A DNA stretch of 64,000 nt, from contig JAGWNF010000001.1 in assembly GCA_028871455.1 (NCBI GenBank), positions 1-64,000 of the forward strand, given 5' to 3'. Within the stretch, counting starts at the first letter, position 1, and every line of letters begins with the position of its first letter. The stretch comes from Alphaproteobacteria bacterium. Lineage in GTDB: Bacteria; Pseudomonadota; Alphaproteobacteria; ATCC43930; CGMCC-115725. Below are positions 1-64,000 of the stretch, one piece after another. Below the pieces are notes generated by a model. The model ran no database searches. It saw only the letters and a list, made by a program, of their open reading frames with translations, and had not been told where the DNA came from. Both the position numbers and the translations under genes were made by a program.

Positions 1-85
1 CTGCCTGCACATACGACACCCCTCGGTCCTTGATCAGCTTCACAGCCTCAAGCTTGAACTCCCGCGTAAACTTCCGTCTCGCCAT
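1..85 (-). CDS. IS3-family transposase OrfA, N-terminal part (runs off the window)
   Basis: The minus strand reads MARRKFTREFKLEAVKLI and continues to the window edge. This is the N-terminus of the HTH_Tnp_1 (transposase IS3/IS911 OrfA) family, which binds the element ends. The ATG at 85 is preceded by a strong GGAGG Shine-Dalgarno at 5-6 bases, so the start is well supported. Only 28 codons are visible. Whether the rest is intact, and whether an OrfB follows, lies outside the window. It faces away from the genes to its right and marks the left side as mobile-element territory. Confidence 0.75.
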   Translation of the reverse strand, partial: MARRKFTREFKLEAVKLIKDRGVSYVQA

Positions 86-96
86 GATCCACCTCC

Positions 97-134
97 GGTT
101 CCATCAAAACACCTAACTCGGTGTCCGTGGAACC
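97..134. repeat. Nested inverted repeat at the probable IS3-type element end
   Basis: GGTTCCA (97-103) pairs with TGGAACC (128-134). Inside it ACACC (109-113) pairs with GGTGT (120-124). The structure lies just upstream of the orfA Shine-Dalgarno, where the terminal sequence of an IS3-family element and its transposase promoter are expected. I cannot place the exact terminus or a target-site duplication because the other end is outside the window. Confidence 0.4.
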
Positions 135-185
135 GGCAGCAGGCCAATATCGATCGTGTCCCATTTAGGTTTGCCTGTTGCTTGA

Positions 186-281
186 TCAGTTTCCCCCGCT
201 AGATTTTTGCAGCCAATAATAAAGGCGGTTGCCGTATCCGTATTTAACGGGCGGCAAAAAGTAAAGATACGCGGTAGCCAT
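186..281 (-). CDS. Possible 31-residue ORF just downstream of the IS1-like transposase
   Basis: ATG at 281 has a good AAGGAG Shine-Dalgarno about 8 bases upstream, and the ORF begins only 12 bases after the transposase stop. The product starts MATAYLYFLPPVKYGYG and ends at a TGA at 186. An overlapping frame stays open further, to the IS3-type end. The arrangement may therefore be a small accessory ORF of the element or a longer gene that has been frameshifted and truncated. I do not recognise the peptide. The region is A+T-rich compared with the rest of the window. Confidence 0.25.
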   Translation of the reverse strand: MATAYLYFLPPVKYGYGNRLYYWLQKSSGGN

Positions 282-293
282 TTTGTATTCTCC

Positions 294-1148
294 TTAAGCT
301 GCTTTCTGCGTTTCAAATGCATCTACAAGCCGCACAATATCGGCTACGTCCCACAGCGTCTTTGACAGACCAGCAGCCATCGCCGGGGACATTTTCACCG
401 CTGAATTGATCCGCGCGTAGTTATACCAAGTCGTATAGAGCGCAACCATGTGGATATGGTTTGCGACCTTTTTGCTGTGCGCGGCAGTTAAACGAGCAAA
501 CCGTTTCATGTGCTGGCGCATGGATTGGTTATGCTTTTCAACGTGACTGGTTGAAACATGCGCAAGGTCAGGGTTGCCAACTACGCGGTGTTTTTTAGCA
601 CCAACGCAAACTGACGGACTATATTTCCGCTCTGGGTTGGCTTCTGGCGCATCGCCATACAATTTTACTAGCTGCGCAAAATCTACCCCAATGCCAAAAG
701 CATCATCTACGGCTTCGAGATATGCCGAATGACCATCAGTCGTTAGCTGGCAGCGCATCGAAAGGCGCGAAGCAACGTCCTTCATAAATTCATTCGCATA
801 AGCCGCATCACGCCCGCCGATCAGATACGAGATGATCAATTTCGTATCGCTATCAAGCGCCGTCCAAGTCCAAACCGATCCAGCCGTTCCTGCAGCCTTC
901 ATCTCGGGGCTGGCGTTCTTATCCTTCGCAAAAACGAAGCTCCAAATTTCATCGCACTGAACACGACGCGCCTTCACGTTGCGCACGTTAGAGTCGTGAA
1001 ATTGCGCACAGGCCTCCCCCGCTAACGCGAGATAGCGCAGCACCGTGACCGGCGAGACATCCACCAGCCTGGCTATCCCGCGCACCGATCCTCCTTCCAC
1101 CATCTGGTGGATGATCTGGCGGCGCTTTTCGAAGGGCAGTCGGTTCAT
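294..1148 (-). CDS. IS1-family transposase (single-ORF type)
   Basis: The 284-residue protein has an N-terminal helix-turn-helix (SVRGIARLVDVSPVTVLRYL, about residues 20-40), then the RRVQCDEIWSF motif carrying the first catalytic Asp of the IS1 DDE domain. The second part, DGHSAYL, and a C-terminal HVEKHNQSMRQHMKR helix fit single-ORF IS1 relatives. I chose the start at MNRLPFEKRR because relatives begin there; in-frame ATGs at 1196 and 1208 would add 16-20 residues. It lies alone, flanked by A+T-rich non-coding DNA. I could not identify convincing terminal inverted repeats or a target duplication, so the boundaries of the element are unknown. The ORF looks intact. Confidence 0.85.
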   Translation of the reverse strand: MNRLPFEKRRQIIHQMVEGGSVRGIARLVDVSPVTVLRYLALAGEACAQFHDSNVRNVKARRVQCDEIWSFVFAKDKNASPEMKAAGTAGSVWTWTALDSDTKLIISYLIGGRDAAYANEFMKDVASRLSMRCQLTTDGHSAYLEAVDDAFGIGVDFAQLVKLYGDAPEANPERKYSPSVCVGAKKHRVVGNPDLAHVSTSHVEKHNQSMRQHMKRFARLTAAHSKKVANHIHMVALYTTWYNYARINSAVKMSPAMAAGLSKTLWDVADIVRLVDAFETQKAA

Positions 1149-1467
1149 AGCCCTAACGTAGGCCGTGCCCTTATCTATGTCAAGCATTTTGTCCATTATA
1201 ATACACAAGTAGATAAGCCTCTGAAACGACTCAAAGTTTTGAATCTTGACTGTTTATCAAGGGGTTGGTATAAATATGCGCTGCCGGTAGGAGTGGTCTT
1301 ACACCCCTACCGGAAACGCGAATCGGCTTATGTTGTCATGTACCACCTACAGTTCTAAGGGCCTCTAAGGCCTGTTGGCTGTGCCACCGTCCGGAGACGG
1401 AGTACCCGGCAATCGGCCGAGCGCGATTTAGGGGGTCAGGCTGCCGGAAGCGGCCTGACCCCTAAAC
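1149..1467. other. Non-coding stretch upstream of the transposase, with a hairpin
   Basis: This 319-base interval holds no credible gene. It contains a near-perfect hairpin, CCGGTAGG (1284-1291) with CCTACCGG (1306-1313), extended inward by three more pairs after one mismatch. It should also contain the transposase promoter and one IS end, but I could not assign either with confidence. A second palindrome at 1427-1466 is listed separately. Confidence 0.4.
1427..1466 (-). terminator. Strong inverted repeat directly after the 137-residue gene
   Basis: TTTAGGGGGTCAGGC (1427-1441) and GCCTGACCCCTAAA (1453-1466) are inverted repeats with a single-base bulge, beginning one base beyond the stop codon of the winged-helix gene. 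The stem would form a stable hairpin at the 3' end of that transcript. There is no long U-tract; only the short AAA/TTT at the stem foot. It could be a terminator, an mRNA 3' stabiliser or a REP-like palindrome. Confidence 0.45.
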
Positions 1468-1881
1468 TTATGAAAACAATAGTTCTTTTCGTCCTTCATC
1501 GGTGATCTTCCACAAACCCTGTTCCAGATCGTGGGAAAGCCAGCGCTTGTGTTTGAAATACGAGAGCTTGGGATAGAGATTTTCCCTTTTCATGTCGGCC
1601 AGTCCTCGCGTCTGGAGCGACTGCAAAAGCTCCGAAGCGTCCATACCCCGCGAGCCAGCCTCGCCCAAGACCGTCAGGATCGCGTCCTTGATCGTCATTT
1701 TGGGGAGTACGGCAGCTATCGCGTTAGTCTGGTTTGCCGCTGCTTCAACAAACGGAAACTGGCCGGTTTTAGGGCCTATTCCGAGATAAACTCGCTCAGC
1801 CGTATCTAGATCGGCTAGCTGCTTTTGCAGCGCTTCGCGCTCTTTTCGGATGCGGGAAAGGAAGGGATCATCATTTTTCAT
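1468..1881 (-). CDS. Small winged-helix-like protein of unknown function
   Basis: The 137-residue protein has a charged N-terminal helix (about residues 8-28, rich in R, K, E, Q; likely coiled coil) and a C-terminal half (about 62-137) that reads like a winged-helix domain: MTIKDAILTVLGEAG, then GMDASELLQSLQTRGL, then LYPKLSYFKHKRWL and a closing LWKITDEGRKELL wing. I do not recognise a named family. The ATG at 1881 has no Shine-Dalgarno. Instead a TATAAT box lies 6 bases upstream and suggests a leaderless message. A 7-base inverted repeat flanks that box, and a hairpin follows the stop. The protein may therefore bind its own promoter; that is inference. Confidence 0.65.
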   Translation of the reverse strand: MKNDDPFLSRIRKEREALQKQLADLDTAERVYLGIGPKTGQFPFVEAAANQTNAIAAVLPKMTIKDAILTVLGEAGSRGMDASELLQSLQTRGLADMKRENLYPKLSYFKHKRWLSHDLEQGLWKITDEGRKELLFS

Positions 1882-1915
1882 AAGCGCATTATATCACGCG
1901 CTTACTAAAGAGCAA
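1881..1915 (-). promoter_or_regulatory. Promoter with overlapping palindromic operator; probable leaderless start
   Basis: On the minus strand, TTGCTC (1910-1915) and TATAAT (1888-1893) are separated by 16 bases. The start codon A lies 7 bases after TATAAT, exactly where transcription should start. The inverted repeat TAAGCGC (1881-1887) / GCGCTTA (1898-1904), 10-base spacing, encloses the -10 box. This is the geometry of a repressor operator. Confidence 0.5.
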
Positions 1916-1956
1916 GTAACCACCTTGCGAGACTTATCAAAACGTTCCCGCTACGT

Positions 1957-2175
1957 TCATTTGGCCCATCTGGCCTTAGCGGCTTTCTTTGCGATCTTTG
2001 AGCGTTGCTCTGGCGATAACTTTTTGGCGCGAGCCGCGCCCCCAACCTTGCCGCCCGCATGGCCCCGTCGTGGCCCTTTCGGTTCCTCAATTTGGCCCGT
2101 GGCTATCCGCATGACGTGGACGGCGTTGCCGATCACGTCTGCTGGTCTGCGCTCGCCTTTTGGCCCGCGTGGCAT
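1957..2175 (-). CDS. Small basic protein with Lys/Arg/Ala-rich C-terminus, function unknown
   Basis: The 72-residue product starts MPRGPKGERRPADVIGNAVH and ends KLSPEQRSKIAKKAAKARW. Small alphaproteobacterial hypothetical proteins share this layout: a GPKGE/KRPADVIGNAV head and a basic SPEQRSEIARKAAxARW tail. The tail could contact nucleic acid; no function is established to my knowledge. An in-frame ATG at 2220 would add 15 residues, but the family-like start is at 2175. A hairpin, GACCGC (2203-2208) / GCGGTC (2213-2218), lies upstream. There is no clear Shine-Dalgarno. Confidence 0.55.
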   Translation of the reverse strand: MPRGPKGERRPADVIGNAVHVMRIATGQIEEPKGPRRGHAGGKVGGAARAKKLSPEQRSKIAKKAAKARWAK

Positions 2176-2336
2176 GGCGCTAAGATGGCACGTCGAATCT
2201 TCGACCGCAAAGGCGGTCAAGGATCATCGCGTTTCAAAATGTAACAGTGCCAACTTGTCACGTCGCGCGGGAGAGAATGCGTCGTCCCACAGCGTTGTCA
2301 TGGTAGGTCCCTTGCCAACGGCATAGGAGGACAGAG

Positions 2337-2582
2337 ATGACTATTTACGTACGCTCCGCCCTGCTCGCGGCTGTCGTGCTGTCGCTCGCGGCATGCGGTG
2401 AGTCACCTGGCTGCCGTGCGGTCACCGGCGGCGCGATCGGCGCTGCGGGTGGTGCGGCCCTTGGCGCGATCGGCGGCAATCCAGGGCTCGGCGCGGCCGC
2501 TGGCGGCCTCGCCGGCGCCGCGACGGGCGCCTTCACCTCGCCTAATCAGGTGAGCGCCGGTCCGTCGCCGTTTTGCGACTGA
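2337..2582 (+). CDS. Small glycine-zipper lipoprotein
   Basis: The 81-residue precursor has a signal peptide ending in a lipobox (LSLAAC, Cys at about residue 20), so the mature protein should be lipidated. It then has a long Gly/Ala run with GGAIGAAGGAALGAIGG repeats typical of glycine-zipper envelope proteins (SlyB/YMGG-type). Two further Cys (in PGCRAV and SPFCD) could form a disulfide. A strong AGGAGG sits 7 bases before the ATG. It stands alone upstream of the rplU promoter. Its role is unknown; the glycine-zipper family is generally linked to outer-membrane integrity. Confidence 0.65.
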   Translation: MTIYVRSALLAAVVLSLAACGESPGCRAVTGGAIGAAGGAALGAIGGNPGLGAAAGGLAGAATGAFTSPNQVSAGPSPFCD

Positions 2583-2643
2583 CGGCGGCGGTCTAACCCC
2601 GCACAAAACCTGACAAAACCAGCCGAACGAGGCCGCAAAACCG

Positions 2644-2671
2644 TTGACAGGCGGTGCTTGCCGGCTATATT
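2644..2671 (+). promoter_or_regulatory. Sigma-70-type promoter of rplU-rpmA
   Basis: TTGACA (2644-2649) is a perfect -35 box. A 16-base spacer is followed by TATATT (2666-2671). The start codon of rplU is about 47 bases after the predicted transcription start, which leaves room for an L21 mRNA leader. Confidence 0.65.
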
Positions 2672-2724
2672 TCGCGCCAACGGACGGGCGGGTCCCGTCC
2701 GTTCTCTTTTTTCCAGGGCGCGCC

Positions 2725-3042
2725 ATGTACGCTGTCATCCGCACCGGCGGCAAGCAATATCGAGTCGCCAAGAACGACGTGATCTTCGTCGAGAAGCTCG
2801 CCGGCGATCCCGGCTCGAGCGTGACGCTCGACGAGGTGCTCATGCTCGGCGACGAGGGCCAGGAAGCGAAGGCCGGCGCGCCATTGGTCGCCGGCGCGTC
2901 GGTTACCGCTCAGGTCCTCGAGCACAAGCTCGGCGACAAGGTGCTGGTGTTCAAGAAGCGGCGCCGCCACAACTACCGTCGCAAGAACGGCCATCGTCAG
3001 GCGATGACCGTGCTGCGCATCACCGGCATTCGCGCCGGTTAA
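2725..3042 (+). CDS. rplU: 50S ribosomal protein L21
   Basis: The 105-residue protein begins [14 protein letters not shown], the L21 signature, and ends with a basic [17 protein letters not shown] segment that binds 23S rRNA. Length matches the family. The ATG at 2725 was chosen over an upstream in-frame ATG at 2644 because homologues start MYAV and the upstream one lies in the promoter. rpmA follows after 11 bases, so the two are co-transcribed as usual. Confidence 0.97.
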
Positions 3043-3053
3043 GGAGGGCGCTC

Positions 3054-5567
<2,514 letters not shown>

Positions 5568-5571
<4 letters not shown>

Positions 5572-6860
5572 CGACCCTCGACACCGCCGGGGACCAGGCA
5601 GGCGAAAAACTCCGTAAGCAGATTCAGGAGCTCGGCTTGGCCGCCCGCAAAGCGGCGGCAGTGTTGGCTCGTGCAGCAGCCGAGCAGCGCACAGATGCCC
5701 TGAACCAAGCGGCGGCAGCGATCCGAGCGGCGCGCGGCACCATTCTCGAAGCCAATCACCGCGATCTGCAATCGGCCGGTGACAAGCGGCTTTCGGCGGC
5801 AATGACCGACCGGCTGATGCTGGACGACAAGCGCGTCGAGGCGATGGCGACGGGCCTCGCCGAAATCGCCGCCTTGCCCGATCCACTCGGCACCGTTCTC
5901 GCCGATTGGACGCGGCCCAACGGCCTACGCATCCAGCGTGTCCGCGTGCCACTGGGCGTGATTGGTATCATCTATGAGTCGCGTCCCAATGTGACCGCCG
6001 ATGCGGGTGGTCTCTGCATCCGGTCGGGCAATGCCGCGATCTTGCGCGGCGGCTCGGAAAGCTTTCATTCATCACGCGCCATCGTCGCCGCGATCGAGGA
6101 CGGGCTGCAGCGCGCCGGCTTGCCGCGCGTCTCCGTTCAGCTCGTGCCAACCACCGATCGTGCGGCGGTGGGTCACTTGCTCAGGATGAACGACATCATC
6201 GACGTCATCGTGCCGCGCGGTGGACGCACGCTCATCGAGCGCGTGCAAACCGAGAGCCGATTGCCGGTGATCGCGCATCTCGAAGGCGTCTGTCACGTCT
6301 ATCTCGACCGCGCTGCCAATCCCGAGAAGGCGCGCCAGATCGTCTTCAACGCCAAGATGCGCCGCACCGGCGTCTGCGGCGCCGCCGAGACGCTTCTGGT
6401 CGATCGTGCCATTGCCGACCGCCTGCTGCCGCCGATCCTGGCCGACCTGCACGCCGTTGGCTGTGAAATTCGCGGTGACGACACCGTGCGCACGCTCGAC
6501 CGCGCCGCCAAGACAGCAACTGAACAGGATTGGTACGCCGAATACCTCGACGCCATCCTGGCGGTGAAGGTGGTGGACGGGATCGATGCCGCCATCCGCC
6601 ACGTCAATCACTACGGCTCGCACCACACCGATGCGATCGTGACCGAGGAAAAGGCGGCGGCGGAGAAATTCCTCGACGAAGTGGACAGTGCGATCGTGTT
6701 GCTCAACGCCTCGACCCAGTTCGCCGACGGTGGCGAGTTCGGCATGGGCGCCGAGATCGGTATCTCCACCGGCCGGCTGCCGCCGCGGGGGCCGGTCGGC
6801 GCCGAGCAACTCACCAGCTTCAAATACGTCGTGCGCGGCGACGGCCAGGTGCGGCCCTGA
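5568..6860 (+). CDS. proA: Gamma-glutamyl phosphate reductase
   Basis: The 430-residue NADPH-dependent enzyme reduces gamma-glutamyl phosphate to glutamate semialdehyde in proline synthesis. Aldehyde-dehydrogenase-fold motifs are present: [17 protein letters not shown] near residue 125 and the catalytic Cys in [10 protein letters not shown] at about 270. The C-terminus ends [15 protein letters not shown], as in the family. Its ATG overlaps the proB stop, and its TGA appears to overlap a non-canonical nadD start. Confidence 0.96.
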
Positions 6861-7477
6861 GTCTTTTATCCCTCGGCATCGGCCACGCGCCGCGGCGGCG
6901 CATCGGGCTGCTCGGCGGCTCATTTAATCCGGCACATGCCGGACATGTGCATTTGAGCGTCGAAGCGCTCCGCCGGCTCGGTCTCGACGAAGTCTGGTGG
7001 CTGGTCGCGCCACAGAACCCTCTCAAATCGACCGGCGATATGGCGTCGGCCGCCAGCCGGCTGACGCACGCGCGCGGGCTGGTCCGCCATCCGCACATCC
7101 GGGTTCTCGACCTGGAGGGCCGCCTCGGCACTCGATTCACAAGTGACACGTTACGGGCCTTGAAGTTGCGTTTTCGGCGGACCAAATTCGTGTGGCTGAT
7201 GGGCGCGGACAACCTGTCGCAAATCCGTCATTGGCGGCGCTGGCCGGAGATTTTCGGCACGGTGCCCATTGCGGTCTTCGCGCGGCCTACGTATTGTCGA
7301 TCCGCCTTGGCTGCGTTGCCCGCCCATCGCTTCGTCCGCCGCCGCCTGCCGGCCACCGCCGCGCGGCGACTCGCCGACCTCAAGCCGCCAGCCTGGATTT
7401 TCCTGTGGTCGATGCTCGACCCCCATTCGGCTACCCAGATCCGTCAGCACGTCCGAGGTGACCGCCATACCGCGTAG
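6857..7477 (+). CDS. nadD: Nicotinate-nucleotide adenylyltransferase, apparently with a CTG start
   Basis: The protein adenylylates nicotinate mononucleotide in NAD synthesis. It contains [20 protein letters not shown], with the GSFNP and HxGH motifs of the nucleotidyltransferase fold, and WLMGADNL. Between the proA stop and RRIGLL there is no in-frame ATG, GTG or TTG. The best candidate is CTG at 6857, overlapping the proA stop as CTGA and preceded by AGGTG 5 bases upstream. That gives 206 residues, the usual family length. The start is therefore inferred. A sequencing error near 6850 would be the alternative explanation. Confidence 0.9.
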
Positions 7478-7862
7478 CAAACCCCTGAAGGCCCGGAAAC
7501 GGCAACCCGCCGTCCATCAGAACGCCTTGTTGCGCCTCATCGAGAAGACCCTGGACGACGGCAAGGCCGAAGAGATCGCTGTTATCGACCTCCAAAACAA
7601 GTCCACTCTCGCCGATTACATGGTCATCGCCAGCGGATATTCGCAGCGCCAGATCACGGCACTGGCCGAGCGGCTGCTCGATGCCCTGCGCGGCGCCGGC
7701 TACCGCCATCTCTCGGTCGAAGGCCTGCAGCATGGCGAATGGGTTCTGGTCGACGCCGGCGACATCATCGTGCACCTGTTCCGGCCGGAGCAGCGCGCTC
7801 ATTACAATCTCGAGAAGATGTGGGGCGAATCGTTCGCCGCCCTGGACGAGTCGATCGCCTGA
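7458..7862 (+). CDS. rsfS: Ribosome silencing factor RsfS
   Basis: The 134-residue protein of the Iojap/RsfS family binds L14 and blocks subunit joining under nutrient limitation. Family sequence is clear: DDGKAEEIAVIDLQNKS, LADYMVIASGYSQRQI and GEWVLVDAGDIIVHLF. I chose the GTG at 7458, which overlaps the end of nadD by 20 bases; the open frame extends further upstream but inside nadD. The nadD-rsfS-rlmH order is conserved across many bacteria. Confidence 0.93.
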   Translation: MTAIPRSKPLKARKRQPAVHQNALLRLIEKTLDDGKAEEIAVIDLQNKSTLADYMVIASGYSQRQITALAERLLDALRGAGYRHLSVEGLQHGEWVLVDAGDIIVHLFRPEQRAHYNLEKMWGESFAALDESIA

Positions 7863-7877
7863 GCGCGGCGGCGCGGC

Positions 7878-8336
7878 ATGCGCATCACCATTGCGGCTAT
7901 CGGCAAGCTCAAGCCCGGTCCGCACCGCGACCTCGCCGCGCACTATGCTGGCAGGCTGCGCTGGCCGCTGACGGTCCGCGAGGTCGACGAGCGGCGCAAG
8001 CTGCCGCCGGGTGAACTCAAGGCGCGCGAGGCGGCGCTGCTGCTCGCCGCCATTCCCAAAAACGCGGTCATCGTGGCGCTCGATGAGCGGGGCACGGCGC
8101 TATCGAGCGTCGATTTTGCCAAGCGGCTAGCGCGTTGGCGCGATTCGGGAATTGCCGATCTCGCCTTTGTGATCGGCGGCGCCGACGGGCTGGACGAGAC
8201 GGTGCGCGATCAGGCGGCCTTCGTCCTGTCGCTGGGGCCTGCCACCTGGCCACACTTCCTTGCCCGCGGCATGCTGCTGGAGCAGCTCTACCGCGCTGAA
8301 ACGCTCTTCGCGGGCCATCCTTATCACCGCGAATAG
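7878..8336 (+). CDS. rlmH: 23S rRNA (pseudouridine1915-N3)-methyltransferase
   Basis: The 152-residue SPOUT-class methyltransferase modifies pseudouridine 1915 in helix 69 of 23S rRNA on the assembled 70S ribosome. Diagnostic features are MRITIAAIGKLKPG at the N-terminus, VALDERG, FVIGGADGLD (SAM-binding knot) and the C-terminal LLEQLYRAETLFAGHPYHRE. It lies 15 bases after rsfS, the usual partner. Confidence 0.96.
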   Translation: MRITIAAIGKLKPGPHRDLAAHYAGRLRWPLTVREVDERRKLPPGELKAREAALLLAAIPKNAVIVALDERGTALSSVDFAKRLARWRDSGIADLAFVIGGADGLDETVRDQAAFVLSLGPATWPHFLARGMLLEQLYRAETLFAGHPYHRE

Positions 8337-8384
8337 CCGCCCCGCCCCTACCGTTCGCAGCTGTCATCCTCTATATATCCGGGC

Positions 8385-9944
8385 ATGTCCACGCCGAATC
8401 GGCCGCGCCCGGTCGTGCTCTGCATCCTCGACGGCTGGGGCGAACGTGCGCAGCGCGACGACAACGCCATTCTCGAGGCTAATACGCCAAATTGGGACCG
8501 ATTCATGGCCCGCTCGCCGCACTCGCATATGCAGGCGAGCGAGCATTTTGTCGGCTTGCCCGACCACCAGATGGGGAACTCCGAGGTCGGCCATACCAAC
8601 ATCGGCGCCGGCCGGATCGTGAAGCAGGACCTGCCGCGCATCGACGATGCGATCAAGCAGGGCGCGCTGCCCGACAATCCGGCTTTCAAGGATTTCGTCG
8701 CCGCGATGCGGCGCAGCGGCGGCGCGGTTCACCTGATGGGGCTGATCTCGCCCGGCGGTGTCCATTCGCATCAGGATCAGATCGCGGCACTGGCCAACCT
8801 GCTTGCCAGCGCGGGCCTCTTGGTGAACGTGCATGCGTTCCTCGATGGCCGCGACACGCCGCCACGTAGCGCGCGCGACTGCGTCAACGCCTTTGAGAAC
8901 AGCCTGGAAGACTGCAAGCGCGTGCGAATTGCGACGGTTTGTGGCCGCTATTTCGCGATGGATCGCGACAAGCGCTGGGATCGTATCGAAAGGGGGTATC
9001 GCGCACTGGTGCTGGCCGACGGCGCCTTCGCGCCGGATGCACGCACGGCGATCGAGCAATCCTACCGTCAGGACAAAGGCGATGAATTCGTCGCTCCGAC
9101 GGTCATCGGCGACTACACCGGAATGAAGGACGGCGATGGCGTCGTCTGCGGTAACTTCCGCGCCGACCGCGTACGGCAGATCCTGATGGCGCTGCTCGAT
9201 CCGCAATTCTTGGGCTTCGAGCGGCCGCGAACGATGAAATTCGCGGCAGCGCTCGGTCTCACCGAATACTCCGACGAGCTCAATCGATTGATGACGACGC
9301 TGTTTCCGCCCGAGAACCTCCGCGACACGCTCGGCGAGGTGGTGGCGCATGCGGGTCTCAAGCAGCTGCGCATTGCCGAGACCGAGAAATACGCGCACGT
9401 TACGTTCTTTTTCAACGGCGGCCGTGAGATCGAGTTCGACGGTGAGAGCCGCATTCTGGTGCCATCGCCGAAAGTCGCGACTTACGATCAGAAGCCCGAG
9501 ATGTCCGCCTTCGAGGTCACCGACAAGCTGGTGGCCGCGATCGATAGCGGCACTTTCGATTTGATCGTCGTCAATTACGCCAACACCGACATGGTCGGGC
9601 ACACCGGCGATATCGGCGCCGCAATCAAGGCAGTCGAAGCCGTCGACCGGTGTCTCGGACGGGTCGCCGACGCGGTCGAGCGCACCGGCGGCTGTCTGGT
9701 AATCACGGCCGACCACGGTAACGCTGAGCAGATGCGCGATCCGGAAACCGGCCAGCCGCATACCGCGCACACCACCAATCCGGTACCGCTCGTGCTGGTC
9801 AATCCACCCGCTGGTGTGACGCAACTGCGCGACGGCAAGCTCGCCGACATCGCGCCGACGGTGCTGGCGCTGCTCGGCTTACCACAGCCCAAGGCGATGA
9901 CGGGGCAGAATCTCGCTCGCACCACCACGCGTGTCACAGCCTAG
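8385..9944 (+). CDS. gpmI: 2,3-bisphosphoglycerate-independent phosphoglycerate mutase
   Basis: The 519-residue glycolytic enzyme interconverts 3- and 2-phosphoglycerate with two Mn ions. The alkaline-phosphatase-like fold shows VLCILDGWG (metal-binding Asp), the catalytic Ser in DHQMGNSEVGHTNIGAGR, GVHSHQDQ, and DMVGHTG plus TADHGNAEQM near the C-terminus. Full length for the family. The 3' end overlaps the GTG of the next gene by 14 bases. Confidence 0.97.
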   Translation: MSTPNRPRPVVLCILDGWGERAQRDDNAILEANTPNWDRFMARSPHSHMQASEHFVGLPDHQMGNSEVGHTNIGAGRIVKQDLPRIDDAIKQGALPDNPAFKDFVAAMRRSGGAVHLMGLISPGGVHSHQDQIAALANLLASAGLLVNVHAFLDGRDTPPRSARDCVNAFENSLEDCKRVRIATVCGRYFAMDRDKRWDRIERGYRALVLADGAFAPDARTAIEQSYRQDKGDEFVAPTVIGDYTGMKDGDGVVCGNFRADRVRQILMALLDPQFLGFERPRTMKFAAALGLTEYSDELNRLMTTLFPPENLRDTLGEVVAHAGLKQLRIAETEKYAHVTFFFNGGREIEFDGESRILVPSPKVATYDQKPEMSAFEVTDKLVAAIDSGTFDLIVVNYANTDMVGHTGDIGAAIKAVEAVDRCLGRVADAVERTGGCLVITADHGNAEQMRDPETGQPHTAHTTNPVPLVLVNPPAGVTQLRDGKLADIAPTVLALLGLPQPKAMTGQNLARTTTRVTA

Positions 9945-11163
9945 CCGCACGGCACTGGCAGCCGTCTTGCTCGCAGTGGCAATCGTCGCGGCCTGCCCCG
10001 CCAGAGCGCAAAACTCGCCGCAGCAGAAGCTGAACGAGGTCGAGCGGCAACTTGAACAGAGCCGTCAGCGGCAACAGAAACTCGTCAAGCAGGCGCAGGA
10101 TCTTGCCGGCCAGATCCAAGTGTTGCGCGACAACGCGATGCGGGCAGCCGCCGGCGCGCAAGCTCAGGAAGCGACGCTCGATCGGCTTGATGGCGAGCTT
10201 GCTAAGCTCACGGCGCAGGAACAGGTCGAAGCCGCTGAACTTCAACGCAAGCGCGCTGCCGAAGGGCGCGTTCTGATGGCTCTGGCACAGCTCGCGCGCG
10301 ATCCGCCGACCGCGCTGGCGTTATCCCCGGTGCCACCGGTCAACGCCGTTCGCGGCGGGTTATTGCTCGGCCGCGCCGTGCAGCCTTTGGCTGCTAAGGC
10401 GCGTGCACTCGGTGACGAGATCGCGCGGCTCGAAGCTGTGCGCACGCAAATCGCGACTGCCGAAGCCGCGCATCGTACCGCCGGCGAAGGCTGGGCGCGC
10501 GACGAGGCGCAAATCGCAGTGCTCATCGCGCGCAAACAGACGCTGCGACAGCAGACGCAGCAGGGCTTGGCCGAAAACAGGCGTCGGCAGGCGGCGCTTG
10601 CCGCCAAAGCCGGCAGTCTGCGCGACCTCATCGCGCGCCTCGAAGCTGAGCGTGTCGCCGCCGAGCGCCAAGCGCGCCTAGAATCACGCTCTCACGGTAC
10701 GGCACCATCGGCGGTAACCAACCCCACGCCGGTTGGCAGTCCGCCTGGTATCCGTTCAGTCGCCCAAGCCAAGGGCCATTTCGCGGTGCCCGCGACCGGC
10801 CCCCTGGTCATACGCTTCGGCGAGACCGAGCCGGGCGGCGTGACGAGCAAGGGGCTCACTTTCGAGACGCGGCCCGGCGCACAGGTGGTAGCCCCGTTTG
10901 ACGGACGGGTGATGTACGCCGGACCGTTCAAGGGCTACGGCCAAATATTGATCATCGGTCATGGCGGCGGCTATTATTCGGTTCTGGCGGGGCTCGACCG
11001 TATCGAGCAAAGCGTCGGGCAGTGGCTCGTGGCAGGCGAGCCGGTAGGCACCATGCCAGAGGGCAATCAACGGCCCCGTCTCTACCTCGAGCTTCGCGAT
11101 AACGGCCGACCGGTCAACCCATTGCCGTGGTTGGCGATCCACGATGAAAAGGTAAATGGATGA
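9931..11163 (+). CDS. EnvC-like murein hydrolase activator (degenerate M23 domain)
   Basis: The 410-residue protein starts at GTG and has a signal peptide ending near PARAQ, two long coiled coils (about 30-110 and 165-250, rich in Q, E, R, K, A) and a C-terminal LytM/M23 domain (about 285-405). The zinc site looks degenerate: the usual HxxxD becomes KGLTFE, and the HxH position reads YYSVLAGL with no His. As in EnvC, it probably activates amidases at the septum rather than cutting peptidoglycan itself. It lies between gpmI and ctpA and overlaps ctpA by 4 bases, the common alphaproteobacterial arrangement. Confidence 0.88.
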   Translation: MSQPSRTALAAVLLAVAIVAACPARAQNSPQQKLNEVERQLEQSRQRQQKLVKQAQDLAGQIQVLRDNAMRAAAGAQAQEATLDRLDGELAKLTAQEQVEAAELQRKRAAEGRVLMALAQLARDPPTALALSPVPPVNAVRGGLLLGRAVQPLAAKARALGDEIARLEAVRTQIATAEAAHRTAGEGWARDEAQIAVLIARKQTLRQQTQQGLAENRRRQAALAAKAGSLRDLIARLEAERVAAERQARLESRSHGTAPSAVTNPTPVGSPPGIRSVAQAKGHFAVPATGPLVIRFGETEPGGVTSKGLTFETRPGAQVVAPFDGRVMYAGPFKGYGQILIIGHGGGYYSVLAGLDRIEQSVGQWLVAGEPVGTMPEGNQRPRLYLELRDNGRPVNPLPWLAIHDEKVNG

Positions 11164-12524
11164 TGCGCTTCCGTCACTTTGCGATCTCGGCCGCGATCCT
11201 CGTCTGGCTCATGGCGCCGTCGGCGCAGTCGGCCGACGCCCCCCAGCCGCAAGCCGCGGCGCATAACGCCGACACGTATCGCGAGCTCGATCTGTTCGGC
11301 GAGGTGTTCGAACGCGTCCGTGCCGACTATGTGGACAAGGTATCGGACAAGCACCTGATCGAGGCGGCGATCAACGGCATGTTGTCGTCGCTTGATCCGC
11401 ATTCGAGTTATATGGATGCCAAGGACTTCGCCGAGATGCAGGTGCAGGTTCAAGGCGAATTCGGCGGTCTCGGCATCGAAGTGACGATGGAGAACGGCTT
11501 GGTGAAGGTGGTGTCGCCGATCGACGGCACGCCTGCGGCGAAGGCCGGACTCAAGCCCGGTGACCTGATCGTCGCCATCGACGGCCAGCCGGTCTCCGGC
11601 ATGAGTCTCAATGATGCCGTCACGAAGATGCGCGGCCCCGTCGGCAGCGAGATTAAGTTGATCGTCCGCCGCAGCACGCAGCCGCCTTTCACCGTTTCGA
11701 TAAAGCGTGCCGTGATCAAGGTCCAATCGGTGCGATCGCAGCTGATCGACAACGACATCGGTTATATCCGGATCAGCAGTTTCAACGAGCAGGCGGACAG
11801 TGGCGTCCGATCGGCGATGAAATCTCTCGAGGCAAAGTCGCACGGCAAGCTCGCTGGCATCGTGCTCGACTTACGCAACAATCCTGGCGGCCTGCTCGAT
11901 CAAGCTGTGGCCGTGGCCAACGACTTCGTCGGCCGAGGCGAAATCGTCTCAACGCGCGGTCGCCATCCGGACGATGCGCAGCGCTTCGATGCCAAGTCCG
12001 GCAACGATATCAGCCATGGCCTGCCGATGGTGGTGCTGATCAACGGCGGCTCAGCTTCGGCGTCGGAGATCGTCGCCGGCGCACTCAAGGACCATCACCG
12101 CGCGGTCTTGCTCGGCACCCGCAGCTTCGGCAAGGGCTCGGTGCAAACCATCATTCAGCTGCCGGGTCACGGCGCGATGCGGCTGACGACGGCGCGCTAC
12201 TACACGCCGTCCGGCCGCTCAATCCAGGCGACCGGCATCGAGCCTGACATCGTCGTCGAACCGGCGAAGATCGAACGGATCGCGACTGGCCCGGTCGTGC
12301 ATGAATCGGATCTCAAGGGCGCGCTCAAGAACGCTGAAGAGGGTGCTACGAAGTCGCCAGCCGCGGCGCCGGCGACAGCGCCGGGCAAGACCACGGCACC
12401 GCCCGCTGGGGACGGTGAGGACGAGTCCGCCACTTTCGGCACTTCCGACGACTATCAGCTCGCCCGCGCCGTCGACATGCTGAGGGGCCTCGCGCTGTTC
12501 GGGCCGAAGAAGGCGGCCGACTGA
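11160..12524 (+). CDS. ctpA: S41-family C-terminal processing peptidase
   Basis: The 454-residue periplasmic serine protease has a signal peptide (cleavage near AQSAD), a PDZ domain at about 100-180 (FGGLGIEVTMENGLVKVVSP) and the S41 catalytic core with Ser in GGSASASEIV and Lys in FGKGSVQT, a Ser/Lys dyad. The C-terminal ~60 residues are low-complexity Ala/Pro/Thr. Such proteases trim envelope proteins and peptidoglycan hydrolases, which fits its coupling to the EnvC-like gene through a 4-base overlap. Confidence 0.94.
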   Translation: MMRFRHFAISAAILVWLMAPSAQSADAPQPQAAAHNADTYRELDLFGEVFERVRADYVDKVSDKHLIEAAINGMLSSLDPHSSYMDAKDFAEMQVQVQGEFGGLGIEVTMENGLVKVVSPIDGTPAAKAGLKPGDLIVAIDGQPVSGMSLNDAVTKMRGPVGSEIKLIVRRSTQPPFTVSIKRAVIKVQSVRSQLIDNDIGYIRISSFNEQADSGVRSAMKSLEAKSHGKLAGIVLDLRNNPGGLLDQAVAVANDFVGRGEIVSTRGRHPDDAQRFDAKSGNDISHGLPMVVLINGGSASASEIVAGALKDHHRAVLLGTRSFGKGSVQTIIQLPGHGAMRLTTARYYTPSGRSIQATGIEPDIVVEPAKIERIATGPVVHESDLKGALKNAEEGATKSPAAAPATAPGKTTAPPAGDGEDESATFGTSDDYQLARAVDMLRGLALFGPKKAAD

Positions 12525-12543
12525 CGTCCGGCGGACCGGCCGG

Positions 12544-13023
12544 ATGAGAAGCCGCAAGCCGCCCGCCGGCTACCGCCGTGGCGTCGGCGTCATGCTGATC
12601 GATCGCCGGCGCCATGTGTTCATTGGCCGCCGGATTGGCACCGCCGACGGTTGGCAGATGCCGCAAGGCGGCATCGACGGCACCGAGACGCCGCGGGTCG
12701 CCGCCCTGCGCGAGCTCAAGGAGGAGATCGGCACCGACAAGGCAGAGCTCCTGGCCGAAAGCGGTCACTGGCTGAGCTACGACTTTCCGACCGAGCTGCG
12801 CCCTTCGATCTGGGGTGGCCGCTACAAGGGCCAGACCCAGAAGTGGTTCCTGATGCGGTTCGCCGGCACCGACGACGACATCGATCTCGACATGCACGTG
12901 GCGGAATTCGACGCCTGGAAATGGGTTCCGCCGCGCGACCTGCCGGCGCTGGCGATCGACTTCAAGCAGTCGCTCTATCGCACGCTGATTGAGGAGTTCG
13001 CGACGGCGCTGAAGCTACGCTAG
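12544..13023 (+). CDS. rppH: RNA pyrophosphohydrolase (Nudix)
   Basis: The 159-residue Nudix hydrolase removes pyrophosphate from 5'-triphosphorylated mRNA and so triggers decay. The Nudix box GGIDGTETPRVAALRELKEE fits GX5EX7REUXEEXGU, and the W-x-MPQGG lead-in plus TQKWFLMRF are RppH features. It follows ctpA by 19 bases, as in related genomes, and meets the diiron gene tail-to-tail with a 4-base overlap. Confidence 0.94.
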   Translation: MRSRKPPAGYRRGVGVMLIDRRRHVFIGRRIGTADGWQMPQGGIDGTETPRVAALRELKEEIGTDKAELLAESGHWLSYDFPTELRPSIWGGRYKGQTQKWFLMRFAGTDDDIDLDMHVAEFDAWKWVPPRDLPALAIDFKQSLYRTLIEEFATALKLR

Positions 13024-13841
13024 GCGGCGGTACGGCGGCGTAGCGCCCACCACGCCAGCTCCGACATCAGCAGGTTGAGCCGGCCGTGCGGCTTAAGACC
13101 GACTGCTTTGAAGGTCATCGCCACCGCACGTTCGAGATGGTGTGGACGATAGATCCGCGCGGCAGCCGCGAGGTATTCGCGATGGGCGCGGCGGCGGTCG
13201 TATGCAGCGCCGGCTGCCGCATTGGCGACAAAGAAAGCATACGACAGCTCGTCATCCTCGGACTCGCGGATGCGGCCGAGCGCAACGCGCAGTCGGCCCC
13301 AGAAGCCGAGCGGCTCGCGCCCGAGATAGCGTTTCATGTGCGTGTAGAACAGCTTGTAGTGGCGCAACTCGTCGGCCGCTATGTGACGACAAATTTCGTG
13401 CAGCACCGGCTCGTGCGTTGCTTCGGCGAGCGCGGTGTAATAACTACTGGTGCCGGTCTCTACGATGCAGCGCGCCACCAGTTCACCGGCGCGCGAGCCA
13501 CGGATTGAACGTCGGGCATCGAGGTCGACGCGGAAGCCGGCGGAGAACCGTGCGCAGACCGCCGCGTGGTCGAATGACCGATCGGCCAACATCGACCAGC
13601 GACCGAGTGCCTTGCCGTGCTGGACTTCCTCGCCGCCCCATACACGCGCGGCCTCCTGGAATTCGGCATCATCGGCGAATACGTTGCATAGATAGCGCGT
13701 GTAATCGGCGCCATTCTGCTCAACCAAGCTGGCCGCCTTGGCAAGGCATAGGATCGCGGGCTCGACCCTCGCCGGATCGAATCGATCCCACGGAATGTCG
13801 TTCAGCGTCCAATGAGCCACGGGCGTGTACCTCGCCCGCAA
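13020..13841 (-). CDS. Ferritin-like diiron protein, substrate unknown
   Basis: The 273-residue protein is mostly helical and carries two carboxylate-His iron motifs. The first is GGEEVQHGKA near residue 92. The second combines a Glu in IVETGTSSYY with DELRHYKLF near 188. This E, EExxH, E, DExRH layout resembles the acyl-ACP desaturase / ferritin-like superfamily. No signal peptide or membrane segment is visible. It lies between rppH and the ATP synthase operon without an obvious partner, 43 bases from atpC. The reaction cannot be predicted; oxidation of a lipid or acyl chain is possible. Confidence 0.6.
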   Translation of the reverse strand: MRARYTPVAHWTLNDIPWDRFDPARVEPAILCLAKAASLVEQNGADYTRYLCNVFADDAEFQEAARVWGGEEVQHGKALGRWSMLADRSFDHAAVCARFSAGFRVDLDARRSIRGSRAGELVARCIVETGTSSYYTALAEATHEPVLHEICRHIAADELRHYKLFYTHMKRYLGREPLGFWGRLRVALGRIRESEDDELSYAFFVANAAAGAAYDRRRAHREYLAAAARIYRPHHLERAVAMTFKAVGLKPHGRLNLLMSELAWWALRRRTAA

Positions 13842-13884
13842 TTATAGCGCCGTCATCCACGCCCGCCTATTCGGCGGCGGTGGG

Positions 13885-14343
13885 TCAGTGAGCCACGCTG
13901 CGCAGCGCTTCGAGCTTGGCCTGGGCTGTTGCCAAGCGGCGCTCGGCCGCGCGCAGCTGTGCCAGTACCTCGCTCCTGTCGTCGCTGGTCGCCCGCGCGA
14001 CCTGATCCTTGAGGCCGGCGTGATGACCTTCGGCTTCTTTGGCCTCGGACTTGGCAACAGCGCGATCGATCTCGCCGACCGGAATCGCTTCGTCGGCGAG
14101 GACGGTGCAGCGTTCGGGTGTGACTTCGGCGAAGCCGCCCGAGACGAAAATGCGCTGCGACACGCTGCGCTGATCATCGGCATAGACGTCGATGATACCG
14201 GGCCGCACCGTGGAGATGAGCAGCGAATGGCCGGGCAGCACGCCGAAATTGCCCTCACCACCCGGTACGACGACCATCGCAACGTCCTCGGAGAGCAGCA
14301 GCTTCTCCGGCGAGACCAGTTCGAACTTGACCTTGTCGGCCAT
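13885..14343 (-). CDS. atpC: F1 ATP synthase epsilon subunit
   Basis: The 152-residue protein starts MADKVKFELVSPEKLLLSED and includes the MVVVPGGEGNFGVLPGHSLL beta-sandwich signature; the C-terminal ~45 residues are the regulatory helical hairpin. It couples rotation and inhibits ATP hydrolysis. Last gene of the atpHAGDC operon, 6 bases after atpD. Confidence 0.96.
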   Translation of the reverse strand: MADKVKFELVSPEKLLLSEDVAMVVVPGGEGNFGVLPGHSLLISTVRPGIIDVYADDQRSVSQRIFVSGGFAEVTPERCTVLADEAIPVGEIDRAVAKSEAKEAEGHHAGLKDQVARATSDDRSEVLAQLRAAERRLATAQAKLEALRSVAH

Positions 14344-14349
14344 TGCGCC

Positions 14350-16672
<2,323 letters not shown>

Positions 16673-16692
16673 GGCGCGTTATTGCCCGTCGG

Positions 16693-18222
<1,530 letters not shown>

Positions 18223-18223
18223 A

Positions 18224-18784
18224 TCAACCAGCCCCCTTCATCGCCAGCGCGAGCCGCGCCAGCTTGCTCTTGAGCGACGCGTCGACCATGCGCGAGCCCA
18301 CCTTGACGACGAGCCCGCCGAGCAGACTCGGATCGACCTGGAAATCGACTGCCACTTTGCGTCCGACCGCCTGGCGCAGGCGCTCGTTCACCGCCTGGCG
18401 CTGCGTCGCGGACAATTCCTGCGCCGCGATCACCTGCGCCGTCACCTCGCCGCGGCGCTCGGCGAGAATCTGCAGGAACCTCTGGATCATTTCCGGCAGC
18501 GCGAAGAGCCGCCGGTTGCGCGCCAATAAGCCGAGAAAGTTGCGTGTAAGCGAATTGAGTCCAGCGCGCTCACCGACCGCGCCGATCGCGCGCGCCTGCT
18601 CATTACGCTGCAGAACCGGGTTGCGGATCATGCGGCGAAAATCTGCACTCTCGTCGATCATGCGGCGCAGGCCGGTGAGATCGGATGCCGTCGCATCAAG
18701 TGCCTTGCGCTCGTCGGCGAGATCGAAAAGCGCCGCCGCGTAACGCTCCGCCAGACCGGCTATGCTTGTCGCTTCGGATGCCAC
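18224..18784 (-). CDS. atpH: F1 ATP synthase delta subunit
   Basis: The 186-residue stator subunit links F1 to the b subunits. It has the N-terminal helical domain ([16 protein letters not shown]) and the C-terminal [23 protein letters not shown] signature. First gene of the F1 operon. No a, b or c subunit gene is nearby, as expected in alphaproteobacteria where F0 genes are in a separate cluster. Confidence 0.95.
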
Positions 18785-19113
18785 GTCGAGCTTAGGTCCT
18801 CAAGTTCCCCGGACGAGACCGGCACGGGGATGGCCTCAAAATAAACATGCCCCCCGCCGGGTTTTCGCCGCTCGAAAACCCCCACCGCAACGGTCCCGCC
18901 GGAAAGCGCCGGGGTTCTAACATAGGCCTTTGGGGCACGCAACATGGCCGGCTGGCTGACCGCGGCGCGTCGTCGCAGTCAAAAAATCGAGGCGGTTTCA
19001 GGGTTTTGGCGCGCCACGAGTCCGCATCACGTGGACTGATTCCGCACGCTTGCGCGATCGAACCGGCCCGCTTCGTAACGTGCGTCGGCCGTTCCGCGGC
19101 TCTGGGCTCTTGG
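18785..19113 (-). promoter_or_regulatory. atpH: Leader region of the F1 ATP synthase operon with hairpin and promoter-like boxes
   Basis: This 329-base gap holds no convincing gene. On the minus strand TTGCGT (18937-18942) and TAGAAC (18914-18919) are spaced by 17 bases and could be the operon promoter, leaving a leader of about 120 bases. Within that leader, GGGTTTTCG (18859-18867) and CGAAAACCC (18873-18881) form a perfect 9-bp hairpin with a 5-base loop. The promoter call is moderate; the hairpin is directly visible. Confidence 0.45.
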
Positions 19114-19932
19114 CTAGCTTTGCGAGCCGATCAAGGCACGAACCACGGACAGCTGCTGCTGCGAGCCGACGGTATCGGCGTTGTCGAAAATCTTGCGAAT
19201 CCGGCCGCGCTGATCGACGACCTCGAGCACGTCGTCGTGCACGATGTCGTAGTTCACGTGCGATTGCGTGGCGAGGCGATTCTCAACCTCGGGCTGGACG
19301 ATGCCCGCGTGGTTCGGATTATCGGCAGCCTCCGATGCAAGGCTGACACGCTTGTACCAGACGCCGAAGCCCCGGCTCACGACGCGGCACATTTCGTCCG
19401 GCGTGCTTACAAAATATTCCCAGTGTGTATCACGCGGACTCCAACCGTATTGCGTGAGGAAGCTGCGCATTTGCTGCAGGCCGGTGTTCTCCGGATCGAG
19501 ATCGAACGAGACGATCATGACCTTGTCGGCCAACCCGCTCGGGCGTAGCGCCTCATTCTCGAAATTCGTGAGGTGCGCGGCGATAAGCGGACACATCGTC
19601 GTGCAGTAGGGGAATAGGAACGTGACAATCTGAACTTTGCCAAGCAACGCCCGGGGCGAGACCTTGTCGCCAAGCTGATTGACCATGGTGTAGTCCGGAG
19701 CGGTGGTCAGGATCGGAAGCGACGCGTACCGATCCGTCACGTGCGATTGGCCGAGCCAAAATCCTAGCAAGCCAACCACCAGCAGGGTCGCGCTCGACGC
19801 GGTCACCCAAAACAATCTTGGAACCATGCGGCTTGGCGGACGATGCCGCGATTCCGATTCCGCCGACACAATGAGCTCTCTGCGCACCCGCGCCACTGGC
19901 GATCCGCGCGTTCTCGATGCGTTGATCGGCAC
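19114..19932 (-). CDS. SCO1/SenC-type copper chaperone
   Basis: The protein has one membrane-spanning segment (LLVVGLLGFWLG) then a periplasmic thioredoxin-like domain. The copper ligands are visible: the CxxxC in FPYCTTMCP and the His in YDIVHDDVLEVVD near the C-terminus. SCO1 proteins load CuA of cytochrome c oxidase. The ORF gives 272 residues; the first 35 are Arg/Ser-rich and a start at 19827 (MVPRLFWVTAS) is an alternative. No cytochrome oxidase genes are near. It lies upstream of the atp operon on the same strand. Confidence 0.88.
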   Translation of the reverse strand: MPINASRTRGSPVARVRRELIVSAESESRHRPPSRMVPRLFWVTASSATLLVVGLLGFWLGQSHVTDRYASLPILTTAPDYTMVNQLGDKVSPRALLGKVQIVTFLFPYCTTMCPLIAAHLTNFENEALRPSGLADKVMIVSFDLDPENTGLQQMRSFLTQYGWSPRDTHWEYFVSTPDEMCRVVSRGFGVWYKRVSLASEAADNPNHAGIVQPEVENRLATQSHVNYDIVHDDVLEVVDQRGRIRKIFDNADTVGSQQQLSVVRALIGSQS

Positions 19933-20118
19933 CTCGATCGCCGTCGAAGCCGTGCAGACCGATCTCCGGCACGGTTGGATTAGGTGACCGCCCGTTCGCT
20001 CGCAACGTGCACGTGCGCTTTTCGCCGCGGCAGATGGTCGCCCCCGCTCTATCTTCCGCGCCGCGGGCCTGAATCCGGCACTCTCAGATTACCGCGGCGT
20101 AATGTTAAACCAGAAAAC

Positions 20119-20147
20119 TTACCGTTCCACCCGGCCGGCGCTATAAG
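20119..20147 (+). promoter_or_regulatory. Promoter of the CLC channel gene
   Basis: TTACCG (20119-20124) and TATAAG (20142-20147) are spaced by 17 bases. The predicted transcript would start about 47 bases before the ATG at 20202, which has a GAGGAG Shine-Dalgarno. The region between 19933 and 20118 separates divergent genes and shows nothing else I can name. Confidence 0.5.
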
Positions 20148-20201
20148 AGCGCGCGTCCGCGTCCGCGGGATACCCACCCTAATAGAGGAGCCGATCTACC
20201 C

Positions 20202-22016
20202 ATGTCGACCGAGGCTGCAACAACAACCACGCCAAAAAACGCCGATGCGGCGCGGCAGATCAGCCTCGTTCAGTTGTCGCTGCTCGCCATTGCGGTCGGG
20301 ATCGTCGGCGGTGTCGGCGCGGTGGTTTTCCGCGGTTTGATCGCCCTGTTCCATAACTTTTCGTTTCTCGGGATTTTCTCTGTCATTTACGACGCCAACG
20401 TGTTCACCGCACCGAGTCCATGGGGTGCGGCGGTTATCTTGGCGCCGGTCATCGGGAGCATCCTCGTCACGCTCTTGGTCACGAGGTTCGCGCCCGAAGC
20501 CAAGGGGCACGGCGTGCCAGAGGTGATGGACGCGATCTATTATAATCAAGGCAAGATCAGGCCCGTGGTCGCGGTGGTGAAATCGCTGGCGTCGGCGATC
20601 TGCATCGGCACCGGCGGCGCGGTGGGTCGTGAGGGGCCGATCATCCAGATAGGCGCCTCCTTTGGCTCCACCATCGGCCAAATCATCCGCATGGCGCCGT
20701 GGCAGCGCATCACGCTGGTCGCAGCCGGCGCTGGCGCCGGCATCGCCGCAACGTTCAACACGCCGATCGGCGGCGTCATGTTCGCAATCGAGCTCATGAT
20801 GCCAGAGGTCAGCGTTCGGACGTTCCTACCGGTCGCGCTCTCGACCGGTACCGCAACGTTCATTGCCAATCTGGTGCTTGGGCCCCAGCCGGCATTTTCG
20901 GTTCCGGCGCAAGCGTTGATCGGCAGCCACCCGGCATCTCTGTCGGCGCTGCTGCTATTCGCGCTGCTCGGAATCATCATCGGGCTTGCCGCCACAATCT
21001 TCGTGCGGGCGATACCTTTTGCCGACGATCAATTCGACCGGATCAAGAATCCGTATCTGCGTCACGCCCTCGGCATGGTTGCCGTCGGCGTGCTGTTCTA
21101 CACGTTATATCGGATTTTTGGCCACTATTACGTCGAAGGCGTCGGCTACGCGACCATCCAGGCTTTGCTGCTCGGCCAGATGACGACGTTGCTGTATATT
21201 CTTCCGCTGCTCTACATCTGCAAGCTGATCGCGACGTCCCTGACGCTCGGCTCCGGTGGATCGGGCGGCATCTTCTCACCGTCACTATTCATGGGCGCGA
21301 CGTTGGGCGGCGCGTTCGGCGCGGTCGTCGACGCCATCCATCCGGTAGCCGGTGCGTCTCCCGGCACGCTCGCGATTGTCGGCATGGCGGCCATGGTCGG
21401 AGGCGGCACCGGCGCAGTGATGACCGCAGTCACCATGATCTTCGAGATGACGCGCGATTACGGCATTGTCATGCCGATGATTGTGGCGGTGGCGCTCAGC
21501 GTCGGCGTGCGGCGCATGCTGTCGCGGGAGAATATTTACACCATCAAGCTCGTGGATCGCGGTCATTACATACCGAAGGCGCTACACGCTAACATGTTCC
21601 TGGTCCGCCACGCCGCGGACGTGATGGATTCCGACGTATTGGTGCTGCCGGCAAGCGCCGATTTCGACGGATTCCTGCGACAACCGACACACAAGGGTGC
21701 GTTCAAACACGTCGTGGTGACGGAGGGTGATCGGATCGTCGGAGTGTTGCGCGTCAACACCGCGTTCCGCCGGGGGCTCGAGGATACGTCTACCGGCGTT
21801 ACGCTCGGCGACGTGGCGCAGAAGAACTTCGTTGTCGCCGACGCGGACGAGATCGTCTTCGACGTCATCGAGCGGATGTGGCGCGAAGGTGCAGCCATGG
21901 CCGTGGTCGTCCGTAGCCACGGCAAGGCCCGCGCCAGCGATGTCCGCGGCATGATCTCGAAGGAGCACGTTGCGGATTCGGTGGCCGAAAGCATTCGGCC
22001 CTACGGCGCCGCATAG
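20202..22016 (+). CDS. CLC-family chloride channel or antiporter with C-terminal CBS pair
   Basis: The 604-residue membrane protein has the CLC core (about 25-440) with KGHGVPEV, the gating-Glu motif GREGPIIQIG, and GSGGSGGIFSPSLFMGA, followed by two CBS domains (about 470-600) facing the cytoplasm. In E. coli ClcA the first motif is GSGIPE; here Ser is replaced by His (GHGVPE). The second proton Glu region reads FAIELMM rather than a double Glu. This may mean channel-like rather than antiporter behaviour, which is inference. It stands alone in its own transcript. Confidence 0.9.
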   Translation: MSTEAATTTTPKNADAARQISLVQLSLLAIAVGIVGGVGAVVFRGLIALFHNFSFLGIFSVIYDANVFTAPSPWGAAVILAPVIGSILVTLLVTRFAPEAKGHGVPEVMDAIYYNQGKIRPVVAVVKSLASAICIGTGGAVGREGPIIQIGASFGSTIGQIIRMAPWQRITLVAAGAGAGIAATFNTPIGGVMFAIELMMPEVSVRTFLPVALSTGTATFIANLVLGPQPAFSVPAQALIGSHPASLSALLLFALLGIIIGLAATIFVRAIPFADDQFDRIKNPYLRHALGMVAVGVLFYTLYRIFGHYYVEGVGYATIQALLLGQMTTLLYILPLLYICKLIATSLTLGSGGSGGIFSPSLFMGATLGGAFGAVVDAIHPVAGASPGTLAIVGMAAMVGGGTGAVMTAVTMIFEMTRDYGIVMPMIVAVALSVGVRRMLSRENIYTIKLVDRGHYIPKALHANMFLVRHAADVMDSDVLVLPASADFDGFLRQPTHKGAFKHVVVTEGDRIVGVLRVNTAFRRGLEDTSTGVTLGDVAQKNFVVADADEIVFDVIERMWREGAAMAVVVRSHGKARASDVRGMISKEHVADSVAESIRPYGAA

Positions 22017-22026
22017 CTCGACGCGC

Positions 22027-23100
22027 CTAGTGCGCGGGCGGCACTGTCGGCAAGACATACGGGCCGTGATCGACGACGACATTGCGGTCGGCTGCGGCGT
22101 CGAGCTTCGTGCGGCCCACACCTGACGAGGCGCCCGGCGTCGATGTACGCAGGGGCGTGCTGGCGGCGACATTCGGCAATTTCGGCGTCACCGGCACGAG
22201 CAGGCCGGTCCGCGCGAGGCCGGCGCGTTCGACTGCGTTCCAATCTACCTGATCGTGATAGGCGCCCGCCGCCGCTGCGACGCGGCCGACCAGGTCGTCA
22301 GGGATCTTCGGCCTCACCGGCTCGACAAGATCGAGTTGATCGGTCTGCGACTGGCTCGGATGAATGGCGACGTACAACCGACCGTCAATCCACGCCGTCA
22401 GCACCGGCTGATCGACGACGCGCACCGGCGTGCCAACCGGAACCTCGCTGAAGAGGCGCTGAATATCTTCTGGATAAAGATGGATGCAGCCGTGGCTGAC
22501 GTTGCGGCCAACGCCATCCGGCTTGTTGGTGCCATGGATCAGGTAATCGGTCCAGCCTAGATGCATCGCGTAGGCACCCAGCGGGTTGTCCGGGCCGGGC
22601 AGAACGAATTTCGGTAACGTCGGATCTTCGGCGTGAATCGAAGGCGGCGGATACCAGATCGGATTTTTTTCCTTCCGCACCACCTTGGTCGGGCCGACCA
22701 GGGTCCGCTTGCCCTCGACGCCGACGCCGACGGGAAATGTCTCCACCGTCTTGCCGTCTGGATGGAAATAATAGAGTCGACGCTCGCCGAGATTGATGAC
22801 GATGCCGACATGCGGTGCATCCGGCAGCACGAATTGCGTCGGTACGACGACATGCGTGCCGTCGCCCGGCAACCAAGGATTGACCCCCGGGTTAGCCGCG
22901 ACCAGTTCGGCGTAGCCGATATCATACGGCCGCTGCAGCGCGACCAGCGTGTCGTTCGGTTTTGTGGTGTAGCTCTGTACGGAGCCAAGAACCGTTTGAT
23001 TCGGCGCGAGCGTGAACTCGGCCGCGCCGGCGGGCGCGGCGAGCGAGAGAATCAGCAATGCGGCGAGGCTGGGGACGCGTCGGGGGCCACAAGGATTCAT
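22027..23100 (-). CDS. L,D-transpeptidase of the ErfK/YbiS type with LysM-like region
   Basis: The 357-residue exported protein has a signal peptide ending near APAGAAE, a LysM-like segment (YTTKPNDTLVALQRPYDIGY, about 45-95) and the YkuD domain (about 98-235). The catalytic motif is IHGTNKPDGVGRNVSHGCIH, with the Cys nucleophile in SHGC. The C-terminal ~100 residues are Pro/Thr-rich. Such enzymes make 3-3 crosslinks or attach a lipoprotein's C-terminal Lys to diaminopimelate. A Braun-like lipoprotein gene ending in Lys lies just upstream on the same strand, favouring the attachment role. Confidence 0.9.
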   Translation of the reverse strand: MNPCGPRRVPSLAALLILSLAAPAGAAEFTLAPNQTVLGSVQSYTTKPNDTLVALQRPYDIGYAELVAANPGVNPWLPGDGTHVVVPTQFVLPDAPHVGIVINLGERRLYYFHPDGKTVETFPVGVGVEGKRTLVGPTKVVRKEKNPIWYPPPSIHAEDPTLPKFVLPGPDNPLGAYAMHLGWTDYLIHGTNKPDGVGRNVSHGCIHLYPEDIQRLFSEVPVGTPVRVVDQPVLTAWIDGRLYVAIHPSQSQTDQLDLVEPVRPKIPDDLVGRVAAAAGAYHDQVDWNAVERAGLARTGLLVPVTPKLPNVAASTPLRTSTPGASSGVGRTKLDAAADRNVVVDHGPYVLPTVPPAH

Positions 23101-23185
23101 GCCATTCTCCCGACGGAGTCGAACGCGACACGGCGCGTCCGGAAAGCGCGGCGAACACCGCGCGATCCGGCGCCCGCAAACCCGG

Positions 23186-23401
23186 TTACTTCTGCAGGCT
23201 GCGCTGATACTGGCGATTGCCTTGCATATTGGCCTGCTGCGCTTCCTTCAACGCCTCCTGGGCCGTCGCCAAAGCCTGATCGGCTTTCTGGTTGGCGGCC
23301 GCGATTTGGGCTTCGAGAGACGAATTGTTGGTCGGCTGGCTCTGACAGGCGGCGAGAGCCAACGGCGCACAAATCAGCAGAAGTTTTGCACCACGAAACA
23401 T
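23186..23401 (-). CDS. Lpp-like (Braun-type) alanine-zipper lipoprotein with C-terminal lysine
   Basis: The 71-residue precursor starts MFRGAKLLLICAPLALAAC; the lipobox LAAC puts the lipidated Cys at residue 19. The mature part is a heptad-patterned alanine zipper (LEAQIAAANQKADQAL and following) like E. coli Lpp, and the last residue is Lys (RSLQK), the one Lpp uses for covalent attachment to peptidoglycan. AAGGAGG lies 6 bases before the ATG at 23401; the upstream in-frame ATG at 23452 lacks family support. The L,D-transpeptidase gene follows 85 bases downstream in the same direction. No named alphaproteobacterial homologue is known to me. Confidence 0.75.
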   Translation of the reverse strand: MFRGAKLLLICAPLALAACQSQPTNNSSLEAQIAAANQKADQALATAQEALKEAQQANMQGNRQYQRSLQK

Positions 23402-23608
23402 AACTGCCTCCTTGCAATGGATTGCACAGGGATCCGGCCCACTGCACAGCAAATAAGCCTCGGAACCGGCGGGGGCCAGCGGCGCCGACTGCGATGCTGC
23501 ATCCCGACCATATAAACGCGACCCAAACCTTCCGGTGCCACGGTTACAGCTAATTTATTGTCACCGTAGTCACAGATTAGTCATCAGGCTCGGAGGCCGT
23601 ATCAAATA

Positions 23609-25825
23609 TCAAATGAAGCTATAGGGATCAATGTCCACCTGGACGCGGACACCGCTCGGCAACTTTACGACATCGAGCCAGGTTCGCAGCACGGTTTGAA
23701 GCGGCGCGTCGCGCCTCGCCTTGACAAGAAACCGCCGCCGATGCCGGCCGCGCAGCATCGCGAGCGGCGCTGGCGCAGGCCCCAGAATTTCGATGCCATC
23801 GGCGCGCGGCGCGTGACGCGCGAAAGTCCGAGCGACGCGGTCCGCGGCATCGGCATCCGATGCCGACACGATCACCGCCGCTAGCCGCCCGAAGGGCGGC
23901 CAATTGCCCTCGCGCCGCGATTGCGCTTCGGCTGCCAGAAAACCGTCGCGATCGTCGCTGGCGAGCGCACGCATCACTGGGTGCTCCGGCATGTAGGTCT
24001 GGAGCAGCACGAGACCGGGTCGCGCGGCACGACCGGCGCGGCCGGCGACCTGGTGGAGCAATTGGAAGGTCCGCTCCGCGGCGCGCAGATCGCCACCCGA
24101 CAGCCCGAGGTCGGCATCGACCACGCCGACCAGGGTCAGCATGGGAAAATGATGGCCTTTGGCCATCACCTGGGTTCCGATTAGCACGTCGACCTCGTGC
24201 CGCTCGACGCGTTCCAGCAGTTCGGCCATGGCGCGCGGACCGGTCAAGGTATCGCTAGCCATCAATGCAATACGCGCCTCCGGAAAGCGCTGCGCGGTTT
24301 CCTCCGCCAGACGCTCGACACCGGGACCGCAGGCGGCGAAACTGCCGACGGCGCCGCAATTCGGGCAGGCCGCCGGCATCGGCATCGCACAACCACAATG
24401 ATGGCATTGCAGCCCGCCAGCGCGACGGTGTTCGACCAACCATGCCGTGCAGTTCGGACACTGCATTCGGTGTCCGCATTCGCGACACAAGGTCAGCGGC
24501 GCGTAGCCGCGTCGGTTAAGAAACAGCATGGCCTGCTCGCCACCGGCGAGCGTTTCACCCAGCGCCTGCACCAGCGGCGGCGAGAGGAATCGTTGCCGCT
24601 CCGGCCTCTGCTTGCGCATGTCGACGACACGGATCTCCGGCAGGCGCGCGGTTCCATGCCGCACGGGCAAATGCAGCCGGTTATAGCGCCCCGATTGCGC
24701 ATTGACCGCGCTCTCGAGCGACGGCGTCGCCGAGACCAGAACGATCGGTACATGCGCGAGCGAGGCGCGTACTACTGCCATGTCGCGCGCGTGATAAATG
24801 ACGCCCTCCTCCTGCTTGAACGAAGCATCGTGCTCCTCGTCGACGACGATCAGTCCGAGATCACTGAACGGCAGAAACAACGCCGAGCGCGCGCCGACGA
24901 CGACGCGCGCCTGGCCTTCGGCGACATGGCGCCACGTGGCGCGACGCTGCGCATGGCCGAGATCGGAATGCCAGAGCGCCGGCGGCGCGCCGAATCGATC
25001 GCTGAAGCGCTTGAGCAGTTGGGTGGACAGCGCTATCTCGGGCAAGAGCACCAGCGCCTGCCGACCGCGTTCGAGCGCCGCGGCGATGGCGGCGAAATAC
25101 ACCTCGGTTTTGCCCGACCCGGTAACGCCATCGAGCAGCGTCACGCTAAAGCCGCCGCATCGGACCTTGGTGGCAAGGTCGGTCGCGGCGACATCCTGCG
25201 CCGAGGACAGAGGTGGACCAGCCGCGTGCCAATCCGGCGGTGGCGGTGGCAGGGCGGCCGGCAATTCGACTGATTGAAGCAAACCGGCCGCCACCATCGC
25301 CTTGATGACGCCGGAGCCGCAGGCGGCACGATGCGCGAGAACGCCGGCGCTGGCGGCGCCGCCCTCGGCAGCCACGGCGAGAACGCGGCGCCGTTGCGGC
25401 GTCAGATGCGAATCGGTTGAGTTCGGCGCCGCTCGTCCGGCGTCCGTGATGATATAACCGGTGATGGCGCGCGGCGGCTCAAGCGCGTCCGGCACGCTCA
25501 TCGTCATCCGCAGCACCGCACCGGGCACCGTCATCGTATAGCCCGCCACCCACTCGATGAATCGCCGCAGTTCGTCATGCAATGGCGGCACCGGCAGCGT
25601 TTCGATGATCGGCTTGAGCTTGGCATCGGCGATCGACGCGCGATCCGGTCCCCACACCACGCCCACGAGTCGACGGCGGCCGAGCGGCACACGCACGAAA
25701 TCGCCGGCAGTGACACGCATGCCGTTCGTCACGCGATAGTCATAGGCGCCCGCGAGCGGCAACGGCAGCAGCACGCTGACGCGATCGACGCTCACCGGTT
25801 CGGCGTTGGCAGGTCGCTCCGGCAT
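23609..25825 (-). CDS. priA: Primosomal protein N', replication restart helicase
   Basis: The 738-residue protein has the N-terminal DNA-binding region ([15 protein letters not shown]), P-loop GVTGSGKT at about 233-240, DEEHD (Walker B), and a zinc-binding insertion with paired CxxC motifs (CRECG, CPNC, CHHCG, CPNCG) between the helicase lobes. It reloads the replisome at stalled forks. Divergent from fsa with 55 bases between them. Confidence 0.96.
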
Positions 25826-25880
25826 GGTCTACACTCTCGTATGAAAGGGGGCCTCGCAGGAAGTTCGTAGAGAGGCACGC

Positions 25881-26564
25881 ATGAAGTTCTTCCTCGACAC
25901 CGCCGACATTGCCGAGATTCGCGACCTTGCTGCTACAGGCTTGGTCGATGGCGTGACCACCAATCCTTCACTGGTGGCGAAATCGGGCCGCAATTTCATC
26001 GAGGTCGTACGCGAAATCTGCGGCGTGGTTTCGGGCCCGGTGAGCGCCGAGACCACGGCGACCGATCACCCGACGATGCTGGCCGAAGGCCGCAAGCTGG
26101 CGAAGATCGCAAAGAACATCGCCGTCAAGGTGCCGCTGACGCCGGACGGCCTCAAGACATGCAAGATGCTGCACGCCGAAGGGGCGATGGTCAACGTCAC
26201 ACTCTGTTTCTCGGCCGCGCAGGCGATTCTCGCCGCCAAAGCGGGGGCAACCTTTGTATCGCCGTTCGTCGGCCGGCTCGACGATATCGGTGAATCGGGC
26301 ATGGCCCTGATCCGCGACATCGTCGAGATCTATCGCCAGTATCAGGGCTTCAAGACTGAGGTGCTCGTTGCCTCGATTCGCCATCCGATGCACGTCGTTG
26401 AGGCGGCAAAGCTCGGCGCCCAGATCGGCACCATGCCACCAACGGTGATGCGGCAATTGTTCCTCCATCCGTTGACCGACAAGGGCCTTGCGGCTTTCCT
26501 GGCCGACTGGAAAAAGACCGGCCAATCCATCCTGGGTGACGCGAAAGCGGCAGCGGCCGAATAG
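25881..26564 (+). CDS. fsa: Fructose-6-phosphate aldolase / transaldolase (TalC/Fsa type)
   Basis: The 227-residue class I aldolase starts [16 protein letters not shown] and includes [13 protein letters not shown]; the Schiff-base Lys is in NIAVKVPLT. This short decameric subfamily includes both Fsa and transaldolases acting in the pentose phosphate pathway, and sequence alone does not separate the two. In alphaproteobacteria it regularly sits beside priA. The DUF484 gene follows after 5 bases. Confidence 0.9.
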
Positions 26565-26569
26565 GATTC

Positions 26570-27307
26570 ATGGTGGATCGCACCCGCGACAAAGCCGCGA
26601 CGCCGCCCGCACCCACGGTCACGGAGCATATCGCCTCCGCCGCCCAGGTCGTCGCCTATCTCAAACGGCATCCGGATTTCTTCGCGGAGCATCCCGAGAT
26701 TCTCGACGTGCTGACCCCGCCTGCAGCGCGCAACGGCGCCGGCGTGATTGATATGCAGCAATTCATGCTCAAGCGGCAGCGTGACGACATCACCAAGCTC
26801 AAGGGACAGCAGAAGCTGTTGATCAGCACGACGCGGGCCAATCTGGCCAGCCAGACGCGCGTCCACAGCGCGGTCCTCACGCTGCTCGCGGCCAACAGCT
26901 TCGAGCAACTGATCCAGATCGTCACCACCGATCTTGCCATGCTGCTCGATTCCGACGTCGTCACCATCGGCGTCGAAAGCAGCGGCGGTACCAAACCGCG
27001 TTTGCCGCACCCCGGCGTGCAGATTCTCGAGACCGGTACCGTCGACCGCGTTCTGGGACCTGAGCGCGATGTTGCCTTGTTCGCCGATACGACCGGCGAT
27101 CCGACTTTATTCGGTGCCGGCGCCGACTTGGTGCGCTCGGCGGCGCTACTGCGTCTCGCCGTGAGCCGGACTGCGCCGGCCGGGTTGCTCTGCATTGGCG
27201 CACGGCGGCCGGGGAAATTCCATGCCGGCCAAGGCACCGAGTTGCTCGGCTTCCTCGCCCGCGCGCTTGGAATCACCATCGCCGCATGGCTCGACCTGCC
27301 GGTGTAA
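26570..27307 (+). CDS. DUF484 family protein (GAF-like), partner of XerC
   Basis: The 245-residue cytoplasmic protein has a short N-terminal region (AQVVAYLKRHPDFFAEHPEIL, about 24-44), a coiled segment (QFMLKRQRDDITKLKGQQ) and a GAF-like C-terminal domain (about 100-245). This is the DUF484 layout. Function is unknown; the gene is nearly always next to xerC, as here, where the xerC ATG overlaps its 3' end by 22 bases. Confidence 0.88.
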   Translation: MVDRTRDKAATPPAPTVTEHIASAAQVVAYLKRHPDFFAEHPEILDVLTPPAARNGAGVIDMQQFMLKRQRDDITKLKGQQKLLISTTRANLASQTRVHSAVLTLLAANSFEQLIQIVTTDLAMLLDSDVVTIGVESSGGTKPRLPHPGVQILETGTVDRVLGPERDVALFADTTGDPTLFGAGADLVRSAALLRLAVSRTAPAGLLCIGARRPGKFHAGQGTELLGFLARALGITIAAWLDLPV

Positions 27308-28290
27308 GGGGCGCGCGTCCGCTTCCCCGGTCGCTCCGGCCCGACCCGGTTCCGCTGATTCGTTTTGCTGCGTCGCATGAGTTGATCGACGCGATCGCGC
27401 GCTGGCAGGCGTGGCTCATTGGTGAACGGCGCGCCTCACCGCATACCGTCGCCGCCTATGGCCGCGACCTTGCCGGTTTCCTAGAATTTCTGACGACGTA
27501 TCGCGGCGGCGTCCCGGGATTGCCGGCGCTCGCCGCGTTGGAGCCCGCCGATTTTCGCGCTTTCCTGGCGTGGCTCGCCCGCGATAACGCCGCGCGCGAC
27601 ACGGCGGCGCGCAAATTATCGGTGCTGCGGAGTTTCTTCCGGTTTCTCGACAAGCGAAAGATCGTGTCGAACGGGGCCCTGACGGCGGTCCGGACTCCGA
27701 AGCTCGGCCGCACCGTGCCCAAGGCGCTGACTGAAAGCGAGGCCCGGTCGGCGCTCGAGCGCGTGGCGTTCCTTGATACGCGGCCGTGGATGGCCCGGCG
27801 TGATCTCGCGATCCTGATGTTGCTCTATGGCTGCGGCCTGCGCATCGCCGAAGCCCTATCGCTGACGCGCGGCGCAGCGCCGGAAGCCGCCGGCATGCTG
27901 CGGATCGTCGGCAAAGGCGGCAAGACGCGACTCGTGCCGGTGCTGCCGGCCGTCGCCGACGCGGTGCACGATTACCTCGCCATCTGTCCGGTCGATCTGC
28001 AAGTCGACGATCCATTGTTTGTCGGCGCTCGCGGCCGCGGGCTCAATCCGCGGCAGGTGCAGGCCACCATGGCGAAACTGCGTCGTGCGCTGGGTTTGCC
28101 CGAGCACGCGACGCCGCACGCACTGCGCCACAGCTTCGCGACCCATTTGCTGGCCGGCGGTGGCGATCTGCGCGCGATCCAGGAGCTGCTCGGCCATGCG
28201 AGCCTCTCGACGACACAACGGTATACTGCGATGGATCCGGCCCGTCTCCTCGCGATCTACGACAAGGCACATCCACGCGCCAAGGATTAA
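27286..28290 (+). CDS. xerC: Tyrosine recombinase XerC
   Basis: The protein resolves chromosome dimers at dif with XerD. Catalytic residues are visible: Arg in YGCGLRIAEALSL, HALRH (HxxR), the His in LLGHASLSTTQRYT and the Tyr nucleophile in the same motif. The N-terminal SAM-like domain (about 30-120) contains HTVAAYGRDL. The 334-residue ORF includes a basic N-terminal extension; the true start could be nearer RFAASHELID. It converges with a decayed MFS gene with a 4-base stop overlap. Confidence 0.93.
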   Translation: MARPAGVRGARPLPRSLRPDPVPLIRFAASHELIDAIARWQAWLIGERRASPHTVAAYGRDLAGFLEFLTTYRGGVPGLPALAALEPADFRAFLAWLARDNAARDTAARKLSVLRSFFRFLDKRKIVSNGALTAVRTPKLGRTVPKALTESEARSALERVAFLDTRPWMARRDLAILMLLYGCGLRIAEALSLTRGAAPEAAGMLRIVGKGGKTRLVPVLPAVADAVHDYLAICPVDLQVDDPLFVGARGRGLNPRQVQATMAKLRRALGLPEHATPHALRHSFATHLLAGGGDLRAIQELLGHASLSTTQRYTAMDPARLLAIYDKAHPRAKD

Positions 28291-28612
28291 AGGCTGCGAA
28301 TTGTGAAGAGCGCCGCAAACGAGCCGACGACGGACAGGATCATCACGCGGCCGATGACGCGGCGCCGGTCGGCACGCACGGCGACTTCGGCGCCGTAGAC
28401 GCTGCCGCGACGTAACCGGCGAAGAACAACGCGCTAATCCAGCCGGCATCGGTATTCGAAAGTCACCACAGCGCTGCGAAATCGGGCAGTAGCGCGGCAA
28501 AGCTCGAACTGCCGAGCATGCCGAGAATCGATGTTGCAGTGAAGATGACGATGAGCGCTCGGGGCGACGGCCCCGGCGCCGCTGCGGCTTCAGATGTGGA
28601 TGGGATGGCCAT
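28287..28612 (-). pseudogene. Decayed MFS transporter gene: N-terminal and C-terminal ends only
   Basis: From ATG 28612, overlapping the end of lpdA, the frame reads MAIPSTSEAAAAPGPSPRAL, then a first membrane helix (VIFTATSILGMLG) and LLPDFAALW before a TGA. Read through that stop, it continues LSNTDAGWISALFFAGYVAA, the conserved helix-2 region of MFS exporters. The homology then jumps, in another frame, to RADRRRVIGRVMILSVVGS and a final TAA overlapping the xerC stop. Only about a quarter of a normal ~390-residue MFS protein remains: one nonsense codon plus one large internal deletion. This is a genuine relic, not a short ORF. Confidence 0.75.
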
Positions 28613-29999
28613 CGACCGCGAGCGCCGCTTCTTTGACCGCTTCCTCGAGCGTCGGATGAGCGTGGACGGTGCGCGCGATGTCCTCGGCCGAAGCGGCGAA
28701 TTCCATCGCCAGGGCGGCTTCGGCGATCAGCGTGCCGGCATCCGGGCCGATGATGTGGACGCCGAGGACCCGATCGCTCCGGGCGTCAGCCAGGATTTTG
28801 ACGAAGCCTTCAGTGAAGCCGTTGGCACGGGCGCGCGGATTGGCCGAGAACGGGAACTTGCCGGTTTTGTATGTCACGCCTGCCGCCTTCAGCTGCTCCT
28901 CCGTGCGCCCGACCGTGGCGACCTCGGGCCAGGTATAGATCACCGCTGGAATTGCATCGTAATCGAGCACGGGTTTGCTCCCGGCGAGCATCTCGGCCAG
29001 CACGACGCCTTCCTCCGACGCCTTGTGCGCCAGCATCGGACCGGTAATCGCATCGCCGATGGCATAGAGGCCGGCAACATTAGTGGCAAAACGGCCGTCG
29101 ACCTTGATGCGGCCCTTCTCGTCGAGCGCAACGCCGATCTCCTTGAGGCCGAGTTCGGCCGTATGCGGCACGCGGCCGACGGCGACGAGCACGATGTCGG
29201 CATCGAGATTCTCGCGCGCGCCGCCTTTCGCCGGCTCGAGCGCCAGCGTCACGCCGTCCTTACCGGATTTGGCCTCGGCCACCTTGGTGGCCAGGCGGAA
29301 CTTGAAGCCCTGTCGCTCCAGGCTGCGCTGCAGCGCAGCAGAGAGCTCGGCATCCATCCCGGGCGTGATCCGGTCGAGGAATTCGACCACGGTGACTTCC
29401 GCGCCGAGTCGACGCCAGACCGAGCCCATCTCCAATCCGATATAGCCGCCCCCGACCACGACGAGGTGTTTCGGTACGGCGCTGAGTGCCAGCGCGCCGG
29501 TCGACGACACGATGCGCCTCTCATCGATGGCGATGCCCGGCAAGCTCGCGCTGTCGGAGCCGGTCGCCAGGATGATCGCTTTCTTGGCAGCAAGCTCGCG
29601 CCGGCCGCCGGCGTTGAGCGCGACGGCGACACGATCGCGCGCCCCGAGCCGCGCCGTGCCCTTGACGTATTCGACCTTGTTCTTGCGAAAGAGAAACTCG
29701 ACGCCGTGCGTATTGTCGCTGACGACCTTGTCCTTGCGCGCCAACATCGTCTTGAGATCGAGCGTAACGTCCGCGACCCGTACCCCGTGTGCAGCGAGCT
29801 CGTGCTGCGCGGCGGCGAAGCGCTCCGACGACTGCAGCAGCGCCTTCGATGGAATACAGCCGATATTAAGGCAGGTACCGCCGGGTGCGTCGCGCTTGTC
29901 GACGCAAGCGACCGTCATGCCAAGCTGCGCCGCACGGATCGCCGCGACGTAGCCGCCGGGCCCGGCGCCGACGACGATGACGTCGAATGCATCGGCCAT
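28590..29999 (-). CDS. lpdA: Dihydrolipoyl dehydrogenase (E3) of the 2-oxoglutarate complex
   Basis: The 469-residue flavoprotein reoxidises dihydrolipoamide with NAD. Motifs: FAD-binding VIVVGAGPGGYVAAIRAAQLG, the redox disulfide GGTCLNIGCIPSK, NAD-binding VVGGGYIGLEMG, and the C-terminal HAHPTLEEAVKEAAL with the catalytic His-Glu pair. It lies 3 bases after sucB, completing sucA-sucB-lpdA, so it most likely serves oxoglutarate dehydrogenase. Confidence 0.96.
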   Translation of the reverse strand: MADAFDVIVVGAGPGGYVAAIRAAQLGMTVACVDKRDAPGGTCLNIGCIPSKALLQSSERFAAAQHELAAHGVRVADVTLDLKTMLARKDKVVSDNTHGVEFLFRKNKVEYVKGTARLGARDRVAVALNAGGRRELAAKKAIILATGSDSASLPGIAIDERRIVSSTGALALSAVPKHLVVVGGGYIGLEMGSVWRRLGAEVTVVEFLDRITPGMDAELSAALQRSLERQGFKFRLATKVAEAKSGKDGVTLALEPAKGGARENLDADIVLVAVGRVPHTAELGLKEIGVALDEKGRIKVDGRFATNVAGLYAIGDAITGPMLAHKASEEGVVLAEMLAGSKPVLDYDAIPAVIYTWPEVATVGRTEEQLKAAGVTYKTGKFPFSANPRARANGFTEGFVKILADARSDRVLGVHIIGPDAGTLIAEAALAMEFAASAEDIARTVHAHPTLEEAVKEAALAVDGHPIHI

Positions 30000-30002
30000 C
30001 GT

Positions 30003-31274
30003 TCAGACGCCGAACAGCAGGCGTTCGGGATCTTCGATGCACTCCTTGACGCGCACCAGGAAGGTCACGGCCTCACGGCCGTCGACGAGCCGGTGATCGT
30101 AACTCAGCGCCAGATACATCATCGGCCGCGCCACCACCTGTCCCTCGACGACGACTGGCCGCTGCTGGATCTTGTGCATGCCGAGGATGGCCGACTGCGG
30201 CGGGTTGAGAATCGGCGTCGACATCAGCGAACCGTAGACGCCACCATTAGTAATGGTGAAGGTGCCGCCGGACAGCTCCTCGAGCTTCAGCTTGCCGTCG
30301 CGCGCGCGGTGGCCGAGGTCGGCTACTTGCTTCTCGATGTCGGCAAAGTCGAGGCGATCGGCATCGCGCACCACCGGCACGACGAGCCCGTGCTCGGTGC
30401 CGACGGCAACGCCGATGTCGTAATGATTCTTATAGACGATATCGTCGCCGTCGATCTCGGCATTGGCGGCGGGAATTTCCTTCAGCGCGACGATGCACGC
30501 CTTGAGGAAGAACGACATGAATCCGAGCCGGATGCCATGCTTCTTCTCGAAGCCCTCGCGATAACGCTCGCGCAGGTCGATGACCGCGCTCATGTCCGCC
30601 TCATTGAAGGTGGTGAGCATGGCGGCGGTGTTCTGCGCCTCCTTGAGCCGTTCGGCGATGCGTTTACGCAGCCGCGTCATGCGCACGCGTTCTTCGCGCG
30701 GACCGGCTTCGCGTGCGGCGACCGGCACCGCCGCCTGGATCGCCGCTGGCGTCGATGCGGCACTCCCTTTCTCGTTCTCGAGCGCCGTCAGCACGTCGCC
30801 TTTGGTCAAGCGGCCATCGCGGCCGGTCGGCGGAATGCGTGCAGGTTCGACCTTCGTTTCGTCGACGAGCCGCCGCACGGCAGGGCCGGACCGTACATCC
30901 ACATCGGATCGCGGTGTCGGCTTCGGCGGCACCTTTGGTGTGTCGATCTTGGATTGTGAGGTCTGGACGGCCGTGCGCAGCGGCGGCGCGGCACTCGGCG
31001 CCGGCTTGCTCTCAGCCTTGGACGCGAACTTGCCCTTGCCGTCGGCGATGCGGCCGAGCACGCCGCCGACAGCGACATTGCCGTCCTTCGGCACGAGAAC
31101 CTCAGCCAGCGTACCGGAAGCGGGTGCATTTACTTCGAGCGTCACCTTGTCGGTTTCGAGCTCGACCAACGGATCGTCGACCGCGACGGCATCGCCCGGC
31201 TGCTTGAGCCAGCGCGCGACAGTGGCCTCGGTGACGGATTCGCCGAGCGGCGGAACGATGATGTCGGTCGCCAT
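30003..31274 (-). CDS. sucB: Dihydrolipoamide succinyltransferase (E2 of 2-oxoglutarate dehydrogenase)
   Basis: The 423-residue protein has one N-terminal lipoyl domain (lipoyl Lys in [11 protein letters not shown], about residue 43), a Pro/Ala/Lys-rich linker, a peripheral-subunit-binding segment ([10 protein letters not shown] to [12 protein letters not shown]) and the acyltransferase core with [13 protein letters not shown], whose HxxxDG carries the catalytic His. It transfers succinyl groups to CoA. It follows sucA by 14 bases. Confidence 0.97.
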
Positions 31275-31288
31275 GACTCTCCTGCGGA

Positions 31289-34135
31289 TCAGGGCATAAG
31301 CGCTTCGTCGACGAGCCGCGCCTGTTCGGCGAGATGCCGTTTGAGCAGGCCCGTCGCGGTCGCAGCGGCTTCGGGCCGGCCGACATAGCGCGCGCGCTCG
31401 GCCTTGATTTCGAGCGAGCTTAGCGTCTTTTCAATCCGCCGGTCGACAAACGTCCATGCGCCCATGTTCTCTGGCTCTTCCTGCACCCAGACGAATTCAG
31501 CGTTAACGTACCGCGCGGCAAGCTCGGACAGCGGCTCGGCGGGAAATGGGTAGAGTTGCTCGAGCCGAAGGATCGCGACGTCCCGGATCTTCCGCTCGCG
31601 CCGCGCGTGTAGCAGGTCAAAATAGACCTTGCCGCTGCACATCAGTACCCGGCGGATCTGCGCATCTGCCGCCAGTGTTTCGGTCTCATCGAAGACTCGG
31701 TGGAAGGAGGTGCCTGGCCCCATGTCGATCAGCCTGGTAGCAACCTCGGAATTGCGCAGCAGCGATTTTGGTGTCATCAGCACCAAAGGCTTGCGGAAAT
31801 TGCGCCGCACTTGGCGCCGCAACACGTGGAAATAGTTAGCGGCGGTGGTCAGGTTACAAACCTGGATATTGTCCTCACCGCAGAGCTGCAGGAAGCGCTC
31901 GAGACGGGCGGACGAATGCTCCGGCCCCTGTCCCTCGTAACCGTGCGGCAGGAGCAGCACGACGCCCGACATGCGCAACCACTTGGCCTCGCCCGACGCG
32001 ATAAACTGGTCGATAATCACCTGCGCGCCGTTGGCAAAATCGCCGAACTGGCCTTCCCATAGGATCAGGGAGCGCGGATCAGCCAAGCTGTAGCCGTACT
32101 CGAAGCCGAGCACCGCGGCTTCGGACAGCGGACTGTCAATGACCTCGAATTGGGCCTGTCCGTCGCGGATGTGGTTGAGTGGCACGTAACGCGCCTCAGT
32201 CTCCTGGTCATAGAGCACGGCATGGCGCTGCGAGAAGGTGCCACGCCCGGAGTCCTGACCAGACAGGCGGACATGCGCACCTTCGGTGAGAAGAGTGCCG
32301 AATGCGAGCGCCTCGGCAGTCGCCCAGTCAATGCCCTCGCCCTTCTCGATCGCTTCGCGCTTGGCCTCAAGCTGGCGCATAATCTTGCGGTTGAGTTTGA
32401 ACTCGTCCGGCGCGCGGGTGAGCGCAGCACCGACCTGTTGCAACAGCGGCAGCTCGACGGCCGTCTTGCCGCGGCGATCATCGCTGGTGGCGACGGTGAA
32501 GCCCTTCCATTCGCCTTCGAGCCAGTCAGCCTTGTTGGGGCGATAGCTCTTCGCCGCCTCGAACTCGCTCTCTAGGCGTGCCAGGAATGCTTTCTCGATC
32601 GTATCCGCATCGGCGGCGGTGAGCAGCCCTTCGTCAATCAATCGCTTGCGATAGATCTCCCGGGTCGTGAGATGCGCAGCGATCGTGCGATACATGGTCG
32701 GCTGCGTGAACGCCGGCTCGTCGGTCTCATTATGGCCATGCCGGCGATAGCAGAACATGTCGACGACAACGTCTTTCTTGAAGCGGTGTCGGAATTCGGT
32801 GGCGATGCGCGCGACATGCACGACCGATTCGGGATCGTCGCCGTTGACGTGAAAAATCGGCGCCTGGATGGTCTTAGCGACATCCGACGGATAGGGGCCG
32901 GAGCGCGCTTGTGCCGGGCTCGTGGTAAAGCCGATTTGGTTGTTGACGATAAAATGGATCGTGCCGCCGCTGCGATAGCCCCTTAATTCGCTGAGTTCTA
33001 GTGTCTCGGCGACCAGGCCTTGGCCAGCGAAGGCCGCATCACCGTGCATCAACAGGCCCACGACCTCATCGCGGGATTGGTCGGCGCGCTGCCGCTGCTT
33101 GGCGCGCACCTTGCCCAGCGTCACCGGATTGACGGCCTCGAGATGTGACGGATTGGCGGTCAGCGAGAGATGCACAACGTTGCCGTCAAAGTCGCGATCA
33201 GACGACGTGCCGAGATGATATTTGACGTCGCCCGACCCCTGAACGTCCTCGGGATTGGCGGAGTTGCCCTGGAATTCTGAGAACAACGCGGCGAAAGGCT
33301 TGCCCATCATGTTGGTGAGGACGTTGAGCCGGCCGCGATGCGGCATGCCGATGACCAGTTCCTTCATCCCCAGCTGGCCGCCGCGCTTCAGCACCTGCTC
33401 AAGCGCCGGAATCAGGGACTCGCCGCCCTCAAGGCTGAAACGCTTGGTGCCGGTGTAGCGCCGGTCAAGAAAGCGCTCAAGAAACTCGGCTTCGACCAGC
33501 CGTTCATAGATCGTGAGTTTGCCGCGCTCGGTAAACTCCGTCTGATTGCGCGGCACCTCGATACGCGCTTGGATCCATTGACGCTGTTCGAGCTCCTGGA
33601 TGTGCATGTACTCGACGCCGACGTGGCCGCAATAGGTCGCGCGCAGCGCCGTCAGAATCTCGTGGATCGTTGCCGTCGTAAAGCCGAGCAGATTATTCAC
33701 GAAGATCGGCCGATCGTAATCGGCTTCGGTGAAGCCGAAAGTCACCGGATCGAGATCGGGATGGCCGGTGCGCCGATCGAGGCCAAGCGGATCGAGCTCG
33801 GCGATGAGATGACCACGCACACGGTAGCTGCGGATCAGGTTCATCGCTCGGATCGAGTCGAGCGCAGCTTGGTGCACATCAGTCGGCAGCGCGGCCACAA
33901 CAGCAGGAACCGGCGCCGCCACGTGACCGTTACCCAGCATCGGCAGACGCTTCGCGCCCCAACCGGGGCCTTCCATCTCCTTCAAAAAGGCCTTCGGTTC
34001 GTCACCGAGCTCGGCGAAGAAGCCTCGCCAGCTCGGATCGACCGACTGTGGATCGGCGAGATAACGCGCGTAAAGCTCGGCGATAAAGGTCGCGTTCTGA
34101 CCGCTCAGGAAGCTGTCGTTATCGAATACCGGCAT
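31289..34135 (-). CDS. sucA: 2-oxoglutarate dehydrogenase E1
   Basis: The 948-residue thiamine-diphosphate enzyme decarboxylates 2-oxoglutarate. It contains the N-terminal [18 protein letters not shown] helix, [12 protein letters not shown], the [18 protein letters not shown] ThDP-binding region, [10 protein letters not shown] and the C-terminal [12 protein letters not shown]. Length is normal. First gene of sucA-sucB-lpdA, all on the minus strand. Confidence 0.97.
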
Positions 34136-34314
34136 TCTTTCAGCGTCTCTCGTCGGCGGTTTCTCTGCAACGAAGCACGGCGCGTGCCAGAGCCGCCGAT
34201 CTATACGTTAGATAGGCAGCGTTTCGGCGAATCCGTACTGCCATGAGACTCATGGCTGCCATACGCCCGATCCGGAGGACTCGCCAAGTGGATTCAATGG
34301 GTTACGCCCGGGTT
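34136..34314. promoter_or_regulatory. mdh-sucA intergenic region with two small palindromes, no sucCD
   Basis: This 179-base gap sits where many alphaproteobacteria carry sucC and sucD. I find no remnant of either. Two short inverted repeats are visible: ATCTA (34199-34203) / TAGAT (34209-34213) and the perfect CCATGAGACTCATGG (34241-34255). They may be operators or parts of a sucA promoter; I could not assign clear -35/-10 boxes. Confidence 0.35.
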
Positions 34315-35385
<1,071 letters not shown>

Positions 35386-36546
35386 TTAACCCGAAGCTGC
35401 ACCGAGGTATTCCGCGCTCTGCATTTCATGCAGCCGCGACACGGTACGCTGGAATTCGAACGCGCCGTCGCCTACGGCGTAGAGCTGATCCGGTAGCGCG
35501 TCGGACGACATCACGACGCGGCCATGTGAATCGTAGAGCGTGTCGATGAAGGTATTGAAGCGCTTGGCCTCGTCGCGGCGGGACGGCCCCATGTGCGGCA
35601 CGCCGTCGATGACAAACGTGTGATAGCGGCGGCACAGCTCAAGATAATCGGCTGGCTCAAGCGCGCCGCCGCACAACTCGCGAAACGTGAACCACGCGAC
35701 GCCGTGTGCCGCCCGCGGCACATTGACCGAACGTCCAAGCACGGTGAGAGTCTGGCTGTGCGTGGATGCATTGTCTGTCAGTTCCATGAAGGCGCGCTCA
35801 AGCGCGCGGTAGGCGTTGTCATCGGCCGGTGTGAAATAGGTCTGGCGGCCGATGAACCGCGCCAGGCGATAATCGTGGCGGCCATCGAGGCGAACCACGT
35901 CGAGATTGTGCTCGATCAGGTCGATGAAGGGCAGGAAACGCTCGCGCTGCAAACCACCTTCGTAAAGCTCGCGCGGCGCGAGATTCGACGTCGCGACGAT
36001 GATCACGCCGAGGTCGAACAGCGCCTCGAACAGCCGTCCTAGAATCATCGCGTCGGCGATATCGGTAACACGCAATTCATCGAAGCACAGCAACACCGAT
36101 TGCTTGGCGAGTGCTTCGGCGACCGGTCGGATCGGATCGCCCTTCTCGGCGCGGCGAGCGTGAATCCGATCATGCACCTCGGCCATGAAGGCATAGAAGT
36201 GCGTGCGCCGCTTTGACGACAGCCCCACGGTATCAAAGAACATGTCCATCAGCATGGTCTTGCCGCGACCGACGGCACCGTAGATGTAGAGACCCTTGGG
36301 CGGCTCCGCGGCCATTCCCGGCAACCGCAGTTTCGCGCGCCAGCCGCGCCTACCACTCAAGGTCCGATCGTCCACTAGACTGCACCAGAGCGTCTGAATC
36401 TTTTCAGCCGCCCGTTCCTGTGCCGGGTCGGATAGCAGTTCACCGGCCGCCGCGCGCGCGCGATAGCGAGCGAGCGGACCTAGTGTTTCCGATATCGGCA
36501 GAGCGGCGGAGGGAGGGCGGGCGGAATCCATCGACGGCGCTGTCAT
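35386..36546 (-). CDS. zapE: Cell division protein ZapE (AFG1-like ATPase)
   Basis: The 386-residue AAA-type ATPase has P-loop YIYGAVGRGKTMLMDMFF (about 88-105), LLCFDELRVTDIADAMIL (Walker B) and the family's C-terminal FTFRELCGGALEPADYLELC. ZapE acts at the Z-ring in constriction; the mitochondrial relative AFG1 is linked to respiratory complexes. It lies between sdhB and mdh on the same strand, a frequent alphaproteobacterial placement. Confidence 0.93.
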   Translation of the reverse strand: MTAPSMDSARPPSAALPISETLGPLARYRARAAAGELLSDPAQERAAEKIQTLWCSLVDDRTLSGRRGWRAKLRLPGMAAEPPKGLYIYGAVGRGKTMLMDMFFDTVGLSSKRRTHFYAFMAEVHDRIHARRAEKGDPIRPVAEALAKQSVLLCFDELRVTDIADAMILGRLFEALFDLGVIIVATSNLAPRELYEGGLQRERFLPFIDLIEHNLDVVRLDGRHDYRLARFIGRQTYFTPADDNAYRALERAFMELTDNASTHSQTLTVLGRSVNVPRAAHGVAWFTFRELCGGALEPADYLELCRRYHTFVIDGVPHMGPSRRDEAKRFNTFIDTLYDSHGRVVMSSDALPDQLYAVGDGAFEFQRTVSRLHEMQSAEYLGAASG

Positions 36547-36624
36547 AGCGAAAATAATTCCGCCGTTACATAGTCGTCTGAGACGGCGCTAGACTTGGCA
36601 TGCCACAAACGAGCGGAGGCATCG

Positions 36625-36828
36625 GTGGATGAGGATCGGTTCAACATAGAGCTGCGGAAATTCCTGAAAATCGTTGGAGTCACGTCGCAGCGTGAGATCG
36701 AAAATGCGGTGCATGCGGCGATCACAACGGGAAAGCTCAAGTCATCGGGAAAGGTTGACGCCAAGATGAAACTACAGATTCCAGATATCGGCCTCGACCA
36801 CGTGATTCAAGGCACGATCGAATACTAG
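36625..36828 (+). CDS. Small DUF6494-type protein
   Basis: The 67-residue protein starts at GTG 36625, supported by GGAGG 5 bases upstream, and reads VDEDRFNIELRKFLKIVGVT then SQREIENAVHAAI and KMKLQIPDIGLDHVIQGTIEY. This head and tail match the DUF6494 family as I remember it: a short helical part and a beta-rich C-terminus, function unknown. It is the only plus-strand gene between the minus-strand sdhB and zapE and ends 11 bases from the sdhB stop. Confidence 0.7.
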   Translation: MDEDRFNIELRKFLKIVGVTSQREIENAVHAAITTGKLKSSGKVDAKMKLQIPDIGLDHVIQGTIEY

Positions 36829-36839
36829 CCGGGTGCGAC

Positions 36840-37619
36840 TCAGACCCGCACGACCAGCTTCTTCTTGATCTCGCCGATCGCCTGAGCCGGGTTGAGACTC
36901 TTGGGGCAGGTACGTGTGCAATTCATGATGGTGTGGCAGCGATAGACCTTGAACGCATCGTTGAATTGATCGAGCCGCTCTTCGGTCTTGGTGTCGCGGC
37001 TGTCGGCGAGCCAGCGGTAAGCCTGAAGCAGGACGGCAGGCCCTAGATACTTGTCGGGGTTCCACCAATAACTCGGGCACGCGGTCGAACAACAGAAACA
37101 CAGGATGCACTCCCACAGGCCGTCGAGTTTGGCACGCTCTTCGACGGATTGTGGCCGTTCGCTGTCAGTCGGCGGCGGCGTGTCGTTCTGCAGCCATGGC
37201 TTGATCGAGCGATATTGGTCGAAGATGGCGCCGATATCGGGCACCAGATCCTTGATCACTGGCAGATGCGGCAGAGGATAGATTTTGACGTCACTCTTCA
37301 CATCGTCAGTGTACTTGAGGCACGCCAAGGTGTTGGTGCCGTCGATGTTCATTGCGCATGAGCCGCAGACACCTTCGCGACAGGACCGCCGGAAGGTCAA
37401 TGTGGTGTCGATCTCGTTCTTGATCTTGATCAGCGCATCGAGAACCATCGGCGCACACTGATCGAGGTCGATGTCGTAGCTGTCGAGGCGCGGATTGCCG
37501 CCCACCTCGGGATCCCAGCGATAGATCCGGAACGTCTTCACCCGCCTGGCACCCTCGGGCGCCAGATGGTGACGACCCGCGACCACCTTTGAATTCTTGG
37601 GCAGAAAAAAATCGGCCAT
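36840..37619 (-). CDS. sdhB: Succinate dehydrogenase iron-sulfur subunit
   Basis: The 259-residue protein carries three FeS clusters between SdhA and the membrane anchor. Cys motifs are intact: [21 protein letters not shown] for the 2Fe-2[17 protein letters not shown] for the 4Fe-4S, and [17 protein letters not shown] for the 3Fe-4S. It follows sdhA by 10 bases in sdhCDAB. Confidence 0.97.
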
Positions 37620-37629
37620 GGGTGGTTCC

Positions 37630-39417
37630 CTAGTAGACTCGTTCCTTGGGCGGGAAGGGCTGAACGTCGTTCGACAGCGTGAAGCTGTGCACCGGGCGAT
37701 AGCCGAGTTCGACTTCGCCGCCGCCGTTCATCCAGGCAAGCGTGTGCTTCATCCAGTTCTGGTCATCGCGCTTCGGAAAATCCTCGCGCGCATGAGCACC
37801 GCGGCTTTCCGTGCGGGCGCGCGCGCCGCGCAGCGCCACGGTCGCTTGTGCCATCAGGTTCTCCAGCTCAAGTGCCTCGACAAGATCGCTGTTCCAGATC
37901 ATTGAGCGGTCGCCGATGCCGATCTCGCGCGTCGACGACGCCACCGCATCGAGCCGGCGCACGCCCTCGTCGAGCAACTCGGCCGTCCGGAACACGGCGC
38001 AATGTTCCTGCATCACGCGCTGCATCGCGAGCCGGATCTCGCCGGTCTTGAGCTTACCCTTGGCGTGGCGCACGTGATCAAGCCGCGCCAGCGCCTTGTC
38101 GTCGGCCGATGGCGGCAGCGGCTTTTGTGCCGCACCGGGCCGGACGATCTCCTGTGCGCGCAGCGCAGCCGCGCGGCCGAAGACCACGAGATCGAGCAGC
38201 GAGTTGGTGCCGAGCCGGTTGGCGCCGTGCACGGAGACGCAGGCCGCTTCGCCGATAGCCATCAACCCCGGCGCAACCCGCTCGGTATCCTCCGACGTCG
38301 GCGCCAGCGCCTCACCGTGCAGATTGGTCGGAATACCCCCCATGTTGTAGTGCACGGTCGGCAGCACCGGGATCGGCTCGCGGGTCACGTCGACGCCGGC
38401 GAAAATCCTCGCGATATCAGCGATCCCCGGCAGACGGAGATGGATCACTGCCGGATCGAGATGCTCCAGATGAAGATGGATGAAGTCCTTCTTGGGTCCG
38501 CAGCCGCGACCTTCGCGGATCTCGATCGTCATGGCCCGGCTGACCACGTCGCGCGAGGCCAGATCCTTGGCATGTGGCGCGTAGCGTTCCATGAAGCGCT
38601 CACCCTCGGAATTGGTGAGATAGCCGCCCTCGCCGCGCACGCCCTCGGTGATGAGGCACCCGGCGCCATAGATGCCGGTGGGATGGAACTGGATGAATTC
38701 CATATCCTGAAGCGGCAGCTCGGCGCGCAGCACCATGGCGTTGCCGTCACCGGTGCAGATATGCGCGGAGGTGCAGGAGAAATACGCGCGGCCATAGCCG
38801 CCGGTCGCCATCACCACGAGCTGCGCGCGGAACCGATGGATCGAGCCATCTTCGAGGCACCAGGCGACGATTCCGCGACAGGTTTTGCCGTCCATGATCA
38901 GGTCGATCACGAAATATTCCACGAAGAACTCGGCCGCATGTTTCAGACACTGCTGATAGAGCGTATGCAGGATCGCGTGGCCGGTGCGATCGGCGGCCGA
39001 GGCCGAGCGATGCGCCGGATCCTTGCCGAACTGGACGGTGTGACCGCCGAAAGGTCGCTGGTAGATCTTGCCTTCGGCGGTGCGTGAGAAAGGCACGCCC
39101 ATGTGCTCAAGCTCGATGACCGCCGGAACCGCCTCGCGACACATGTACTCGATAGCGTCCTGGTCGCCGAGCCAATCACCGCCTTTGACGGTGTCGTACA
39201 TGTGCCAACGCCAGTCGTCCTCGCCCATGTTGCCGAGTGCCGCGCCGATGCCGCCTTGAGCCGACACTGTATGGCTGCGTGTCGGATAAACCTTGCTGAT
39301 GCATGCGGTTTTCAAGCCGGCGGCGCTCATGCCGAGCGTCGCACGCAGGCCGGCGCCGCCGGCACCGACGACGACCACGTCATAGACGTGCTCCGTGACC
39401 GGATACGCCGCCGACAT
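37630..39417 (-). CDS. sdhA: Succinate dehydrogenase flavoprotein subunit
   Basis: The 595-residue subunit oxidises succinate on covalently bound FAD. The Rossmann motif [18 protein letters not shown] and the FAD-attachment His in [14 protein letters not shown] are present, as is the substrate-site sequence [14 protein letters not shown]. Start at 39417 ([13 protein letters not shown]) matches homologues; a 21-residue upstream extension would overlap sdhD. Two bases separate it from sdhD. Confidence 0.97.
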
Positions 39418-39419
39418 GA

Positions 39420-39773
39420 TCAGAGACCGAAGGCGAGCGTCACGATCGCGGCCAAGGCGATCAGCGCCAACGCCCAGCACGCGATACGGTTCGCGGCCAA
39501 CGCCGCCGCAAGCCGCGCCGGCGTCTGCACGTAGTCCTCAAGCACAACGCGAACGCCGAGCGCGAGATGGAAGAATGCCAACGCCACCAAGGCAGCAGCA
39601 ACCACTGCCGGAACCGGCTGTCCGAGCCACGTCCGGATCTGCGCACGATCCTCACCAAGATGGGCGAAGATGGCTTCGATCAGCCAGAGCATCAGCGCAA
39701 TCAGTGCGAGCGCGCTGATACGCTGTGCACACCAATGGCGAATCGCGCCGGTGCCGGTCACAGCGCGCTCCAT
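39420..39773 (-). CDS. sdhD: Succinate dehydrogenase membrane anchor subunit
   Basis: The 117-residue protein has three predicted membrane helices ([54 protein letters not shown]). The His in [17 protein letters not shown] is in the position of the heme/quinone-region ligand. ATG at 39773 overlaps the sdhC stop region by 16 bases. Confidence 0.9.
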
Positions 39774-40153
39774 ACATAGAGGCCGCCGCCGAACGCGAAC
39801 ACCGTCAGCAGCACGCTGAATGCGACAACGGTCCAGCCAGTGCGATAGGTCGAGCGCAGGTCGAAGCCGATGCCGATATCCCACAGCAGATGACGCACGC
39901 CGTTGAGCAAGTGGTAGAATAGCGAGAACGTCCAGCCGAACAGGAACAGTTTGCCGAGCCACGAGTCCCAGAAGGCCTGCGCAGCGCTGAAGCACGCGCC
40001 GCTCCACGCCGCACCAGACAACCACCACACGAAAAAGATCGTACCGATGCCGAGGGCCACGCCGGTGCCGCGATGCGTGATCGACAGGACCGAAGTCAGT
40101 TGCGGCCGGTAGATCTGCAAGTGGGGTGAAAGCGGCCGCTCGGCGGGACTCAT
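39758..40153 (-). CDS. sdhC: Succinate dehydrogenase cytochrome b556 subunit
   Basis: The 131-residue anchor begins RPLSPHLQIYRPQLTSVLSI followed by the HRGTGVAL signature, and its heme-ligand His is in LLNGVRHLLWDIG. Three membrane segments. First gene of sdhCDAB, behind a good promoter at 40196-40224. Confidence 0.95.
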   Translation of the reverse strand: MSPAERPLSPHLQIYRPQLTSVLSITHRGTGVALGIGTIFFVWWLSGAAWSGACFSAAQAFWDSWLGKLFLFGWTFSLFYHLLNGVRHLLWDIGIGFDLRSTYRTGWTVVAFSVLLTVFAFGGGLYVWSAL

Positions 40154-40172
40154 GGGCGAGAAACCTTGCGCT

Positions 40173-40224
40173 TTCGCACGTGCGAAGAGGGATTTGGTTT
40201 AGCCCTCCCCCTCACTGCCGTCAA
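40173..40224 (-). promoter_or_regulatory. sdhC: sdhCDAB promoter and downstream 14-bp palindrome
   Basis: On the minus strand TTGACG (40219-40224) and TAAACC (40196-40201) are spaced by 17 bases. About 4-17 bases after the predicted start site lies the perfect palindrome TTCGCACGTGCGAA (40173-40186), 19 bases before the ATG. The palindrome could be an operator for a dimeric regulator or a 5' mRNA stem. Confidence 0.55.
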
Positions 40225-40275
40225 CGCCAGCCGACACACATCATGCCCGCGGCATGCGAATACGACCCACTCGCC

Positions 40276-41145
40276 TCAGTGATCTGTTTGTGGCATGCCA
40301 ACGGCCGCTGCCAACGCCAAAATGCGCTTCGCGTCGGCGACGTGAAGCCGTTCGATCAAATGACCGTCCAGCACTGCAACGCCTTTGCCTTGCGCTTTGG
40401 CGTCTTCGAAGGCGGCAATGATGCGCCGTGCCCGGGCCACGGCCGCGTCATCCGGCGCAAAGATACGATTGGCCACCGCAATGGTGCTGGGGTGGATCAG
40501 CGTCTTGCCGTCGAAGCCGAGCATGCGTCCCTGGCGGCAAGACCGTTCAAATCCCGACGTGTCAGCGATGTCGAAGTGAACGCCGTCGAGCACGGCCAGA
40601 CCGTAGGCCCGCGCCGCGAGAACGCAGAGGCCGAGCGCCGTCACTATCGGCTCGCGCAGCGGCGTTTCTTCGGCGTGCAGTTCCTTCGATAGATCGGCGG
40701 TACCCATGACAAACGCCTGCAATCGCAGCGTGGCGCTAGTGATCGCTTCCGCATGGAGCACGGCGCGCGCCGTTTCGATCATGCACCAAATGCCGAGGTC
40801 GAGCGGCGCGCCGGCGGAGATCAGGATCGCCTCCGCCTTGCGCGGCTCGGCTTCGCTTTCGACCTTCGGCAGCAGAACAGCGTCGAGCTTCATCCGCGCT
40901 GCCGCCCGAAGATCCTCCTCGGCCCATTCAGTGTCGAGTGCGTTGATCCGCAGGATCAATTCGCGCCGGCCGTAGCCGCCCCGCGCGATCGCCGCCGCGA
41001 TCGCCGCGCGCGCTTGGCTCTTGGCCTCGGACGCGATGGAATCCTCAAGATCGAAGATGAGCGCATCGGCATCAAGGCCTCGCGCCTTCTCCATCGCCCG
41101 ATCATTGGAACCCGGCACGAACAGAACGCTGCGTCGCGGATGCAT
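40276..41145 (-). CDS. HpcH/HpaI aldolase family CoA-ester lyase (CitE-like)
   Basis: The 289-residue TIM-barrel enzyme starts MHPRRSVLFVPGSNDRAMEK, with the metal-binding DALIFDLEDSIASEAK, ILRINALDTEW and LIHPSTIAVANRIFAPDD. This is the citrate lyase beta / malyl-CoA lyase / (S)-citramalyl-CoA lyase group. The exact substrate is uncertain. No citrate lyase alpha or gamma genes are present, so citrate lyase itself is unlikely. It follows asd by 3 bases and precedes sdhC. Confidence 0.85.
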   Translation of the reverse strand: MHPRRSVLFVPGSNDRAMEKARGLDADALIFDLEDSIASEAKSQARAAIAAAIARGGYGRRELILRINALDTEWAEEDLRAAARMKLDAVLLPKVESEAEPRKAEAILISAGAPLDLGIWCMIETARAVLHAEAITSATLRLQAFVMGTADLSKELHAEETPLREPIVTALGLCVLAARAYGLAVLDGVHFDIADTSGFERSCRQGRMLGFDGKTLIHPSTIAVANRIFAPDDAAVARARRIIAAFEDAKAQGKGVAVLDGHLIERLHVADAKRILALAAAVGMPQTDH

Positions 41146-41148
41146 CCG

Positions 41149-42198
41149 CTAGCCAGCGCGAGCCGGTTCTTTCGCCGCTGGCTTCTTCAGGTGATCGCGT
41201 ACCAATAGCTCGGCGATCTGCACCGCGTTGAGCGCCGCGCCCTTGCGCAGATTGTCGCTAACGACCCAGAGATTAAGACCATGAAGCACCGTGGGGTCGC
41301 GGCGAATGCGGCTGACATAGACCGCGTCCTCGCCGGCCGCTTCGACCGGTGTGACGTAGCCCTCGTCGGCGCGATGATCGACCACAATGACACCCGGCAT
41401 GCGCTTGAGGGCCTCACGCGCGGTGTCCTCGTCGATTGGGCTCTCGAATTCGATGTTTACCGCCTCGGCGTGACCGATGAAGACCGGAACGCGCACGCAA
41501 GTCGCCGTCACGGCAATATCCGGATCGAGAATCTTCCGAGTCTCGACGTCCATCTTCCACTCTTCCTTGGTCACGCCGCCATCGCGGAAGACATCGATAT
41601 GCGGAATGACGTTGAATGCGATCTGCTTGGTAAAGCACTCGCGCTTGATCGGATCGTTGACGTAGACCGAACGCGTCTGGGAGAACAGCTCGTCCATCGC
41701 GTCGCGGCCTGCGCCCGATACCGATTGGTAGGTTGCAACGACGACGCGCTTGATCCGCGCGAGATCGTGCAACGGCTTCAGCGCCACCACCATTTGAATC
41801 GTCGAGCAATTCGGATTGGCGATGATGTTGCGCTTCTTGTATTGCGCCAGCGCCTCCGGATTGACCTCGGGCACGACGAGCGGCACGTCCTTGTCCACGC
41901 GGAACTGCGAGGTGTTGTCGACGACGACGCACCCCGCTTTGCCGGCGCGCGGCGCGTGGACAGCCGAGACCTTGGCCCCCGGCGAGAACAAGCCGATATC
42001 GACACCTGTGAAGTCGAAGCTGTCGAGGCTCTCGACCTTAAGCACCTTGTTCTCGCCATACGAGACTTCGGCACCGATCGAGCGTGTCGACGCGACGGCA
42101 TGGACCTTGTCGGCTGGAAAATTACGTTCAGCGAGGATGCTCAGCATCTCGCGGCCGACATTGCCAGTGGCGCCGACTACCGCGACCCGATAACCCAT
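41149..42198 (-). CDS. asd: Aspartate-semialdehyde dehydrogenase
   Basis: The 349-residue NADP enzyme of the Lys/Thr/Met/diaminopimelate pathway starts MGYRVAVVGATGNVGREML. The catalytic Cys is in IANPNCSTIQMVVALKPLHD, with YQSVSGAGRDAMDEL and a C-terminal GLNLWVVSDNLRKGAALNAVQ. AGGAG lies 7 bases before the ATG. It is divergent from panB and may share a transcript with the CitE-like gene 3 bases downstream. Confidence 0.96.
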   Translation of the reverse strand: MGYRVAVVGATGNVGREMLSILAERNFPADKVHAVASTRSIGAEVSYGENKVLKVESLDSFDFTGVDIGLFSPGAKVSAVHAPRAGKAGCVVVDNTSQFRVDKDVPLVVPEVNPEALAQYKKRNIIANPNCSTIQMVVALKPLHDLARIKRVVVATYQSVSGAGRDAMDELFSQTRSVYVNDPIKRECFTKQIAFNVIPHIDVFRDGGVTKEEWKMDVETRKILDPDIAVTATCVRVPVFIGHAEAVNIEFESPIDEDTAREALKRMPGVIVVDHRADEGYVTPVEAAGEDAVYVSRIRRDPTVLHGLNLWVVSDNLRKGAALNAVQIAELLVRDHLKKPAAKEPARAG

Positions 42199-42290
42199 TG
42201 GAAGCTCCTGCGGAAACTGCGGTTGACTTAAGCCGCTTTACGGCCGCTGACAAGCCCGGCAATACCCGGCCCGGCCGGTTAAAACGACAG

Positions 42291-42320
42291 CTGCCCAAAT
42301 TTGTTGCAGTGCGGTATAAT
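42291..42320 (+). promoter_or_regulatory. panB: panB promoter with consensus -10
   Basis: TATAAT at 42315-42320 is a perfect -10 box; CTGCCC at 42291-42296, 18 bases upstream, is a weak -35. The predicted start site is about 22 bases before the ATG at 42349. On the opposite strand TTGTCA followed 17 bases later by TAAGTC may serve asd. Confidence 0.5.
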
Positions 42321-42348
42321 TGCCCGGTCCAGCGTGGAGTTCGTCGGT

Positions 42349-43212
42349 ATGAGCGTGGTGGCTCCGGACAGCAAAAAGCGTACGCCGGCCGAGCTTGCTC
42401 GGCGCAAGGGCAGTGAGCCGATCGTTGCCCTGACCGCCTACAGCACGCCGATGGCGCGCGTGCTCGATCCGATCGCCGATCTGCTGTTGGTCGGCGACTC
42501 GCTCGGCATGGTGGTCTACGGCTTCGACAGCACACTGCCAGTTACGCTCGATGTGATGATCGCCCATGGCGCCGCGGCGGTGCGTGGTGCTTCACGTGCC
42601 TGCGTCATCGTCGACATGCCGTTCGGCAGCTATCAAGAAAGCCCGGCGCAGGCATTCAAGAATGCGGCCCGCATCATGGCGGAAACCGGTTGCGCCGGAA
42701 TCAAGCTCGAGGGCGGCGAGGCCATGGCCGATACGGTGCGGTTCCTGGTCTTGCGCGGTATTCCTGTCCTGGGTCACATCGGTCTGCAACCGCAATCGGT
42801 CAACGTGACCGGCGGCTTTCGCGCCCAGGGCCGCAACGAGGCCGAGGCCGACCGCGTCATGGCCGATGCCCGTGCGGTCGCCAAAGCCGGCGCCTTCGCC
42901 ATCGTCATCGAAGGCACCAACGAGCCTGTCGCGCGTCGCGTTACCGAGGCGATCCCGGTGCCAACCATCGGCATCGGCGCCTCGCCCGCCTGCGACGGCC
43001 AAATCCTCGTCACCGAAGATCTGCTCGGCCTGTCGGACGGCCACAAGCCGCGCTTCGTCAAGCGTTATGCCGAGCTCAACGCGGCGATCGCCGCAGCGGC
43101 GACCGCCTATGCCGACGAGGTTCGGAACCGAACGTTCCCCGGCCCCGAGCATTGCTATGGGCCGACGACGATTGACCGCAGCCAGAAGCCGGCGGCTTCG
43201 AACCGGCGCTAG
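42349..43212 (+). CDS. panB: 3-methyl-2-oxobutanoate hydroxymethyltransferase
   Basis: The 287-residue enzyme makes ketopantoate for pantothenate/CoA synthesis. Motifs: [25 protein letters not shown] with the metal-binding Asp, [23 protein letters not shown], and [18 protein letters not shown] prefer ATG 42349 ([13 protein letters not shown]) because an upstream start at 42301 falls within the promoter. panC is not adjacent. It ends 7 bases from a converging lipoprotein gene. Confidence 0.95.
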
Positions 43213-43218
43213 CGTCGA

Positions 43219-43527
43219 TCAGCTACCGGGCGCGTAGCCCTTGGCGATCATGCACTGCGATACGATGTCGGACGATTGCGCTTGATCGCGTGCCTGGTAG
43301 GTCTGCTGCACCGTGAACAAGGCACCGGTATCCTGCCAGTCCTTGCCGCGCGCCGCCAGAATATCCTGATCGATCCGTGCATCCCGCTGCATCGCGGCAG
43401 CGGCAAGGTGATTGCACTCTGACAGGTCCTTGGTGACCATCTCCGGCGTTGCGCCATCCTTGATCCACGGTTTGCTGGCGCAGCCGAACAGCAAGAGGAC
43501 GACCGCGAGACCAACGATTCGTTTCAT
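43219..43527 (-). CDS. Small lipoprotein of unknown function
   Basis: The 102-residue precursor has a signal peptide MKRIVGLAVVLLLFGCASK with lipobox LFGC (lipidated Cys about residue 16). The mature part has a Cys (SECNHLAAAAMQRD) and another near the C-terminus (IVSQCMIAKGYAPGS); the C-terminal CMxxKGY motif is shared by many small Gram-negative envelope lipoproteins. The two Cys could pair. It lies 38 bases after the pirin gene and may be the last member of that transcript. Confidence 0.65.
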   Translation of the reverse strand: MKRIVGLAVVLLLFGCASKPWIKDGATPEMVTKDLSECNHLAAAAMQRDARIDQDILAARGKDWQDTGALFTVQQTYQARDQAQSSDIVSQCMIAKGYAPGS

Positions 43528-43565
43528 GCGTACGTCTTCCTCCGGCAAGCGCCGGAATCCTACCC

Positions 43566-44411
43566 TCAAAACCGCCCGGATTGATAGTCGGCAATCGCTT
43601 GGCGAATCTCGACGGGCGTGTTCATGACGAATGGACCGTAGCGTGCGATCGGCTCATGGAGCGGTTTGCCGCCCGCAAGCAGCGCGCGGCCCGGACCGCC
43701 ACCCAACCGGACTGCCTCGCCGGCACCGAGCACCGCGACATGTCCACGCGCAACCGGCGTCGCCGGCTCGCCGATCGCGGCTTCACCGTCGAACACATAA
43801 GCGAAAACGTTATGTGCCACCGGCACCGGAATCGAGATTTCGGCAGCGCCGGAAAGTGCGATGTCGAGCAGTAGCGGCTCGGTGACGATGTCAGCGACCG
43901 GCCCCGTGGCACCGCCGAACGCGCCAGCCAGCACGCGAACCTTGGCACCGCCAGCGACCGCAACCTCCGGTATGCGGCCGGGCTCGATGTCCTGGTAGCG
44001 CGGTGCCATCATCTTGTGGCGTGCCAGCAGGTTGACCCAAAGCTGAAAGCCCCACATCAGACCGTCTTGCTGCTCGGGCATCTCGGAATGGACGATGCCG
44101 CGGCCAGCAGTCATCCATTGCACGCTGCCCGGTATGAGCAGACCGCTGTTTCCTTTGTTGTCGCCATGACGCATGCGCCCGGCAAGCACATAGGTCACAG
44201 TCTCAAAACCGCGATGCGGATGCTCGGGGAAGCCGCCAACATAATCGGCACCGTCATCGGAACGGATTTCATCGAGCAGCAGGAAAGGATCGAGAGAATC
44301 GAGCAGCGGACCGCCGATGACGCGCGTGAGTTTGACACCAGCACCGTCATTGGCCGGAATCCCGCGGACTACCTTGGCGACGGGCCGGGTCGTCGTTACC
44401 GGATCATGCAT
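43566..44411 (-). CDS. Pirin family protein
   Basis: The 281-residue bicupin has the pirin metal site in FPEHPHRGFETVTYVLAGRM (His-x-His and a later His) and the downstream Glu/His of HSEMPEQQDG. Bacterial pirins include quercetin dioxygenases and enzyme regulators; the physiological role here is unknown. Start at 44411 (MHDPVTTTRP). The upstream frame overlapping the DUF1289 gene is not used by homologues. It lies 70 bases after that gene. Confidence 0.9.
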   Translation of the reverse strand: MHDPVTTTRPVAKVVRGIPANDGAGVKLTRVIGGPLLDSLDPFLLLDEIRSDDGADYVGGFPEHPHRGFETVTYVLAGRMRHGDNKGNSGLLIPGSVQWMTAGRGIVHSEMPEQQDGLMWGFQLWVNLLARHKMMAPRYQDIEPGRIPEVAVAGGAKVRVLAGAFGGATGPVADIVTEPLLLDIALSGAAEISIPVPVAHNVFAYVFDGEAAIGEPATPVARGHVAVLGAGEAVRLGGGPGRALLAGGKPLHEPIARYGPFVMNTPVEIRQAIADYQSGRF

Positions 44412-44481
44412 CGGAACGCTCTCTTGCCTACTCCATATAGGCGCACCGCGCCCATATTGCGAACGCGGGGGCGCGTGGCTG

Positions 44482-44652
44482 TCATCGGCTCCGCCGGGAA
44501 GCCGCGGTTTCCAGCACGCGACGCCGCCCCGCGTCGTCGAGAGTAGGCCAAGCCGCGATTTCGGCGAGCGTTCGGCCGCAACCGCGGCACAGCCCGGTCT
44601 GTGGATCGACGACACATACGCGAACGCAGGGGGAGGCGACGGCGTCGTTCAC
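44482..44652 (-). CDS. DUF1289 family small cysteine protein
   Basis: The 56-residue protein starts at GTG and reads VNDAVASPCVRVCVVDPQTG followed by LCRGCGRTLAEIAAW. The four-Cys pattern CxxxC and CxxC followed by RTxxEIxxW is the DUF1289 signature and probably binds zinc or an FeS cluster. The GTG overlaps the stop of the DUF4340 gene (GTGA), so the two should be translationally coupled. Function unknown. Confidence 0.85.
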   Translation of the reverse strand: MNDAVASPCVRVCVVDPQTGLCRGCGRTLAEIAAWPTLDDAGRRRVLETAASRRSR

Positions 44653-45680
44653 GACGATTTGGCCGGCTCGATCAGGCCCGAGAGCGTCGTCTTCAAGAGA
44701 CCGGTCTTGTAATCGGAAAGGGCAAATAACCAGCCTTTGGTCTTGGTGTTGATCGCCTCGGCGTGCGCGGTTGCAGCGCCGGTGCCACTGGCACTGATTC
44801 GTACCCAGTTCGTCTTACTCTGCTGTGCAATATCGACCGTCACTGTCAGACCGTCGAACGTGGTGAAGCGGGCTCGTGAAATTCCCTTTTCCGGGAACGC
44901 GAACAGCGCCGCAGGCTCTACGTCGGCGAGTTCGAGCGACACCAGGGCACCGGCGGGTTCGTCCAACGCGTCCGCGTCTTTGAGCTTTTTGCCTTTGGGC
45001 ACCGGATTCACGAGGTGGAACTTTTCGCCCGCTGCCCCACGCAAGATCGTGACGTTGCGGCCGTCCGCGGCGATGAATTCCGCCTCCTTGACCGACGCAG
45101 CAGGAACGTCGAGCAGGGATTTATCGAGCCACGCCGTCGCGTCGCCCGAGAGATCGAGCGAGCCGCTTGCCAGCCAACTCTGCACATCGCCCGGCTTGCG
45201 CAGATAAAGCCCATCATTGCCGCCGCCGAGCTCATCATATTTGCTCTTGCCGGCAATGATATCGCCCAGCAGCTTGCCCTTATCGTCGGCAACGGTGATG
45301 AGTGTCGACTTCGAAATCGGCTTTCCGGCATCCTCGACATCGAGCCGCGAATAAAGCCGTGGCTCACGCGTCTTGGGTTCGATATAACGAAGTTCGGCAA
45401 GGCCAAGCAACAACCGGCGCACGCGCTGGGGCTCGGCGGGCCAATCGTTTTTTTCCTCAACCTGCCAACCATCGGTGTCGCGCTTGAGCGTCACCTTTCG
45501 CGTGCCGTGCACCATCGTCACGCGATCGACGGTCTGCAGTTGAGAGCTGAGGTCGGGCAGAACGAGCATGCCGACGAGAGGGTTTCGCGCCGTCGATGGT
45601 CCGCCTAGAGTGGAGAGCACCGCGAGCGCGACGGCGACCGCGGTCGCCGCCAGCAAACCCAGCAAACCTGATTGTCGCAT
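44649..45680 (-). CDS. DUF4340 family membrane-anchored protein of the Gld-like unit
   Basis: The 343-residue protein has one N-terminal membrane anchor (LLGLLAATAVAVALAVLSTL) and a large extracytoplasmic part containing two tandem repeats of the DUF4340 type: VTLKRDTDGWQVEE near residue 65 and a second strand-rich block near residue 200. ATG 45680 is preceded by AAAGGCAGGCGG; TTG 45698 is the alternative. The C-terminus ends GLLKTTLSGLIEPAKSS. Neighbours are a GldG-like protein upstream and DUF1289 downstream with overlapping codons. Known only by context: DUF4340 genes often follow gldG-like genes. Confidence 0.8.
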   Translation of the reverse strand: MRQSGLLGLLAATAVAVALAVLSTLGGPSTARNPLVGMLVLPDLSSQLQTVDRVTMVHGTRKVTLKRDTDGWQVEEKNDWPAEPQRVRRLLLGLAELRYIEPKTREPRLYSRLDVEDAGKPISKSTLITVADDKGKLLGDIIAGKSKYDELGGGNDGLYLRKPGDVQSWLASGSLDLSGDATAWLDKSLLDVPAASVKEAEFIAADGRNVTILRGAAGEKFHLVNPVPKGKKLKDADALDEPAGALVSLELADVEPAALFAFPEKGISRARFTTFDGLTVTVDIAQQSKTNWVRISASGTGAATAHAEAINTKTKGWLFALSDYKTGLLKTTLSGLIEPAKSS

Positions 45681-45694
45681 GCCGCCTGCCTTTC

Positions 45695-47623
45695 TCAACC
45701 GACCGTGGCCCGCCGCTGCCGATGCCGCATGCGGACGGCGCCGATCATCACGGCAGCAACCGCGACCAGGATCGGGATGAAACCGATGCTGAAGAATTCG
45801 ATCCAGCTCCGCAGCCGATCGATATTCTCGCGTTCCGCGAGTTGCACCTGCCGCAACTGGCGACGCGTTGCCAGCAGCTGCGCGCGGAAATTCTCGATGG
45901 CCTCGTTCTGCGCCGCGTCGACCGTACCGGTCGCGCGGGCGCCTTTGTCGCGCAGATCCTTGAGTTTTTGCTCAGTGTCTTTGAGTTTATCCTCGAGCGC
46001 CTTCTCGTTCGCCTGGTAGCGTTCGTCCGCGGCCCGCTGGATGTCCTGGACCAGCACGAACGGTCGGACCGCAGTACCGCGCGTGCGCAGGCCGATGAGA
46101 TCGGAACCGCCGGCCAGGACATCGATCGCATCGGTGACGAAATCACCGTTGCTGGCGGTAGGTACGGCGACGCGTTGACCGAAGAAATTCCGCACCTGGA
46201 CCCAAAACCGGTCGTCGAGGATGTCGGTGTCGGCGACCGCGACGATATCAATCGGCTTGGCCGCGACCTTCACTTGCGGCGATGCCATATCGTCCTTCTT
46301 GTCGGTTTTATCGGCCACTGCCGTCTTGTCTAGGCTGGATTTCGGCGGGCCGTTCGGAAACGCCGTTGTTGCCGGGCCAGTGACCTGTGCTGCGATGACG
46401 AACTTCTTTCCGCTTGGCTTGAAGTCGGCCAGCAGGGCTGCAGGATCCGGCGTCTGGAACTTGTCAGCCGGAATCGCCATTGAGTCGGCGGACGTGGTGA
46501 TCAATGGCGTAAAGGTTGTCTTCGCGCTCGCGATCTTTTCGAGAATGCCGGGAGTCCCGACGTCGATTTGTGAAAGATCGGCCGTGATCGGATTGTCACG
46601 ATTGAAGTTGTCTGCCTTGAGCGTCAACCAGCCGACGTAATCGACCGGCTCTATATCGGTCGCAGTGCCGGCGTTGACTCGCTGGGCATCGGCGCGGTCG
46701 GCTGCAACCGTCTTCGGCACCATGCGCAAGCCCCAAGCCGTAAACAGCTTATCGAGATTGCCGTCATTTGGCGCATCCGGTGGATTGAGCTGGCTTGGGT
46801 GGAGTCGTTGCGTTTCCGAATCCGGGTCGACGAAAACCAGCGCTCTTCCACCCTTGAGGACGAACTGATCAATGGCATAAAGCGTCTTGTCGGAAAGGTT
46901 TTGTGGTTGCACTAGCATCAGCACGTCGACGTCGCCCGGCACCTTGTCAAAGTCGGTACCGAGCGATTTCACGGTGTAGAGCTGCCGCAACTGGTCGAGA
47001 ACGACATATGGCACCAGCGGACGACCCTGCATCGCCGCCATAAGATCGCCTTCGAGCGGCAGTTGCGTCGCGAGACCGACGACGGCCTTGTGCGGATTGG
47101 CGAGACCGACGATCAGCTTCGTCAGATCATATTCGAGGAAGCGCTCGCGATCAGGTTGAAAGAACGAAATGATCGCTTGATCGTCCGTGGAATTGGTCCC
47201 GGCGAGCCCGAAATAAACTTTCTCGCCGCTCTGATCGAGCGGCACGCCTTGGAGACCGAACGCGACGGCACGGTCCTCGACCGGCGAGAACGGCTCAGGA
47301 TCGAGAATCCGAAGCACGATCTTGCCCTTCGCGAGCACCGCGTATTCCTGCAGCATCTCGCGCACACGATCGGCAAAGACGCCATAGGTCGGAATCTCGC
47401 GGCCAAGCTGCGGCGAATAATAGAACCGTAACGTGATCGGTTCGTCGATCTTGGCAAGTACGGCACGAGTCGCCGACGATAACGTATAGAGCCCCCGCTG
47501 TGTGAGGTCGATGCGCGTTTCTGCCAGCCAGTTGCTGGCGATGACATTCACCGCGAGAAAGAGCACGACGGCCGCAAGGAGCGACGTGAACGCGATGGCG
47601 CGGCGCGATAGGTGCAAAGTCAT
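45695..47623 (-). CDS. GldG-like component of an ABC system (DUF7088/ABC-type uncharacterised)
   Basis: The 642-residue protein has an N-terminal membrane helix (AFTSLLAAVVLFLAVNVIAS), a long extracytoplasmic region with the GldG features LTQRGLYTLSSATRAVLAKI, ITLRFYYSPQL and VLMLVQPQNLSDKTLYAIDQ, a predicted coiled coil near 535-600 (rich in K, E, Q, R, A) and a C-terminal membrane helix (FFSIGFIPILVAVAAVMIG). In Bacteroidetes GldG works with GldA and GldF; in alphaproteobacteria its job is undefined. It follows the permease by 7 bases. Confidence 0.85.
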   Translation of the reverse strand: MTLHLSRRAIAFTSLLAAVVLFLAVNVIASNWLAETRIDLTQRGLYTLSSATRAVLAKIDEPITLRFYYSPQLGREIPTYGVFADRVREMLQEYAVLAKGKIVLRILDPEPFSPVEDRAVAFGLQGVPLDQSGEKVYFGLAGTNSTDDQAIISFFQPDRERFLEYDLTKLIVGLANPHKAVVGLATQLPLEGDLMAAMQGRPLVPYVVLDQLRQLYTVKSLGTDFDKVPGDVDVLMLVQPQNLSDKTLYAIDQFVLKGGRALVFVDPDSETQRLHPSQLNPPDAPNDGNLDKLFTAWGLRMVPKTVAADRADAQRVNAGTATDIEPVDYVGWLTLKADNFNRDNPITADLSQIDVGTPGILEKIASAKTTFTPLITTSADSMAIPADKFQTPDPAALLADFKPSGKKFVIAAQVTGPATTAFPNGPPKSSLDKTAVADKTDKKDDMASPQVKVAAKPIDIVAVADTDILDDRFWVQVRNFFGQRVAVPTASNGDFVTDAIDVLAGGSDLIGLRTRGTAVRPFVLVQDIQRAADERYQANEKALEDKLKDTEQKLKDLRDKGARATGTVDAAQNEAIENFRAQLLATRRQLRQVQLAERENIDRLRSWIEFFSIGFIPILVAVAAVMIGAVRMRHRQRRATVG

Positions 47624-47630
47624 CGCCGCC

Positions 47631-48365
47631 TCAATTCGTTTTCTTCAGCTCGACGATGGCGGCGTTGACGTAGAGAAACAGTGCGATCACCGAGACGAAG
47701 AAAACCGCGTCGGGTGCCTCGATCACGCCCCGCATGATGGCGTTGAAGTGCGTCAGGAAGCTGAACGACGCGACGAGGTTGATCAGACCTGTCGGCGCCC
47801 ACGGCGTCAGGAATCCAAGCACGATGGACGAACCGCTGACGGTCAGGACAAAACAAGCGGCTGCGGTGATGACGAATGCGATAACCTGGTTCTTAGTGAG
47901 AGCGGACAGCGCCGCGCCGATCGCGAGGAACGCACCGGCCATCAGCAGGCTGCCGATATAGCTTGCCAGAATCACGCCGTTGTCAGGGCTGCCGAGAATG
48001 TTGACCGTGATCCAGAACGGGAAGGTCAGCGCCAGCGCGATCGCGGTGAAGGCCCAGGCAGCAAGAAACTTGCCGACCACGGCCGCGCCGATCGATACCG
48101 GCAGCGTCAGGAAGAGCTCGATTGTGCCGCTTTTGCGCTCTTCGGCCCAGAGCCGCATCGTCAGCGCGGGAATCAGCACAAGATAGAGCCAAGGATGGAA
48201 ATTAAAAAATGGCAGCAGATCCGCCTGGCCGCGATCGAAGAAGTTGCCAACAAAAAACGCGAGTGCGCCCGCCATCACCAGAAAGATGACGATGAACACA
48301 TAAGCCAACGGTGTCGTGAAATAACTGGCGAGCTCGCGGCGGAAAATGACCCAAGTGGCGTGCAC
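47631..48365 (-). CDS. ABC transporter permease (GldF-like)
   Basis: The 244-residue membrane protein has six predicted helices (for example YVFIVIFLVMAGALAFFV and TAAACFVLTVSGSSIVLGF) and the family sequence RRELASYFTTPLAYVF at its N-terminus and LTMRLWAEERKSGTIELFLTLP in the first loop. I prefer the GTG at 48365 (VHATWVIFRREL) with GAGG 8 bases upstream; the longer ORF would overlap the ATPase gene. It follows the ATPase by 10 bases and forms the membrane part of the exporter-like complex. Confidence 0.88.
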   Translation of the reverse strand: MHATWVIFRRELASYFTTPLAYVFIVIFLVMAGALAFFVGNFFDRGQADLLPFFNFHPWLYLVLIPALTMRLWAEERKSGTIELFLTLPVSIGAAVVGKFLAAWAFTAIALALTFPFWITVNILGSPDNGVILASYIGSLLMAGAFLAIGAALSALTKNQVIAFVITAAACFVLTVSGSSIVLGFLTPWAPTGLINLVASFSFLTHFNAIMRGVIEAPDAVFFVSVIALFLYVNAAIVELKKTN

Positions 48366-48375
48366 GTGGCGTGCC

Positions 48376-49308
48376 TCAGGCCGTGATCGTGCGGAAAACT
48401 TCATCGAGCCGGCCGCGCTCGACGCTTAGGCCACGGACGGCCCAGCCGGCGGTACGCACGAGGTCGGTCACTTCGCCAACGATCGGTCGGCCGCCGCGCG
48501 GCAGAACCAGAAGCGCGCCACCTTCGAGATCGACGACCCGCTCGACCGCCACCACGCCGGGTAAGCGACGCAACGCCGTCTCGGCTTCGTCATGGCCGTC
48601 GGCCAGGTTCACGCGGACTGCATTATGCAGCCGCGAGCGTGCGGCCAGCTCCACGGGCGTGGCGTCCGCCAGAAGCCGACCGGCGGCGATGATGATCGCG
48701 CGCGTGCAGACCGCCTCCACCTCTTCGAGCAGATGGGTCGAGATGACGATGACCTTCTCGGGCGCCAGCGCCTTGATGAGCGTTCGCACCTCGTGTTTCT
48801 GATTCGGATCGAGTCCGTCGGTTGGTTCGTCGAGAATCAGGACATCCGGATCGTGCAACAGCGCCTGAGCCAAGCCGACGCGACGCTTAAAGCCCTTCGA
48901 CAGAGTTTCAATCGGCTGCTCCATCACGGAAACGAGGGCCGTGCGCGCGACCGCGAGATCGATCCGGCGCCTAGCCTCATCGCCCGCGAAACCGCGGATT
49001 TCGGCGATGAAGCGCAGGAAGCTGCGTGGCGACATGTCCGGATAGGCGGGTGCACCTTCGGGTAGATAACCAATGCGGCGCTTGGCCCCGATCGAATCGG
49101 CGACAATGTCGGCGCCACACACCACCGCCGTGCCGTCCGTCGGCGCCAGGAAACCGGTGATCATCTTCATCGTCGTCGACTTGCCGGCGCCATTCGGACC
49201 GAGAAAGCCCAAAACCTCGCCGCGGGTGACCGAGAACGAGATGTGATCGACGGCGAGGATCGAGCCGAATCGGCGGGTCAGGTCGCGGACCTCGATCATC
49301 TCGGTCAT
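48376..49308 (-). CDS. ABC transporter ATP-binding protein (GldA-like)
   Basis: The 310-residue ATPase has Walker A GFLGPNGAGKSTTMKMITG (about 34-52), signature LSKGFKRRVGLAQALLHDP, Walker B VLILDEPTDGLDP and the switch His in VIVISTHLLEEVE, plus a C-terminal ~75-residue regulatory part. It heads the set ATPase, permease, GldG-like, DUF4340. Its ATG overlaps the stop of a possible 18-codon upstream ORF and has no good Shine-Dalgarno. Confidence 0.92.
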   Translation of the reverse strand: MTEMIEVRDLTRRFGSILAVDHISFSVTRGEVLGFLGPNGAGKSTTMKMITGFLAPTDGTAVVCGADIVADSIGAKRRIGYLPEGAPAYPDMSPRSFLRFIAEIRGFAGDEARRRIDLAVARTALVSVMEQPIETLSKGFKRRVGLAQALLHDPDVLILDEPTDGLDPNQKHEVRTLIKALAPEKVIVISTHLLEEVEAVCTRAIIIAAGRLLADATPVELAARSRLHNAVRVNLADGHDEAETALRRLPGVVAVERVVDLEGGALLVLPRGGRPIVGEVTDLVRTAGWAVRGLSVERGRLDEVFRTITA

Positions 49309-49361
49309 TGAAATTCGGTCCGGGATTGGGTGTGCATGCCGGTCGTGCCGCCATGCGACAT
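49305..49361 (-). CDS. Possible 18-residue upstream ORF coupled to the ABC ATPase gene
   Basis: ATG 49361 starts MSHGGTTGMHTQSRTEFQ and its TGA overlaps the ATPase ATG (ATGA). The ATG lies 7 bases after a -10 candidate, so it would be leaderless. The ATPase itself lacks a Shine-Dalgarno, so translation may depend on this coupling. The peptide is too short to confirm by sequence alone. Confidence 0.25.
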   Translation of the reverse strand: MSHGGTTGMHTQSRTEFQ

Positions 49362-49368
49362 GTGCGGC

Positions 49369-49398
49369 GCTTTACGCTGGGGAATCAAGCACGTTCAA
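49369..49398 (-). promoter_or_regulatory. Promoter of the Gld-like ABC unit
   Basis: On the minus strand TTGAAC (49393-49398) and TAAAGC (49369-49374) are 18 bases apart, placing the start of transcription near 49362. It lies 61 or more bases upstream of the ATPase start codon. Confidence 0.45.
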
Positions 49399-49447
49399 AA
49401 GGACACTCGACACTTAATTCACTGTAATGTCCCATGCGCACCAAAGG

Positions 49448-51190
49448 TCAGCCAGCCGTCGCGCGGGTGGGAAGGTCGGGATTGCCGCCACGCCGATTTC
49501 CGGCGTCGCGGACCAACCGATCGGGCGGCAGCGTGACAGTCACGATGGTGCCCTCGCCGACCCGGCTCTGCAGCGTGATCTCTCCGCCATGGAGGCGCAC
49601 GAGGCCGCGGGTGATCGCCAACCCCAGGCCAGTGCCCTCGATCTTGTGGATCGCGTCGCGGTGCGCGCGTTCGAATGGCGTGAAGACGCGCTCGATCGCG
49701 TCGGCCGGTATCCCGACGCCGGTATCGGACACGCGGATCGTCAGCCCCTCACGATCGCCGAACGACACGGTGACGCCGACCTCGCCGCCCTCGGGGGTGT
49801 ACTTGACCGCATTGGAAAGCAGGTTCAGCAGTATTTGGCGGATGGCCTTCGGATCGGCGGTGATCATCACTTCGTGAGGCACGGCTGTGGTGACCGCGAT
49901 GGATTTGGTTTGCGCCGGGATCGTGATCAGCGCGACGGCATCCTCGATCGCCCCGGTCAATGACATGCGCTCGTCATGCAATTCGAGCCGTCCGGCCTCG
50001 ATCTTGGCCATTTCCAGAAGATCATCAATTAACGCCAAAAGATGCCTGCCGCTCGACTGAATAAGCCGTGCATAGTCGACATATTTTTTGTCCGTGAGCG
50101 GTTCGTGCGCCTGCGCGCCGATCAGCGACGAGAAGCCGATGATCGCGTTGAGCGGCGTGCGCAATTCGTGACTGGTTTTCGCCAGGAACATGGACTTCAC
50201 CTTGTTCGCATTCTCGGCCTCACGCCGCTCGCTCATCAGTGCGACGATGGTAAGGACGTTCATGGCCAACAGCACGACGAGCGTGCCGACCAGCTGAAGT
50301 GGATTGGCGAGAGAGTGATTCTGGAACGGCCCATAGCCCGCGACCGTGCCTGCGGTCGCGACGATAGCCACCAGCGACACCAGGGTATAGGCGGAGCGCA
50401 GCGACATCCGCAGCGCGATCCATGATAGCGGCACCACGAGGAGGAACGGGAACGCGGAACGAATGTAGGTTCCGCGGAGCGGCGGGGTCAGAAACAGGAC
50501 GACGCTGACCGCGGCGATCCAGGCCCACACTGCCAAATCGCGGCGGCTGAAGCCGCCGGGCGTGCCACTCAGCTCGAATTCTGATTCTTGTTCAAGACCG
50601 AGCCATAGAATCAATGCCGGCGCGAGATATAGCGTGCCGCCGCTGTCGGACAGCCACCAGTTCACCCAGATCGAATAGAACAAGGCCAGACTGGGATGGC
50701 CGAGCGTCGTCGCGATTGCGCCACCGGTGGCGGTGATCGCCGGATTCAAAAATGTCGTACAAACGAGAAAAGCGAGCACCCCGGCGAACGAAGTGAACAA
50801 GCCGCTGCACGGCCGCAGCCGCCGCAGGACCATCGCGCCAACGACCGGGCCAAGGCCGTTGGTGACCGAGATGATCGTGGTGACGTACAGCTCCGGCGCA
50901 AATAGCAGATCGTTGGTGAGAAACGATCCCAGAAAAATGCCTGGCAGGAGGCGCGCTTCGCCGACCATGGCCGCCACCATTGCGACGCCCGCCGGCAACC
51001 AGATCGGCGCTGGAAAGAGTCCGTAAGCCGCGAAAAACCGGGCAACCGCGAAACCCAACGCGAAATACAACGCGGTGACAACGACATTGGCGATCAGCCA
51101 AGCAAACGGCCCGCGTTCGTCGACGATCGCGAGAACCCAGGGGCCCTTCCCGCGCATGCGCCCACCCCGACGATTCAGATCAGACGGCAT
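49448..51190 (-). CDS. MASE1-domain sensor histidine kinase, no adjacent regulator
   Basis: The 580-residue protein begins with a MASE1-like integral membrane sensor (about 28-315, eight or so helices, including IWLPAGVAMVAAMVGEARLLPG). The cytoplasmic HisKA domain has KTSHELRTPLNAIIGF with the phospho-accepting His at about 341. HATPase motifs follow: QILLNLLSNAVKYTPEGGE (N box), VSDTGVGIP (G1), TGLGLAITRGLV (G2). There is no receiver domain and no response regulator gene beside it. It lies upstream of the Gld-like unit on the same strand, separated by 139 bases that contain that unit's own promoter. In-frame ATG 51157 is an alternative start. Confidence 0.9.
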   Translation of the reverse strand: MPSDLNRRGGRMRGKGPWVLAIVDERGPFAWLIANVVVTALYFALGFAVARFFAAYGLFPAPIWLPAGVAMVAAMVGEARLLPGIFLGSFLTNDLLFAPELYVTTIISVTNGLGPVVGAMVLRRLRPCSGLFTSFAGVLAFLVCTTFLNPAITATGGAIATTLGHPSLALFYSIWVNWWLSDSGGTLYLAPALILWLGLEQESEFELSGTPGGFSRRDLAVWAWIAAVSVVLFLTPPLRGTYIRSAFPFLLVVPLSWIALRMSLRSAYTLVSLVAIVATAGTVAGYGPFQNHSLANPLQLVGTLVVLLAMNVLTIVALMSERREAENANKVKSMFLAKTSHELRTPLNAIIGFSSLIGAQAHEPLTDKKYVDYARLIQSSGRHLLALIDDLLEMAKIEAGRLELHDERMSLTGAIEDAVALITIPAQTKSIAVTTAVPHEVMITADPKAIRQILLNLLSNAVKYTPEGGEVGVTVSFGDREGLTIRVSDTGVGIPADAIERVFTPFERAHRDAIHKIEGTGLGLAITRGLVRLHGGEITLQSRVGEGTIVTVTLPPDRLVRDAGNRRGGNPDLPTRATAG

Positions 51191-51212
51191 GATGTCCCGG
51201 ACACGGCAACAG

Positions 51213-51241
51213 ATAGTACCTCACACACACGCGCGCGCGAA
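51213..51241 (-). promoter_or_regulatory. Kinase promoter with alternating purine-pyrimidine spacer
   Basis: On the minus strand TTCGCG (51236-51241) and TACTAT (51213-51218) are 17 bases apart, 23-51 bases upstream of the kinase start. The spacer lies mostly within an 18-bp alternating CA/CG tract (51222-51239), a sequence type able to form Z-DNA under negative supercoiling. Confidence 0.45.
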
Positions 51242-51306
51242 GCGCGGCAGCAGCGACCGTGACGGAAGGATGGCCACGCCGAACGCCGACTCGACGAGTC
51301 GGGCGG

Positions 51307-51450
51307 TCAAGCCCGGGAGGAAAACCGCGCCCCATCCTTGCGCGCGTAGCCCGTGACTCGCAGATCCGTCGCCTGAACAGCTTTCAGGCGCTCGATCAAT
51401 TCCATCAGACGATGACCTGGAATCGCGACCGTCAGCTCGCTGTCCGACAT
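51307..51450 (-). CDS. Possible 47-residue ORF in the kinase upstream region
   Basis: From ATG 51450 the minus strand reads MSDSELTVAIPGHRLMELI and continues RLKAVQATDLRVTGYARK before a TGA. The composition (balanced hydrophobic and charged residues, two likely helices) looks protein-like, and the frame is open further upstream. There is no good Shine-Dalgarno and I do not recognise it. It could be a small protein gene or the tail of a decayed one. Confidence 0.3.
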   Translation of the reverse strand: MSDSELTVAIPGHRLMELIERLKAVQATDLRVTGYARKDGARFSSRA

Positions 51451-51749
51451 GCCAGTGCGTTCGCGGCTCAAGGCGCAGCCGGTCGAAGCCGCAATCAGAC
51501 GTCGTCTTGCCGATGACCGGGCGGCGGCCGCAATCGTTCGCCGGTTCGCGTTGAAAGTTCGCCCACGTCCCTCACGCGGACGGCCGACGTTCCTTCACGA
51601 TTTGGTTATCGTTTGATTAATTGCGCCGACGTTGAGGCTTAAGGGCGCCTCCGCGGTTGTCAATCGCAAAGTGGCACCTATGCCCGTCTGCCCGGTATCG
51701 GCGCCGACTTAAGCAATTTCCAACCACGCGGCCGGTAGGATTGCGGCGC
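51451..51749. other. Intergenic region before the glycosyltransferase-like gene
   Basis: About 300 bases without a firm gene. A 27-codon minus-strand ORF (MRDVGELSTRTGERLRPPPG) is visible but unsupported. An A+T-rich stretch around 51599-51625 probably holds the promoter of the plus-strand gene at 51750; I could not choose clear boxes. Confidence 0.3.
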
Positions 51750-52691
51750 ATGCTCTACCGACTGCGCAAACAGCTCCATACGCGGCGTTTCGAATGGATC
51801 ACACGCGGCATCCGCGCGACGCCGCCGGTTCGCGTGATGCCGGCGCCGTGGACATTCGTCAGCATGGTCGGCGACGATGACGTCCACCTCTATCTGCTGG
51901 CGATGAAGACACTGTACCGCCGGCTGCAGCGTGGCAACGTCGTCGCGATCGTCGCTTGCACCATGCCGGCGGCGCGCCGCGATCTGCTCGCGGAGCACGT
52001 CGACGGCATTCGCTTCGAAGCGCTGGAGGCGATCGACACCGGCCGTTGCCAGCGCGGCGGCACATGGGAGCGGTTGATCCACATCCTCAATCGGACGCGC
52101 GACGGTTACGTGATTCAGGTCGATTGCGACACGCTAGCGCAAGGTACCAATCTCGACGAGGTCGCGTATTGCGCCGCCAACAATTTGCCCTTCACCTTAA
52201 GCGACGGCTGGCCTCTAGTCACCATGCGCGCGGCGGCCGAAGCTGCGCGCGCGATCCCCGGCAACCAACCCGGCATCGTTGCCGAGCGCCTTCTCGACCG
52301 TTACCCGAATAGCGACCGCTTGCTCTATGTGCGCGGCTCGTCCGGCTTTGCCGGCTTTGCCAAGGGCGGATTCAGCCGCGACCGGCTCGACGAATTCGAT
52401 GCCAACATGTCGACGTTGACGGGTGCAAGCTGGCGCGGCTGGGGCACCGAGCAATGCGCGTCGAATTTCGTCGTGGCGAATTCGCCGCGGCCGGTAGTGC
52501 TGCCATTCCCGTCATATTCCTGCTTCTTCCCTGGCGGACCGCGCAACGAAGCGAAACTCCTGCATTTCATCGGCAGTCACCGCTTTGACGAGAACTTCTA
52601 CGCCCAGCAAGCGCTCGCGGCGATCGCCGATCTGGCCGCCAGGTCCGGTGTGAAGCCGGCGGCATCGCGGCCCGAGCGCGCCATCGGCTGA
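51750..52691 (+). CDS. Glycosyltransferase-like (GT-A fold) protein, unknown substrate
   Basis: The 313-residue protein is soluble with a basic N-terminus (MLYRLRKQLHTRRFEW). It contains YVIQVDCDTLAQGTNLDEV near residue 120, which looks like the DxD nucleotide-sugar site of GT-A enzymes, and the late motif LLHFIGSHRFDENFY near 275 whose His could complete the metal site. SYSCFFPGGPRN is another conserved-looking stretch. I recognise no named family. The in-frame TTG at 51657 is a less likely start. It lies alone on the plus strand; LysE follows 77 bases later. Confidence 0.55.
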   Translation: MLYRLRKQLHTRRFEWITRGIRATPPVRVMPAPWTFVSMVGDDDVHLYLLAMKTLYRRLQRGNVVAIVACTMPAARRDLLAEHVDGIRFEALEAIDTGRCQRGGTWERLIHILNRTRDGYVIQVDCDTLAQGTNLDEVAYCAANNLPFTLSDGWPLVTMRAAAEAARAIPGNQPGIVAERLLDRYPNSDRLLYVRGSSGFAGFAKGGFSRDRLDEFDANMSTLTGASWRGWGTEQCASNFVVANSPRPVVLPFPSYSCFFPGGPRNEAKLLHFIGSHRFDENFYAQQALAAIADLAARSGVKPAASRPERAIG

Positions 52692-52768
52692 CCAGCGGCG
52701 TCGCGGCCGGCTGGCCGCTGACCCCGCAACTGGACTATGGTCCGCCGCAAGTCGGCCGGACCGGAGTC

Positions 52769-53389
52769 ATGCTGGTTCTCACTTTCTTCAAGGGCGTCGT
52801 CGTCGGTCTCGTGATTGCCATTCCAGTCGGACCGGCTGGAATGCTGTGCGTTCGCCGCACCGTCGTCGAAGGCGCAATCTTCGGTTTGGTTTCCGGAATC
52901 GGCGCAGCCTGCGCCGACGCCTTCTTCGGCGCCATTGCCGGCTTCGGCCTGACATTCATCCGCGACTGGCTCTTCACCTGGCGTGACATGCTGGGCCTAG
53001 GTGGCGGCACGTTCCTTTTGATCGTCGGCGTGAAGGGTCTGCTGGCACCGCGCCCCGTGAAGATCGCGCCGATCGGTCACGAACGCCTAGCCGCCGCATT
53101 CGCTTCGACCTTCGCGCTGGCCATTACCAATCCGATCACCATCCTGGCTTTCGCCGCGATCTTCACCCAGATCGGCTTCGATCCGGCGTCCGGCACGTTC
53201 AGCATCATGACGCTGGTGCTTGGCGTTTTTTCCGGTTCGCTCGCCTGGTGGGTGAGTCTGTGCCTGGCTGCACCCGCGCTGCGGCGAGTAGGCATGACGT
53301 GGTTGCCACGGTTCTCGGGCGCGTTGTTGACCGCGTCGGGTATCGGCCTGCTCGGCGCTGCCGCGGCGCGGCTAGCCGGCCTGTTGTGA
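52769..53389 (+). CDS. LysE/RhtB-family exporter
   Basis: The 206-residue inner-membrane protein has six predicted helices, the LysE N-terminus FFKGVVVGLVIAIPVGPAGM with the conserved PVGP, and ALAITNPITILAFAAIFTQ with NP in the central helix. LysE proteins export amino acids or related metabolites. Substrate unknown. Its stop overlaps the GTG of the MscS gene (GTGA), indicating coupling. Confidence 0.88.
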   Translation: MLVLTFFKGVVVGLVIAIPVGPAGMLCVRRTVVEGAIFGLVSGIGAACADAFFGAIAGFGLTFIRDWLFTWRDMLGLGGGTFLLIVGVKGLLAPRPVKIAPIGHERLAAAFASTFALAITNPITILAFAAIFTQIGFDPASGTFSIMTLVLGVFSGSLAWWVSLCLAAPALRRVGMTWLPRFSGALLTASGIGLLGAAAARLAGLL

Positions 53390-55665
53390 ACCGTTGGCGG
53401 CAATCGCCCGGCCCGCTAAGCTTGCGGTGCTTGAACGCCTTTCGCTCTCTGCGCCCGCTCGTTCTCGTGCTCGGTCTGCTCTTAGAGCTGACCGCACCCG
53501 CCGCCTTCGCGCAATCGTCTTCGGTGTCTTCCGGCTCAGCCACCGCCGCCCAGTCCGCGGAACCGGTCACGGCCGAGGATCTGCAGAATCTTGTCAATAC
53601 CATCCAGGATCCGGCGGCACGGGCGAAATTGGTCAAGGAACTCCAGGGCCTGATCGCCGCGCAGCGGGGCGTGCAACAGAAATCTCCCGCCCATGCAGTG
53701 CGCAACTTCTTCGCCACGTTGTCGGACGGGGCACACGCCGTCGGCGGAGAAATCCTCGCTGCTGCCACAGTGGTGGTCGACGCGCCGCGCGTTGTCGCGT
53801 GGTTGCGCGACCAGGCAGGCAATGCCGAGGTCCGGCAACGATGGGAGGAAGTCAGCACGCGGCTGGCAATCCTTTTCGGCCTAGCCGTCGTCGCCGACTG
53901 GCTGGTGTGGTTCCTGCTGCGCGGCGCGACCGCAGCTTTCGCTGCGCGGAGCGGCGAAACAACCGGCGGGCGCATCGCCTATCTGCTTCTCAACGCCATC
54001 TTCGAGGCCTTGCCGATTGCAGCGTTCGCGGCGACGGCATTTGTCGTATTGCCACTGACCGCGCCGCATTTCGTCACCGAGCGCGTGGCAATCACCGTGA
54101 TCTCGGCCTATCTGTGGTCGCGCGCAATCGCGGCCGCCGCACGGATCGTATTGCTGTCACCGAACGCCTTGGCGCTTTATCGGCTCGGCGAAGAAACACG
54201 GAATTACCTTTACATCTGGATCCGGCGGTTTGCCAATTTCTGGCTTTACGGATTCGCGATTGCCGGCTGCGGCTGGTGGCTGGGCGTGCCCGGTGCGATC
54301 TACGCGATTCTCCTGCGCGTCGTCATTTTGATTCTTGGCCTGCTGGCGATCATTTTCGTCCTACAAAACCGAATGACGGTGGCCCAGTGTCTGCGGGGGC
54401 CGGCTGTCGTTCCCTCCGGCCGTGGACACGGTTGGCGGCTATTGCGTCAACGCCTGGCCGACGCGTGGCATATTCTGGCGGTTATCGTCATCATCGGCGC
54501 GTTCGGCATCTCGGCGCTGCACATCCAGGGCGGCTTCGTCTTTCTGGTGCGTGCGACGTTGCTCAGCGTCGTCGTCGTGCTGGCGGCTGTGCTGGCGGCG
54601 CAGTTCGTTGACCGAACCAGCGAGCGCGGTTTCGCGATCAACCCGGAGCTCAAGTCGCGGTTCCCGACACTTGAGGCTCGCACCAATCGCTACATTCCTG
54701 CCGTGATGACGCTCACGTCGGTTGCGATCTATGTCATCGCGGCCCTTGCGGTGTTGCAAGCCTGGGGCATCGATTCGTTTCTCTGGCTGCAGGCAACCGC
54801 CGCAAGCCCCGCCTTCGCTAGCATCGCTAGCATCGCCATCGTTCTCGCCGCCGCCGTGGCCGCGTGGGAGGCGTTCGTACTCGCCGTTGAGCACCATATG
54901 TTGCGATACGAAGACGACAGTCGCCGGCGGGCGCGCGCCCGGACCATGGTGCCGTTTCTTCACATCATAGCGCTAGTGATTCTGAGCGTGATCGTCGTCT
55001 TCGCCGTGCTCGGCGCGCTCGGCATCAATATCGGCGCGTTGCTTGCTGGCGCCGGGGTGTTCGGCATCATCGCCGGCCTCGGATCGCAGTCGATCATCAA
55101 GGATTTCATGACCAGCATCGCTGTGCTAGTCGACGATACGTTTGCCGTCGGTGACGTGGTCAACCTAGGCAACGATCATACCGGCATGGTCGAGGCGATG
55201 TCGATCCGTACAATCAAACTACGCGCTTTCGACGGATCGCTGCACACCGTGCCGTTCAGCGAGGCGAAAGTCATCCAGAACTTGACCAAGGATTATTCGT
55301 ATTACTTGGCAAACGTCGGCGTTGCCTATCACGAGGATACCGATCGCGTGGTCAAGGTCCTGGTTCAGGTCGTCGAGGAAATGCGCAAGGAAAAGACGTT
55401 TTCGCACTGGATCTTGGAGCCGCTCGACGTCGTCGGTGTCGATCGCTTCGCCGATTCGGCCGTCATCATCCTGGTGCGGATTAAGACGCTGCCGATTCGC
55501 CAATGGGTGGTTGGCCGCGAATTCAATCGGCGGATGAAGCAGGCCTTCGACCGCGAGGGCATCGAGATACCGTTCCCGGCGCGGACGATCTATTTCGGCG
55601 CCGGTGGCGATGACGCGGCCGCGCCATCACGCGCCGGTGCAAAGGTCGACCGCAAGTCGAGCTAG
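53386..55665 (+). CDS. Large MscS-family mechanosensitive channel
   Basis: The 759-residue protein has a signal peptide (cleavage near APAAFAQ), a periplasmic N-terminal region (about 45-160), many membrane helices (about 165-560) and a C-terminal MscS domain. The pore helix is GALLAGAGVFGIIAGLGSQ, followed by IKDFMTSIAVLVDDTFAVGD and the beta domain MVEAMSIRTIKLRAFDGSLH. The size fits YbiO/YnaI-type channels. I chose GTG 53386 because it overlaps lysE as GTGA and precedes the signal peptide; the ORF opens further upstream inside lysE. It meets recX tail-to-tail with a 4-base overlap. Confidence 0.92.
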   Translation: MNRWRQSPGPLSLRCLNAFRSLRPLVLVLGLLLELTAPAAFAQSSSVSSGSATAAQSAEPVTAEDLQNLVNTIQDPAARAKLVKELQGLIAAQRGVQQKSPAHAVRNFFATLSDGAHAVGGEILAAATVVVDAPRVVAWLRDQAGNAEVRQRWEEVSTRLAILFGLAVVADWLVWFLLRGATAAFAARSGETTGGRIAYLLLNAIFEALPIAAFAATAFVVLPLTAPHFVTERVAITVISAYLWSRAIAAAARIVLLSPNALALYRLGEETRNYLYIWIRRFANFWLYGFAIAGCGWWLGVPGAIYAILLRVVILILGLLAIIFVLQNRMTVAQCLRGPAVVPSGRGHGWRLLRQRLADAWHILAVIVIIGAFGISALHIQGGFVFLVRATLLSVVVVLAAVLAAQFVDRTSERGFAINPELKSRFPTLEARTNRYIPAVMTLTSVAIYVIAALAVLQAWGIDSFLWLQATAASPAFASIASIAIVLAAAVAAWEAFVLAVEHHMLRYEDDSRRRARARTMVPFLHIIALVILSVIVVFAVLGALGINIGALLAGAGVFGIIAGLGSQSIIKDFMTSIAVLVDDTFAVGDVVNLGNDHTGMVEAMSIRTIKLRAFDGSLHTVPFSEAKVIQNLTKDYSYYLANVGVAYHEDTDRVVKVLVQVVEEMRKEKTFSHWILEPLDVVGVDRFADSAVIILVRIKTLPIRQWVVGREFNRRMKQAFDREGIEIPFPARTIYFGAGGDDAAAPSRAGAKVDRKSS

Positions 55666-56252
55666 TCCGGCATTTGAGCTTCGCCGCGTATCCATACCTC
55701 AAGCGTCGCCGAATCCGGCGCACTGAGGGCCCGGTGCGCAACGGCCAGACCGAAACCAGCGCGTGCCAGCGTCGCCAAGTCCTTCTGCCGCATGGCAGCG
55801 CGTTGACCAGCCGAGCGGCACGGACCCAGCCGACGGCGCAGAACCAAGGCGCACGCTGCAGCGAATTCACCAGCGTCCGAACCACCGCCATCGAGTTGTG
55901 CCACGGTTTCGTTGACGAGATCGGCCCCAACGCCTTTCTGCCGTAGCTTGCCGCGAATGCCAAAGCGCGATGTGCCGCGGCGTCGCAGGCTCGCGGCCTT
56001 CTGCGCCGCGTAAGCGCGATCGTCAATCAAGCCGGAACGCAGGAACCTGGCGATCAACGCGTCCACCAGTTCGGCGCCGGCGGCAGGATCGTCGTCATGC
56101 GCCGCCGCCGCGCGCTCGACCCGCCGCATCAGGACGCGGCGCAGGTTGCCGCTCGAGCTCGCGTAGCGGCTGAGATAGTGGAGCGCCACGTTCTCGATCC
56201 GCTCGGCCGTCATGCGGCGCGGAAGCTTGCGCGGCTTGCGGGGGTCTGCCAT
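55662..56252 (-). CDS. recX: Regulatory protein RecX
   Basis: The 196-residue helical protein inhibits RecA filaments. It has the three-helix RecX repeats: IENVALHYLSRYASSSGNLR, then LVDALIARFLRSGLIDDRAYAAQ and GIRGKLRQKGVGADLVNET. Start at 56252 (MADPRKPRKLPRR); ATG 56273 is an alternative. recA is not nearby, as in other alphaproteobacteria. Divergent from the ABC-2 permease. Confidence 0.88.
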   Translation of the reverse strand: MADPRKPRKLPRRMTAERIENVALHYLSRYASSSGNLRRVLMRRVERAAAAHDDDPAAGAELVDALIARFLRSGLIDDRAYAAQKAASLRRRGTSRFGIRGKLRQKGVGADLVNETVAQLDGGGSDAGEFAAACALVLRRRLGPCRSAGQRAAMRQKDLATLARAGFGLAVAHRALSAPDSATLEVWIRGEAQMPD

Positions 56253-56320
56253 CTCCGGATCTCTTGGCGCCAAGCGCGCCTGCCCTGATAAGCTTCGCCG
56301 CCTTGGAGGCGAGATTCAAC

Positions 56321-57124
56321 ATGGACGCGACCGGCGGTCCATCGGCACGGAGAATCGGCGCGGTCAACTGGCTCGGCCTGTGGACGCTTTACGTCCGCGA
56401 GGTGCGCCGGTTCCTCAAGGTTTACATGCAGACCGTCGCGGCGCCCGTCGTCACCACCCTGCTGTTCCTGGCGATCTTCCTGCTCGCGCTTGGCGGTCAA
56501 CAGCGCATGATCGGCACAGTGTCGTACCCCGTATTCCTCGCGCCAGGCCTGGTAATGATGGCGATAGTACAGAACGCATTCGCCAACACGTCATCCTCGC
56601 TGATGATCGCGAAGATTCAGGGCAACATCGTTGACGTGTTGATGCCGCCGCTGAGTCCGGGCGAGCTGGTCTGGGGTTTTGCCTTGGGCGGCGTGACGCG
56701 CGGTCTCGTCGTCGGTGTCGTCGTCGCTGTGGTGATCGCCGTTTTTGTGCCGACACATATCTACGATTTCGGCCTGACGCTATTCCACGCTGCTGCGGCC
56801 TCACTCTGCCTGTCGTTGCTTGGCATCATCGGCGCGATCTGGGCGGATAAGTTCGATCACATCGCCGCCGTTACCAACTTCGTCGTCACCCCGCTGTCGT
56901 TCCTCTCGGGCACCTTCTATTCAATCGACTTCCTGCCGCCGCCGTGGCGCGAGATTGCCTTATTCAATCCATTTTTCTACATGATCGACGGATTCCGTTA
57001 TGGCCTCACCGGCCACGCCGACAGCTCGCTCGCCGTTGGGGTCGGCGTCATGATCGCGACCAACGCGGCGCTCATCCTGTTGTGCCACGCGATGTTCAAG
57101 CGCGGCTATAAGCTGAAGGCGTAA
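56321..57124 (+). CDS. ABC-2 type permease without an adjacent ATPase
   Basis: The 267-residue membrane protein has six predicted helices. It begins GLWTLYVREVRRFLKVYMQT (ABC-2 entry motif) and includes LFLAIFLLALGGQQRMIGTVSY, MIAKIQGNIVDVLMPPLSPGEL and TPLSFLSGTFYSIDFLPP. It resembles NodJ/KpsM-type drug, polysaccharide or lipid exporters. ATG 56321 (MDATGGPSARR) follows GGAGGCGAG; a start at 56264 would overlap recX. No ATP-binding subunit lies beside it, so its partner must be elsewhere. Confidence 0.87.
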   Translation: MDATGGPSARRIGAVNWLGLWTLYVREVRRFLKVYMQTVAAPVVTTLLFLAIFLLALGGQQRMIGTVSYPVFLAPGLVMMAIVQNAFANTSSSLMIAKIQGNIVDVLMPPLSPGELVWGFALGGVTRGLVVGVVVAVVIAVFVPTHIYDFGLTLFHAAAASLCLSLLGIIGAIWADKFDHIAAVTNFVVTPLSFLSGTFYSIDFLPPPWREIALFNPFFYMIDGFRYGLTGHADSSLAVGVGVMIATNAALILLCHAMFKRGYKLKA

Positions 57125-57274
57125 TCGGCGCTCCGGCTGGAACCGGCCGGACCCGATTCGCCCGGCGTTGACAGGCGCTTACGCGCCGCCTCATACTCCG
57201 CGCGCCTCCCCGGAGGACTGGAGCCAAGTGATGAAGCGTGCAGACGGGCGGCTTGCCCGGCACGACCAGGAACC

Positions 57275-57322
57275 GCGAACGATCGCGCTGCCGCGACGAC
57301 GCTGAGCGTCGCCGTCGTTCGC
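57275..57322 (+). promoter_or_regulatory. argD: Nested hairpins in the argD leader
   Basis: GCGAACGA (57275-57282) pairs with TCGTTCGC (57315-57322), enclosing the 7-bp hairpin CGACGCT (57297-57303) / AGCGTCG (57305-57311). The structure ends 34 bases before the argD GTG. It could be an attenuator or a terminator remnant after the permease gene. Confidence 0.4.
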
Positions 57323-57356
57323 ATTCCTGCATCTTCATTGCCGAGGAGAGAGTCCC

Positions 57357-58526
57357 GTGATTCCAGCCGTCATGCCGACCTACGCGCGGAGCGAACTCAT
57401 GTTCGACCGCGGCGAAGGCCCCTATCTTTACGCGACGAACGGCCGGCGCTATCTCGATTTCTCGAGCGGCGTCGCGGTAACGTCGCTCGGCCACGCCCAT
57501 CCGCGCCTCGTCGCCGCGCTCACCGAGCAGGCGCAGAAGCTGTGGCATTGCTCGAACCTCTATCAGATCGCGGGTCAGAAGCGTCTGGCGGAACGGCTCG
57601 TCGCGTTGAGTTTCGCCGACACGGCCTTCTTCTGCAATTCCGGCGCCGAAGCGATGGAAGGCGCGATCAAGGTCGCGCGCAAATATCACGCGGTGGCGGG
57701 CCACGAGGAGCGCTATCGGCTGATCGCCTGCACTGGCTCGTTCCACGGCCGCACGCTGGCAACGCTGGCGGCCGCCGGCGCCGAGAAATATCTCAAGGGC
57801 TTCGGCCCGCCCGCGCCAGGTTTCGATCACGTCGCCTATGGTAACTTGAACGAGATGCGCGCCAAGGTCTCGAAGGAGACCGCCGGCATCATCGTGGAGC
57901 CGGTCCAGGGCGAAGGCGGATTGGCGGTCGCCTCGATTGACTACCTCAAGGACTTGCGCACGCTATGCGACGAGTTCGGCCTGTTGCTGATTTTTGACGA
58001 GGTGCAAACCGGCATGGGCCGTACCGGCAAGCTATTCGCGCACGAGTGGGCCGGCGTCACGCCGGACATCATGGCCCTCGCCAAGGGTCTCGGCGGCGGG
58101 TTTCCGATCGGTGCAGTGCTCGCCACCGAGACCGCGGCAAAAGGCATGACCGCTGGCACGCACGGCTCGACCTTCGGCGGTAACCCGCTCGCTATGGCGG
58201 TCGCGAACGAAGTGCTCACGGTGATGACCGAGCCAGGGTTTCTCCCGCGTGTCGAGCGGATCGCTCATGCGCTGCGCAGCCGGCTCGAGGCGCTGGCCAA
58301 AGCGTATCCTAAAGTCTTTGCCGAGGTGCGCGGCAAGGGCTTGCTGGTAGGTTTCAAATGCGTGGTCCCCAACCTTGAAGTGGTCGAGAAGCTGCGCGGT
58401 GCCGGTCTGCTCACCGTCGCCGCGGGCGAGAACGTCGTGCGGCTACTGCCGCCGCTCATCATCGACGAGAGCCATGTCGAGGAGGCGGTCGGCATGATCA
58501 AAGCCGTTGCGGGATCGTGGTCATGA
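57357..58526 (+). CDS. argD: Acetylornithine aminotransferase
   Basis: The 389-residue PLP enzyme of arginine synthesis may also act on succinyl-diaminopimelate. It shows [34 protein letters not shown] and the PLP-Lys in [12 protein letters not shown] (K243). GTG 57357 has GAGGAGAG upstream and gives the homologue start ([13 protein letters not shown]). It overlaps argF by ATGA. Confidence 0.95.
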
Positions 58527-59446
58527 GCGCCCGGACACGCGGCAACAGGGCACCACGTCATTTTCTCGATCTCGACCGGGTCGACGCGGGCGAGCTGCGC
58601 AACATCCTCGGCCATGCCGTCGCCTTCAAATCGGGGCGTGACCGCACGAAGCCGCTCGCTGGCAAGATTCTGGCGATGATCTTCGAGAAGCCGTCGACGC
58701 GGACGCGGCTGAGCTTTGAGGTGGCGATGAAGCAGCTGGGCGGCGACGTCATCACCCTGACGGCCACCGACAGCCAGATTTCGCGCGGCGAAACCACGGC
58801 TGACACGGCGCGCGTCCTGTCGCGCTACGTTGACGTGATCATGATCCGTACTGACAGCCCGGCGAAGCTCGAGGAGCTGGCGCAGAATGCCAGCGTGCCT
58901 GTGATCAACGGCCTAACCGATTCGAGTCATCCCTGCCAGGTGATGGCGGACATCATGACGCTAGAGGAACGCAAGGGACCGGCTAAGGGCAAGATCGTCG
59001 CGTGGAGCGGCGACGGCAACAATGTTCTGGTGAGTTGGATCCACGCTGCGGCGCGTTTCGGCTTCGAGCTGCGGGCCGCCTGTCCGACGAAGCTTGCTCC
59101 GCCCGACACCGCCATCGCCTGGGCGCGCGGCCAGGGCGCGAAGATCGTGCTGACCACCGATCCGGCGGCGGCGGCGGCCGGCGCTGACTGCGTCGTCACC
59201 GACACGTGGGTGTCGATGGGCGCCAAGGACAAGGACGAGCGCCGTGCCATGCTCAAGCCGTTCCGCGTCGACCCGGCGCTGATGGCGCGCGCCAAGCCGG
59301 ACGCAATCTTCATGCATTGCCTGCCGGCCAAGCGCGACGAAGAGGTGTCGGCAGCGGTCATCGACGGACCGCAATCGGCGGTGTGGGACGAAGCGGAGAA
59401 CCGGATGCACGTGCAGAAGGGCATTCTTGCGTGGTGCCTCGGCTGA
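58523..59446 (+). CDS. argF: Ornithine carbamoyltransferase
   Basis: The 307-residue enzyme makes citrulline. The carbamoyl-phosphate loop [12 protein letters not shown] (STRTR at about 58-62), the [15 protein letters not shown] motif (HPCQ near 137) and the catalytic Cys in FMHCLPA are intact. ATG 58523 overlaps the argD stop; the longer ORF by two codons is not preferred. Coupled with argD. Confidence 0.96.
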
Positions 59447-59462
59447 GCCCACATATAGGTCG

Positions 59463-60380
59463 ATGCCTGCTCGTGTTCCTGACGATCTCATCCAGCCATT
59501 CCAAGTCGATCCTTTTCGGTTGCGCGGCCGGCTCGTGCGGCTCGGGCCGCTACTCGATCGCATTCTGACGCGACACGACTATCCGGCACCGGTCGCTACG
59601 ATGCTGGGCGAGGCGATCGTGCTCGCCGTGTCGCTATCGGGTGCGCTCAAATACGACGGCGTCTTCACCCTCCAAACCAAGGGTGATGGACCGATCCGCC
59701 TGCTGGTCGCCGACGTGACAACCGCCGGCGCGGTGCGTGGCTATGCGCAGTTCGATGCCGCCAAGCTCGCCGCGCTCGGGCCCGATCCGGCGCTGTCGGT
59801 GCCGCGGCTGCTCGGTGTCGGCTACCTAGCGCTGACCGTTGACCAGGGCGAGCATACAGAGCGCTACCAGGGAATCGTCGCGCTCGAAGGCGCGACGTTG
59901 GCCGAGTGCGTGCATCACTACTTTCGGCAGAGCGAGCAGGTCGAGGCGGGGATCAAGGTCGCCGTCGCCCAACGCCGCGGTGCCGACGGCCAGTCACTCT
60001 GGCGTGGCGGCACACTCATGATCGAACGGTTGCCGAAGGGCGGCGGCGTATCCGCACGAGAGGCCGAGGACGAAGGCTGGCGTCGCGCGATGGTGCTGAT
60101 GTCCACCGGGACATCAGACGAACTGCTCGATTCTGCGCTGGCGCCGGAAACGCTCCTCTTTCGCTTGTTCCACGAGGACGGCGTCCGGGTTTATCGGCCC
60201 CACGCACTGACGGCGAAGTGCCGTTGCTCGCGTGCGCGGGTCGAACGCATGCTGACGGCGCTGCCGGCGCGCGACCTGGCCGAGCTCGTCGTCGATGGCA
60301 AACTCGTCGTCACCTGTGAGTTCTGCAACGCCTCCTACAGTTTCGACGAAGACGCTGTTGCGGTGCTCGCACCGCGCTGA
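59463..60380 (+). CDS. hslO: Hsp33 redox-regulated chaperone
   Basis: The 305-residue protein protects against oxidative unfolding. The C-terminal zinc-redox switch has all four Cys: CRC at 253/255 and CEFC at 285/288. The N-terminal part shows VSLSGALKYDGVFTLQTKGDGPI. It follows argF by 16 bases, the common argD-argF-hslO order of alphaproteobacteria. Confidence 0.95.
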   Translation: MPARVPDDLIQPFQVDPFRLRGRLVRLGPLLDRILTRHDYPAPVATMLGEAIVLAVSLSGALKYDGVFTLQTKGDGPIRLLVADVTTAGAVRGYAQFDAAKLAALGPDPALSVPRLLGVGYLALTVDQGEHTERYQGIVALEGATLAECVHHYFRQSEQVEAGIKVAVAQRRGADGQSLWRGGTLMIERLPKGGGVSAREAEDEGWRRAMVLMSTGTSDELLDSALAPETLLFRLFHEDGVRVYRPHALTAKCRCSRARVERMLTALPARDLAELVVDGKLVVTCEFCNASYSFDEDAVAVLAPR

Positions 60381-60473
60381 ATCGCCGGCATCTGCCTTGA
60401 AAAGGTCGTCTTCCGGTGCCAGTCTCGCGCCGGTTCGCAACATCTTTCACCGCGAAACAGGCGGAGAAATCCC

Positions 60474-61073
60474 ATGAACTCGCGTGGTGTGGTGGGTATT
60501 GCGTTCGTCGCTGCAGTGGCGGCGTCGGCGCTGGCAGGCTGCAGCTCGCCGCCGCCGCACCCGCAATATCCCGACATCCGCTTCAACAACGAGCCGCCAA
60601 TTGCGCTCGCCGTCGGCACAGTGAGCCTGCGCGAAGATTACACGCCGAGCGACCAGCCCCCGCATGTCGAGGAGCACTTTCCGGTGACGCCGATGCGTGC
60701 GCTCGAGAACTGGGCGCATGACCGGCTGCGGGCTTCCGGCGGGCCGGATCGCGCTGTCATCGACATCACCGATGCGAGTGTCGTCGAGGCCGCCCTGCCG
60801 CGAAAGACGGGAGACTCGACCTGGTTCACCAACGAGCAATCGGAACGCTACGACATGACCATCAAGATCACGATCAACGTCGTCGACTCGACCGGCCTTG
60901 TCGTGCGCACGGCTACGGTCCGCGCGGCACGCTCGCAGACCGTAGGGGAGAACATCTCGCCCGATCAGCGTGATCAGACCTGGTATGACATGACGAAGGA
61001 CATCATGGCGGCGTTCGATCGCCAGATGGAAAACGAGATCCGCAACCACTTCACCGGCTTCGTCACCAACTAG
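60474..61073 (+). CDS. Lipoprotein of unknown function
   Basis: The 199-residue precursor has a signal peptide with lipobox ALAGC (lipidated Cys at about 21), then a Pro-rich start (SSPPPHPQYPD) and a mixed alpha/beta domain with ALENWAHDRLRASGGPDRAV, TIKITINVVDSTG and DQTWYDMTKDIMAAFDRQM. This resembles widespread uncharacterised alphaproteobacterial lipoproteins of this size. ATG has GGAG about 8 bases upstream. It lies 93 bases after hslO and converges with folE. Confidence 0.7.
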   Translation: MNSRGVVGIAFVAAVAASALAGCSSPPPHPQYPDIRFNNEPPIALAVGTVSLREDYTPSDQPPHVEEHFPVTPMRALENWAHDRLRASGGPDRAVIDITDASVVEAALPRKTGDSTWFTNEQSERYDMTIKITINVVDSTGLVVRTATVRAARSQTVGENISPDQRDQTWYDMTKDIMAAFDRQMENEIRNHFTGFVTN

Positions 61074-61085
61074 CCCGCGCGACCG

Positions 61086-61727
61086 TCAGACGTTCGACAG
61101 CGCGGCGCCCTGCGGCGCGCCGATGATGGCGAAGAACTCGCGCCGCGTCATCGGATCGTCGCGGAACGCACCCAGCATGTGCGAGGTCACCATCGCGACG
61201 CCCGGCTTGTGGACGCCGCGCGTCGTCATGCATTGATGCGCTGCCTCGACGACCACCGCCACGCCGCGCGGCTTGAGCGCCTCGTCGAGCGCGCTCGCGA
61301 TTTGAGCAGTCATCTTTTCCTGAATTTGCAGGCGCCGCGCGAACACCTCGACGAGCCGCGCGAGCTTGGAAATGCCGATAACGCGCTTGTCGGGCAAATA
61401 AGCGATATGGACCTTGCCGATTATCGGCGCGAGATGGTGCTCGCAATGGCTCTCGAAACGGATGTCCTTCAGGACGACGATTTCGTCGTAGCCGTTGGTC
61501 TCCTTGAATGTGCGACCGAGAACGTCGGCCGGATCGCTGTCATAGCCGGCGAAATATTCCTCGTAGGCGCGGACGACGCGTCCCGGCGTGCCCTTGAGTC
61601 CTTCGCGGCCCGGGTCGTCGCCAGCCCAGCGGATCAGCACGCGCACCGCCTCCTCGGCCTCCTCACGTGACGGACGGCCGTTTTTGACGCCGTTGCGGGC
61701 CGGTTTGTCGGAAGGATCTTTGGGCAT
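61086..61727 (-). CDS. folE: GTP cyclohydrolase I
   Basis: The 213-residue enzyme opens the pterin/folate pathway. The zinc site is intact: Cys and His in [20 protein letters not shown] and Cys in [31 protein letters not shown] is the conserved GTP-binding region. It follows apaG by 12 bases. Confidence 0.96.
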
Positions 61728-61739
61728 GCCGAGTAAACC

Positions 61740-62132
61740 TCAGTGAAGCCGGACGGGCTGGTGCGGGCTGTCCAGCGAAAAGGCCGGAATATCGACGTCG
61801 AATTGCTCGCCGTTGCCGGTTTCCATCTGGTAGGTCCCGACCATGATGCCGGATGGCGTGCTGAGCGGCGTGCCGCTGGTGTATTCGAAGGTTTGCCCCG
61901 GCGCAAGCACCGGCTGCTCGCCCACGACCCCGGGACCGCGGACCTCCTGCATGCGGCCGAGACCGTCGGTGATCTGCCAGTGTCGGCGCCGGAGCTGGAC
62001 GGTCTGGTCGCTACGATTCTCGATGCGCACGCGATAGGCCCAGACGAAATGGCTGTCGGCCGGCGACGACTGATCCTCGAGATATTGAGGTTCGACCGTC
62101 ACCGTGATCGACCGAGTCGTGGCCGAATACAT
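61740..62132 (-). CDS. apaG: ApaG protein
   Basis: The 130-residue protein has the ApaG fibronectin-III-like fold: [57 protein letters not shown] and [18 protein letters not shown]. Function unclear; linked to Co/Mg resistance and Ap4A. Start 62132 ([11 protein letters not shown]) matches homologues. An extension to 62201 is possible. Confidence 0.93.
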
Positions 62133-62281
62133 TGCCTTCTCCCAAAACCATCCGGGCGCTTGGTCGTCCATGACGGCGCCAGCGCCCGGCTCTACCGTCA
62201 TTTTGAACGGCGAAGGCAGCCCGTCAAGCTAGGGGCATTTCGCCGCGGTTTGCCGCCATCTTGGGATCGCATGAACAATCA

Positions 62282-62320
62282 TTAAGGAAAATCAATCGTT
62301 TGTTCACGGGATTCCCTTAA
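62282..62320. promoter_or_regulatory. Inverted repeat between apaG and the small membrane protein gene
   Basis: TTAAGGAAAATC (62282-62293) and GATTCCCTTAA (62310-62320) are inverted repeats with one gap and a 16-base A+T-rich centre. The 249-base divergent region shows no gene. It may be an operator for one or both flanking genes. Confidence 0.3.
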
Positions 62321-62381
62321 AGTTGCACCTCGCCGTGGGCATGCCCGCCAGACGTGTGCCGCGGCGATTAGGACCAATTTC

Positions 62382-62720
62382 ATGAGATCGGCTTATCCGA
62401 AGCTCATCGCTGGAATTCTCATGTTCGTGCTGCTCGGTCTGACGAGCGGGGCGGCCGTCGGTATGTTCTTGTTCCTGGCCTCGCTGCCGATGGTGCAGCT
62501 CTTCGACGACCCGGCGACCGTGTCGCAGATCGTGATCATTCTCGCGATTTTCGTCGGCATCCTGACAGGAGCGATCGTCGTCGCGGTCGGTTCCGCAAGC
62601 TGGAAGAAGCGGCTCGAAGCCGAACTCTATCGGGCGCAGGTTCAGAATTTCTACCCCGCGCCGCGGCGCGGTGCGGAGATTCCGCCGGCATCGCGGCGAC
62701 GGGCCGTGAACCGCCGCTAG
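62382..62720 (+). CDS. Small two-helix membrane protein, unknown function
   Basis: The 112-residue protein has two membrane segments (LIAGILMFVLLGLTSGAAVG and IVIILAIFVGILTGAIVVAV, about 8-28 and 48-68) and a basic, Pro-rich C-terminal tail (PAPRRGAEIPPASRRRAVNRR region) probably in the cytoplasm. I do not recognise a family. It lies upstream of the fluoride unit, separated by that unit's promoter. Confidence 0.55.
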   Translation: MRSAYPKLIAGILMFVLLGLTSGAAVGMFLFLASLPMVQLFDDPATVSQIVIILAIFVGILTGAIVVAVGSASWKKRLEAELYRAQVQNFYPAPRRGAEIPPASRRRAVNRR

Positions 62721-62724
62721 CACA

Positions 62725-62753
62725 TTGAACTGGCGCCGCCTTTCCGCTATATC
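62725..62753 (+). promoter_or_regulatory. Promoter of the fluoride-riboswitch unit
   Basis: TTGAAC (62725-62730) and TATATC (62748-62753) are spaced by 17 bases and place the transcript start just before the riboswitch aptamer. It begins 5 bases after the preceding stop codon. Confidence 0.65.
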
Positions 62754-62764
62754 CAGTGGAATCT

Positions 62765-62815
62765 TCAAGGGGATGGGGTTCCCCAAAACCGCTCGCAAGA
62801 GCTGATGACTCCTGC
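62765..62815 (+). ncRNA. Fluoride riboswitch (crcB motif)
   Basis: The aptamer consensus is clear: GGGGATGGGGTTCCCC, then AAAACCGC, a short hairpin and CTGATGACTCCTGCC. These are the conserved GGNGAUGG / CUGAUGACUCCU elements of the crcB motif, which binds fluoride through Mg. It precedes crcB, its commonest target, and is followed by a terminator, so it should act as a transcriptional ON switch. Confidence 0.93.
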
Positions 62816-62827
62816 CGCTTAGGGATG

Positions 62828-62868
62828 CGGCGGGCTGCGTCGCCACCCGCCGGAGTGCGGGTTTTTTT
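62828..62868 (+). terminator. Riboswitch expression platform: antiterminator and intrinsic terminator
   Basis: The terminator stem ACCCGC (62845-62850) / GCGGGT (62857-62862) is followed by a T-run (62862-62868). An alternative stem CGGCGGG (62828-62834) / CCCGCCG (62846-62852) uses the same left arm and would prevent termination. Fluoride binding is expected to favour read-through. Confidence 0.8.
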
Positions 62869-62901
62869 GTGCCCGCGAACGGCGCAAAGGAGTAATGGGC
62901 G

Positions 62902-63288
62902 GTGATGACCTATCTTTGGATCGCACTGGGCAGCGCGCTCGGCGGCATAGCGCGATTCTGGTGTTCGAGCACGATCGACCGGATGATCGGCGAGACCTTT
63001 CCGTGGGGGACATTCATGGTCAATGTCACCGGTTCATTCGTCATCGGCCTGCTCGGGACCTTGTCGGGACCCGAGGGCCGCTGGTTCTTGCCGACTGACG
63101 CGCGCATTTTCGTCATGGTCGGTTTGTGCGGCGGGTACACCACTTTCTCGTCGTTCAGCTACCAGACCCTGAATCTCGCGCGCGACGGCGAATGGCTGTG
63201 GGCAGGCGCCAATGTCGTCATGTCGGTGGTCGTTTGCCTAGCCGCTGTATGGTTCGGCCACGTCGCCGCAGCGGCGATCAATCGGTAA
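62902..63288 (+). CDS. crcB: Fluoride channel Fluc/CrcB
   Basis: The 128-residue protein has four membrane helices and the Fluc signatures GGIARFWCS, WGTFMVNVTGSFVIGLL and GLCGGYTTFSSFSYQTL. It exports fluoride as a dual-topology dimer. GTG 62902 (or ATG 62905) has AAAGGAG upstream. It is the direct target of the riboswitch. Confidence 0.96.
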   Translation: MMTYLWIALGSALGGIARFWCSSTIDRMIGETFPWGTFMVNVTGSFVIGLLGTLSGPEGRWFLPTDARIFVMVGLCGGYTTFSSFSYQTLNLARDGEWLWAGANVVMSVVVCLAAVWFGHVAAAAINR

Positions 63289-63302
63289 TGCGAGGACTCC
63301 CC

Positions 63303-63644
63303 ATGCAAATTCCGAAGGACGCGGCGCTGTTGCGTATCTTCATCGGCGAGAAGGACCGTCACGGTCACCAGCCACTTTACGAGGTCATTGTTTTAAGGGC
63401 GCGCGAAGCCGGACTCGCCGGTGCGACGGTTATCCGCGGGCCGCTCGGCTTCGGTCAGTCGAGTATCCTGCATACCGCCAAGATCCTGCAGCTTTCGGAA
63501 GATCTGCCGATCATTGTCGAGATCGTCGATGCCGAGGCGCGGATTGAAGCCTTCCTGCCGACGCTCGACGCCATCATGACGAGCGGCCTGGTCACAATCG
63601 AAAAGGTGCGCGTGATCCACTACGGCAAGGGCGCCAAGGGCTGA
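63303..63644 (+). CDS. DUF190 family protein, fluoride-linked
   Basis: The 113-residue protein starts MQIPKDAALLRIFIGEKDRH and includes GLAGATVIRGPLGFGQSS and LPIIVEIVDAEARIEAFLP, the DUF190 (PII-like) pattern. DUF190 genes are frequent neighbours of crcB. ATG 63303 has GAGG 8 bases upstream; an ATG overlapping the crcB stop (63288) would add 5 residues. Confidence 0.9.
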   Translation: MQIPKDAALLRIFIGEKDRHGHQPLYEVIVLRAREAGLAGATVIRGPLGFGQSSILHTAKILQLSEDLPIIVEIVDAEARIEAFLPTLDAIMTSGLVTIEKVRVIHYGKGAKG

Positions 63645-63649
63645 TTCCC

Positions 63650-63826
63650 GTGCCCGCCGGTGCGTCGGACCGCCGCGCGGCAATCCACCGCCGCGTCGAC
63701 GGTGACGCTACCGCCTACGCTTATCCGATGAAGGATTTGCAGCCGGCGCTCGTCCTCCTTGGCTTGCTGTCGATCGTGGCGCTGACGGGGATGGGCGCGA
63801 TGTGGATGCTGAAGCTGTTGCCGTAA
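63650..63826 (+). CDS. Small single-helix membrane protein after DUF190
   Basis: Starting at GTG 63650, the 58-residue frame begins VPAGASDRRAAIHRRVDGD and ends with one hydrophobic helix (LVLLGLLSIVALTGMGAMWM) and KLLP. The in-frame ATG 63728 gives a 32-residue version with the helix only. No recognised family. The same-strand position 5 bases after DUF190 suggests it may belong to the fluoride unit. Confidence 0.45.
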   Translation: MPAGASDRRAAIHRRVDGDATAYAYPMKDLQPALVLLGLLSIVALTGMGAMWMLKLLP

Positions 63827-63836
63827 ACCGGCGCGC

Positions 63837-63858
63837 CCCCGACGGTTCCGCATCGGGG
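63837..63858 (+). terminator. Possible terminator at the end of the fluoride unit
   Basis: CCCCGA (63837-63842) pairs with TCGGGG (63853-63858), followed by TGCTGGTTTAGT. The stem is short and the T-run weak, so the call is tentative. Confidence 0.3.
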
Positions 63859-63894
63859 TGCTGGTTTAGTCTCGACCGCAAATCAGGAACGCGC

Positions 63895-63970
63895 TGGTGG
63901 AGCAGAGGGGGATCGAACCCCTGACCTCGACATTGCGAACGTCGCGCTCTCCCAACTGAGCTACTGCCCC
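63895..63970 (-). tRNA. tRNA-Ala (anticodon CGC)
   Basis: The minus strand folds as a full cloverleaf with 5' GGGGCAG, a GCTC D stem, a 5-bp anticodon stem with loop TTCGCAA (anticodon at 63935-63937), TTCGATC T loop and encoded CCA (63895-63897). The G3:U70 pair in the acceptor stem, the alanine identity element, is present. Confidence 0.95.
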
Positions 63971-64000
63971 GCCCGCGTCGCGCAGAATATGGGTCGCGGT

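Follow-up and report, generated by a model that had tools for sequence, protein, structure and literature searches.

A small lipoprotein ending in lysine beside an L,D-transpeptidase: a conserved locus, probably of the Lpp/OprI kind, in Alphaproteobacteria

Two adjoining genes in a 64,000-nt stretch of an alphaproteobacterial contig (positions 1 to 64,000 of JAGWNF010000001.1, hereafter the window) raise the question whether some Alphaproteobacteria own an outer-membrane tether of the kind formed by Lpp. According to the accessible parts of the respective articles, Lpp is restricted to closely related Gammaproteobacteria (PMC8263019, in a survey that used PF04728), is without a known homologue in alpha-proteobacteria (PMC10470753) and is missing from most alphaproteobacteria, with the donor in R. 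sphaeroides, where Tri-Lys-Arg occurs, given as unknown (PMC10470522). Excerpts of further papers describe Brucella/Rhizobiales and Agrobacterium as being without Lpp (PMC10787603, PMC11527210) and Rhodothalassium as being without a Braun homologue (PMC11762602). Among the literature matches listed, in which subscription journals are mostly not covered, we recognised no report of an alphaproteobacterial Lpp/OprI-like lipoprotein or of such a gene pair, and found statements of its absence. A sequence-only reading of the window had proposed a 71-residue lipoprotein with a terminal lysine, 85 bp upstream of a YkuD-domain L,D-transpeptidase (LDT) on the same strand. Translation of the lipoprotein gene and the YkuD match of the enzyme bear out this arrangement, the features of which are as follows.

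22027..23100, minus strand: L,D-transpeptidase of 357 aa with a YkuD domain, proposed to anchor the lipoprotein (PF03734 at 94.7 bits; identity to known LDTs; fold match)
22480..22497, minus strand: catalytic motif SHGCIH with the nucleophile Cys205 and with His207 (alignment of LDT motifs)
23186..23401, minus strand: gene of an Lpp/OprI-like outer-membrane lipoprotein, 71 aa (translation; relatives; NF040598 Lpp/OprI at E=0.002, under its cut-off)
23189..23191, minus strand: codon of the C-terminal Lys71, proposed peptidoglycan attachment point (last residue, directly before the stop)
23192..23326, minus strand: rod-like helix spanning residues 26-70, its alanines at a and d of the heptad (AlphaFold2 and 12-row alignment)
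23345..23347, minus strand: codon of the lipobox Cys19 (LAAC), predicted lipidation site (Cys invariant in a 12-row and a 32-row alignment)
23407..23413, minus strand: Shine-Dalgarno-like AAGGAGG, 5 nt before the ATG of the lipoprotein gene (read from the sequence)

The smaller gene encodes a signal peptide followed by the lipobox LAAC with Cys19 and ends with Lys71. We infer that the protein is lipidated, sorted to the outer membrane and oligomeric. A spurious open reading frame was rejected, as 11 relatives align to the window protein at 34-90% identity. Alanines 36, 40, 43, 47, 50, 54 and 57 follow a 4-3-4-3-4-3 spacing, which had been read as an alanine zipper. For the window protein alone this spacing exceeds chance only weakly, being reached by 4% of shuffles, and several other families, f73 and f16 among them, lack an excess of alanine at a/d positions in a single-sequence shuffle test. 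However, all seven alanines are invariant in the 12 aligned rows (the window protein and 11 relatives) and the AlphaFold2 model of the lipoprotein contains one helix, residues 26-70. The terminal lysine of the supposed Lpp-like protein proved to be conserved: an unfiltered search with the single sequence turned up the lipoprotein in 10 of 99 genomes, among them that of the window, at ten intact loci and one broken locus. Each of the ten intact copies ends with the counterpart of Lys71. It is invariant in the 12-row alignment, and also in the 32-row alignment, most rows of which were chosen by a filter for a K at the end. At the locus no Rfam feature was found at gathering scores, and a search of the minus strand between 22900 and 23640 yielded neither a sigma-70-type promoter nor a terminator-like site.

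Against a tether, the window protein stays under the curated cut-offs of both lipoprotein models that it matches, with 16.9 versus 23.1 bits for Pfam Alanine_zipper (PF11839) and 18.6 versus 43 bits for NF040598. Membership in Pfam LPP (PF04728, a leucine-zipper model) was rejected, since this model is absent among its Pfam matches up to E=1, and a PDB search with the single sequence reached a best E-value of only 0.82. For the lipoprotein family at E<=0.01, NF040598 matched 29 of 32 members, PF11839 matched 26 of 32, and Pfam LPP matched one of 32, weakly (E=0.0086). The best PDB match of the family profile was 9tz4, 'Major outer membrane lipoprotein' (2e-5), an OprI-like chain that the profile matched to its very C-terminus, followed by two Lpp variants (0.0024 and 0.006). 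Counting against the tether, however, the 9tz4 match has a large composition bias, of 20.6 bits, and designed helical proteins come next at 0.02, with further Lpp variants down to 0.9 intermixed with unrelated helical proteins.

In the window LDT, YkuD (PF03734) reaches 94.7 bits, the cut-off being 23.4, and the fold matches that of the K. pneumoniae LDT 4lzh (E=1.4e-27); for the LDT profile the best PDB match is 9tyw (1.8e-93). The enzyme had been regarded as kin to lipoprotein-anchoring LDTs, and it is indeed a relative of E. coli LdtA/B/C/E (39% identity to LdtB and 36% to LdtE). It is 44% identical to the oprI-adjacent LDT of Pseudomonas, which from the locus numbering we take to be LdtPae2. 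The catalytic H189 and C205 are invariant in the LDT alignments. Two residues after the catalytic Cys the window LDT has His207, where E. coli LdtA/B/C/E have Arg; SHGCIH thereby departs from the (S/T)XGCh(R/N) signature of PMC10434034, and a His in place of Arg or Asn counts against the tether. Enzymes of the DpaA/LdtF type mostly have Ala (or Asn) at this position, and DpaA identity was rejected on the His of the motif and on the NCBIfam matches. The best of these is the LdtE model, under its equivalog cut-off (NF047955, 196.5 versus 480 bits), and two further models stay under theirs as well (NF007563, 177.3 versus 517; NF007612, 176.2 versus 583). His at this position occurs in 16 LDT rows, 13 of them with a lipoprotein partner (some loci counted twice), and is therefore no sign of a lost partner. 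It is found in all eight pair-linked loci examined of the window's family (L016-L023), SHGCIR being retained in G014 (L024).

The host genome (G000, a 3.0-Mb assembly of 51 contigs) encodes three further YkuD proteins, which have no match to NF047955, NF007563 or NF007612 at E<=0.01. One of them (L002) has the motif SHGCIR and reaches 264 bits, under the cut-off of 425, with NF007891, a model of 617 positions that presumably represents LDTs of the YcbB/LdtD type. The other two (L003 and L004, with TDGCIA and TEGCVA) have a DpaA-like Ala two residues after the Cys and are candidates for lipoprotein release; the DpaA match of one of them is weak (E=1.7e-5, 24.1 bits versus a cut-off of 365). Elsewhere in the window, a ClC-type chloride channel with CBS domains (20202-22016, plus strand) is convergent with the LDT gene and ends 10 bp from its stop. 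An ordinary fluoride riboswitch (Rfam RF01734, 59.7 bits; window 62760-63288, plus strand) lies upstream of an ORF that looks to us like crcB, followed by an overlapping ORF at 63126-63644.

We analyzed the pairing of the two genes in 387 evenly sampled alphaproteobacterial genomes, each 90% complete or more. The LDT lineage, defined by a match to the LDT profile A3 at E<=1e-50, was found in 46 of the 387 genomes, belonging to 22 families. As partner we called a small lipobox ORF within 500 bp of the LDT that has a terminal K and 38 or more residues in its mature part, so that the K count among partners is partly set by construction; the lipobox filter also accepted Pro at -2, which brought in G261 and G329. 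A partner was observed beside the LDT in 41 of the 46 genomes, at 41 of 52 LDT loci and in 18 of the 22 families, the 11 loci that are partnerless by this filter counting against the tether. A3 had been built from pair-carrying loci, 11 of whose genomes belong to the sample (G000, G003, G014, G120, G142, G174, G249, G319, G335, G362 and G370), and without these a partner was present in 30 of 35. When all small lipobox ORFs within 500 bp of the LDT are regarded, 41 of 55 end in K, and 13 of the other 14 have no lipoprotein-profile match. The controls gave no such case: a K-ending small lipobox ORF was found near 0 of 56 window ORFs (at least 250 aa, the finding itself excluded), and of 18 small lipobox ORFs lying more than 800 bp from any LDT none ends in K. 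Chance adjacency was rejected on these controls, and the conservation of the pair exceeds what chance would give.

Five of the 46 genomes have no partner by this filter. The LDT lies at a contig end in G049 and G431, the lipoprotein is broken by a stop in G191 and an unlinked copy is located on another contig in G134, while in G057 neither inspection of the locus nor the lipoprotein-profile search found a lipoprotein. Among the pairs, 32 are tail-to-tail, the commonest orientation; in eight (L188 and L189 included) the lipoprotein gene lies upstream on the same strand and in one downstream on the same strand. The mature tether ranges from 43 to 87 residues. Lipoproteins of family f130 have mature lengths of 43-50 residues and only 7-18% Ala, so that pairing does not depend on the zipper. 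Short lipoproteins with a terminal Lys and no alanine zipper (L196, L206, L212 and L216 of f130, as well as L100, L112, L114 and L120; e.g. ...VFREVQTK and ...TFSAAQSK) are arranged tail-to-tail with the LDT, some 330-480 bp away from it. In G261 and G329 (L214 and L217), LDTs with Gly two residues after the Cys (SRGCLG and SRGCMG) were observed beside a lipoprotein ending in GMRNK.

The two genes also go together when counted per genome, with up to 13 lipoprotein and up to 5 LDT candidates scored in each and kinship uncorrected. The lipoprotein profile A4, which derives mostly from loci of the class sample that had passed the filter for a terminal K, matched 50 of the 387 genomes at E<=1e-4. 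In 37 of these the match reaches the C-terminal end of the profile, and all 37 are among the 46 LDT-positive genomes; at the same threshold such a match was found in 0 of 341 LDT-negative ones. In the window's own family the 12-row profile revealed a convincing lipoprotein copy in 16 of 39 genomes, weak lipobox-only matches having been dropped; one of the 16 is G007, whose sole copy has residues beyond the Lys.

The sequence-only reading had named separate occurrence of the genes and relatives lacking the terminal Lys as arguments against it, and both were found, at the margins only. Lipoprotein copies without an LDT in the fetched flanks occur in G005, G018, G023 and G027 of the window's family and in G134. 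In a few copies residues follow the conserved Lys (Azospirillum ...SQRKTRS, G007 ...RKTSSTQ, second G009 copy ...RKVAPSQ), which counts against the tether; the copies with 3-5 such residues are L224 and L225 (Azospirillum brasilense), L078 (G007) and L089 (G009). In keeping with co-occurrence, in two of the three other genomes of the genus, G001 (85% complete) and G002 (100%), the LDT was not found and the lipoprotein-profile matches are weak, those fetched sitting in longer, Pal/OmpA-like frames. Among 22 LDT matches in relatives nine have an adjoining lipoprotein by the first filter, and LDT paralogues without a partner are present in the same genomes as paired ones. A second lipoprotein copy in G000 (L015, C30:11665-11877) is decayed, its reading frame being interrupted by a stop immediately behind the lipobox Cys, and no LDT match was found in its fetched flanks. 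On plasmid p3 of A. brasilense Sp7 the pair is annotated as 'alanine-zipper protein' and 'L,D-transpeptidase family protein', which indicates that annotation pipelines see part of the lipoprotein family. The pair is also present in Tistrella mobilis and Nitrospirillum viridazoti, and the LDT of the class-sample genome G270 is identical to that of T. mobilis over the compared stretch.

A search of genome contigs extended the comparison to other classes. A K-ending small lipoprotein lies beside 43 of the best 80 named LDT loci: 14 of 23 in Alphaproteobacteria, 21 of 40 in Gammaproteobacteria, 1 of 4 in Betaproteobacteria, 1 of 1 each in Nitrospirota and Desulfobacteria, 0 of 1 in Myxococcia and 5 of 10 where the class is unnamed. 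In a Nitrospirae MAG (L147) and a Desulfobacterales MAG (L173), and thus outside Pseudomonadota, such a lipoprotein is tail-to-tail with the LDT; these are single metagenome bins and may reflect transfer or a binning error. In a quick LDT tree, 89 mainly alphaproteobacterial rows, one from Myxococcota among them, are set apart from the remaining 59, one of which is labelled Rhodospirillaceae (L165); the split has a moderate support of 81 under a midpoint root and is consistent with mainly vertical descent, short of proof. In E. coli K-12, lpp (1757421-1757657, plus strand) and ldtE (1757721-1758725, minus strand) are convergent and 63 bp apart, and three Pseudomonas loci show a tail-to-tail arrangement of an OprI-like gene and an LDT. 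The proposal of a separate outer-membrane anchoring system was not sustained, given that the layout matches these loci and that the profile ties the lipoprotein to Lpp and OprI.

We consider it probable that the lipoprotein and the LDT make up a cell-wall tether of the Lpp/OprI type, in which the LDT would join Lys71 to meso-diaminopimelate. The mature lipoprotein (53 residues) would be a helical rod pointing towards the wall, probably as an oligomeric alanine-zipper coiled coil. At Cys205 the periplasmic LDT would be acylated by the third residue of a tetrapeptide stem, meso-diaminopimelate, with release of D-Ala, and would then transfer this acyl group to Lys71 at its side-chain amine, by which the outer membrane becomes joined to peptidoglycan. 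We infer both the covalent attachment and the part of the adjacent LDT in it. The excerpted text of PMC10434034 reports that P. aeruginosa LdtPae2 anchors OprI and that LdtPae2 in E. coli gives rise to a Tri-Lys-Arg muropeptide, for which it gives a calculated value of 1154.567, and by the same logic Lys71 is likely to be the acceptor. However, the same excerpt also states that lineage does not predict LDT function, which weighs against a tether.

The E. coli locus itself suggests another division of labour. Although ldtE lies 63 bp from lpp, the accessible part of PMC12729407 describes LdtE as a 3-3 cross-linker and LdtA/B/C as the anchoring enzymes, which speaks against anchoring by an adjacent LDT. 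The window lipoprotein could likewise be anchored via Lys71 by another LDT, with the adjacent enzyme mainly forming 3-3 cross-links; LdtE is the best NCBIfam match of the window LDT, under cut-off, and G000 has three more YkuD proteins to choose from. We hold this to be unlikely: one of the three matches NF007891 under its cut-off (264 versus 425 bits), the two others have the DpaA-like Ala, they lack a match at E<=0.01 to the three models that the window LDT resembles, and the window LDT is nearer to the oprI-adjacent LDT (44%) than to LdtE (36%). Since the catalytic-site Arg is His, the LDT of the window's family might also have turned into a lipoprotein-releasing amidase or an enzyme of altered specificity. 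As far as the excerpt of PMC8263019 goes, loss of the Arg marks DpaA, a change to Ala/Asn two residues after the Cys marking most DpaA-like, Lpp-releasing enzymes, and the His is shared by the eight pair-linked family loci, with SHGCIR in G014. Such a conversion appears quite improbable in view of the fact that DpaA-like enzymes mostly have Ala or Asn and not His, that G000 has two separate Ala-type YkuD proteins, one with a weak DpaA match, and that the rest of the window LDT aligns full length to transpeptidases.

We give still less credence to the idea that the lipoprotein is a free, non-covalent alanine-zipper protein which lies beside the LDT through coincidental clustering of cell-wall genes. 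The copies without an LDT in their fetched flanks and those extending beyond the Lys would fit it; in contrast, all ten intact loci from the unfiltered search retain the terminal Lys, the mature length varies from 43 to 87 residues, the pair recurs in three orientations, and the two genes are co-present across the 387 genomes (kinship uncorrected). A wider account that builds on the Lpp/OprI-type tether is put forward tentatively, at somewhat less than an even chance. It holds that the common ancestor of Alpha- and Gammaproteobacteria already had such a locus, that roughly an eighth of alphaproteobacterial species still use it, other lineages having beta-barrel tethers, that tether length (43-87) may tune periplasm width, and that the LDT of the window's family works with His for Arg. 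Length and zipper vary while lipobox, terminal Lys and LDT persist, for which reason tuning between lineages may be considered, and this natural series of tether lengths could be used to probe how a tether sets the width of the periplasm. The pair was found in a group described in print as being without Lpp, and its presence in 18 families and in cultivable hosts (Azospirillum brasilense Sp7, Tistrella mobilis, Nitrospirillum viridazoti) opens the question to muropeptide analysis.

Taken together, our findings identify a real and conserved locus for a probable tether of the Lpp/OprI type, a known kind in an overlooked place that is unrecognised in the alphaproteobacterial literature surveyed. 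Like PapS of Rhodospirillum rubrum, the window protein is a lipoprotein that would bridge outer membrane and wall in an alphaproteobacterial host; unlike it, it has no peptidoglycan-binding OmpA-like C-terminal domain, with which PapS is described in the accessible part of PMC11369160. With the beta-barrel tethers of Brucella and Agrobacterium it would share a covalent bond between outer membrane and peptidoglycan made by an LDT. In the excerpts of PMC12729407, PMC10787603 and PMC11527210 this bond involves the N-terminus of a beta-barrel, whereas a C-terminal Lys of a lipoprotein is proposed here. The features in common with E. coli Lpp are a small lipoprotein, a helical rod, a C-terminal Lys and an adjoining LDT gene, but the window protein is an alanine zipper with 53 mature residues versus 58 in E. 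coli, its gene is co-directional and not convergent with that of the LDT, and the LDT has SHGCIH versus S-x-GC-h-R. With Pseudomonas OprI it has in common the alanine-zipper lipoprotein, the C-terminal Lys and an adjoining LDT that is 44% identical, the differences being that Pseudomonas belongs to another class and that the genes are convergent there and co-directional in the window.
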